Translations under genes and position numbers: made by a program
Source: Candidatus Hydrogenedens sp.
Lineage (GTDB): Bacteria; Hydrogenedentota; Hydrogenedentia; Hydrogenedentales; CAITNO01
Assembly: GCA_012522755.1 (NCBI GenBank)
Contig: JAAYJV010000099.1
Location: 1-32,988 of the forward strand
DNA: 32,988 bases
Direction: 5' to 3'
The notes under the pieces: model-generated
The model's input: the letters and a program-made list of their open reading frames with translations, nothing else
What the model was told of the DNA's origin: nothing
Databases searched by the model: none
Part shown: one piece after another, positions 1 to 32,988 of the stretch
How the letters are laid out: each line of letters opens with the position of its first letter
Numbering within the stretch: position 1 is the stretch's first letter

Positions 1-110
1 GGAAGCAAGGCTTCCTTGATTAAAGATGTCACATGTCCCAGGTCTACACCAAAGCGTAAGCATGGCTTCCGCACTCCAAAACCGGCTTTGGTGGTTCCAT
101 AGCCTTTCTC
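1..110. repeat. Intergenic hairpin-rich repeat-like element
   Basis: The first 15 bases form a 6-bp inverted repeat (GGAAGC, 3-nt loop, GCTTCC). Bases 50 to 92 hold an 'accaaagc ... gctttggt' inverted pair enclosing 'gcttccgcactccaaa'. I recall phrases of the type 'ccaaagc-[variable hairpin]-gcactccaaa' from intergenic DNA of Verrucomicrobia-like genomes, but could not check this. Bases 150 to 200 contain 'cgcgctggttcgcgtatttc', which resembles a common intergenic repeat phrase. No credible gene is visible before the sulfatase. Confidence 0.4.
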
Positions 111-228
111 CCAATGGAGCGCCAACGCTACTCCTTTCCTCCTTTCAACGCCGTCACTTTGATCTTTTTCGCGCTGGTTCGCGTATTTCGCGGTTGTAAA
201 CTCTTTCGACCGGATTCCCCTCTTTTCT

Positions 229-257
229 TTGACATCATATCTTGCAGGGTGTACTAT
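229..257 (+). promoter_or_regulatory. Candidate sigma70-type promoter of the sulfatase gene
   Basis: A perfect -35 hexamer TTGACA (229-234) is followed after exactly 17 bases by TACTAT (252-257) as -10 element. The gene starts about 50 bases downstream. The same TACTAT-like -10 recurs in front of several genes of this window. Confidence 0.6.
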
Positions 258-310
258 AGATCTTTTCAGCTGGTTCTCATGCTTGGAGTTGCGTCAGAAA
301 AGAGGGACTT

Positions 311-1840
311 ATGAAAAGGCGGGATTTTTTAAAAGCTGCGGCACTGGGTTCTTTATTGACCTCTTGTGCGGGTCATGAAGTGGTGTCTCATCATGGTGAG
401 TCGCGGCAGAATATGGTATTTATTCTTGCGGACGATCTGGGTTGGAAAGATCTGGGTTGTTACGGCAGTACATTTTACGATACGCCGAATCTGGATAAGC
501 TGGCTCAGCAGGGGATGCTCTTTACCGATGCTTATGCCACCTGTCCTGTATGCAGCCCCAGCCGTGTGAGTATCATGACGGGGAAATATCCGGCCAGGCT
601 GGCGACGACGGACTGGTTCGGTGCGCCGCAACCCGACACAGTGGAACAGCATCATACCCGGGACAAGCCCCTTCTCCCCGCTCCTTATAATGAACATATG
701 CCTTTAAGTGAAGTCACCTGGGCGGAAGCCTTCAAAGAGGCAGGATACAGGAGTTTTTTTGCAGGCAAATGGCATCTGGGCGGCAAAGGCTTCTATCCGG
801 AAAAGCAGGGCTTTGATATCAACAAAGGCGGCTATGAAAAAGGAAGTCCCAATTCCTATTATTCGCCCTATAACAATCCGAAGTTGTCGGACGGATCGGA
901 AGGGGAACATCTGCCTCGACGTCTGGCGGAAGAAAGTATCGCATTTCTGGAAAAAAATCAGAACAAGCCTTTCGTTCTCTTCCTTTCTTTTTATTCGGTT
1001 CATAATCCCTTGCAGGGCCGTCCGGACCTTCTCGAAAAATACGAAGCCCGTGCCCGGGAAGAAGAAACAGACGAGCCTCTCTACAAAGAGTTGGATGGGC
1101 GTCAGGTGCGGCAGCGTCAGAACGATCCTGCTTATGCGGCCACGGTGGAAGCCATGGACGAAGCGGTGGGTATGGTTCTCGGTGCTTTGGACCGGCTTGC
1201 CCTGGCGGATACTACCAGTGTTTTCTTCACCTCTGACAATGGCGGTCTTTCCACTTCCGAAGGGACTCCCACAAGTAATGTTCCCCTCCGTGCCGGAAAA
1301 GGCTGGCTTTACGAAGGTGGCATCCGGGTTCCTCTGCTTGTGCGGTGGCCGGGCCATACCGAGCCGGGAACTGTCTGCTGCCGTCCTGTAACAGGTACCG
1401 ATTTCTATCCGACCATGCTTGAAATGGCCGGTCTGCCAGCCCGACCTCAACAGCATTGCGACGGTGTAAGTCTGGTCCGTACCTTGGAAGGTAAAAACGG
1501 CCCTGAAGAACGTCCTCTTTTCTGGCATTATCCTCATTATGGCAATCAGGGTGCCTCACCGGGAGGAGCTGTTCGCCTGGGTGCTTACAAGCTTCTGGAG
1601 TTTTTCGAAGACAACAGGGTCGAGCTTTACAATCTTTTGGAAGATCCGGGTGAAACAGAAAACCTTCTAGGAGAAATGCCCAATTATGCCGATGCCTATC
1701 TGAAGCTGCTTCATGACTGGCAGAAAGAATGCGGAGCGCGTTTTCCGACGCCCAATCCCCGTGCAGCGGCGAGTAGTATTCCCAAAGATGCCACGCCTTC
1801 CAAAGCGGCACATTCTCCCAAGAGTATCTATCACAAATAA
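311..1840 (+). CDS. Sulfatase, Tat-exported lipoprotein (509 aa)
   Basis: Type I sulfatase of the alkaline-phosphatase fold, which hydrolyses sulfate esters and probably acts on sulfated glycans outside the cytoplasm. The N-terminus has a twin-arginine start (RRDFLK, residues 3-8) and a lipobox LTSC with C19, so it should be a Tat-dependent lipoprotein. Metal ligands sit in DDLGW (41-45). The formylglycine motif is C81-S-P-S-R followed by the family's downstream TG (90-91), so a maturase (FGE or anSME) is needed; none is in the window. GKWHLGG (152-158, with K153 and H155) and TSDNGG (metal ligands D309 and N310) complete the active site. The length fits the family. The gene stands alone, convergent with oppF and only 28 bases from it. 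Natural substrate not deducible. Confidence 0.93.
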   Translation: MKRRDFLKAAALGSLLTSCAGHEVVSHHGESRQNMVFILADDLGWKDLGCYGSTFYDTPNLDKLAQQGMLFTDAYATCPVCSPSRVSIMTGKYPARLATTDWFGAPQPDTVEQHHTRDKPLLPAPYNEHMPLSEVTWAEAFKEAGYRSFFAGKWHLGGKGFYPEKQGFDINKGGYEKGSPNSYYSPYNNPKLSDGSEGEHLPRRLAEESIAFLEKNQNKPFVLFLSFYSVHNPLQGRPDLLEKYEARAREEETDEPLYKELDGRQVRQRQNDPAYAATVEAMDEAVGMVLGALDRLALADTTSVFFTSDNGGLSTSEGTPTSNVPLRAGKGWLYEGGIRVPLLVRWPGHTEPGTVCCRPVTGTDFYPTMLEMAGLPARPQQHCDGVSLVRTLEGKNGPEERPLFWHYPHYGNQGASPGGAVRLGAYKLLEFFEDNRVELYNLLEDPGETENLLGEMPNYADAYLKLLHDWQKECGARFPTPNPRAAASSIPKDATPSKAAHSPKSIYHK

Positions 1841-1868
1841 GGGGGAAGGGTGGACAAAGAAAAAGGGG

Positions 1869-2852
1869 TCAGCCTTCTTTTCTTTTCCGCATCTGCACGG
1901 CACAGGCGATCTGATGATCAGCTGTCAAGGGCTCCAGCTGCTGCTTGCGCTGCTTGCATTCCTCTTCCGCCATGGGACATCGCGGATGGAAGGGGCAGCC
2001 CGATGGCGGGTTGATGGGGCTGGGTGGTTCGCCGGGAGTGATGATGGCGCGTTTTTCTCTTCCCGCCTTTGCCACGGGCACCGCATCCAGCAGACTGAGG
2101 GTATAGGGATGGACGGGATCCTCAAAGAGCGTTTCAACAGGCGCTGTCTCCACAATATGACCCAGATACATGACGGCTACCTGTGTGGATATATGACGGA
2201 CCACATCGAGATTGTGCCCTATAAAGAGGAAGGTGAGCTCCAGCTCATCCTGCAGATCCTGGAGCAGATTCAGAATCTGTGCCTGAATGGATACATCCAG
2301 TGCGGAGACAGGCTCATCAGCGACGATGAACCTGGGTTCCACCGCCAGGGCCCGGGCGATGCCCAGACGCTGCCTTTGCCCGCCACTGAATTCATGGGGG
2401 TAACGATCCCGCACCGTGGAAGAGAGGCCGACCCGTTCGAGTAATTGTGCAATGCGTCCGTTCAACTCTTCCCGGGGTACAATACGATGAAAGAGCAGCA
2501 TTTCCCGCAGCATGGCGTTCACGGTCATCCGCGGATTGAGGGAACCGAAAGGATCCTGAAAAATAATCTGCATCTGCCTTCTCAAGGCACGCATCCGGGC
2601 TGGAGTCGCTTGCAGCACATCTTCATTTTCAAAAAGCACCTGCCCCGCATCGGGTTCAATCAGACGAAGCAGACAGCGCCCGGCCGTGGTTTTCCCGCTT
2701 CCGCTTTCTCCCACGAGACTGAGGGTTGTTCCCCGGTCGATGGAAAAGGAAATATCATTGACAGCCTGAACGGCTCCTGTTGTACGGGAGAGGACTCCTG
2801 TACGGATGGGAAAATGTTTTCTCAGACCTTTTACGGAGAGGAGCGTTGTCAT
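1869..2852 (-). CDS. Oligopeptide/dipeptide ABC transporter ATPase, OppF/DppF type
   Basis: ATP-binding subunit of a peptide or nickel/oligosaccharide-type ABC importer (327 aa). Walker A GESGSGKTT (48-56), signature FSGGQRQR (155-162) and Walker B ending in DE (179-180) are intact. The C-terminal extension with CPFHPRCPMAEEEC is the usual cysteine-containing tail of OppD/OppF proteins. Its start overlaps the stop of the OppD-type gene by 4 bases (ATGA, 2849-2852), which suggests translational coupling. No permease or substrate-binding gene of the Opp family lies in the window, so the partners must be elsewhere and the substrate is unknown. Confidence 0.9.
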   Translation of the reverse strand: MTTLLSVKGLRKHFPIRTGVLSRTTGAVQAVNDISFSIDRGTTLSLVGESGSGKTTAGRCLLRLIEPDAGQVLFENEDVLQATPARMRALRRQMQIIFQDPFGSLNPRMTVNAMLREMLLFHRIVPREELNGRIAQLLERVGLSSTVRDRYPHEFSGGQRQRLGIARALAVEPRFIVADEPVSALDVSIQAQILNLLQDLQDELELTFLFIGHNLDVVRHISTQVAVMYLGHIVETAPVETLFEDPVHPYTLSLLDAVPVAKAGREKRAIITPGEPPSPINPPSGCPFHPRCPMAEEECKQRKQQLEPLTADHQIACAVQMRKRKEG

Positions 2853-3901
2853 GCTGTATCTCCCGGCTCGTCTGTTTCCGGATGAGGCTGATAAAGCCAG
2901 CAGGCCGTCTGATGAGCGGCTTCGGCGGGATACAGATCGGGCGATGCGACACGGCAGATGGGCATGGCTCTGTCACATCGGGGATGAAAGCGACAGCCCG
3001 GCGGAAAATGGGTCGCCGGGGGCACTGTTCCCGGAATGGCTGTGAGGCGCCCTCCTTTTTTTTCACGGCCCGGCAGCGAAGCGAAAAGCCCCTGAGTATA
3101 GGGGTGGCGCGGGTCTTCAAAGAGGGCTTCCACAGAGGTCTTTTCCACGATGCGCCCGGCATACATGACCGCCACCCGATCCGCTGTTTCAGCCACCACG
3201 GCCAGGTCGTGGGTGATGAGAAGGAGAGCGAGTTGCGATTTTTCCTGAAGTTCACGCAGGAGTTGAAGTATCTGTGCTTGAATGGTCACGTCCAGAGCTG
3301 TAGTCGGCTCATCGGCAATGAGCAGCTTCGGTGTGCAAGCCAGAGCCATGGCGATCATGACCCGCTGCAGCATTCCGCCGGAGAGTTGATGGGGAAAATC
3401 ATCAAAGCGCTTTTCCGCTTCCGGGATGCCCACCTGTTGCAGCAGCGATACAGATGCTTTTCGCGCTTCGGCCCGGGACAAAGCCTTGTGGATCCGTAAA
3501 ACAGCGGTGATCTGATCTCCGATGCGGAACACGGGATTGAGGGAGGACATGGGTTCCTGAAAGACCATGCTGATGTCATTGCCCCGTAAGGCCCGCAGGC
3601 TTTTCTCCGGGAGACTCAGCAGATCCCTGCCGTCAAAGATGACGAAGCCTGAGACGATTTGTCCCGGCGGCGAGGGGATGAGTCTCAGGAGCGCCAGAGC
3701 ACTTACGCTTTTGCCACAGCCGCTTTCGCCCACAAGCGCCAGGGTTTCGCCACGGTGCAGGTGAAAGGAGACATCATCGACAGCCTGGGCCGTACCCTGA
3801 TCCGTATGAAAGACCACGGTCAGCCCTGACACCTCAAGAAGTGCTTCCCGGGGGGATGCTTCCACAGAGGCTGAAGTATCTGTATTGATGGGGCCGTCCA
3901 T
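2849..3901 (-). CDS. Oligopeptide/dipeptide ABC transporter ATPase, OppD/DppD type
   Basis: Second ATPase of the pair (350 aa). Walker A GESGCGKS (58-65), signature LSGGM (173-177) and Walker B LLIADE (193-198) are present, with the C-terminal oligopeptide-transporter extension ([12 protein letters not shown]). OppD and OppF form the nucleotide-binding heterodimer on the inner face of the membrane. The first 20 residues are poorly conserved-looking and the start has only a weak ribosome-binding site (GCGGA), so the true start could be slightly downstream. It follows the WbsX-like gene by 32 bases. Specificity cannot be told from the sequence. Confidence 0.9.
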
Positions 3902-3933
3902 TTTATCGGCAAATTCCGCTGAAACTGTACTGC

Positions 3934-5061
3934 TCAGGATCCAAATACATTTTTAAGTGCTTCAAGATAGGCCATGCCGTGCTTCACATCGGGCTCCAGG
4001 TAGCTGCCTTCGGTCCACTCGTTCCAGCAGTTGATGGAAAAACTGTTCTGGCACTGGGGATGGCTGTCCAGGAAATCACGAACCTGCTCCAGAGCCTTTT
4101 GGAACATCTCCGGTGTGTTGTCGGAGAGTGCGGGCATATAGGGATAGCCCCGGTGGATATAAGGCTCTTCGCCATGACAGCGGGGCGAGGCATCCCAGCC
4201 CATGGTGACATTGGGGAAATAGGGCACGCCGAATCGGGTGCTGTTCCGTTCCCAGACGGGTATCATCTTTTCGAGCACCTCGGCATAAGGAGTCTGCGGG
4301 AAGCGGGTCAGGTGGATGTCGTGAACCCATACATAAGAACTGACACTGTCGAAACCGATGGCTTCAATGAGCTGTTCCGGCTCTTTGATCACTTTTTCAT
4401 TGGGCAGAATCTGGACGCCCCAGGCCACGGCGTTCAGGTGTACTCCGGGAAGTCCGGCCGCCACAGCCTTCTCACGGAAGCGTTTGAATACGGCTGCAGT
4501 TTCTTCCACGCCACCAAAGCCCTGGATGAGCGTATGCAGTTCGTAGAGACTGAAATAAGGACAGCCGTCGATACGCCAATAGGAGGGATGGGAAAAGTAG
4601 TTTTCGATGAGCACATCGGTCATGCGGTCAAAAGTCTCGGCTGTGACACCGCCCGGATAGATGAGCGCTGATTCTTCGCGGGGTTTCGCCGGGAAAATAT
4701 CGACCCAATCATGATTGGCCCACATGAGCGCGAATTCCAGACGATCCGCATTGGCGGCCTTCATGAAACCCTCTTCCACGCCCCGCTCCAGAAAGGGCCC
4801 GTCATTGTAAAAATACCAGTCGAAGATAAAGGTGTTGACACCATGGTCAGCGGCTGCATCAATTTTCTGCGCCATCTGCACGGGGTCAGCCTCATCGGTA
4901 TAGCCCCAAAGAGGCACCTTGGGTTGATCATGACCGAAATAGCGTGGTTTTGCAGCTTTCACCAGTTCCCACTCGGTCCAGCCGGCGCCCAGCCTGGCCT
5001 CATTCCGTTTGTCCAGATGATAGTTGGGAAAATAATAACTTGCGACCCTGTATTTGGCCAT
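3934..5061 (-). CDS. WbsX-like / GH99-like protein (375 aa)
   Basis: The sequence has the hallmarks of the WbsX family (glycosyltransferase WbsX, related to GH99 endo-mannosidase folds): YYFPNYH near the N-terminus (8-14), GWTEWELVKAAKPRYFGH, FDWYFYNDGP, ALMWANHDW and a C-terminal NCWNEWTEGSYLEPD. Family members act on cell-surface polysaccharide or mannoside substrates; the actual reaction is unproven for most. There is no signal peptide, so it should be cytoplasmic. A clear ribosome-binding site (AAAAGGA, about 8 bases before ATG) supports the start. It lies 49 bases after the helicase gene and 32 bases before oppD, so the four minus-strand genes probably share a transcript. Confidence 0.8.
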   Translation of the reverse strand: MAKYRVASYYFPNYHLDKRNEARLGAGWTEWELVKAAKPRYFGHDQPKVPLWGYTDEADPVQMAQKIDAAADHGVNTFIFDWYFYNDGPFLERGVEEGFMKAANADRLEFALMWANHDWVDIFPAKPREESALIYPGGVTAETFDRMTDVLIENYFSHPSYWRIDGCPYFSLYELHTLIQGFGGVEETAAVFKRFREKAVAAGLPGVHLNAVAWGVQILPNEKVIKEPEQLIEAIGFDSVSSYVWVHDIHLTRFPQTPYAEVLEKMIPVWERNSTRFGVPYFPNVTMGWDASPRCHGEEPYIHRGYPYMPALSDNTPEMFQKALEQVRDFLDSHPQCQNSFSINCWNEWTEGSYLEPDVKHGMAYLEALKNVFGS

Positions 5062-5110
5062 GTCTGATTCCTTTTACGCTTTGAAGCTCTGAACAGTTGA
5101 ATGTCTTTTT

Positions 5111-6337
5111 TTAACGTCGGCGCAGGAGACTCCGTCCCCGCCGTTTTCTCTGAACCTGAGGTGCCGCTGTACCCGGAGGACGATATAAGGTGAGGATCTT
5201 CGGGGCGCCATCATAAGTGCGCCGTTCAATATTATATCCCAGTGCCTCTTCGATGGTGGCCAGTGCCGCATGATCAGAAGGGGATACCAGCGTAAGGGCA
5301 TCGCCTTCCTGTTCAGCCCGGGCTGTCCGGCCTATACGATGCAGATAGTCATCCGCATTTTCCGGTATATCATAATTGATGACGTGGGAAACATCATCCA
5401 CATCCAGACCCCGTGCGGCGACATCCGTGGCGACGAGTACCTGATATTTTCCATCACGGAACCCATCAAGTGCCCGTTGTCGCTGTGATTGCGGGAGGTC
5501 ACCGTGGATAACGGCTGTCTTGAAGCGGCCCCCTTTCAGTGCCCGGCCCACTTTTTCCGTGCGGCGGATGGTGCGCAGGAAGATCAGACAGGAATCAATG
5601 TTTTCTTCCTTCAACAGCCGCACGAGCATGGTGGGCTTATCGTTTTCCCGTACAGGAATCACCAGCTGGCGCACCGTATCCACAGGTTTGCTGATGGCTC
5701 CGGCCGTGATCCTGCCGGGATTGCGTGTCATGTCCCGGGCCAGCCGTTCCAGTGCGGGGGCGAAGGTGGCGGAAAACATGAGATTCTGCCTTTTGGCGGG
5801 GAGGGCTTTCACGATGCGCCGGATATCAGGCAGGAAGCCCATGTCGAGCATACGGTCGGCCTCATCAAAGATCAGAATCTGCAAGTTCCTGAATTCAATG
5901 TTTTTGCGGGTCAGATGATCCAGAAGACGGCCCGGCGTTGCAACAATCACTTCACAGCCTTTTTTCAGCCTCTGTACCTGATTGTGCATGCCCACTCCCC
6001 CATAAATGGGGACACAGCGAAGATTCAGCACTTTGCAGTAGGCGGTCATGACCGTGGCCACCTGGACACAGAGTTCCCGGGTGGGCAGCAGAACCAGCAT
6101 GCGGTTGAATCCCGGTCGGGACCGTGACAGCAGGGTCAGTCCGGGCAGGGCAAAAGCCAGCGTCTTGCCTGTTCCGGTCTGTGCTGTCGCAATGAGGTCC
6201 CGCCCTGTCAGCACGGCGGGAATGGCCTCTTGCTGGATGGGAGTGGGTTCGGTGATTTTTGATGCCCTCAATACTTTCAGGCACCGGGGATCAAGATCAA
6301 AGTCTTTGAAATGTTTTGCAGGGTGTGATGGTGTCAT
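5111..6337 (-). CDS. rhlE: DEAD-box ATP-dependent RNA helicase, RhlE type
   Basis: A complete DEAD-box core (408 aa): Q-motif region FKDFDLD (10-16), PTPIQ, Walker A AQTGTGKT (52-59), PTREL, DEAD (158-161), SAT (189-191), ARGLDVDD and HRIGRTAR (333-340). A short basic tail (QRKRRGRSLLRRR) follows instead of a long RNA-binding domain, as in RhlE proteins. It unwinds structured RNA, with roles in ribosome assembly or RNA decay in the family. No Shine-Dalgarno sequence precedes the ATG, and a TATAAT box ends only 9 bases before it, so the message may be leaderless. Downstream WbsX-like and OppD/F genes are probably co-transcribed. Confidence 0.9.
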   Translation of the reverse strand: MTPSHPAKHFKDFDLDPRCLKVLRASKITEPTPIQQEAIPAVLTGRDLIATAQTGTGKTLAFALPGLTLLSRSRPGFNRMLVLLPTRELCVQVATVMTAYCKVLNLRCVPIYGGVGMHNQVQRLKKGCEVIVATPGRLLDHLTRKNIEFRNLQILIFDEADRMLDMGFLPDIRRIVKALPAKRQNLMFSATFAPALERLARDMTRNPGRITAGAISKPVDTVRQLVIPVRENDKPTMLVRLLKEENIDSCLIFLRTIRRTEKVGRALKGGRFKTAVIHGDLPQSQRQRALDGFRDGKYQVLVATDVAARGLDVDDVSHVINYDIPENADDYLHRIGRTARAEQEGDALTLVSPSDHAALATIEEALGYNIERRTYDGAPKILTLYRPPGTAAPQVQRKRRGRSLLRRR

Positions 6338-6632
6338 AGGAATTGTATTATAGTCTATTTGCGTGAGGGAATGGAAAAGGAAGGGAGTCGGCGGGGTCGG
6401 TGGAATCGATGGGATCGGTCGGATGAGGAGGTGGCGGCGGAGGAAGGCTGAAGCCTTGACGAGCCATGAGTGAGCCAGGCGAAGAGAGTGAACAGTCCAT
6501 GCCTTATCTATCGCTGTTTACCTGCATATTTTCTGTATATTTCGGGTAAAAAAACAGCCTTGCTGCATCTTATTGGAAGGGCCAATTGCGTGCCGAACCT
6601 GCATGGACGGCCAACAAATGCTTTGCCTGAAC
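6338..6632. other. Gene-free spacer with a diverged 9-bp repeat tract
   Basis: This spacer between the divergent rhlE and uxaC genes has no credible gene. Bases 6386-6440 ('gtcggcggggtcggtggaat', then 'gggatcggtcggatgagg' and 'aggtggcggcgga') resemble the perfect 9-bp array and its right flank at 30679-30730. It looks like a diverged copy of the same intergenic element. Confidence 0.4.
6347..6376 (-). promoter_or_regulatory. Candidate promoter of the RhlE-type gene
   Basis: On the minus strand a perfect TATAAT (6352 down to 6347) lies just upstream of the ATG at 6337. The -35 is poor (TTCCAT at 18 bases). Transcription would begin about 3 bases before the start codon. Confidence 0.45.
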
Positions 6633-6735
6633 TTGCCTTTTTTGCAGAAACATGGTATTCTGTCCCTTTTGGGCTTGGGCTGTATCGGGACGGTTTGGGC
6701 TGATTGACTTTCAAAGGGTTCCTCTCTGTGACAGA
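6633..6735 (+). promoter_or_regulatory. Candidate uxaC promoter and operator-like palindrome
   Basis: TTGCCT (6633-6638), a 17-base spacer and TATTCT (6656-6661) make a moderate promoter. A perfect 5-1-5 palindrome TCTGTGACAGA lies at 6725-6735, about 16 bases before the ribosome-binding site. It could be a repressor site for a hexuronate regulator, but no such regulator is encoded nearby. Confidence 0.35.
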
Positions 6736-6764
6736 CAGAACCCGCCCGATAAAGGAGTTTTACA

Positions 6765-8201
6765 ATGCCGATGAATACCAATGCTTTTATAACGGATGAC
6801 TTTTTGCTGGAAACAGAATATGCCCGGGAATTGTATGATAATTTTGCCCGGTCCCTTCCCATTGTCGATTTTCACTGCCATCTTTCTCCCGGGCAGATCG
6901 CCTCGGATCATCATTTCAAAAACATGACGGAAATCTGGCTGAAGGGCGATCATTACAAATGGCGGCTCATGCGTTCCAACGGTATTACGGAAGAATATTG
7001 CACCGGTGATGCCGACGACTGGGAAAAATTTGAGAAATGGGCTGAAACAGTTCCCTTCCTGCTCCGCAATCCCGCTTATCACTGGACGCATCTGGAGTTA
7101 CGCAAGCCTTTCGGCATTTCCGACCGTCTTTTTGATCCTGAAACAGCCGAAGGGATCTGGGAAGAGTGCAATACCATGCTTGCCAACCCTGAATTTTTCG
7201 CCCGTGGTATTTTACGACAAATGAATGTGGCTCTGGTCTGCACTACAGATGATCCCGTGGACGATCTGGAATCCCACCGTGTTGTACAGGAAGATGACAA
7301 AATTTCCCTGCAAATGCTTCCGACCTGGCGTCCGGACAAGGCTCTGGCCGTGGATCAGCCGAGCCTCTTCAATGCCTGGGTGACCCGGCTTGAGGCTGCA
7401 TCGGGCATTTCCTGTGACACTTTCGAAAACTTTATGGAAGCTTTGCGCAAGCGGGCCATCTTTTTCAAGCTCCGCGGCTGCAAAATAGCCGATCATGGTC
7501 TTGAAATCCCGTATTCCTGTGATTACAGTCCTGAAGCCGTATCCCGGGCTTTCAGTGATGCACGTAAAGGACTGGAACCTGATGCGGATCACGCCATGCA
7601 ATACAAATCCGCACTCATGCACGAACTCTGTGTGCTGAACCATCAGATGGGCTGGGCGCAGCAATTGCATCTGGGACCGCTACGCAATACGAATACGCGT
7701 ATGTTTGATACCCTCGGCCCTGATGCGGGCTTTGATTCTGTAGGCGATCATGCCATGGCCAGGGAACTGGCCCGCTTTCTCGACCGTCTGGATGCGCAAA
7801 ATGTGCTTACCCGCACCATAATTTACACCATCAACCCCACTCACAACATGATGGTGGCCACCATGGCCGGCAACTTCCAGGAAGGGCCCGTACCCGGAAA
7901 GATTCAATTCGGCAGCGGCTGGTGGTTCAACGATCAGCTCGATGGTATGTACGATCAGATGGAAACCTTGTCTCAGGTGGGTCTGATCAGCCGCTTTGTA
8001 GGTATGGTCACAGACAGCCGCAGCTTTCTCAGCTTCCCCCGTCACGATTATTTCCGACGTCTTCTCTGCAATATGCTCGGCAATGACATGGCAAAGGGGC
8101 TCATCCCCAACAAACCGGATCGTATCGGGCGTCTTGTGGCGGATATCTGTCATTTCAACGCTGTGCGCTATTTCGGTTTTGATCTTCCGGAAAGTGCCTG
8201 A
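6765..8201 (+). CDS. uxaC: Glucuronate isomerase
   Basis: Uronate isomerase of the amidohydrolase superfamily (478 aa), which converts D-glucuronate to D-fructuronate and D-galacturonate to D-tagaturonate in the cytoplasm. Seen: the metal-binding DFHCHLSP motif (H37 and H39) after the usual N-terminal helix, KWRLMRSNGI, and an unbroken UxaC-like sequence to the end (NPTHNMM, KIQFGSGWWFNDQ, VTDSRSFLSFPRHDYFRR). A strong ribosome-binding site (AAAGGAG, 6751-6757) precedes the start; a second ATG lies two codons later. No other hexuronate genes (uxaA, uxuA, kdg) are in the window. The gene supports growth on uronate-containing polysaccharides, in line with the sulfatase and rhamnosidase nearby. 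Confidence 0.95.
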   Translation: MPMNTNAFITDDFLLETEYARELYDNFARSLPIVDFHCHLSPGQIASDHHFKNMTEIWLKGDHYKWRLMRSNGITEEYCTGDADDWEKFEKWAETVPFLLRNPAYHWTHLELRKPFGISDRLFDPETAEGIWEECNTMLANPEFFARGILRQMNVALVCTTDDPVDDLESHRVVQEDDKISLQMLPTWRPDKALAVDQPSLFNAWVTRLEAASGISCDTFENFMEALRKRAIFFKLRGCKIADHGLEIPYSCDYSPEAVSRAFSDARKGLEPDADHAMQYKSALMHELCVLNHQMGWAQQLHLGPLRNTNTRMFDTLGPDAGFDSVGDHAMARELARFLDRLDAQNVLTRTIIYTINPTHNMMVATMAGNFQEGPVPGKIQFGSGWWFNDQLDGMYDQMETLSQVGLISRFVGMVTDSRSFLSFPRHDYFRRLLCNMLGNDMAKGLIPNKPDRIGRLVADICHFNAVRYFGFDLPESA

Positions 8202-8227
8202 TCATTGTTTTTGAATCGCTTTTTCAT

Positions 8228-8258
8228 TCCCGGGTGGATTTTTTCGCCCGGGATTTTT
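8228..8258 (+). terminator. Intrinsic terminator after uxaC
   Basis: A perfect 7-bp stem TCCCGGG (8228-8234) / CCCGGGA (8247-8253) with a 12-base loop is followed directly by TTTTT. It lies 27 bases after the uxaC stop codon. Confidence 0.75.
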
Positions 8259-8289
8259 GTTCGGAGAAACATTTTCCATCTTTAAAGGG

Positions 8290-8297
8290 TATACTAT
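8290..8297 (+). promoter_or_regulatory. Candidate -10 element of the lipoprotein gene
   Basis: TATACTAT (8290-8297) sits about 60 bases before the lipoprotein start and after the uxaC terminator. The -35 is not recognisable. The octamer resembles -10 sequences upstream of the sulfatase and SDR genes. Confidence 0.35.
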
Positions 8298-8357
8298 AAA
8301 TAAGCGGACCGGATCAGTGTGGCCGGATATGGTCTCTCTTTCAGGAGCTCTTACAGG

Positions 8358-8906
8358 ATGAATCGTCTTTCAAGAATAATCATGATCCCGCTGGGCCTGC
8401 TCTGTATCCTCTTCCTTATGGGCTGTCAGCCCAAAGAAGAGGATGAACTGACCGGAACCTGGACGGGGGACTGGTATCTGCAGGGTCGTGTCGTTTTGCG
8501 TAATGAGAGCATCGAGTTTCAGCCTGGCAAGAAAGTGAAATTGAGAACCAGGCTTCTGAAAGAGTCCGGCATACCGGTGTTGAACCGAAGCATCTTTCTG
8601 GGCCGTTATACCATCAATATGGATGAGTATCCCCATGAAATTGACATGAAAATTGAGAAGCTCCGTTTCTTCTGTTTCCCCATCCCCATCCCTCCTGTAT
8701 CCACGGCGGGTATTTTTAAAATGGATCGGAGAGAAGAACCTGTAACCCTGTATATGAACACAGGCATACAAGGTGGGCAGCGGCCCATGCCCGATACTCT
8801 GATGACGGAAAAAGGGCCTGTTTTCGTTGCCACCCGCACTTCAGGCAAATCTCTGATTGAGGCCGATCAGGTGACGGACCGGCTTTTGAAAATGCTGTGG
8901 CCATGA
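8358..8906 (+). CDS. Small lipoprotein of unknown function (182 aa)
   Basis: I do not recognise the family. The N-terminus is a lipoprotein signal: basic start, hydrophobic stretch (7-21) and lipobox LMGC with C23. The mature part begins QPKEEDELTGTWTGDWYL, a wording common in small beta-rich proteins of the lipocalin-like type in which a 'G-x-W' opens the barrel; this is only a resemblance. The start at 8358 was chosen because AGGAG (8343-8347) precedes it and the signal peptide begins there; an upstream in-frame start at 8319 would add 13 residues unlike a signal. It is probably transcribed alone, and it is convergent with the glycosyltransferase gene. Confidence 0.75.
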   Translation: MNRLSRIIMIPLGLLCILFLMGCQPKEEDELTGTWTGDWYLQGRVVLRNESIEFQPGKKVKLRTRLLKESGIPVLNRSIFLGRYTINMDEYPHEIDMKIEKLRFFCFPIPIPPVSTAGIFKMDRREEPVTLYMNTGIQGGQRPMPDTLMTEKGPVFVATRTSGKSLIEADQVTDRLLKMLWP

Positions 8907-8934
8907 ACAGCTTTTCCCCTTCAGATAAAGCTGT
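8907..8934. terminator. Possible bidirectional terminator hairpin between convergent genes
   Basis: A perfect 8-bp stem ACAGCTTT (8907-8914) / AAAGCTGT (8927-8934) with a 12-base loop fills the 40-base gap between two convergent genes. No strong T-run follows on either strand, so the call is tentative. Confidence 0.4.
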
Positions 8935-8946
8935 CCGGTGCTTTTC

Positions 8947-9870
8947 TCAGAGCTTGCGCAAGCCTTTGCACAGTCCCACGTAGAAGGCGACATTGGCCAG
9001 ATAAAGTCCGGGCAGATAAAACAATACCCGGGGCCGATGAAAAATCCACCGCAGGAGAATATACAGCGTTATCATTCCCGTGAGTGGGAAGAAAAGTAAA
9101 ACGGCGGAAAAAGGTCCCTGAGGATAGAGAAAAGAGTAGACCGACTGTTTCAGCTTTTTGCGGACCAGAGGCGCAAAAATACCGAAACGCTCATAATGCC
9201 GCCAGACAGCCCGGAAAGAAGAACGATCCAGATGACGGACAGGCGCTCCCGGCAGGTAATACACGGAAATTCCCTGTTTCAGACAACGGTGCCCCCACTC
9301 CACATCTTCCAACACCTCCAGCTCTTCATCGAAAAAACCCACCCGTTGAAACACTTCTTTTTCCACACTCGTATTATGTGTCGGTACATGCCGATCCCTT
9401 ACAGCGATGGTTTTCGGGCCTGTGGAGCCATACCAGTTGGAGTAGCCATCCACTTTACCCCACCAGGTGGATGCGATCCCCTGCACCTCGCTGTGAACGA
9501 CGCATAAATCCCCTCCCTTCGCCGCTGCAAGTTCTTTGGCTTGCCCATGGAGTTTGATATGTTTGCGGAACCAGTCCTGATCAGGGATATCTCCATCGCT
9601 GTCCACAAAAATAAGCAGCCTTTCATTGGCGGCGTTCACCCCTGTATTTCGGGCTTTTCCGACGCCTCCCCGTCGGGCATGTCTTTTGATAACGACTGAA
9701 AAGGGGAGTCGCTCTTTTATCGTATCTGTCTGTACGGGCGGCTCGGAACCATCATCAACAATGACCACTTCAAAGGCGGGATCATTCTGAAGTGCGAGCT
9801 GGAGCAACAAGTTTTCCAACTCTTCCTGACGGTTATGAACGGGGATGATAATAGAAGCAATGGCCTTCAT
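8947..9870 (-). CDS. Family 2 glycosyltransferase with C-terminal membrane segments
   Basis: A GT-A fold glycosyltransferase (307 aa). SIIIPVHNR (6-14), VIVDDGSE (36-43) and FVDSDGD (89-94, the DxD-type metal site) define family GT2, followed by the acceptor region with EDVEWGHR. The last 70 residues contain two hydrophobic segments (PLTGMITLYILLRWIF and the VLFYLPGLYLANVAF region), so it is probably anchored at the inner face of the cytoplasmic membrane. It would transfer a sugar from a nucleotide donor to a lipid or envelope glycan. Its ATG overlaps the radical SAM stop by 4 bases (9867-9870), and it is the last gene of a five-gene unit. Confidence 0.88.
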   Translation of the reverse strand: MKAIASIIIPVHNRQEELENLLLQLALQNDPAFEVVIVDDGSEPPVQTDTIKERLPFSVVIKRHARRGGVGKARNTGVNAANERLLIFVDSDGDIPDQDWFRKHIKLHGQAKELAAAKGGDLCVVHSEVQGIASTWWGKVDGYSNWYGSTGPKTIAVRDRHVPTHNTSVEKEVFQRVGFFDEELEVLEDVEWGHRCLKQGISVYYLPGAPVRHLDRSSFRAVWRHYERFGIFAPLVRKKLKQSVYSFLYPQGPFSAVLLFFPLTGMITLYILLRWIFHRPRVLFYLPGLYLANVAFYVGLCKGLRKL

Positions 9871-10910
9871 GGACGTATTCCCAGTATTACGGAAAGAATG
9901 GAAGGAGGATGGGTCATGATATTTTCAGCCATATTGCAATTGTGTGTACAAAAACAGGAGCCGTATTTCGCCTCCTGGTTTTTGAGTGCTTTTTCCATTT
10001 CTTTTTCCAGTGTTTCCATGGATTCTTCCAAAAGATTTCCCGATGCAGGCATGAGTTCACACATGGACAGGCGACCATCAGCATAAACAACGCGGTGGAG
10101 CCAGGGAGCCTGACAGGGTACAAAACAACGCTCCTCTTCCAGTGTTCGCAAAGAGACAGTCCAGAGATAGCGTTGGTAACGTTTTTTCAGGGAATGCAGC
10201 AGCGGATTTCTTTTGCTCCCATAATGATAAGAAGCCAGACGCTTCAGAATGGCGGAGCTGTTTTCTTTCAAAAATTCCAGAGGTGGCAAGGCGAGAGACC
10301 TGTCTTCCGGCTGACCGCGAAGGAGCAGCAGAGAATGGTAATCCGCTTCCTCGGCCCGGATGAAGGCCATGAAATCCAGCAATGAATTTGCATTGGCATT
10401 GCAGACAACGGTATTGACCTTGAGGGTGATTCCGGGAAGAGCACGGAGGCGTTGAAAACTTTCCAGTCCACGGGCGAAGCTCCCGGAGCCGCGTATGCAA
10501 TCGTTGGTCTCTTCAAAGCCGTCCAGAGACACAGCGATGGTAAGCGGCTTTCTGTGCTTTTGCGCAATGGTACTGACCGTGGTTTCAATATACTCCGGAT
10601 CCTGGCCGTTGGTCGGGATGGTAATATCTGAATCAGGGAAAAGGGAACATATTTCCGGCAGCTGCGGATGAAGAAAAGGTTCTCCTCCGCCTATGTCCAG
10701 CCATCGGGGACGACCCAGTTTTCCAGCCAGCAGCCTTGCATCTTCCAGGCTCAGTTCCTGTGTACTTTTCCGGACAAAACAACTCTTGCACTGAAGATTG
10801 CAACGCTCTGTAATGTGCAGGATCACATGGCGGAAACGCTTTTGAAAAAAACGGGGCAAAGGAACCCGCCGGACTGACCTGGAAGAACTGCTGTTTTTCG
10901 GAGAAGTCAT
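9867..10910 (-). CDS. Radical SAM protein with SPASM-like C-terminus
   Basis: A radical S-adenosylmethionine enzyme (347 aa). The cluster motif C37-x3-C41-x2-C44 lies in HITERCNLQCKSCF; a GGEP-type SAM motif (IGGGEPFLHP) and a later MCELMPASGN follow. C-terminal cysteines (CFVPCQAPW, RLSMCELM, CFCTHNC) look like a SPASM/Twitch auxiliary cluster region, as in peptide-modifying or dehydrogenating enzymes. The substrate is unknown. Coupled by 4-base overlaps to a TetR regulator gene upstream and a GT2 gene downstream, it might modify an envelope component or a lipid-linked glycan; this is inference. No small precursor peptide gene is visible next to it. Confidence 0.87.
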   Translation of the reverse strand: MTSPKNSSSSRSVRRVPLPRFFQKRFRHVILHITERCNLQCKSCFVRKSTQELSLEDARLLAGKLGRPRWLDIGGGEPFLHPQLPEICSLFPDSDITIPTNGQDPEYIETTVSTIAQKHRKPLTIAVSLDGFEETNDCIRGSGSFARGLESFQRLRALPGITLKVNTVVCNANANSLLDFMAFIRAEEADYHSLLLLRGQPEDRSLALPPLEFLKENSSAILKRLASYHYGSKRNPLLHSLKKRYQRYLWTVSLRTLEEERCFVPCQAPWLHRVVYADGRLSMCELMPASGNLLEESMETLEKEMEKALKNQEAKYGSCFCTHNCNMAENIMTHPPSILSVILGIRP

Positions 10911-11533
10911 GATCGTCCTTTCTCCGGTTCCGCGGCGGGGAGCTCACGCAGTAAAGCGGTGAGATCAGCCGGGGATGTCCACAGGCGTGATGAGGGGAGG
11001 CCGGAGAGGGCGGCCAGAGCACTGGTGATGAAAAGACGACTGAGGAGCGTCTTCGGTTTTTTCTTGCCTGCTTTCATGAGTACCATAAGCCTTTGTGCGC
11101 ATTTTTCTGCACATTCCCGGGCCGCTTCGGCACTGAAGCCGGAAATGCGGTTCTCTGAAAAAAGAGCCCGCGCGAAAAGACAGCCCCCAAAGTCAGGCGA
11201 ATTCTTCCATTCGCTCAGGAGCGTGCAGAAAAGGCGCAGTTCCTTTGCCGGTGAGGAGGCACGGCTGCGCAAGGTTTCAAAAAACCAGCCTTCCCATTGC
11301 ATGAAATCGAGACAAATGGCCTCAGCTATGAGACGATCCTTTCCCTGAAAAAATCTATAAATCGTTCTTTTGGATATGGAGGTTCGCCGGGCCATATCTT
11401 CAATGGACAAATCCAGAATATGGTTCTGATGAAGCTGTGTCACCGCATCACGAAGGAGGGTCACATATTTGATCTCCCGGGAGGAATCCGGTGTCAGGTA
11501 GGATTCACGTTTTATGAGGACTGGCTGTGCCAT
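10907..11533 (-). CDS. TetR/AcrR family transcriptional regulator
   Basis: A 208-residue protein with an N-terminal TetR-type DNA-binding domain: VTLLRDAVTQLHQN, then the helix-turn-helix LSIEDMARRTSISKRTIYRF and FFQGKDRLIAEA. The C-terminal ligand domain is not recognisable. An in-frame reading to 11710 exists, but the start at 11533 gives the usual family length and a GGAG lies upstream. Its start overlaps the end of the glycosidase-like gene by 22 bases and its stop overlaps the radical SAM gene by 4 bases. It is therefore in the middle of the unit and may control it. The ligand is unknown. Confidence 0.85.
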   Translation of the reverse strand: MAQPVLIKRESYLTPDSSREIKYVTLLRDAVTQLHQNHILDLSIEDMARRTSISKRTIYRFFQGKDRLIAEAICLDFMQWEGWFFETLRSRASSPAKELRLFCTLLSEWKNSPDFGGCLFARALFSENRISGFSAEAARECAEKCAQRLMVLMKAGKKKPKTLLSRLFITSALAALSGLPSSRLWTSPADLTALLRELPAAEPEKGRS

Positions 11534-13779
11534 ATCATTCGCAACAACTCCAGACTTTCCTGAACCAGTTTTTCGGCCTCGCCTTGTATTTCGCTTCCAT
11601 ATCCCCGGCGGAGCCGCAAGCGCAGATCGGTGAGGATTCGGGCCAGAGGAATGACCCGCGGGCCCAGTCTCCGCACTTTTTTGATGTTTTCGTGACCATG
11701 GAGCGAACAAAGTGCCTCATCACAGCTGCGAATGATGGAGCTTGCCTTTACCAGAAGCTGCCGTGGTTCGTAAATGGCCGGTGTGGCATAGATCATATTG
11801 AAGAGCGTGGCCTTGGCTTTACGGGCACTGTGCAATTCCTCCAGAGACATTTCCTCATCACGTTCGCGCAGTGTGTTTTCAATGCTTTCCACATCCAGCT
11901 CATACTGGCGCGCCAGTTCCAGATCCACCTTGGTCTGTCGTTGATCGGCCAGAAGAATACGACGGGCGATCACCTCGCGCCAATGGAGGCAGACAGGTGT
12001 TTTTGCAATAAGGAAAAGCTGTCCCTGCCCCGGTGACATTTCCAGATGCAGCTGCCGGGGTGTCGGTGCCCAGGAACGGATCCGCACCAGAGCTGTCGTG
12101 TCATACATTTCCATATTGTTCGGGAAAGAATCGGGAAAGCTCAGGTCCACGGAGGTTACATGGCGCACATCATTGTTTATGAGGTGACAGAGATAGTAGT
12201 CCGGTCCTTCCAGCCAGAAAACGGAGAGAGCCTCTTCTTCCTCTTTCAAAGTAGATTTTGCGCTTTTACTGGCTGAAACCTTCACTTCGAAGAGCTCTTC
12301 GCCCTTCATGGGCCGGGCGTAGAGAAAGAGAGGTGCCATGACACTCAGCCGTTCGATACGTGTTCCCAGCTCCGACCACAGATTACTGAAGGTGAGAAAA
12401 GCACCTGTGAGCGAGCGCTGATAATGACCATTGAGCCAGACGGGTGAGTTGTGATAACAATGGGCCATCCACCCCCGGGCACCGTTGGCAAGCGTCATAT
12501 TGAGCATGAGCCGCAGTTCCGGACTGGTGCACCATTCCGGAGCTCCGGAGGCACGGACAAAAGCCGGTGCGGTGATCCACAGTTGCTGTCCGCTCATGAG
12601 AGGCAGATGAGCACATATAGAGTCCTTGACGCTGTGGGGATCGCCGGGTTTGAAATGGGAAAATCCCGCTGCAGCGAAGTAAGGGGCATAGAGCGGAAAA
12701 GTATCGGCCTGACGGGAATGAAAAATCACGGGATGGCGCGTGTCCACTTCCGCGATTTTATCCCGGGCGCTCAGATAGTTTTTGAAATAGTGCTCTTCCG
12801 GATTATCATGAATATTCCAGGCGAAAATGCCGGCCGATGAGGCATGAGGTTTGATATATTCTTCAATCCACTCGTCACCTTTTTCCGGAAATTCTTCCAG
12901 AGCCCATCTGAAAGTAGGGATAAGGCGCAGCCCGAAACTTTCCGCCAGATCCACCAGAATACTGCGGTTTTCACCGGTCATCACGTCCATGCCCTCAACG
13001 ATAACGCAGTCGTGATGATGCCGTGCAATATCTTCAAAGGCCAGACGCCAGTAATCAAAGTAATTGATATTCATCATGCTGGCGAGACGACTTACCGTGT
13101 CGGCATCCATGGACACGCCGAAGGGCAATTGTTCGTCCAGCTGCGGATAACTTCGAGGCGGTGACACTTCCGACAGGGTGGAAAAATGAAAATCCAGCGT
13201 TTCCCGTTCCGTGGGAAGCAGTTCGCGGAAACGGATATGAGAAATCTCCACGGCCTCCACACTGCGAGTGGTGGCATAAACACGGAGAGTAAAACCTGTG
13301 ATCTTCCGGGGAAAATTGCGCAGGGGAATCATGAGCACTGCTGTGCGCCAGTCGGCGGATGTCTCCAGATGCACCAGACGGGCGCCTCCGGGATAACTCC
13401 ACTGGCAGGCCAGGCGGGCATGGCGGGTAAGACCTCTGTAGGTGATCTCAACCAGAGGGTATTGCAGGCAGTCCAGCGGGAAATGATCGTTTTTTTTCTC
13501 AGAGGCGGACAAGGGAGCCCAGTAGACAGCTGTACTTGTTTTAAGATTATCCAGAGCACGGATTTCGGTGAAAGAACCTTTCAGGGTCAGGCCATTGGCC
13601 GAAAGTTTGGCCTGAGTAACCGCCTGCTGCCATTCTTTTTCACCGGGATCATCCGTACATTTCCAGTTTTTCAGGCTTTTCCCGGGAAAATTAATCTGCC
13701 TGACCGTCTCCAGCGCTTTCGGATCGGGGGGCTGGTGAAGTTGCTTCAGACATCCATGGTAACTGTATTTGGAGAGCAT
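11512..13779 (-). CDS. Large glycosidase-like protein of unrecognised family (755 aa)
   Basis: I cannot name the family. The N-terminal third looks like beta-sandwich domains (regularly spaced hydrophobic strands; VYWAPLSA, ACQWSYPGGARLVHLE). The middle resembles a TIM-barrel glycoside hydrolase: FGVSMDADTVSRLASMMNIN, VIVEGMDVMTGENRSILVDLAE, RLIPTFRWALEEFP, GIFAWNIHDNPEEHYF with acidic residues at a strand end, LWITAPAF and MTLANGARGWMAHCYHNSP, as in GH42-like barrels. The last 130 residues are helical and charged. No signal peptide is visible, so it would be cytoplasmic. AGAGGA stands 8 bases before the ATG and supports this start although it lies 89 bases inside the preceding gene. The neighbour gene for a sugar-binding protein suggests a role in carbohydrate use. 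Confidence 0.7.
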   Translation of the reverse strand: MLSKYSYHGCLKQLHQPPDPKALETVRQINFPGKSLKNWKCTDDPGEKEWQQAVTQAKLSANGLTLKGSFTEIRALDNLKTSTAVYWAPLSASEKKNDHFPLDCLQYPLVEITYRGLTRHARLACQWSYPGGARLVHLETSADWRTAVLMIPLRNFPRKITGFTLRVYATTRSVEAVEISHIRFRELLPTERETLDFHFSTLSEVSPPRSYPQLDEQLPFGVSMDADTVSRLASMMNINYFDYWRLAFEDIARHHHDCVIVEGMDVMTGENRSILVDLAESFGLRLIPTFRWALEEFPEKGDEWIEEYIKPHASSAGIFAWNIHDNPEEHYFKNYLSARDKIAEVDTRHPVIFHSRQADTFPLYAPYFAAAGFSHFKPGDPHSVKDSICAHLPLMSGQQLWITAPAFVRASGAPEWCTSPELRLMLNMTLANGARGWMAHCYHNSPVWLNGHYQRSLTGAFLTFSNLWSELGTRIERLSVMAPLFLYARPMKGEELFEVKVSASKSAKSTLKEEEEALSVFWLEGPDYYLCHLINNDVRHVTSVDLSFPDSFPNNMEMYDTTALVRIRSWAPTPRQLHLEMSPGQGQLFLIAKTPVCLHWREVIARRILLADQRQTKVDLELARQYELDVESIENTLRERDEEMSLEELHSARKAKATLFNMIYATPAIYEPRQLLVKASSIIRSCDEALCSLHGHENIKKVRRLGPRVIPLARILTDLRLRLRRGYGSEIQGEAEKLVQESLELLRMIWHSQSS

Positions 13780-14698
13780 TCATCATTTCCTCTGCTGACA
13801 GGGTAGATTCTGATTTGAGTATGGTAACCGGTGTGCAACCGACTTCTATTTGTGCAAGAGCTTCTGTTCCTTTCTCGGCCAGAGTCTTCAGCGTCTGTAC
13901 GACGACTTTGGCTGCGCCCTGCGCATCATCCACCACCAGCCCCTGGACGGTGCCGTCCTGCAAGCCTTTGAGAGTGGTCTCATCAGAGCCCCAACTCAGG
14001 ACACGGACCCATTTCCCACGATTTTTTTCAAGAACAGCACGCAAAGTGGCCGGTCCATGATATTCCTGTGTGCCTATAAAGGCGGCAATCTCCGGACGCG
14101 TGTCGATGCTGTCAACCACATTCGCCCAGCCGAGCATGCGATCGCCTTTGTCTTCCAGATACTTGTCCACTATTACATAATCGTCCAATTCTTCCCGGAA
14201 AGCATCAAGCCGTTCTTTAGTCGCTGGCTGCTCCACATCGTTGCACAATACCTGAACCTTCAATCCTTCCGGAACACTCCCTTTGATCAGTTGGGCGAGA
14301 GAGCGGCCTATGGCTGCTTCATCCCGTCCGATGAAAAGAGACCGACCACTGTCGGGAACATCCTTGAAAAGCGTAACCACAGGGATTTGTTCCGCCAGGG
14401 CTGTGATGAAATCCACCTGTCTGGAGGCTCTCACGGGACAGATCGCCAGAACCTGTACACCGCCATCGATCATAGCCCGGGCAAGTTCTTCCTGTTTCGC
14501 CGAGGTGGCCGGAGCCGGGGTCCGAAAATCCAATTCCATGCCCGCAGCTTTCACCTGACTTTGGGCTTCATTACGAAGTGTGACCCAGAAATCTGAGGAG
14601 CCATCCGTCAGGATGCCGACGCGCAAAGTATCGGCGACTGCGAAGGAACTGAAAGTCACAAGAGGGATCAGGATCGCAAAAATCAAAAAACGCTTCAT
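13691..14698 (-). CDS. Periplasmic sugar-binding protein, RbsB-like
   Basis: Substrate-binding protein of the LacI/ribose-binding fold (335 aa). A signal peptide (MKRF, hydrophobic 5-19, cleavage after AVA at 22) is followed by the typical first strand LRVGILTDGSSDFWVTLRNE, the 'VQVLAICPVRASRQVD' segment, 'PVVTLFKDVPDSG' and IGRDEAAIGRSLAQ. Such proteins deliver sugars to ABC importers or feed sensor proteins. No permease or ATPase of the sugar type is encoded here; the OppD/F pair 10 kb away belongs to a different class. The ribosome-binding site is AAGGA. The last 30 codons overlap the next gene. It is the first gene of the five-gene unit. Confidence 0.88.
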   Translation of the reverse strand: MKRFLIFAILIPLVTFSSFAVADTLRVGILTDGSSDFWVTLRNEAQSQVKAAGMELDFRTPAPATSAKQEELARAMIDGGVQVLAICPVRASRQVDFITALAEQIPVVTLFKDVPDSGRSLFIGRDEAAIGRSLAQLIKGSVPEGLKVQVLCNDVEQPATKERLDAFREELDDYVIVDKYLEDKGDRMLGWANVVDSIDTRPEIAAFIGTQEYHGPATLRAVLEKNRGKWVRVLSWGSDETTLKGLQDGTVQGLVVDDAQGAAKVVVQTLKTLAEKGTEALAQIEVGCTPVTILKSESTLSAEEMMNALQIQLPWMSEATSPAPRSESAGDGQAD

Positions 14699-14854
14699 CG
14701 CATTTCAAGTCCTTATCTTGGAAGGGAAAAAGAGGTGATACAAGCTATATATATCCATCATAACACGACTATCATTGTACCTGCTTGGACTGTGATAATT
14801 ACAGCCCATTGGAAAAAAAGTTTTGGTTCTTTCTTTTTTCACCACAGAGGCACA

Positions 14855-14952
14855 GAGAGGCGAGAGGCGAGAGGCGAGAGGCGAGAGGCGAGAGGCGAGA
14901 GGCGAGAGGCGAGAGGCGAGAGGCGAGAGGCGAGGGGCGAGAGGCGAGAGGC
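14855..14952. repeat. Tandem repeat, 14 copies of GAGAGGC
   Basis: Fourteen head-to-tail 7-bp units with one variant (GAGGGGC at 14932-14938). It follows the phrase 'caccacagaggcacagag' (14840-14857), a common intergenic repeat phrase. Seven is not a multiple of three, so each strand can be read open in all frames; such readings are not genes. Confidence 0.95.
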
Positions 14953-14974
14953 GAAAAAGACGATCGTTTGATTA

Positions 14975-15121
14975 TTATCGTCTCCGGCCGTAGGCACTAC
15001 CATCGGCTAACGAGCCGAGGGCGGCGACGATCATGAAGATTACTCCCAAGACCCCCAGTTCAATTGAGAAAAACGAGCCGATCCCCATCAGGGCAATACC
15101 AAGAATACACAATGAATGCAT
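14975..15121 (-). CDS. Small two-pass membrane protein (48 aa)
   Basis: The protein starts MHSLCILGIALMGIG and has two hydrophobic stretches (about 3-20 and 22-38) followed by a charged C-terminus ending in GRRR. I do not recognise a family; it resembles the many short hydrophobic proteins of unknown function. The start at 15121 is supported by a strong ribosome-binding site (GAAAGGAG) 7 bases upstream; a longer in-frame reading to 15223 lacks one. The leader carries a perfect inverted repeat (15221-15248) that may regulate it. The neighbours give no hint of function. Confidence 0.55.
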   Translation of the reverse strand: MHSLCILGIALMGIGSFFSIELGVLGVIFMIVAALGSLADGSAYGRRR

Positions 15122-15220
15122 AGTTACTCTCCTTTCAGAGTCGGACATCGAGAGCCCGTTTTCACCGGATCCAGTGTCTTCAGCTTTAATTTCGTTGCCG
15201 TCAAACACCAGCCTTCGGAC

Positions 15221-15248
15221 CATTCAAAGATTAAACGTTCTTTGAATG
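15221..15248. promoter_or_regulatory. Perfect 10-bp inverted repeat in the leader of the 48-aa protein gene
   Basis: CATTCAAAGA (15221-15230) and TCTTTGAATG (15239-15248) are perfect complements with an 8-base spacer. It lies 100 bases upstream of the small membrane protein start. It has no T-run and could be an operator or an RNA hairpin. Confidence 0.5.
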
Positions 15249-15599
15249 CCAAATCTTACTTTCTTTTTCTTCCGATCACCCGCCCATATAGTATTTAAGG
15301 ATTCCTTGAAGGCTTTCTCCGGAAAGAGAGAAATTTATTTTGAGAAAAGGAAATTTTAGAATGAACATCAGGAGGATTGTGTTAGTGAAGGAGGGTCTGG
15401 CGGGTGCTCAGAAAGAGGAATAGGAGAAGGCTTCTCCCCCTTGGAAGGAAAAGAGTTGATATGTAATATACTTCTATTTTATTTTGACAACTCTTCAATA
15501 TCATTATTCTGGCATAGGAAGAACGACAACAGCCACACCATAAGGGAGAATCCGTTTATAGTATGGCTGTTGACCATGATAGCAAGCGTTTTATATAGA
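15249..15599. other. Gene-free spacer with several inverted repeats
   Basis: No convincing gene. A minus-strand TACTAT -10 candidate lies at 15288-15293. Inverted repeats: GGAGAAG/CTTCTCC around 15423-15437, AAGAGTTG (15451-15458) with CAACTCTT (15488-15495), and CAACAGCCA (15527-15535) with TGGCTGTTG (15564-15572). The last lies just downstream of the large minus-strand gene and might end its transcript, although no T-run follows. A 20-codon reading frame with a fair ribosome-binding site is at 15361-15423. Confidence 0.4.
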
Positions 15600-17840
15600 T
15601 CAATGATAATTGAAGGGAAGACAATTAAGGACGTGAGGGACTTTTTCGGGAGCTGGTGCATTCAGAACTTCCTGCAGCACCTGCATGGCTGTTGCAGCAC
15701 CGGGCAGGCGATCTCCTATACGGTTCAGAATCACCTGCGCTTCACCATAATAAAATTGAGTGCCCGTAACACAAAAGGCCACTGTGGCAACCATGACTCC
15801 TAAGAGATTCAAGATGAGCCCGTGCGCCTCATCACAACATATCATGAAGGCTTGATCAAAGTAATGATTTGCAAGATTCCGTGCGTCTGATATATCGCTG
15901 TCGACAATAAGCAAAGCACGATATAGATTGATCAATTCCCAGGGATGTTGGAGGGCTGATTCCCAGTCGTCCATTTCCTTCAGGTAATATTGACGCAGAG
16001 GGTGAAGCTCCGGCACAAGATATAGGGCGCGGAGCAAAAGATGGTGGCGATATTCATGATCATGGGACACATCTTTCGCTATCTCGCCGATCTCTTTCGC
16101 TTCCAAAGGAATAATCGTATGAACCAGCTCACGGGCCGTCGGAAAGGAGGCATCCATGGCATTGATGGCACGGTAAATGCCTGTTTGCTGACACTCTCCT
16201 TTTTTCTGCGCTTCCTTCAGGTCCGCCACCTCAAATTTTTCCAGTGCCTGAGCAAAAGACGCTTCCGCTTCGTTGTAAGCACCAAGCATGGAATGATATT
16301 GACCTGCAGCACTGTGAGCACGTCCCTGCATGGCGGGAGTCAGTGCACCAAAGAACTGATCATAAATGATGGCGTCTACCGTCGCTTGCGCCTGATGAAA
16401 CTGAAAACTGTCCGCATAGCTGACAGCCACATTCAAGTCCACATAAGCAGCGAATTCCCGATCATGTATCCGAAGGTCATTTTGTACTTCCTGATATTTT
16501 TCACGTACTTTTCCAGCACTTTCAGGGTCACCATGGTGATTTGCGTCCTGAAGCTGCAAAGCAAAGAAAATCATTTGTATATGCTTCGGCAGATCGTTGG
16601 GATGCACAGTGATCAAACGGATTACATCGCATGAAAGGGTACGCAATTGCCGCAAATCACGTGCTTTGTTCTGATAGCGCTCTTCCAGAGCAACAAGAAG
16701 TTTTTCCTGTAAATCCTGACGCATTGCCAGACGTTCTTTTAAATCTTTCATTACCAGTTTATACAGCGCCGTGCCCCGCGTATCTATTAGAAAATTCAAT
16801 ACTTGATCCACATTGCCCAGCTCTTCCAAACGATCGATATCATCCAGTTGTTGGGATAAATCCAAAGTGATCGGAAGATAACCAGGAAGTTTTTTGTAAC
16901 TGAATTCTCTGTTTAATGCAAGAGCACGTTTTGTCTGATCATTAGCAATATATGCAAGTAAATCAGCATAGGGAATATACTCGAATTCTTTCTCTTCATA
17001 ACGGGCTTCTCGAATATGCCAGCTATCGAAACGCTCCGGCGTCCGATCTTTCATAGCAGCCAAATATCCTTGAAATTTTTGAGTGGCATCAGTCCCCGCC
17101 ACATGTCCTCCAATTCGTTCTACAAAGAAGGAAGCTTCTCTAATGGTGCGCCCTTCCAATCGCAACATCCAGCCTAATAAGACTTTAAAACAGCATTGAA
17201 GCAACATATCGTAATGCTTGGCTGCATTTTCTCTTTCATCATTCAGAAAGATAGGCATAATAAAAGGAAAGCAACGCTGACAGTTCAAAAGCTGCTTCAA
17301 AGAATCATGCATTTCCTCTTCGCTATTTTCACGCAAATGAGTCTTAACCCATGGCAACACGTTGTAATCAGGGCTATCCCCAAACCAGACAATTCCTGCG
17401 AGCACGCCTTCATGACGTGGTCGTGTTGAAAAAAGCATACTGCTGGGCCATAATTCATCAATATAAATACGACACACATTGGGAAGCATTGTTTTTCCTT
17501 CTTCTCGTCTGACCACTAATTTTTTGTCCAAAATTTCAAAATTAGTTTCATGAGACACTATGTAACATGAGACTGCGGAAAACCCCCATCTTTTCTTTTT
17601 TTCATCATAAGCGATAGATACCTCAACGTTTACTATTGACCCCTCCAGTGGAACGAATGAGTTTTCAATTACTGAATGATGAATAAAAATCTCTCTATCA
17701 AAGTTGTCGTTTGTTGCAAATACAAAAGCTGCAAAACGACGCATGATCTTGGCTTCGAAACTCTTTCCCTTGAGTTCTTTTTCCACTTCTGACCGTGTGG
17801 CTTCATGCTGGATGGACTCAAAAGTAAAAAATTTATTCAT
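15600..17840 (-). CDS. Cold-shock-like domain / RNase H-like (DUF3800-like) / TPR-like protein (746 aa)
   Basis: A multi-domain protein that I cannot assign to a named family. Residues about 25-92 read like a cold-shock RNA-binding domain (KSFEAKIMRRFAAFVFAT, EIFIHHSVI, PLEGSIVNVEV, KKRWGFSAV). Residues about 118-335 resemble DUF3800-type RNase H folds by spaced acidic motifs: CRIYIDELW, FFVERIGGH and YIPYADLLAYI. From about 340 on it is helical, with TPR-like signatures such as AGQYHSMLGAYNEAEASFAQALEKFE. No signal peptide or membrane segment. The start at 17840 has GGGAG 5 bases upstream; an ATG 10 codons earlier has none. Base composition is visibly more AT-rich than the neighbours, suggesting transfer. 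A nucleic-acid-targeting, perhaps defence, role is inference. Confidence 0.75.
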   Translation of the reverse strand: MNKFFTFESIQHEATRSEVEKELKGKSFEAKIMRRFAAFVFATNDNFDREIFIHHSVIENSFVPLEGSIVNVEVSIAYDEKKKRWGFSAVSCYIVSHETNFEILDKKLVVRREEGKTMLPNVCRIYIDELWPSSMLFSTRPRHEGVLAGIVWFGDSPDYNVLPWVKTHLRENSEEEMHDSLKQLLNCQRCFPFIMPIFLNDERENAAKHYDMLLQCCFKVLLGWMLRLEGRTIREASFFVERIGGHVAGTDATQKFQGYLAAMKDRTPERFDSWHIREARYEEKEFEYIPYADLLAYIANDQTKRALALNREFSYKKLPGYLPITLDLSQQLDDIDRLEELGNVDQVLNFLIDTRGTALYKLVMKDLKERLAMRQDLQEKLLVALEERYQNKARDLRQLRTLSCDVIRLITVHPNDLPKHIQMIFFALQLQDANHHGDPESAGKVREKYQEVQNDLRIHDREFAAYVDLNVAVSYADSFQFHQAQATVDAIIYDQFFGALTPAMQGRAHSAAGQYHSMLGAYNEAEASFAQALEKFEVADLKEAQKKGECQQTGIYRAINAMDASFPTARELVHTIIPLEAKEIGEIAKDVSHDHEYRHHLLLRALYLVPELHPLRQYYLKEMDDWESALQHPWELINLYRALLIVDSDISDARNLANHYFDQAFMICCDEAHGLILNLLGVMVATVAFCVTGTQFYYGEAQVILNRIGDRLPGAATAMQVLQEVLNAPAPEKVPHVLNCLPFNYH

Positions 17841-17937
17841 GTCAACTCCCGCTGATAGATTGTTTTTCATGTTTGTAAGACAAAGAGATCAGGACACGTC
17901 ACGAAATGACAGTATGGTTCCTTTCGCATCTTTACAT

Positions 17938-17966
17938 ACTATACTTTGTATTGTGCACAAAGTCGA
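17938..17966 (-). promoter_or_regulatory. Promoter with operator-like inverted repeat for the 746-aa gene
   Basis: On the minus strand TCGACT (17966-17961), a 17-base spacer and TATAGT (17943-17938) form a good promoter. The spacer holds a perfect inverted repeat ACTTTGT (17943-17949) / ACAAAGT (17957-17963) with TTGTGCACAA at its centre. A bound repressor would block RNA polymerase. Confidence 0.55.
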
Positions 17967-18040
17967 GACATGAATCCAGAAGATAAGAGATTGCCGTTCC
18001 TGATTCGCATAAAATCTCTCTTAATTTCCAGATTAAAAAA

Positions 18041-18069
18041 TTGCTACCGAGGCTCTTGCCCTGTATAAT
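18041..18069 (+). promoter_or_regulatory. Promoter of the cobalamin riboswitch transcript
   Basis: TTGCTA (18041-18046), a 17-base spacer and a perfect TATAAT (18064-18069). Transcription would start at about 18076, at the first base of the riboswitch P1 stem. Confidence 0.65.
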
Positions 18070-18075
18070 AATTGT

Positions 18076-18291
18076 ATCGGTCCGGGATTTTTGTTTTGTA
18101 TCCCGGCTAAGAGGGAACCCGGTGCGAATCCGGGACTGCCCCGCAGCGGTAATCGGGAACGACCGACACCGGAAACCTCATGCAAGAAGGTTTCGCAAAG
18201 CACTGGGCCCTTGTGAAGCCCGGGAAGCGGTGTTCAGTAGGTGTACTGTGAAAAGCGCATGTCAAGCCCGTAAGTCCGAAGACCTGCCGAT
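18076..18291 (+). ncRNA. Cobalamin (adenosylcobalamin) riboswitch
   Basis: The conserved core is plain: 'aagagggaacccggtgcgaa', 'tccgggactgccccgcagcg' and, at the 3' end, the B12-box-like 'aagtccgaagacctgcc' (18272-18288). ATCGG (18076-18080) pairs with CCGAT (18287-18291) as P1. It should bind a cobalamin and reduce expression of the downstream surface-protein and pseudopilin genes when B12 is plentiful. A terminator hairpin follows 35 bases later. Confidence 0.93.
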
Positions 18292-18325
18292 GTTACCCGG
18301 GCTTTGTCGCTCGGGAAGACAACAA

Positions 18326-18351
18326 GACTTTCGCGGGAAGGTCGGTTTTTT
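18326..18351 (+). terminator. Riboswitch expression-platform terminator
   Basis: A 7-bp stem GACTTTC (18326-18332) / GGAAGGTC side (18337-18343, with one G-T pair) and a GCGG loop are followed by GG and six T. The place between the B12 sensor and the gene makes it the likely off-switch. Confidence 0.65.
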
Positions 18352-18407
18352 GCGCTGTTTTTTAATGGCACCCTCCCTCCTTCCCCCCAATCTTCTGTCT
18401 TCCCTGC

Positions 18408-18436
18408 GTCAAAGCTGAAAAAGCGAGGGCTTTGAC
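18408..18436 (+). promoter_or_regulatory. Hairpin abutting the start codon of the surface-protein gene
   Basis: GTCAAAGC (18408-18415) and GCTTTGAC (18429-18436) are perfect complements. The 13-base loop contains the only purine-rich ribosome-binding candidate (GCGAGG), and the ATG follows at 18437. It may tune translation initiation. Confidence 0.45.
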
Positions 18437-20587
18437 ATGTTGAAGAAGATTGTTTCCGCAGCGGCACTCCTGCTGTTGCTTTGTGTGCCTCTTCAGGCGC
18501 AGACCACAGCCAGCCCCTGGGCGACGCAGCTTCACAGCCGCCACGCCATTGACCCCTCCCCCGGTTTTGATGATCCCACCAAGGCTCTGGGCAAACCCTC
18601 CGGAGGCGGTGTCTATGCGCCTGATCATTCCCAGGCTTATTCCATCGGTCGGCCGGGAGCGGGCGAAGGCAGCTATATCATCTTCGGATTTGATGCGCCC
18701 ATTTTGGACCATCCCGACAATCCGCAAGGGCTGGATTTCATCGTTTTCGGCAATGCTTTCTGGGTAGGCGGCACCCCCTTACGCCGCTGGGCGGAACCGG
18801 CACTGGTGCAGGTCAGCGAAGATGTGAACGGAAACGGCATCCCTGATGATCCCTGGTATACCATCCCGGGAAGCCGGGCGGTGCAGGCAAGTGTATTGCC
18901 TTCGGGCATTTCTGATTTCTCGCCGCCCATGGCTGGTAATGTATTCAATCCCCGCAGCGATGGCAAAGAGCAGGACTGGGGCTACGGTGATATGACACCG
19001 ACTTTGCAGGAATATCTGGACAACTATCTGCGTCCTGATGATCCTTTTGAGGTGGGCATCTCAGAAAGAAGCGGTGGCGGTGATGCCATCGATATCGCCT
19101 GGGCCGTGGATGCGGACGGCCATCCGGCCGATCTGTCGCAAATACACTTTGTGCGATTGAGCGCCTTCATCAACGCTTCTCAGGGCCCCTTTAACTTTAT
19201 CACGCCCGAAGTGGTCGGTATTGCGGCTGTGGCCCGTGATCTGGACACGGACGGCGACGGTATTCTCGATGATTATGAACTGCGTGTTGCGGGAACGGAT
19301 CCTTTGCGCCCTGAAAGCACTGTGTTGCCTCTGGAAATTCCTCTGGAATATGGGGGCAGCCCGGCGGGTACACTTCTGGGTAAGGCCACTGATACAGGGG
19401 GCAACAGTCTGGCCTTCTATTCCTCCGGCCTTCGCACGGGACAGCGCAGTTTCAATTGTATGGTGGATATTCTCCCTGTTGCGGAAATACCGGAGGGTGA
19501 TCTTCCCGAAGGCTTCATCGCCAGCGGCTGTGCCATCCTTTTTTCTTCCTCGGAAAGTGATTTCTCTCAGGCACAGATCCAGCCAGCCGAATTCACCCTG
19601 GCTTATGAAGGGGGAGAGATCGCCGGGCTGGACGAAAGCAAGCTGGAACCATTCCGATACGACAACGGACATTTCACCCGCGAGGGTATTGAAGCACTCA
19701 TGCGTAATCCGGAAGAAAACCGGATCAGCTTCCGTTGCAACCGGCCCGGCACCTTTATACTCGCCTCCAGTGCCGGGGCGGGCGATATGCAGCCGGGACA
19801 TGTCTCTATCCCATTGACCGTGGACCCTGCAGAAGGCGTCACGGCTGACGGCACTTCCCTGATAAGGATTGAATCATTGCCCTTTCTGCTGGCCGATGAC
19901 ACTGCACCTGATCCTGATGCACTGTATACTCTGTCCTTTTTCCCCGATACTCTGGCGACTGTGGAAACACCTGATCTGGATCCGAACCAAGCCGGAATAC
20001 AGTTGCAAGCCGAAGAGGGCATTATTCATGCTGTCCTCCGCGCCGGGAAACAGTCCGGACAGTTGACGGTCTTTCTTGCCCTGGACGACGGCACCGCTTC
20101 AGGAAGTATCGTCATTCCCCTGCATCCCGGTCCGGCCGTGGGCCAGGTTACGCTGGAACCTCTCAATAGCACTGCCACGGCGCCGGGGCCCATCCATTTC
20201 ACGAGCAGCCGGATCACGGATCAATACGGCAACGCTGTCCAGGATGGCGGCTTCCTGACGCTGGAGGTATCAGGTGGTCGTTGCATCACTCCAGACGCAG
20301 CTCCTTCCCAACCGGGTCATCAGGTAGCCGTTCTGGGCGAGCGTCTCAGTTTCAGCATTCTGGTTGATGCTGAGAATGCAGAGGAAGGCCAGGCGGCTGT
20401 CCTGCTGCGTCTCTATGCTGATGTGGAACAACAGGATGCGATTGGCACGAGCTTCCATCTCTTCCATATCGTCAAAATGCCTCTGAATAAAGTGCTTGTC
20501 CCGGCTTTCCTGCTCTTTCTGAGCATTGGCGTATTGCTGGTGCGTTCCTCCGCCAGAAAAAGAGCAGTCCCCCGGAGCAGGCCATGA
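18437..20587 (+). CDS. B12-regulated anchored surface protein (716 aa)
   Basis: Secreted protein with signal peptide (cleavage near LQA, residue 21), a large beta-rich body and a C-terminal membrane anchor ([19 protein letters not shown]) with a basic end ([11 protein letters not shown]). The N-terminal domain has [33 protein letters not shown] and DPWYTIPGS, wording I recall from 'cell surface proteins' in B12-transport loci of other bacteria. Calcium-binding-like loops are D129-V-NGNGIPDD and [12 protein letters not shown] (270-281), the latter like a thrombospondin type 3 repeat. The rest resembles Ig-like or Calx-beta-type strands. A B12 riboswitch upstream points to corrinoid capture or a B12-independent substitute; this is inference. 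The downstream gene overlaps by 4 bases. Confidence 0.8.
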
Positions 20588-21450
20588 GATCACTGTCCCG
20601 GTCAGCAGCCTTCACACTCATCGAACTGCTGGTGGTCATCGCCATCATCAGCATTCTGTCCGCCATTCTGTTGCCCGCCTTGAGCCGTGCCCGATCCGCT
20701 GCGAGATCATCGCAATGTGTAAGCAATCTGCGTCAGATTTTTCTTGCGAACACCATGTATGCGGCGGAGCATAACGGCCATTATGTGCCTGCGGCGGCGG
20801 ATATGTATGACTTCATGCTGAGCGGTGCTGAACCGGAACACTTCGGCGGGCGCCATCGCTGGCATGGTACCCGGGAAACACCGAATCCCAGGACGCCCTT
20901 CAATCCTGATACAGGCCCATTGACGGAATATCTGCCTGACGGTCGTGTGAAAGAATGTCCCGTTTTCTTTGAATTCAAAGAACATAATCCGCTGGAAAAC
21001 ACCTTTGAGGCCGGTGCCGGTGGCTACGGCTACAACATGGCCTATGTGGGTTCCATGCTGTCGCTGGTGAAAGATCCGGTGGAGGCGGTACGCCTGGGCA
21101 TGCCTGAAAGTGCCATCATCCAGCCGGCCCGAACCATCATGTTCGCCGATGCGGCCATGCCCCAGGAGTCGGGCCTCATTGAGTACAGCTTTGTGGAGCC
21201 GCCTTTTTACGTATCCTCTGATTATCCTCATGGTCGGGAAGACTGGATGAATTCGCCGAGCATCCATTTCCGTCATTACGGTCGTGTGAATGTGCTGTGG
21301 TGCGACGGTCATATCACGAGCGAGCGCTGGGAATGGGCGCCGGCCGAAAATATTTACGGTGCCTCCAACAGCCGCTGGAATGTGGGCTGGTTCGGTCCGG
21401 AAAACAACAGTCTCTTTGAAGCCTTACCCGCCAGTATGAATGGTCGCTGA
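20584..21450 (+). CDS. Prepilin-like protein with H-X9-DG C-terminal signature
   Basis: Pseudopilin of the type II secretion/type IV pilus class (288 aa). A short basic leader ends at A9, before the classic mature N-terminus F10[15 protein letters not shown] with the conserved Glu at mature position 5 (E14). It would be cut and methylated by a PilD peptidase. The C-terminal part has [15 protein letters not shown], the H-X9-DG signature of the prepilins abundant in Planctomycetes, Lentisphaerae and Verrucomicrobia. ATG overlaps the surface protein's stop (ATGA, 20584-20587), so both are under the B12 riboswitch. Its partner is probably that surface protein or a secretion machinery elsewhere. 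Confidence 0.9.
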
Positions 21451-21522
21451 TTTTTTCGCAGCCACTGCAACAATACTGCAATATTTCAATGCCCCTCCTT
21501 TTCTGTCCTCTTCCCCCTCGGG

Positions 21523-21528
21523 TATAAT
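21523..21528 (+). promoter_or_regulatory. Candidate -10 element of the rhamnosidase gene
   Basis: A perfect TATAAT lies 36 bases upstream of the ATG. No good -35 is seen at the usual spacing, so the promoter may need an activator. It separates this gene from the B12-controlled pair upstream. Confidence 0.5.
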
Positions 21529-21563
21529 GGACTTTTCCCAAGCATAGAAGGAGGAAATGACTC

Positions 21564-24200
21564 ATGATCAGCCTTGTGACTGCCCTGACTGTTGCCATCG
21601 GACTCACCGCCATGGAACCCACAAGCGTGGAGGCCGAATATCTCGCCACGCCTTTGCATGGGGACAACTGGGACCTGTATTTCGACAACTCTGAAGCACT
21701 GCGTCCTTATCTGCTGGATCTGAGTCCGGCACAATGGATCTGGTTCCCTTCCAATCGAACGCTGTCCAACACCTTTATTCTCTTTCGCCGGGAGATTGAT
21801 GTGGGAGACGAAGTGCCGGTCAAAGCGCGTGGCTGGATCACAGCGGACAGTCGTTACAGACTGACAGTGAACGGCGAACGGGTGCAATGGGGCCCGGCTC
21901 CTTTCGATCCACGCTATCAGGAAGCGGATCCTTTTGATATCAGTGCGTTTTTGCAACCGGGCAGGAATGTGATTGCAGTGAAAGTGCTTCATTACGGCCT
22001 GGGCGATGGCACCTGGCCGGGAGGCAAGCCGGGACTGCTTTTTCATGGGGAGCTGATTGATGGAGACGGCAAAAAAACAAGCCTGGTCTCCGATACTTCC
22101 TGGCTCAGCCATCTCGACCGTGCCCACAAACCGGGTCAGCATAAACGCTGGTTTCTCCGCTCTTTACAGGAAGAGTTTGATTACCGTCTTCATCCCATCG
22201 GTTGGGATACCGTTGACTACCGCCCCGGAGATGAATGGTTGCCCGCCATGGTGCTGCGCTGTCCCGCTGACAAGCCCAGTGCCTGCAGCTTCTACCAGAG
22301 CAACGACCTTATAGACCGTGTTCATGATGAATTCGGATCTTTACGGACACGTCAGATTCCTCTCATGGCCGAGCATATTGTTGCGGCGAAAAGACTGGTT
22401 GATTCCGGGCGGATGAAATGGCTGCGCGACCCCCACGACTGGTTTGACATGCGTGTACCGGGTTCTTTTGAGGTGATACAGGAAAGATCTGTTCAAGAGC
22501 AGAGCGACGGCACCATTCTTGTGCCTGCAACGGAAGAAGACGAAGGAATTTTTCTGACCTTTGAATTTGAAGAACAGCTCGTTGGCTGGCCGCAGTTTAC
22601 CATTGACGCTGCGGAAGGAACCGTTGTTGAACTGATGATTCAGGAGTCCCATGCGGAGGACGGCCCGGCGTGGCTGGAAACGCATCTTTTTTCCTGGTCA
22701 CGCTTTATCAGCCGGGAAGGAGAGCAGCACTTTGAGCCCTTCGATTACGAAAGCTTTCGTTGGGTGCAGCTTCATATCAGAAATGCTTCCCGGCCCGTCA
22801 TCATCAGCCAGGTGGGTGCCCGCCGACGCATGACGGATTGGCCTGCTCCGGCTGTGGTGCAATGCGACGACCCGGCCATGCAACGTCTTTTCAACGCCAC
22901 GGTGAACACCCTGCACAACAGCGCTCAGGATATTGTTGTTGATGGCATGGGTCGGGAACGCCAGCAATACAGCGGCGATTGCGGTCCGCAGCTTTTCTGC
23001 ATCCGCCAGGCTTTCGGCAATATGCTGTTGCCGGCCCGTTACATCAGAACCTACAGTGAAGGAAATGCGCCGGATGGATATTTTCTTGATTCCTGGCCCG
23101 CCTTTGACCGCCTCGCCCGGGTGATGCAAAAGCAGATGCAGGGCGCCTCCTGGGGCCCCATTCTGGATCACGGTGTAGGCTTCATCTTCGATTGCTGGCA
23201 TCATTACCTGGAAACGGGCGATGCCCAAAGTGTTGCCGAAGCCTATCCGCGCCTTCTTCGCTTTGCCGATTATCTGTGGAACATGCGCCAGGACTCAGGT
23301 CTGCTGCCCGTGGTGAATCTGGGTATTCCCACAGTCTGGATCGACCACGACGCCTATCAGGACATGAAACACAAAGAATGTGCTTTCAACCTCTATGGGG
23401 CCGCCATGTATGAATATGCACTGGCACCGCTCGCCCGTGCGTTTTCTGAAGAAGAGCGTGCATCATTGTATGAAGAACGGTCGGCGGCTTTGGTGAAAGC
23501 GACTCAGGAGCGCTATTGGGATCAGGAACGCCGTCTCTTTGTCGCCAACCTTCCCTGGGAAAAGGAAGAGGCTGAAATGCGCCTTTGCGATCGATCACTG
23601 GCAACGGCCATTCTGTACAATTATTGTCCTGACAATGACCGGGAAGTTTCTTTAAAGGCACTGGCTGAATGTCCGCCTGAAATGGGAATCTCCTATCCGG
23701 CCAACGCTTACTGGCGCTACTGGGCACTGGCGCATATGTCCCGGATGGATGTGGTACTGGACGACTTCCGCAGTCGCTGGGCGACCATGGGTTCCGTGAT
23801 CCATAACAATACCCTTCAGGAAAACTGGACCGCCAGACCCGACTCAACTTCTGAATGGAGCCATTGTCCCGTCTGTCCTCTGTATATTCTGCATATGGAT
23901 ATTGTCGGACTGCGCCCCACGGAAGCCGGATTTGCCAGTTGTGATATCAGGCCTCAGCTGTCCACACTGGGTGCTCTGGACACAGTCATTCACACCGTGA
24001 AAGGAGCCTTTGCGTTCCAGGCGAAAAAGAATGGTGATCTCTATGATGTCCGTCTGACAGTACCGGAAGGCTGTGACGCGACCCTGATATTACCGGAAGA
24101 AATACCCTGTTCGCAGCCTTCAGCCGAAAGAACACCGGAACCCGGATTCAAAGCCTATACATTGAAGTCCGGTGCGGAGAATCTTTTTGTCACCCGCTGA
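21564..24200 (+). CDS. Secreted GH78 alpha-L-rhamnosidase
   Basis: Family 78 glycoside hydrolase (878 aa) that removes terminal alpha-L-rhamnose from glycans. A signal peptide (cleavage after VEA, residue 24) sends it to the periplasm or outside. Domains in order: N-terminal beta-sandwich carbohydrate-binding part with AQWIWFP (56-62) and LTVNGERVQWGPAPFDPRY; a second beta domain (QFTIDAAEGTVVELMIQESH); then the alpha/alpha-barrel with the catalytic region D460-GMGRERQQYSGD (R464, E465 and D472 expected near the active site); and the C-terminal beta domain (ASCDIRPQLSTLG, VHTVKGAF-like). AAGGAGG (21548-21554) supports the start. Neighbouring carbohydrate genes fit a plant or algal polysaccharide diet. 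Confidence 0.9.
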   Translation: MISLVTALTVAIGLTAMEPTSVEAEYLATPLHGDNWDLYFDNSEALRPYLLDLSPAQWIWFPSNRTLSNTFILFRREIDVGDEVPVKARGWITADSRYRLTVNGERVQWGPAPFDPRYQEADPFDISAFLQPGRNVIAVKVLHYGLGDGTWPGGKPGLLFHGELIDGDGKKTSLVSDTSWLSHLDRAHKPGQHKRWFLRSLQEEFDYRLHPIGWDTVDYRPGDEWLPAMVLRCPADKPSACSFYQSNDLIDRVHDEFGSLRTRQIPLMAEHIVAAKRLVDSGRMKWLRDPHDWFDMRVPGSFEVIQERSVQEQSDGTILVPATEEDEGIFLTFEFEEQLVGWPQFTIDAAEGTVVELMIQESHAEDGPAWLETHLFSWSRFISREGEQHFEPFDYESFRWVQLHIRNASRPVIISQVGARRRMTDWPAPAVVQCDDPAMQRLFNATVNTLHNSAQDIVVDGMGRERQQYSGDCGPQLFCIRQAFGNMLLPARYIRTYSEGNAPDGYFLDSWPAFDRLARVMQKQMQGASWGPILDHGVGFIFDCWHHYLETGDAQSVAEAYPRLLRFADYLWNMRQDSGLLPVVNLGIPTVWIDHDAYQDMKHKECAFNLYGAAMYEYALAPLARAFSEEERASLYEERSAALVKATQERYWDQERRLFVANLPWEKEEAEMRLCDRSLATAILYNYCPDNDREVSLKALAECPPEMGISYPANAYWRYWALAHMSRMDVVLDDFRSRWATMGSVIHNNTLQENWTARPDSTSEWSHCPVCPLYILHMDIVGLRPTEAGFASCDIRPQLSTLGALDTVIHTVKGAFAFQAKKNGDLYDVRLTVPEGCDATLILPEEIPCSQPSAERTPEPGFKAYTLKSGAENLFVTR

Positions 24201-24514
24201 TTGATCCAATGACCGCCTTGAAATGTGGAGAGTTATTCAGGAAGCAGGGCAATAGTATCAGGCCTGGTGGAAGGTCCTTTTTTACCTTTCCGCTTGTTCC
24301 GCTTCTTTACACCCGATGTATATTCTCCCGGAAAAACCGTCGGGAATTTCATATGCACACATGATGAAGTTATGAAAATCAAAAGACTTGCAAAGCGAAT
24401 AACGGAACCTGCTTGAACATAAATAAATCTTGAATGACTTTAATACAGAAAATGAGACAATAAAGTACTGTCCGATCCGGAAAATAACTGAAAAACAAAG
24501 GATCAGGTTTGGTT
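24201..24514. other. Gene-free spacer before the lpxA leader
   Basis: AT-rich spacer with no credible gene. TTGAAT (24430-24435) and TAATAC (24441-24446) are promoter-like words, but not at a proper spacing. No terminator for the rhamnosidase gene was found. Confidence 0.4.
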
Positions 24515-24658
24515 TAGGAGGCCCATTTATGGTATTAATTGGGAGGTGAGCGGGTCTTTTTTCCCAATTTTGGCGTATACAGCCTGGTATTACAGCTGTC
24601 AGCCTGTAAACGCATTTGGTAGTCATACAGCCGGGACGGTGAATTCCGTCCCGTTTTT
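24515..24658 (+). promoter_or_regulatory. Structured leader of lpxA with intrinsic terminator
   Basis: The leader begins with a strong ribosome-binding site (TAGGAGG, 24515-24521) for a six-codon frame. An 8-bp inverted repeat AATTGGGA (24537-24544) / TCCCAATT (24562-24569) overlaps that frame. Bases 24573-24612 hold repeated 'acagcctg'/'cagcctgta' words able to pair with each other. A perfect 8-bp stem CGGGACGG (24632-24639) / CCGTCCCG (24646-24653) with TTTTT then ends 13 bases before the lpxA ATG. The order peptide, alternative hairpins, terminator is that of an attenuator; function is inferred. Confidence 0.45.
24529..24549 (+). CDS. Possible leader peptide MVLIGR
   Basis: ATG GTA TTA ATT GGG AGG TGA, seven bases after a near-perfect ribosome-binding site (TAGGAGG). 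Its last codons form one arm of a hairpin in the lpxA leader. Ribosome movement here could influence the terminator downstream. There is no run of one rare or regulatory codon, so the sensed signal is unclear. Confidence 0.35.
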   Translation: MVLIGR

Positions 24659-24670
24659 CGAAAGTGCGGC

Positions 24671-25462
24671 ATGCCCAAAATACATGAAACAGCGATTGTA
24701 CATCCCAGCGCAGCCTTGGCTGATGATGTTGAGGTACAAGCTTTCACGATAATCGAAGAAGAGGTGGTCATAGGATCGGGCTCTATTATCGGCCCTCATT
24801 GTGTGATCGGCAAGGGCACGGTTCTGGGGAAAAACAACCGTACCTTCAGCGGTGCCCAGATCGGAATCGCCCCTCAGGATCTGAAACATCTTCCTGAAGC
24901 CACGGGAAAAACCATCGTCGGTGATGGGAACATCTTCCGTGAAACAGTGACGGTGAGTTCGAGCACTGTCTATCCGGATGATGATGAAGAAAAATGCACT
25001 TTCATCGGAAACAACTGTCTGTTCATGGCCTGTGTGCATGTGGCGCATGACTGTACTGTGGGCAATCATGTGATCATGGCGAACAACAGTGCGCTGGCGG
25101 GACATGTGGAAATTCATGATGGCGCAATTCTAGGTGGCCTGGTGGGTATCCACCAATTCTGCCGCATCGGCACCATGGCTTTTATAGGAGGTATGGCCCG
25201 GATCAATATGGACGCCCTGCCTTTCATGATCACCGAAGGACATCCCGCCCGCTGTTATGGCCCCAATGTGGTGGGTCTGAGCCGTGCGGGTATTCCCAAA
25301 GAAGCGCTCTCCCGGATCCGACGCATGTTCAAACTGCTTTATCGTTCCGGACTCAATACGAGCCAGGCTGTCCGTGAAATTGAACAGACCATTGACGATT
25401 GCGATGAACGGAAAAAACTCCTGGACTTCATCACCCAGTCAAAACGCGGTTTTGTTCACTGA
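24671..25462 (+). CDS. lpxA: UDP-N-acetylglucosamine acyltransferase
   Basis: First enzyme of lipid A synthesis: moves a 3-hydroxyacyl chain from ACP to UDP-GlcNAc in the cytoplasm (263 aa, usual length). The N-terminal left-handed beta-helix shows hexapeptide repeats (IHETAIVHPSA, IGSGSIIGPHCVIGKG). ACVHVAHDCTVGN carries the expected catalytic His (H126, equivalent to E. coli H125), followed by NNSALAGHVEIHDGAILGG, IHQFCRIG and the helical C-terminus (GLSRAGIPKEALSRIRRMFKLLYRSG). It stands alone, away from lpxD, fabZ and lpxB. No Shine-Dalgarno sequence precedes the ATG, and a terminator hairpin lies just upstream, so regulation by the leader is likely. It shows the organism is diderm with lipid A. 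Confidence 0.95.
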   Translation: MPKIHETAIVHPSAALADDVEVQAFTIIEEEVVIGSGSIIGPHCVIGKGTVLGKNNRTFSGAQIGIAPQDLKHLPEATGKTIVGDGNIFRETVTVSSSTVYPDDDEEKCTFIGNNCLFMACVHVAHDCTVGNHVIMANNSALAGHVEIHDGAILGGLVGIHQFCRIGTMAFIGGMARINMDALPFMITEGHPARCYGPNVVGLSRAGIPKEALSRIRRMFKLLYRSGLNTSQAVREIEQTIDDCDERKKLLDFITQSKRGFVH

Positions 25463-25496
25463 GTCAGTCGACAACTGAAGTCCGCCCTTCTCCCCT

Positions 25497-28058
25497 TTAC
25501 TTTCCGGAGGAGTTACGCCTTTTCTCATAAAATTTACGGAGTTCCTCCCAGATCGTCTCGCCTTCATCTTGAATCAAGGGCACATCAGGCAGTGATTTCA
25601 GAAATACACGACCATAATATTTTTTCACGATCCTGTTATCAAGAACGATGACGGCACCCCAGTCACTGCGGCGGCGGATGAGCCTTCCGAAACCCTGACG
25701 AAGCCTGATAACCGCCTGGGGCACGGAATATTGCATGAAGGAATTTCCGCCATCCTGTTCTATGGCCTCTGCACGGGCCTGCAACACGGGTTCGGAAGGG
25801 ACGCGGAAAGGCAGCTTGGTGACTATCACACATTGAAGTGCCTCACCAGCCACATCCACCCCTTCCCAGAAACTGTCCGTGCCGAAAAGTACACTGGAAG
25901 GGTCTCGCCGGAATTCTTCCAAAAGGCGGGAACGGTTTGCCTTGCCCTGACAGAGCACTTTGATCCCCCGCAGATTCAATTCCTCTTCCAGCTGACGGAA
26001 GCTGTAGTCCAGGGCATAAAAAGAGGTGAAGAGCACAAAAGCGTGACCTCGGGTGACTTCCAGAATTTTCCGGATCTGATTGACTGTATCATCAAGAAAT
26101 TCGGAGGCTTTGGGATCGACCCCGTCAATGGGCACACAAAAGAGACTCTGGCGGCTGTAATCGAAAGGCGTGTCCAGAAGCTGTGTCTGAACCCTCCCTT
26201 TCGGTACGAGATCCAGCCCCACACGGTTCATGAAATAATCAAAGCGCTGTTGTACCGCCAGAGTGGCCGAGGTGAGGACAACGGTATCCATGTGCGCATA
26301 GACCCATTCCGACAAAGGCTTGCCTACAGAGAGGGGACAACGTGCGATACGGATACGGTCTTCGTCACGGCCGTCCATTTCTATCCAGCGCACTGTGTTA
26401 TCGGCGAGATCTTCATCGGTGCACTCATTGAGCGCATCGGCGACACCCTGCAAACGTCTGAGATAAGCGCCCAGCTCCGCAGCTTCCAGTTGAACGGGCG
26501 ATTCATCCCCATTTTCCAGGGGCTGGATGGTCTGAAGTTTTTCCTGAAGTTCTTCGGCAAGCCGGATCATGACACGGGTCTGGTTCACAGCAGGCCGGAT
26601 AATTTCTTCATGGAGTGTGCGTAATTCGCTCTCAGCCAGAATATCGGGTGTGAGCCGCCATTTGATTTCCCGGCCGATCTTCCCGGATTTTTCCGCCGTA
26701 TATTCGCGCAGTGCGTAAAAGGCATCTTCCAGCGCCTCCTGACATAGAAGGACGGCCGGTTGAATTTTTTTGTCGATGAGGGCAATGTATTCATTATATT
26801 CTTCTGTCGTCACCTGCGGACAGTTGCGCATGAGCTTGAGCTTCAGGAAAGGAAGGAGGCCCCGCTGCTGTTCAAACTCCATACGAAGGAGTTTACTCAG
26901 GATCTTGCGGGTACTGAGCAGTGTGGCGGAAAGGCCGAAGTATTCCGTGGCGGCATCTTCAATACTGTGGGCCTCATCGAGAATCACGCGGCTGTATCGG
27001 GGAAGTACGGCTGCAGCGGTGAAATCGCCCATTTCTTTTTTCACGGCAACATCGGCAAAGAGCATGTGATGATTGGCAACGAGCAGATCGGCGCGGGCCA
27101 TCTCTTTGCGGGCGTTCATGAAAAAACAGTTGCGGAAATAGTGGCAGGTTGAACCCAGACAAACGTCCGATTCGCAGTTGACCCGCTCCCAGACGGCATA
27201 GGCCGGCACAAAGGGAAGCTCGCTCGTCGTTCCGTCTTTCGTTGTTTCGGCCCAGTCTGAAATGGCGCGGAGCTGATCGCTTTTGTCCTGATCTTCGAAG
27301 AGTGAAATTTCAGAAAAGGCCCGGTCCAGTTTGTGAAGGCAGATATAATTGCCCCGTCCTTTCACCAGACAGGCGTGAAAGTTTTCTTTGAGACAGCGCT
27401 GCAGGAGAGGAAGATCGTGATACATGATCTGTTCCTGCAGGTTGATGGTACGCGTGGAAATAACGATGCGTTCTTTGTTGCGCAATGCCCAGTAAATGGC
27501 CGGCAGGAGATAGGACATGGTTTTGCCCACACCCGTAGGCGCTTCGATAATGGCTATGCCGTTATCGTTGAAGGCCTTCGCAATAGCTGTCGCCATGGCG
27601 ATCTGTTGGGGCCGGGGCTCGTAATCTTCCAACCCCTGGGCAAGAGGACTCCCCTCGGCAAAGGCCTTCGCCACTTCGCGCTCCGTAAGCTTGACCGTTG
27701 CCCGGGGCAGAAAAGGTTCTATGACAGCATAGAGGCGCGTCGCTTCGTTGTCGACAATATATACACCGTGTCCGTGGGTGCTGTAAATGGAGGCCAGTTC
27801 CAGATCGGCATCGCTCGGGCTGAGATCGCCGGAAGGATGATTATGGATAACCACATCGCGCAACATGAGCTGGGTGAAAAGAGCGGGCACAGCCTCGGCA
27901 TGCCCCCGTGCCAGGACACGTACTTCCACCACCATCCCCATGGCATCCAGAGTTCCGGCAAAAAACACCTCGCGTCCGCCGGCATCACGGATATGAGTGC
28001 GCAGGGCTTCGGCCGTTTCCCGGGTCATTCGTTTGAGGATGGATTCGCCATGGGACAT
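25497..28058 (-). CDS. RadC/JAB-domain DinG-type DNA helicase fusion (853 aa)
   Basis: The N-terminal 120 residues are a JAB/MPN metalloprotease-like domain as in RadC: E30, then IHNHPSGDLSPSDAD with H72, H74 and D83 (JAMM ligands). After a linker comes an XPD/DinG helicase: Walker A APTGVGKT (173-180), DEAH (361-364), TSATL, and the C-terminal GTDSFWEGVD and RQGFGRLIRR motifs. C240, C300, C305 and C311 match the spacing of the DinG iron-sulfur cluster; C295 is extra. DinG unwinds R-loops and forked DNA with 5'-3' polarity. A start with AAGGTGAG upstream is good. It is convergent with lpxA and follows the recombinase gene. What the JAB domain adds is unknown. Confidence 0.9.
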   Translation of the reverse strand: MSHGESILKRMTRETAEALRTHIRDAGGREVFFAGTLDAMGMVVEVRVLARGHAEAVPALFTQLMLRDVVIHNHPSGDLSPSDADLELASIYSTHGHGVYIVDNEATRLYAVIEPFLPRATVKLTEREVAKAFAEGSPLAQGLEDYEPRPQQIAMATAIAKAFNDNGIAIIEAPTGVGKTMSYLLPAIYWALRNKERIVISTRTINLQEQIMYHDLPLLQRCLKENFHACLVKGRGNYICLHKLDRAFSEISLFEDQDKSDQLRAISDWAETTKDGTTSELPFVPAYAVWERVNCESDVCLGSTCHYFRNCFFMNARKEMARADLLVANHHMLFADVAVKKEMGDFTAAAVLPRYSRVILDEAHSIEDAATEYFGLSATLLSTRKILSKLLRMEFEQQRGLLPFLKLKLMRNCPQVTTEEYNEYIALIDKKIQPAVLLCQEALEDAFYALREYTAEKSGKIGREIKWRLTPDILAESELRTLHEEIIRPAVNQTRVMIRLAEELQEKLQTIQPLENGDESPVQLEAAELGAYLRRLQGVADALNECTDEDLADNTVRWIEMDGRDEDRIRIARCPLSVGKPLSEWVYAHMDTVVLTSATLAVQQRFDYFMNRVGLDLVPKGRVQTQLLDTPFDYSRQSLFCVPIDGVDPKASEFLDDTVNQIRKILEVTRGHAFVLFTSFYALDYSFRQLEEELNLRGIKVLCQGKANRSRLLEEFRRDPSSVLFGTDSFWEGVDVAGEALQCVIVTKLPFRVPSEPVLQARAEAIEQDGGNSFMQYSVPQAVIRLRQGFGRLIRRRSDWGAVIVLDNRIVKKYYGRVFLKSLPDVPLIQDEGETIWEELRKFYEKRRNSSGK

Positions 28059-28184
28059 AACAAATACTCACCTTAAACCTGAAAATAAACAGGTGTCTTC
28101 ACAAGTGAAAGCGACAGTCTGAAAAAAGCTGCTCAGAAGGCACCGCCCCTTTCAGGTTCATTACACTGCAACGCCCCGCTGTTC

Positions 28185-29084
28185 TCACGGGCGGGGATGA
28201 AAATTCTTGTGGGCACTGGCCAGCCGTTCCGTACTCACATGGGTATAAATCTGCGTTGTTCCAATATCCGCATGGCCCAGCATTTCCTGGACAGCGCGCA
28301 GGTCTGCGCCATGGTCCAGAAGATGGGTCGCAAAAGAATGACGCAGCATGTGGGGCGTCACATTTTGTGTGATCCCGGCACTGCGGGCATAGCCTTTCAC
28401 CAGAGACCAGGCTGTAGTCCGGGCCATCCGCTTTCCTGTTTTCCCGATGAACAGGGCATCATCACGTCTTGCCCAGCCGGCCCGTACGGGAAGCCAGGCC
28501 TCAATTTTTTTCATGACGGTACCCCCCAAAGGGATGAGCCGGGTCTTCGCTCCTTTTCCAAGGACACGGACAGCGGACTCCTGCAGATTCACAGCCTGCA
28601 GGGGCAGTGAAATCAATTCGGAAATACGAAGTCCGCAGGAATAAAACATTTCCAGCAAGGCCAGATCACGCAGTCCCATTTCTTCAGTCGGATCAGGCTG
28701 GGCCAGCAAGGCTTCCACTTCGCTCTGAGACAGACAGCGTGGCAGACGGCGCGTCATTTGCGGCGTATCACAAATGGCGGTCACATCATTCCGGCAAAGA
28801 GATTCGCTTACCAGGAAAGCGTGAAAACGACGGATGGCACTGAGATGCCTGGCCAGAGACCGGGCGGACAAGCCTTCATGCTGAAGCATGCCCATATGGT
28901 CAAGAAGGTCTTCAAAGAGAATATCCTCGGCCCGGTCTATCCCCTGTTCCATCATGCGCGCACAATAGCGCTGCAAATCGGAGGCATAGGCTTCCAAAGT
29001 TTTTTCGGACAGGCCCGCTTCAAACACAGCGGCCTGCAGAAAACTTTCAAGATTTTCCAGAAGGGACCAGGACTCTTCTGACAT
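28185..29084 (-). CDS. Tyrosine recombinase, XerC/XerD type
   Basis: Site-specific recombinase (299 aa, usual Xer length). The N-terminal SAM-like core-binding domain (about 10-100) is followed by the catalytic domain with all six residues: R153 (CGLRISEL), K177 (GKGAKTR), H245 and R248 (HMLRHSFATHL), H271 (LGHADIGTTQ) and nucleophile Y280. Most likely it resolves chromosome dimers at dif near the terminus with a second Xer; a phage or integron role is unlikely, as no att sites or cargo are seen. XerC versus XerD cannot be settled here. GGAGG seven bases before ATG supports the start. Confidence 0.88.
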   Translation of the reverse strand: MSEESWSLLENLESFLQAAVFEAGLSEKTLEAYASDLQRYCARMMEQGIDRAEDILFEDLLDHMGMLQHEGLSARSLARHLSAIRRFHAFLVSESLCRNDVTAICDTPQMTRRLPRCLSQSEVEALLAQPDPTEEMGLRDLALLEMFYSCGLRISELISLPLQAVNLQESAVRVLGKGAKTRLIPLGGTVMKKIEAWLPVRAGWARRDDALFIGKTGKRMARTTAWSLVKGYARSAGITQNVTPHMLRHSFATHLLDHGADLRAVQEMLGHADIGTTQIYTHVSTERLASAHKNFHPRP

Positions 29085-29097
29085 AAGGGTGCCTCCA

Positions 29098-29137
29098 TTT
29101 AAAAAAGCCCCGATGTCACAAGGGACACCGGGGCTTG
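29098..29137 (-). terminator. Intrinsic terminator after the OmpA-family gene
   Basis: On the minus strand a long stem AAGCCCCG ... CGGGGCTT with an inner GTGTC/GACA part and a CCTT loop is followed by TTTTTT (29106-29101). It ends the OmpA-type transcript just before the recombinase gene starts at 29084. Confidence 0.85.
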
Positions 29138-29167
29138 AAGTAAACCGGTTAAACTACGCAGCCCTTA

Positions 29168-29833
29168 TCAGCCACCGAGCGTGATTTTGAATTCAGCGCG
29201 ACGGTTGAGCTTGCGGTTCGCAGCGGAGTCATTGGGGACAGCCGGACGGTCAAAGCTGAAGCTCTGGGTCTCAATGCGGGATACATCAATACCGCTGTCA
29301 ACCATGTACTTCTTGACGGCGTCGGCACGACGCTGGCCCAGGCCCATATTGTAGGCATGGTTACCGATGTCGCAGGTATGTCCTTCGATGACTACCTTGT
29401 CTTCGGGATATTTCTTCATTTCTGCAACAAGCTTGTCAACTTCGGCTTTGCCTTCCGGTTTCAGAACGGCTTTGTCAAAATCAAAGAGCACGTTGTTCAG
29501 AATGATGGCTGTGCGCTGCGGAGGAGCGGGAGCAGCGACCGGAGGCGCCGGAGGCGGTGCCACAGGAGCTTCGGGTTTCACCCAGTTGCGATAAACAATA
29601 CCACGGTTACCCCACAGTTCGGCGTCATCCACGTTGCTGGCGGGCTCTTTCGGCCACCACCAGTAACCGGAACGGGCCATCTGTGCAGGGCAACGGCCGG
29701 TTTCAATATGAGGCTCAGGGGTCGCACCCGTGTTGCCCCACCAGGACATGTCGTCCCAAACTTTGGCGGCATGCGCAGGCACGCCCGCAGTCAGCATTGC
29801 CACTGCAATGGCGACAATCAACAGTTTCTTCAT
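29168..29833 (-). CDS. OmpA-family peptidoglycan-associated protein (221 aa)
   Basis: A signal peptide (cleavage near AHA, residue 22) precedes a Trp-rich N-terminal segment with a repeated motif (WWGNTG at 31-36 and LWGNRG at 73-78), a Pro-Ala linker (87-105) and an OmpA/Pal C-terminal domain: LFDFDKAVLKPEGKAEVDKL, VVIEGHTCDIGNHAYNMGLG, QRRADAVKKY, SAANRKLNRRAEF. This domain binds peptidoglycan. By hand alignment the Asp of E. coli OmpA D271 falls on C154, while R169 keeps the partner Arg; the GHTC form is known from other deep-branching Gram-negatives. It lacks a lipobox and has no membrane barrel. AAGGAG before the ATG is strong. Probably an abundant envelope protein. Confidence 0.88.
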   Translation of the reverse strand: MKKLLIVAIAVAMLTAGVPAHAAKVWDDMSWWGNTGATPEPHIETGRCPAQMARSGYWWWPKEPASNVDDAELWGNRGIVYRNWVKPEAPVAPPPAPPVAAPAPPQRTAIILNNVLFDFDKAVLKPEGKAEVDKLVAEMKKYPEDKVVIEGHTCDIGNHAYNMGLGQRRADAVKKYMVDSGIDVSRIETQSFSFDRPAVPNDSAANRKLNRRAEFKITLGG

Positions 29834-30160
29834 CTTGGCTTCTCCTTCTACTCGCTAAAGGTTCTTAGGTAAGCGCCCTTCCACAAAACTCTTGACAAAA
29901 ACAACAAAACATACACATACTCATAAACAACATTAAAACAAAGTTTGTTCCTGAAAATCAATCTTATGAGCAGTCAGTGAGCGCATATACTTCCGCCCGG
30001 ATTTACTTCAGGCTTTCTTAGCGTATTGTAGCATATCCGACGGGCAATCGCAAGTAACCTCTGGAAAAAAATTCTGCATGCTCAGAATAAGAGCTTATTA
30101 TATGCGATTCTACTGGCCGGACTGATCTGACTATTCTGAACAAGTGTTTTTCACTGCAGG
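29834..30160. other. AT-rich gene-free spacer upstream of the OmpA-family gene
   Basis: AT-rich DNA with A and T runs (29880-29960) directly upstream of the OmpA-family gene. No clear -35/-10 pair was found at proper spacing. No credible gene on either strand. Confidence 0.4.
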
Positions 30161-30164
30161 GGTA

Positions 30165-30433
30165 CAGCGCAATACAGCCGCTACCAAATGTTCTTTTTAT
30201 TTTAACCACATTGGGCACAATGGAACACAATGGGATCATAGAGAAGCACCGCCGCAACCATCTTTATCTCATTGAACCACGGAACACAGGTCGCACACGG
30301 ACAAATACATCTTTGCCCAAGAGATGACACTGACACGACGTCCCTTGGAACCACAGATGAACACTGCTTATCACTGATAAATTAAAGACCTTGGGTCGCA
30401 CAGCCTGGGAACGCCAATTTCCACATTGGCAGA
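30165..30433. repeat. Dispersed intergenic repeat, copy A
   Basis: Bases 30246-30433 match 32731-32923 closely. A 45-base block (30322-30366) is identical to 32812-32856, and the 32 bases at 30401-30432 equal 32891-32922. The end forms a hairpin GCCAAT (30413-30418) / ATTGGC (30425-30430). A second, weaker match to the start of the other copy lies at 30165-30206, so this copy looks internally extended. It is not coding. Confidence 0.9.
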
Positions 30434-30628
30434 CAGCGTGTTATGACCCGGAGAAGTTATAAAGCTGATTGCCGCATGATATCTCTATTTTCTGAAACGA
30501 ATCCATTAATGAGAAGGCTTTCCGGCAGAAAGTACTCAAGGCCGAAGCACTTCCCACAGAATGCACAACACGTAATTCTGTCTCTTGAGGGAACAAAAAG
30601 GCTGAAAACCGGTATAACGGCGTGGGTA

Positions 30629-30762
30629 TGTCTTGGGACAAATAAGAGACTTGAAGGGCTCAGGCGTCTCCGGGGAGTCGGTCGGATCGGTCGGATCGGT
30701 CGGATCGGTCGGATGTGGGAGAGGCGGCGACATGTCTTGGGATACAAAAGAGACTTCAGGGA
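30629..30762. repeat. Four-copy 9-bp array flanked by 30-bp direct repeats
   Basis: CGGTCGGAT is repeated four times without error (30679-30714). The array lies between two similar 30-base segments, 30629-30658 and 30733-30762, each opening TGTCTTGGGA and ending AGAGACTT plus six bases. The open readings (RIG or DPT repeats) across it are by-products of the 9-base period, not proteins. Confidence 0.85.
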
Positions 30763-31105
30763 GACACATCAGTCTCTTCCTCTCATTTTCTTAGTGGACC
30801 GCCCTGTCCTTCGTGACTTCGTGGTTGGAAAAAGAAAAGAATTATTTGGTTGCGGATGTGCGGGAGACATGAACCCTTTCCCCGGCACACTCATCATCAT
30901 CGTCATTCATATTGATCCCACAACAACATATAGTCGTTCTGGTGGCTTTACTGTCAACATCACTCCATCTGTATTTCAGGTTCTTCTGTTGAAGTTTTGA
31001 TCGCAATCAAAACAGTAGAGTAGAATAGTGCAACCGCCTTTGGGGCACAGGTATTGGTTGTGTGCTTCTTCAGCAGGAGGAAGCCGCTATTCAAAGGGCC
31101 TAACC
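30763..31105. other. Gene-free spacer upstream of the M50 protease
   Basis: Bases 30808-30828 (cttcgtgacttcgtggt) are an inverted form of the phrase 'accacaaagtcacgaag' at 32703-32719. No gene, tRNA or clear promoter seen. AGGAGG (31075-31080) lies too far from the likely protease start to be its ribosome-binding site. Confidence 0.4.
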
Positions 31106-31786
31106 TTGTCAGATCAGATCAGTATCATTCTTTTACAATATTTATGCTTGCTCTTTTCGTTGAGCGTTCATGAGGGCGCCCATGCGGCCATGGCTAATTA
31201 TTGGGGCGATCCCACGGCCAAACTCATGGGACGCATGACGCTCAATCCCGTGAAGCATGCCGATATCATGGGCACTGTTATTCTGCCACTTTTCGCCATG
31301 ATCACGGGCTGGCGTTTCATGTTCGGCTGGGCAAAACCTGTTCCTTACAACCCGCGCAACCTCACGGACAGAAAAAAAGGGCCAGTCTTTATCGCACTGG
31401 CCGGCCCCTGTTCCAACCTGTTGATCATTTTTGTTGCTGTTGCCGTACTGCGCGCTCTGGCCCTTCTCCCCGAATCGGACACAGTCAATCTTTTCATGCG
31501 CACCTTCTTCTTTCTGGTCATGATCAATTCGATTCTCATGATCTTCAATCTCATTCCCATCCCCCCGCTGGACGGCCATCATGTGCTGGAATATTTTCTG
31601 CCCTATGAAATGAAGAAAAAGTTTCAGCAGATTGGCCCCTACAGCATTTTCATCCTCTTTTTTCTGGTCTTTTACCTCAGAATTCTGCAGGTACCCATGA
31701 ATTTCATCCTCAAGCTTACGCTGCTTCTGGCCTTTTACGGCACTCCTGTCTGGGGTGAGCGTCTTCTGTCCATCCTCGGCGGGTGA
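31106..31786 (+). CDS. Site-2-type M50 membrane metalloprotease
   Basis: Intramembrane zinc protease of peptidase family M50, rhomboid-unrelated (226 aa with a TTG start). The HEGAH zinc site is at residues 22-26, followed by transmembrane segments, the GPCSNL turn, and IPIPPLDGHH with the third zinc ligand Asp (about residue 156). It has four to six membrane segments, no PDZ domain, and the short form is typical of the uncharacterised M50 'site-2 protease family protein'. Substrates are unknown; family members cleave membrane-bound regulators. TTG at 31106 with AAAGGG 7 bases before was preferred because the N-terminus then matches relatives; a GTG at 31028 would add 26 unlikely residues. 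Only 7 bases separate it from the convergent SDR gene. Confidence 0.82.
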   Translation: MSDQISIILLQYLCLLFSLSVHEGAHAAMANYWGDPTAKLMGRMTLNPVKHADIMGTVILPLFAMITGWRFMFGWAKPVPYNPRNLTDRKKGPVFIALAGPCSNLLIIFVAVAVLRALALLPESDTVNLFMRTFFFLVMINSILMIFNLIPIPPLDGHHVLEYFLPYEMKKKFQQIGPYSIFILFFLVFYLRILQVPMNFILKLTLLLAFYGTPVWGERLLSILGG

Positions 31787-31793
31787 ACCCGGT

Positions 31794-32582
31794 TCAGCGC
31801 ATCTCCTGGCCACCGGTAACATTGATGGCCTGACCGGTCATATAGCCGGAACCTTCGCCGGCGAAGAAGACCACGACATTGCACACGTCTTCATATTCGC
31901 AGGGCCGTTTCATGGGCACCTGGTCAATGTATTTCTGACGGACTTCCTCTTCGCTGATGCCCTGGTTGCGCGCATATTGTTTGAAAAGGCTGTTGACCCA
32001 CAAGGGCGAATTCAGAAGGTTGCCCGGCAGAATGGCATTGACCCGCACACCCGCTTCGGCAAATTCCAGCGCCAGACTCTGGGTCAGTCCGATCCCTCCG
32101 AATTTCGCAGCGGCATAGGCCGCATTTTTGAAACTGCCTTTTTTCCCCGACTTGGAATTGATCTGAATGATGCTTCCGGAACGGGCGGGAACCATGACCC
32201 TGGCCGCTTCCCGTGCGCACAGAAAATAGCCGGTAAGGTCCACATCAATCACTTTTCGCCAGGCTGCGGCGTCCATCTCTATGGAGGCACCGGAAATGAG
32301 GATACCGGCATTGCACACCATGATATCCAGACGACCCATCCAGGCCACGGCATTATCCACGGCCCCGTGAACAGCTTCCGCATCGGTCACATCCACCAGA
32401 GCATAGCGCACCTGACGGCCCGTTTTTTCGGCTATGGCTTCAGCGGATGCAGCAGCCACTTCTTCGTTGATATCCCAAAGCTCCACATCACAGCCTTCCA
32501 GGGCAAGACGCTCGGATATGGCAGTGCCGAGACCCTGGGCACCACCGGTAACAATGGCTTTTTTGCCTGTAAGTGTATTCAT
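31794..32582 (-). CDS. srlD: SDR oxidoreductase, sorbitol-6-phosphate 2-dehydrogenase type
   Basis: Short-chain dehydrogenase (262 aa). TGGAQGLG (12-19) binds NAD(P); NAG (91-93), the catalytic Ser region INSKSGKKGS (141-150) and Y156-x3-K160 are intact. Stretches such as GYFLCARE, AKFGGIGLTQSLALE, PGNLLNSP, YIDQVPMKR and TGQAINVTGGQEM closely follow E. coli SrlD as I remember it, so oxidation of D-sorbitol 6-phosphate to fructose 6-phosphate is likely; another polyol is possible. No PTS or other sorbitol genes are adjacent. AAGGA seven bases before the ATG supports the start. Confidence 0.85.
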   Translation of the reverse strand: MNTLTGKKAIVTGGAQGLGTAISERLALEGCDVELWDINEEVAAASAEAIAEKTGRQVRYALVDVTDAEAVHGAVDNAVAWMGRLDIMVCNAGILISGASIEMDAAAWRKVIDVDLTGYFLCAREAARVMVPARSGSIIQINSKSGKKGSFKNAAYAAAKFGGIGLTQSLALEFAEAGVRVNAILPGNLLNSPLWVNSLFKQYARNQGISEEEVRQKYIDQVPMKRPCEYEDVCNVVVFFAGEGSGYMTGQAINVTGGQEMR

Positions 32583-32634
32583 GAAAAAATCCTTATAAAG
32601 TTATTCAAGGGATGACTGCAGATTGCATGTCTTA

Positions 32635-32663
32635 ATAGTATAACGGGCGAAGAACGGATTCAA
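32635..32663 (-). promoter_or_regulatory. Candidate promoter of the SDR gene
   Basis: On the minus strand TTGAAT (32663-32658), a 17-base spacer and TACTAT (32640-32635) stand about 55 bases upstream of the start codon. The sequence GTTATACTATTAAG again shows the TATACTAT word. Confidence 0.5.
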
Positions 32664-32724
32664 GTCAGGGGCGAGGAATGAAGGGCGAGGGGGTAGTTTT
32701 TCACCACAAAGTCACGAAGTGCAC

Positions 32725-32923
32725 AGCGCAGCACAGCCGCAACCAAATGTTTTTTTCTAATTGAACCAGGTCAATCAGGTCACACACGGAAAAAATACAT
32801 CTTGACCGAAAAGATGACACTGACACGACGTCCCTTGGAACCACAGATGAACACTGATTAACACTGATGAATTAAAGATCTTGGGTCGCGCAGCCTGGGA
32901 ACGCCAATTTCCACATTGGCAGG
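32725..32923. repeat. Dispersed intergenic repeat, copy B
   Basis: Second copy of the repeat at 30165-30433, in the same orientation about 2.5 kb away, on the other side of the protease and SDR genes. It ends with the same hairpin GCCAAT (32903-32908) / ATTGGC (32915-32920). It is preceded by 'caccacaaagtcacgaag' (32702-32719). No gene is visible from 32583 to the window end. Confidence 0.9.
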
Positions 32924-32988
32924 AGACCCGGGAAAAGACCATGACTTATGTATGCATTTGACGGGAGAACAAAGACTCAGAGTTTACA

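Follow-up and report, generated by a model that had tools for sequence, protein, structure and literature searches.

The window, meaning the whole stretch of DNA analysed here (32,988 nucleotides from Candidatus Hydrogenedens sp.), contains an intact gene at 15600..17870 on the minus strand, whose product joins a cold-shock-like (CSD-like) domain, an RNase H-like domain and a TPR-like tail, and which has a 37%-identical paralog. The open reading frame spans 756 aa without an internal stop; the 746 residues counted in the first-pass annotation correspond to a start at the second Met (Met11), and the upper limit of 17966 given there takes in the promoter region, the reading frame reaching up to 17870 only. 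Base composition agrees with the AT-rich single gene described at that stage (GC 0.438; GC3 0.41 versus 0.53–0.60 in the flanking metabolic genes). A promoter-like site, TCGACT-17-TATAGT (17938..17966, minus strand), is sigma-70-like with a 9/12 match to consensus, which is weak by itself, and is overlapped by a perfect 7-bp inverted repeat, ACTTTGT-N7-ACAAAGT (17943..17963, unstranded), a possible operator. The repeat would be compatible with repression of the gene, and the two elements together fit the earlier idea of a controlled promoter, the tightness of that control being unproven. No comparable operator or promoter site stands out upstream of the paralogs.

Set among metabolic genes, the window copy is an orphan. 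No CRISPR array, Cas gene or defence gene was found on its 33-kb contig, no insertion-sequence genes were seen around it, and the search for tandem or CRISPR repeats nearby returned only a simple repeat of tandem GAGAGGC heptamers (window 14841-14973), intergenic and downstream of the gene. On the upstream side, a cobalamin riboswitch (window 18061-18305, 100.9 bits) precedes a gene for a TSP3-repeat protein and belongs to the next transcription unit, which is unrelated.

At the N-terminus, residues 36-106 (17553..17765, minus strand) likely form a diverged cold-shock/S1-like OB domain, because three profile matches converge on this region. The Pfam model S1CSD-TOTE-2 matches residues 48-101 below its cut-off (E 0.021; 15.3 bits against a cut-off of 27), the C-terminal end of the PADLOC model PDC-M16B matches residues 34-102 (E 6e-4), and a profile of the window protein and its paralog picks a domain at the C-terminus of a TPR-like protein from a distant genome (E 0.0095), and this domain itself matches CspE/CspB in the PDB (E 2e-4). 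These sub-threshold matches bear out, at moderate strength, the cold-shock-like domain that had been called by eye; identity between window protein and paralog in this region is only 19%. The distant protein (L015:1462-3174, genome G115), which is TPR-like and ends in a cold-shock domain (CspE match at E 2e-4), may serve in defence as a sensor built on the same OB module.

The central domain (residues 131-312; 16935..17480, minus strand) is supported by AF2, Foldseek and hhalign results. The spaced acidic motifs first noticed there, IYIDE (residues 135-139), FFVER (248-252) and PYADLL (300-305), are all present and recur in the same order in the paralog as IYIDE, IYLER and PYGDLL, and this conservation of order at 37% identity argues that the three motifs are under selection rather than due to chance. 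Candidate catalytic residues are D138-E139 of IYIDE (17454..17459, minus strand), presumed beta-1 metal ligands that align to DUF3800 YVDES; E251 of FFVERIG (17118..17120, minus strand), the presumed beta-4 acidic residue, which the model places in its fourth strand; and D303 of PYADLLAYIA (16962..16964, minus strand), the presumed last-helix acidic residue, aligned to DUF3800 LQLADL. All four are invariant between the two proteins in a domain that differs at ~61% of positions, as are D211, E212, D221 and D261. The Pfam DUF3800 model (PF12686) gave no match to the window protein up to E 10. An hhalign comparison with an alignment of 19 DUF3800 proteins, drawn from both related and unrelated genomes, aligned both hallmark motifs (YIDES and ADL) in order at a modest E of ~0.01, pairing IYIDE..GVLAGI with YVDES..VFGGI in the first local match and IPYADLLAYIA with LQLADLVAY in the second. 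The first score was reached by 1/200 column shuffles and by none of the reversed, CSD and tail controls.

The full-length AF2 model was poor in its N-terminal half, so residues 118-345 were modelled alone, from an alignment of two sequences only (this segment and the paralog). The resulting low-confidence model (pLDDT 58, pTM 0.55) has the order b1-b2-(aa)-b3-aA-b4-aB-b5-aC. Foldseek against the PDB placed RNase HII first (1eke_B; E 3.2e-5, probability 1.00, TM 0.36), with RNase H2 and H3 taking most of the next places, and against the viral models of BFVD it placed a DUF3800 protein first (E 3e-5, probability 1.00). TM-scores were low (0.36–0.39), as expected for a model of pLDDT 58. The structural check proposed at the outset thus retrieved an RNase H fold, with RNase HII and DUF3800 leading, from a low-confidence model. 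These results point with moderate strength to an RNase H fold of DUF3800 type at residues 131-312, and this domain probably cuts RNA.

The remainder of the chain, residues 346-756 (15603..16835, minus strand; ending ..LPFNYH), is all-helix in the full-length AF2 model, with pLDDT mostly 60–80. Among the best PDB matches of the full model, most were TPR proteins (LGN/Pins, NlpI, Rap, Ctr9), although no match reached E<=0.001, and TPR_12 was found in the paralog at E 8.7e-5, below the cut-off, and in the window protein at E 0.58. The helical model and the paralog match together lend moderate strength to the TPR-like tail initially described. Neuroglobin matches of the window protein in the PDB were set aside as chance (E 0.1 or worse).

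A profile search with window protein and paralog found the family in 1/386 genomes, the other listed matches being short, single domains or repeats. No homologues were found in collections of species genomes, genome contigs, viral contigs, plasmids and phages at the sensitivity available; a Paracoccus plasmid match (E 0.5) aligned with an unrelated 943-aa protein, and a match in genome G057 was a phage tape-measure-like sequence. This distribution rules out the case, raised in the first-pass annotation, that the homologues are universally conserved housekeeping genes. The flanks of the window gene are chromosomal and match the sister genome G010 at 70–73%. The gene is absent from G010, where a clean empty site was considered and rejected, the flanks lying on different contigs and in other contexts. 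Being rare, patchy and low in GC, the window gene is accessory cargo and not a housekeeping gene, and both its low GC content and the lack of the gene in 385 other genomes are in keeping with defence cargo that spreads horizontally. DUF3800 proteins as such are RNase H-fold proteins of wide occurrence, found in 69/339 sampled genomes.

The paralog is encoded in the same genome on contig C79 (L003:9541-11979; 812 aa; 37% identical over residues 122-756), where it is the first gene of a TIGR03986/III-D-like operon. The second is a CARF effector, a TM1812/Csx1 CARF-HEPN gene (TIGR02221/DxTHG type) lying 125 bp downstream on the same strand. Next come genes for a coiled-coil protein, an NrdG-like radical SAM protein, a TIGR03986 RAMP and Cas10 (palm AGDD, without an HD region), and further on a Csx10/Csm3-like fusion and more RAMP genes (Csm3/Csx7-like). 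At the other end of the contig are RT-Cas1, Cas2 and a CRISPR array with the repeat GGTGAATGAAGATGCCCCGACACGAGGGGATTGAAAC, for which this array is the sole site in the genome.

A genome-wide search with PF12686, which is independent of CRISPR, listed a single protein, on contig C20, at an E of ~0.03 (0.026), below the cut-off. This 697-aa protein has a DUF3800-like N-terminus (IYIDESG) and a long tail. Its gene is followed 65 bp downstream by Card1 (CARF + PD-(D/E)xK) and then by Cas10 (GGDD, without an HD region) and a second TIGR03986 operon, the same operonic arrangement with Cas10 and RAMP genes as in the paralog and one not seen for the window copy. At the beta-4 position it reads WFVSP, with no obvious acid, and beyond the DUF3800-type motif no homology to the window protein is detectable, tails included. 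A TIGR03986 search of the genome found operons on C79 and C20 only. Overall, three RNase H-like/long-tail proteins occur in this 4-Mb genome, and two of the three open its only two TIGR03986 operons; by hand estimate, placement within 10 kb of both operons would occur by chance with a probability of order 1e-4 to 1e-3. Both Cas10 palms have GDD without an HD region, so killing would be expected from other effectors. No relatives were detected around TIGR03986 matches in at least 18 other genomes, and the type III association rests on one genome, because none of the 18 other TIGR03986 genomes surveyed carries such a gene. A look for DUF3800-associated RNA motifs at Rfam level gave none close to the window gene, to the C20 gene or to the C79 locus.

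The best explanation, to which we give a probability of roughly 60%, is that the window gene encodes an RNase H-fold nuclease with an OB domain and a TPR-like docking tail and belongs, as its orphan, to a small family in which the paralog is ancillary to a type III-D-like CRISPR-Cas system. Caveats on the family are its two sequences, its single genome, the low-confidence model and the orphan position of the window copy. Because a relative in the same genome opens a type III CRISPR operon, the window protein is probably a defence nuclease and not a housekeeping protein, and we infer that the orphan, too, takes part in defence. Context thus favours the original guess of a defence role, since the paralog and the DUF3800-headed analogue each open a type III CRISPR operon. 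A purely stand-alone system, as suggested alongside it, is not supported, since of the three proteins in this genome two share operons with type III CRISPR genes and the window copy alone is an orphan.

In the mechanism we propose, the TPR-like tail would dock on a partner, which in the CRISPR loci could be the Cas10-RAMP complex or the CARF effector and for the orphan could be the same CRISPR complexes in trans or some sensor. The OB domain would grip RNA or an RNA-containing hybrid and, once docking relieves inhibition, the D138/E139/E251/D303 cluster would cut it with two metal ions. The gene itself, the match at fold level, the conserved acids and the placing of the paralog and the C20 analogue in operons are observed; the metal-dependent cutting, its substrate, the hold of the OB domain on nucleic acid, recruitment through the tail and regulation are predicted. 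The docking switch is modelled on the TPR-CHAT partner of Cas7-11, which is switched by target binding, and TPR-CHAT on Cas7-11 is the nearest precedent for docking activation. TPR-CHAT (Csx29) of type III-E, in Craspase, is a long TPR protein with an enzymatic domain and is linked to TIGR03986/gRAMP-type RAMPs. The window protein resembles it in this architecture and in the TIGR03986/gRAMP-type link but has an RNase H-like domain in place of a caspase, and its docking is predicted only. It likewise recalls Csx1 and Card1, ancillary nucleases of type III loci that adjoin the paralog and the C20 analogue downstream, but unlike them has no recognised CARF domain, so that activation by cyclic oligoadenylate is not predicted. 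Docking activation is favoured over cyclic oligoadenylate because the window protein shows no recognisable CARF or other ligand-binding domain. More tentatively, and short of an even chance, these proteins may be type III ancillary nucleases of a new family (OB + RNase H DUF3800-like + TPR), recruited by docking on TIGR03986 III-D complexes rather than by cyclic oligoadenylate, with the orphan acting in trans or solo.

The combination of TPR and DUF3800 beside CRISPR is already known. A TPR+DUF3800 protein with an RNase H fold and a rearranged catalytic site accompanies a sub-branch of Cas12a2 (Altae-Tran et al., PMC10910872), and a 2025 classification places DUF3800 RNase H-fold nucleases in VI-F and V-A2 (PMC12669027). 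The remark in the first-pass annotation that no characterised family was known with this domain order is therefore not supported, TPR+DUF3800 proteins having been reported in V-A2 loci (PMC10910872). The likeness to these proteins lies in a DUF3800-type RNase H-fold domain and a TPR-like region in one chain that is accessory to a CRISPR locus. In contrast to them, the partner of the window protein's relatives is type III-D-like (Cas10, TIGR03986, CARF effectors), and the window protein adds an N-terminal OB domain, has a sub-threshold DUF3800 signal and is an orphan copy: its gene is not adjacent to Cas12a2, no Cas gene or array lying in the window, and the paralog is in a type III locus. What is new here is the type III host and the added OB domain.

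The strongest rival, possible but rather unlikely in our judgement, is that the orphan is a self-contained, CRISPR-free single-gene anti-phage or toxin-like factor, resembling a TOTE conflict protein with OB domain, RNase H effector and TPR regulator in one chain. TOTE systems, named for TPR, OB, TBP and Effector, are described in PMC12458937 (after Aravind, Iyer et al. 2022), where fusions of TPR and CSD are among their members and RNase H domains are frequent; TPR-like, OB (S1/CSD) and RNase H elements are common to them and the window protein. The closest Pfam model of the OB domain is S1CSD-TOTE-2, the PADLOC match falls at the end of PDC-M16B, and the window gene stands alone with its own promoter-like site and inverted repeat. 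However, the window protein carries all three elements in one polypeptide, its OB match is below the cut-off, no TBP or helicase partner was seen among the flanking genes scanned, neither a TBP gene nor any other TOTE component was seen on the window contig, and the closest relative sits in a type III CRISPR operon. Formally, the window protein belongs to none of the three groups, falling short of DUF3800 by the Pfam cut-off, of the CRISPR TPR-DUF3800 proteins by its neighbour and of TOTE by the TBP. It would work like the V-A2 TPR-DUF3800 protein while sharing parts with TOTE.

It is less probable that the protein, its RNase H-like domain being catalytically inactive, serves RNA and CARF effectors as a scaffold or adaptor. 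The missing beta-4 acid of the C20 protein (WFVSP) and the strong divergence of the OB domain between paralogs (19%) would suit such a role, but the invariance of all four candidate acids across paralogs that differ at ~61% of domain positions argues against it. We give still less weight to a function in processing or degrading CRISPR RNA (crRNA maturation) rather than as an effector. That role was suggested for the V-A2 TPR-DUF3800 protein (PMC10910872), and Cas6 was not recognised among the type III genes scanned in C79 or C20; however, Cas7 proteins of TIGR03986/gRAMP type may themselves mature the crRNA that they use, and an orphan copy far from arrays would be left unexplained. RNase H folds are common to integrases and resolvases, but a domesticated transposase or integrase, or a chance resemblance in a protein with an ordinary cellular role, is very improbable given that Foldseek favours RNase HII/H2/H3 and DUF3800 over integrases, that no insertion-sequence genes were seen around the window gene and that a family in 1/386 genomes is not housekeeping.

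With the reading as an orphan relative of a type III ancillary nuclease preferred, the RNase H-fold/long-tail genes heading two III-D-like operons would extend the DUF3800–CRISPR link to class 1. In the literature found, ties between DUF3800 and CRISPR are to class 2 only (V-A2, VI-F), with none mentioned in type III, and no activity is reported for DUF3800 proteins. The arrangement suggests docking-based nuclease recruitment beside the cyclic-oligoadenylate pathway, and two operons plus one orphan in a single genome offer a concrete test system.

Several other genes were observed on contig C79. Across a divergent gene cluster from the paralog, a 649-aa helical protein (L003:15088-17037) is encoded beside a PIN-domain protein (17087-17743). 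Its end, ..EKLAEAVPFF, resembles the ..LPFNYH and ..MPYSYA ends of the RNase H-like/long-tail proteins, but it was rejected as a further family member since there is no significant alignment. A 455-aa protein (L005:9381-10748), without a match in Pfam or NCBIfam, has a C-terminus that reads like a PD-(D/E)xK nuclease (AEFDCLMITPRGRFIAIDFKS) and is perhaps a second Card1-like effector of the locus. The NrdG-like radical SAM gene (L003:5666-6301) lies inside the III-D-like operon and overlaps the coiled-coil protein gene. Between the type III operon and RT-Cas1, L006:821-10185 is a signalling module encoding two Ser/Thr kinases, FHA, VWA and PP2C proteins and a double AAA protein.
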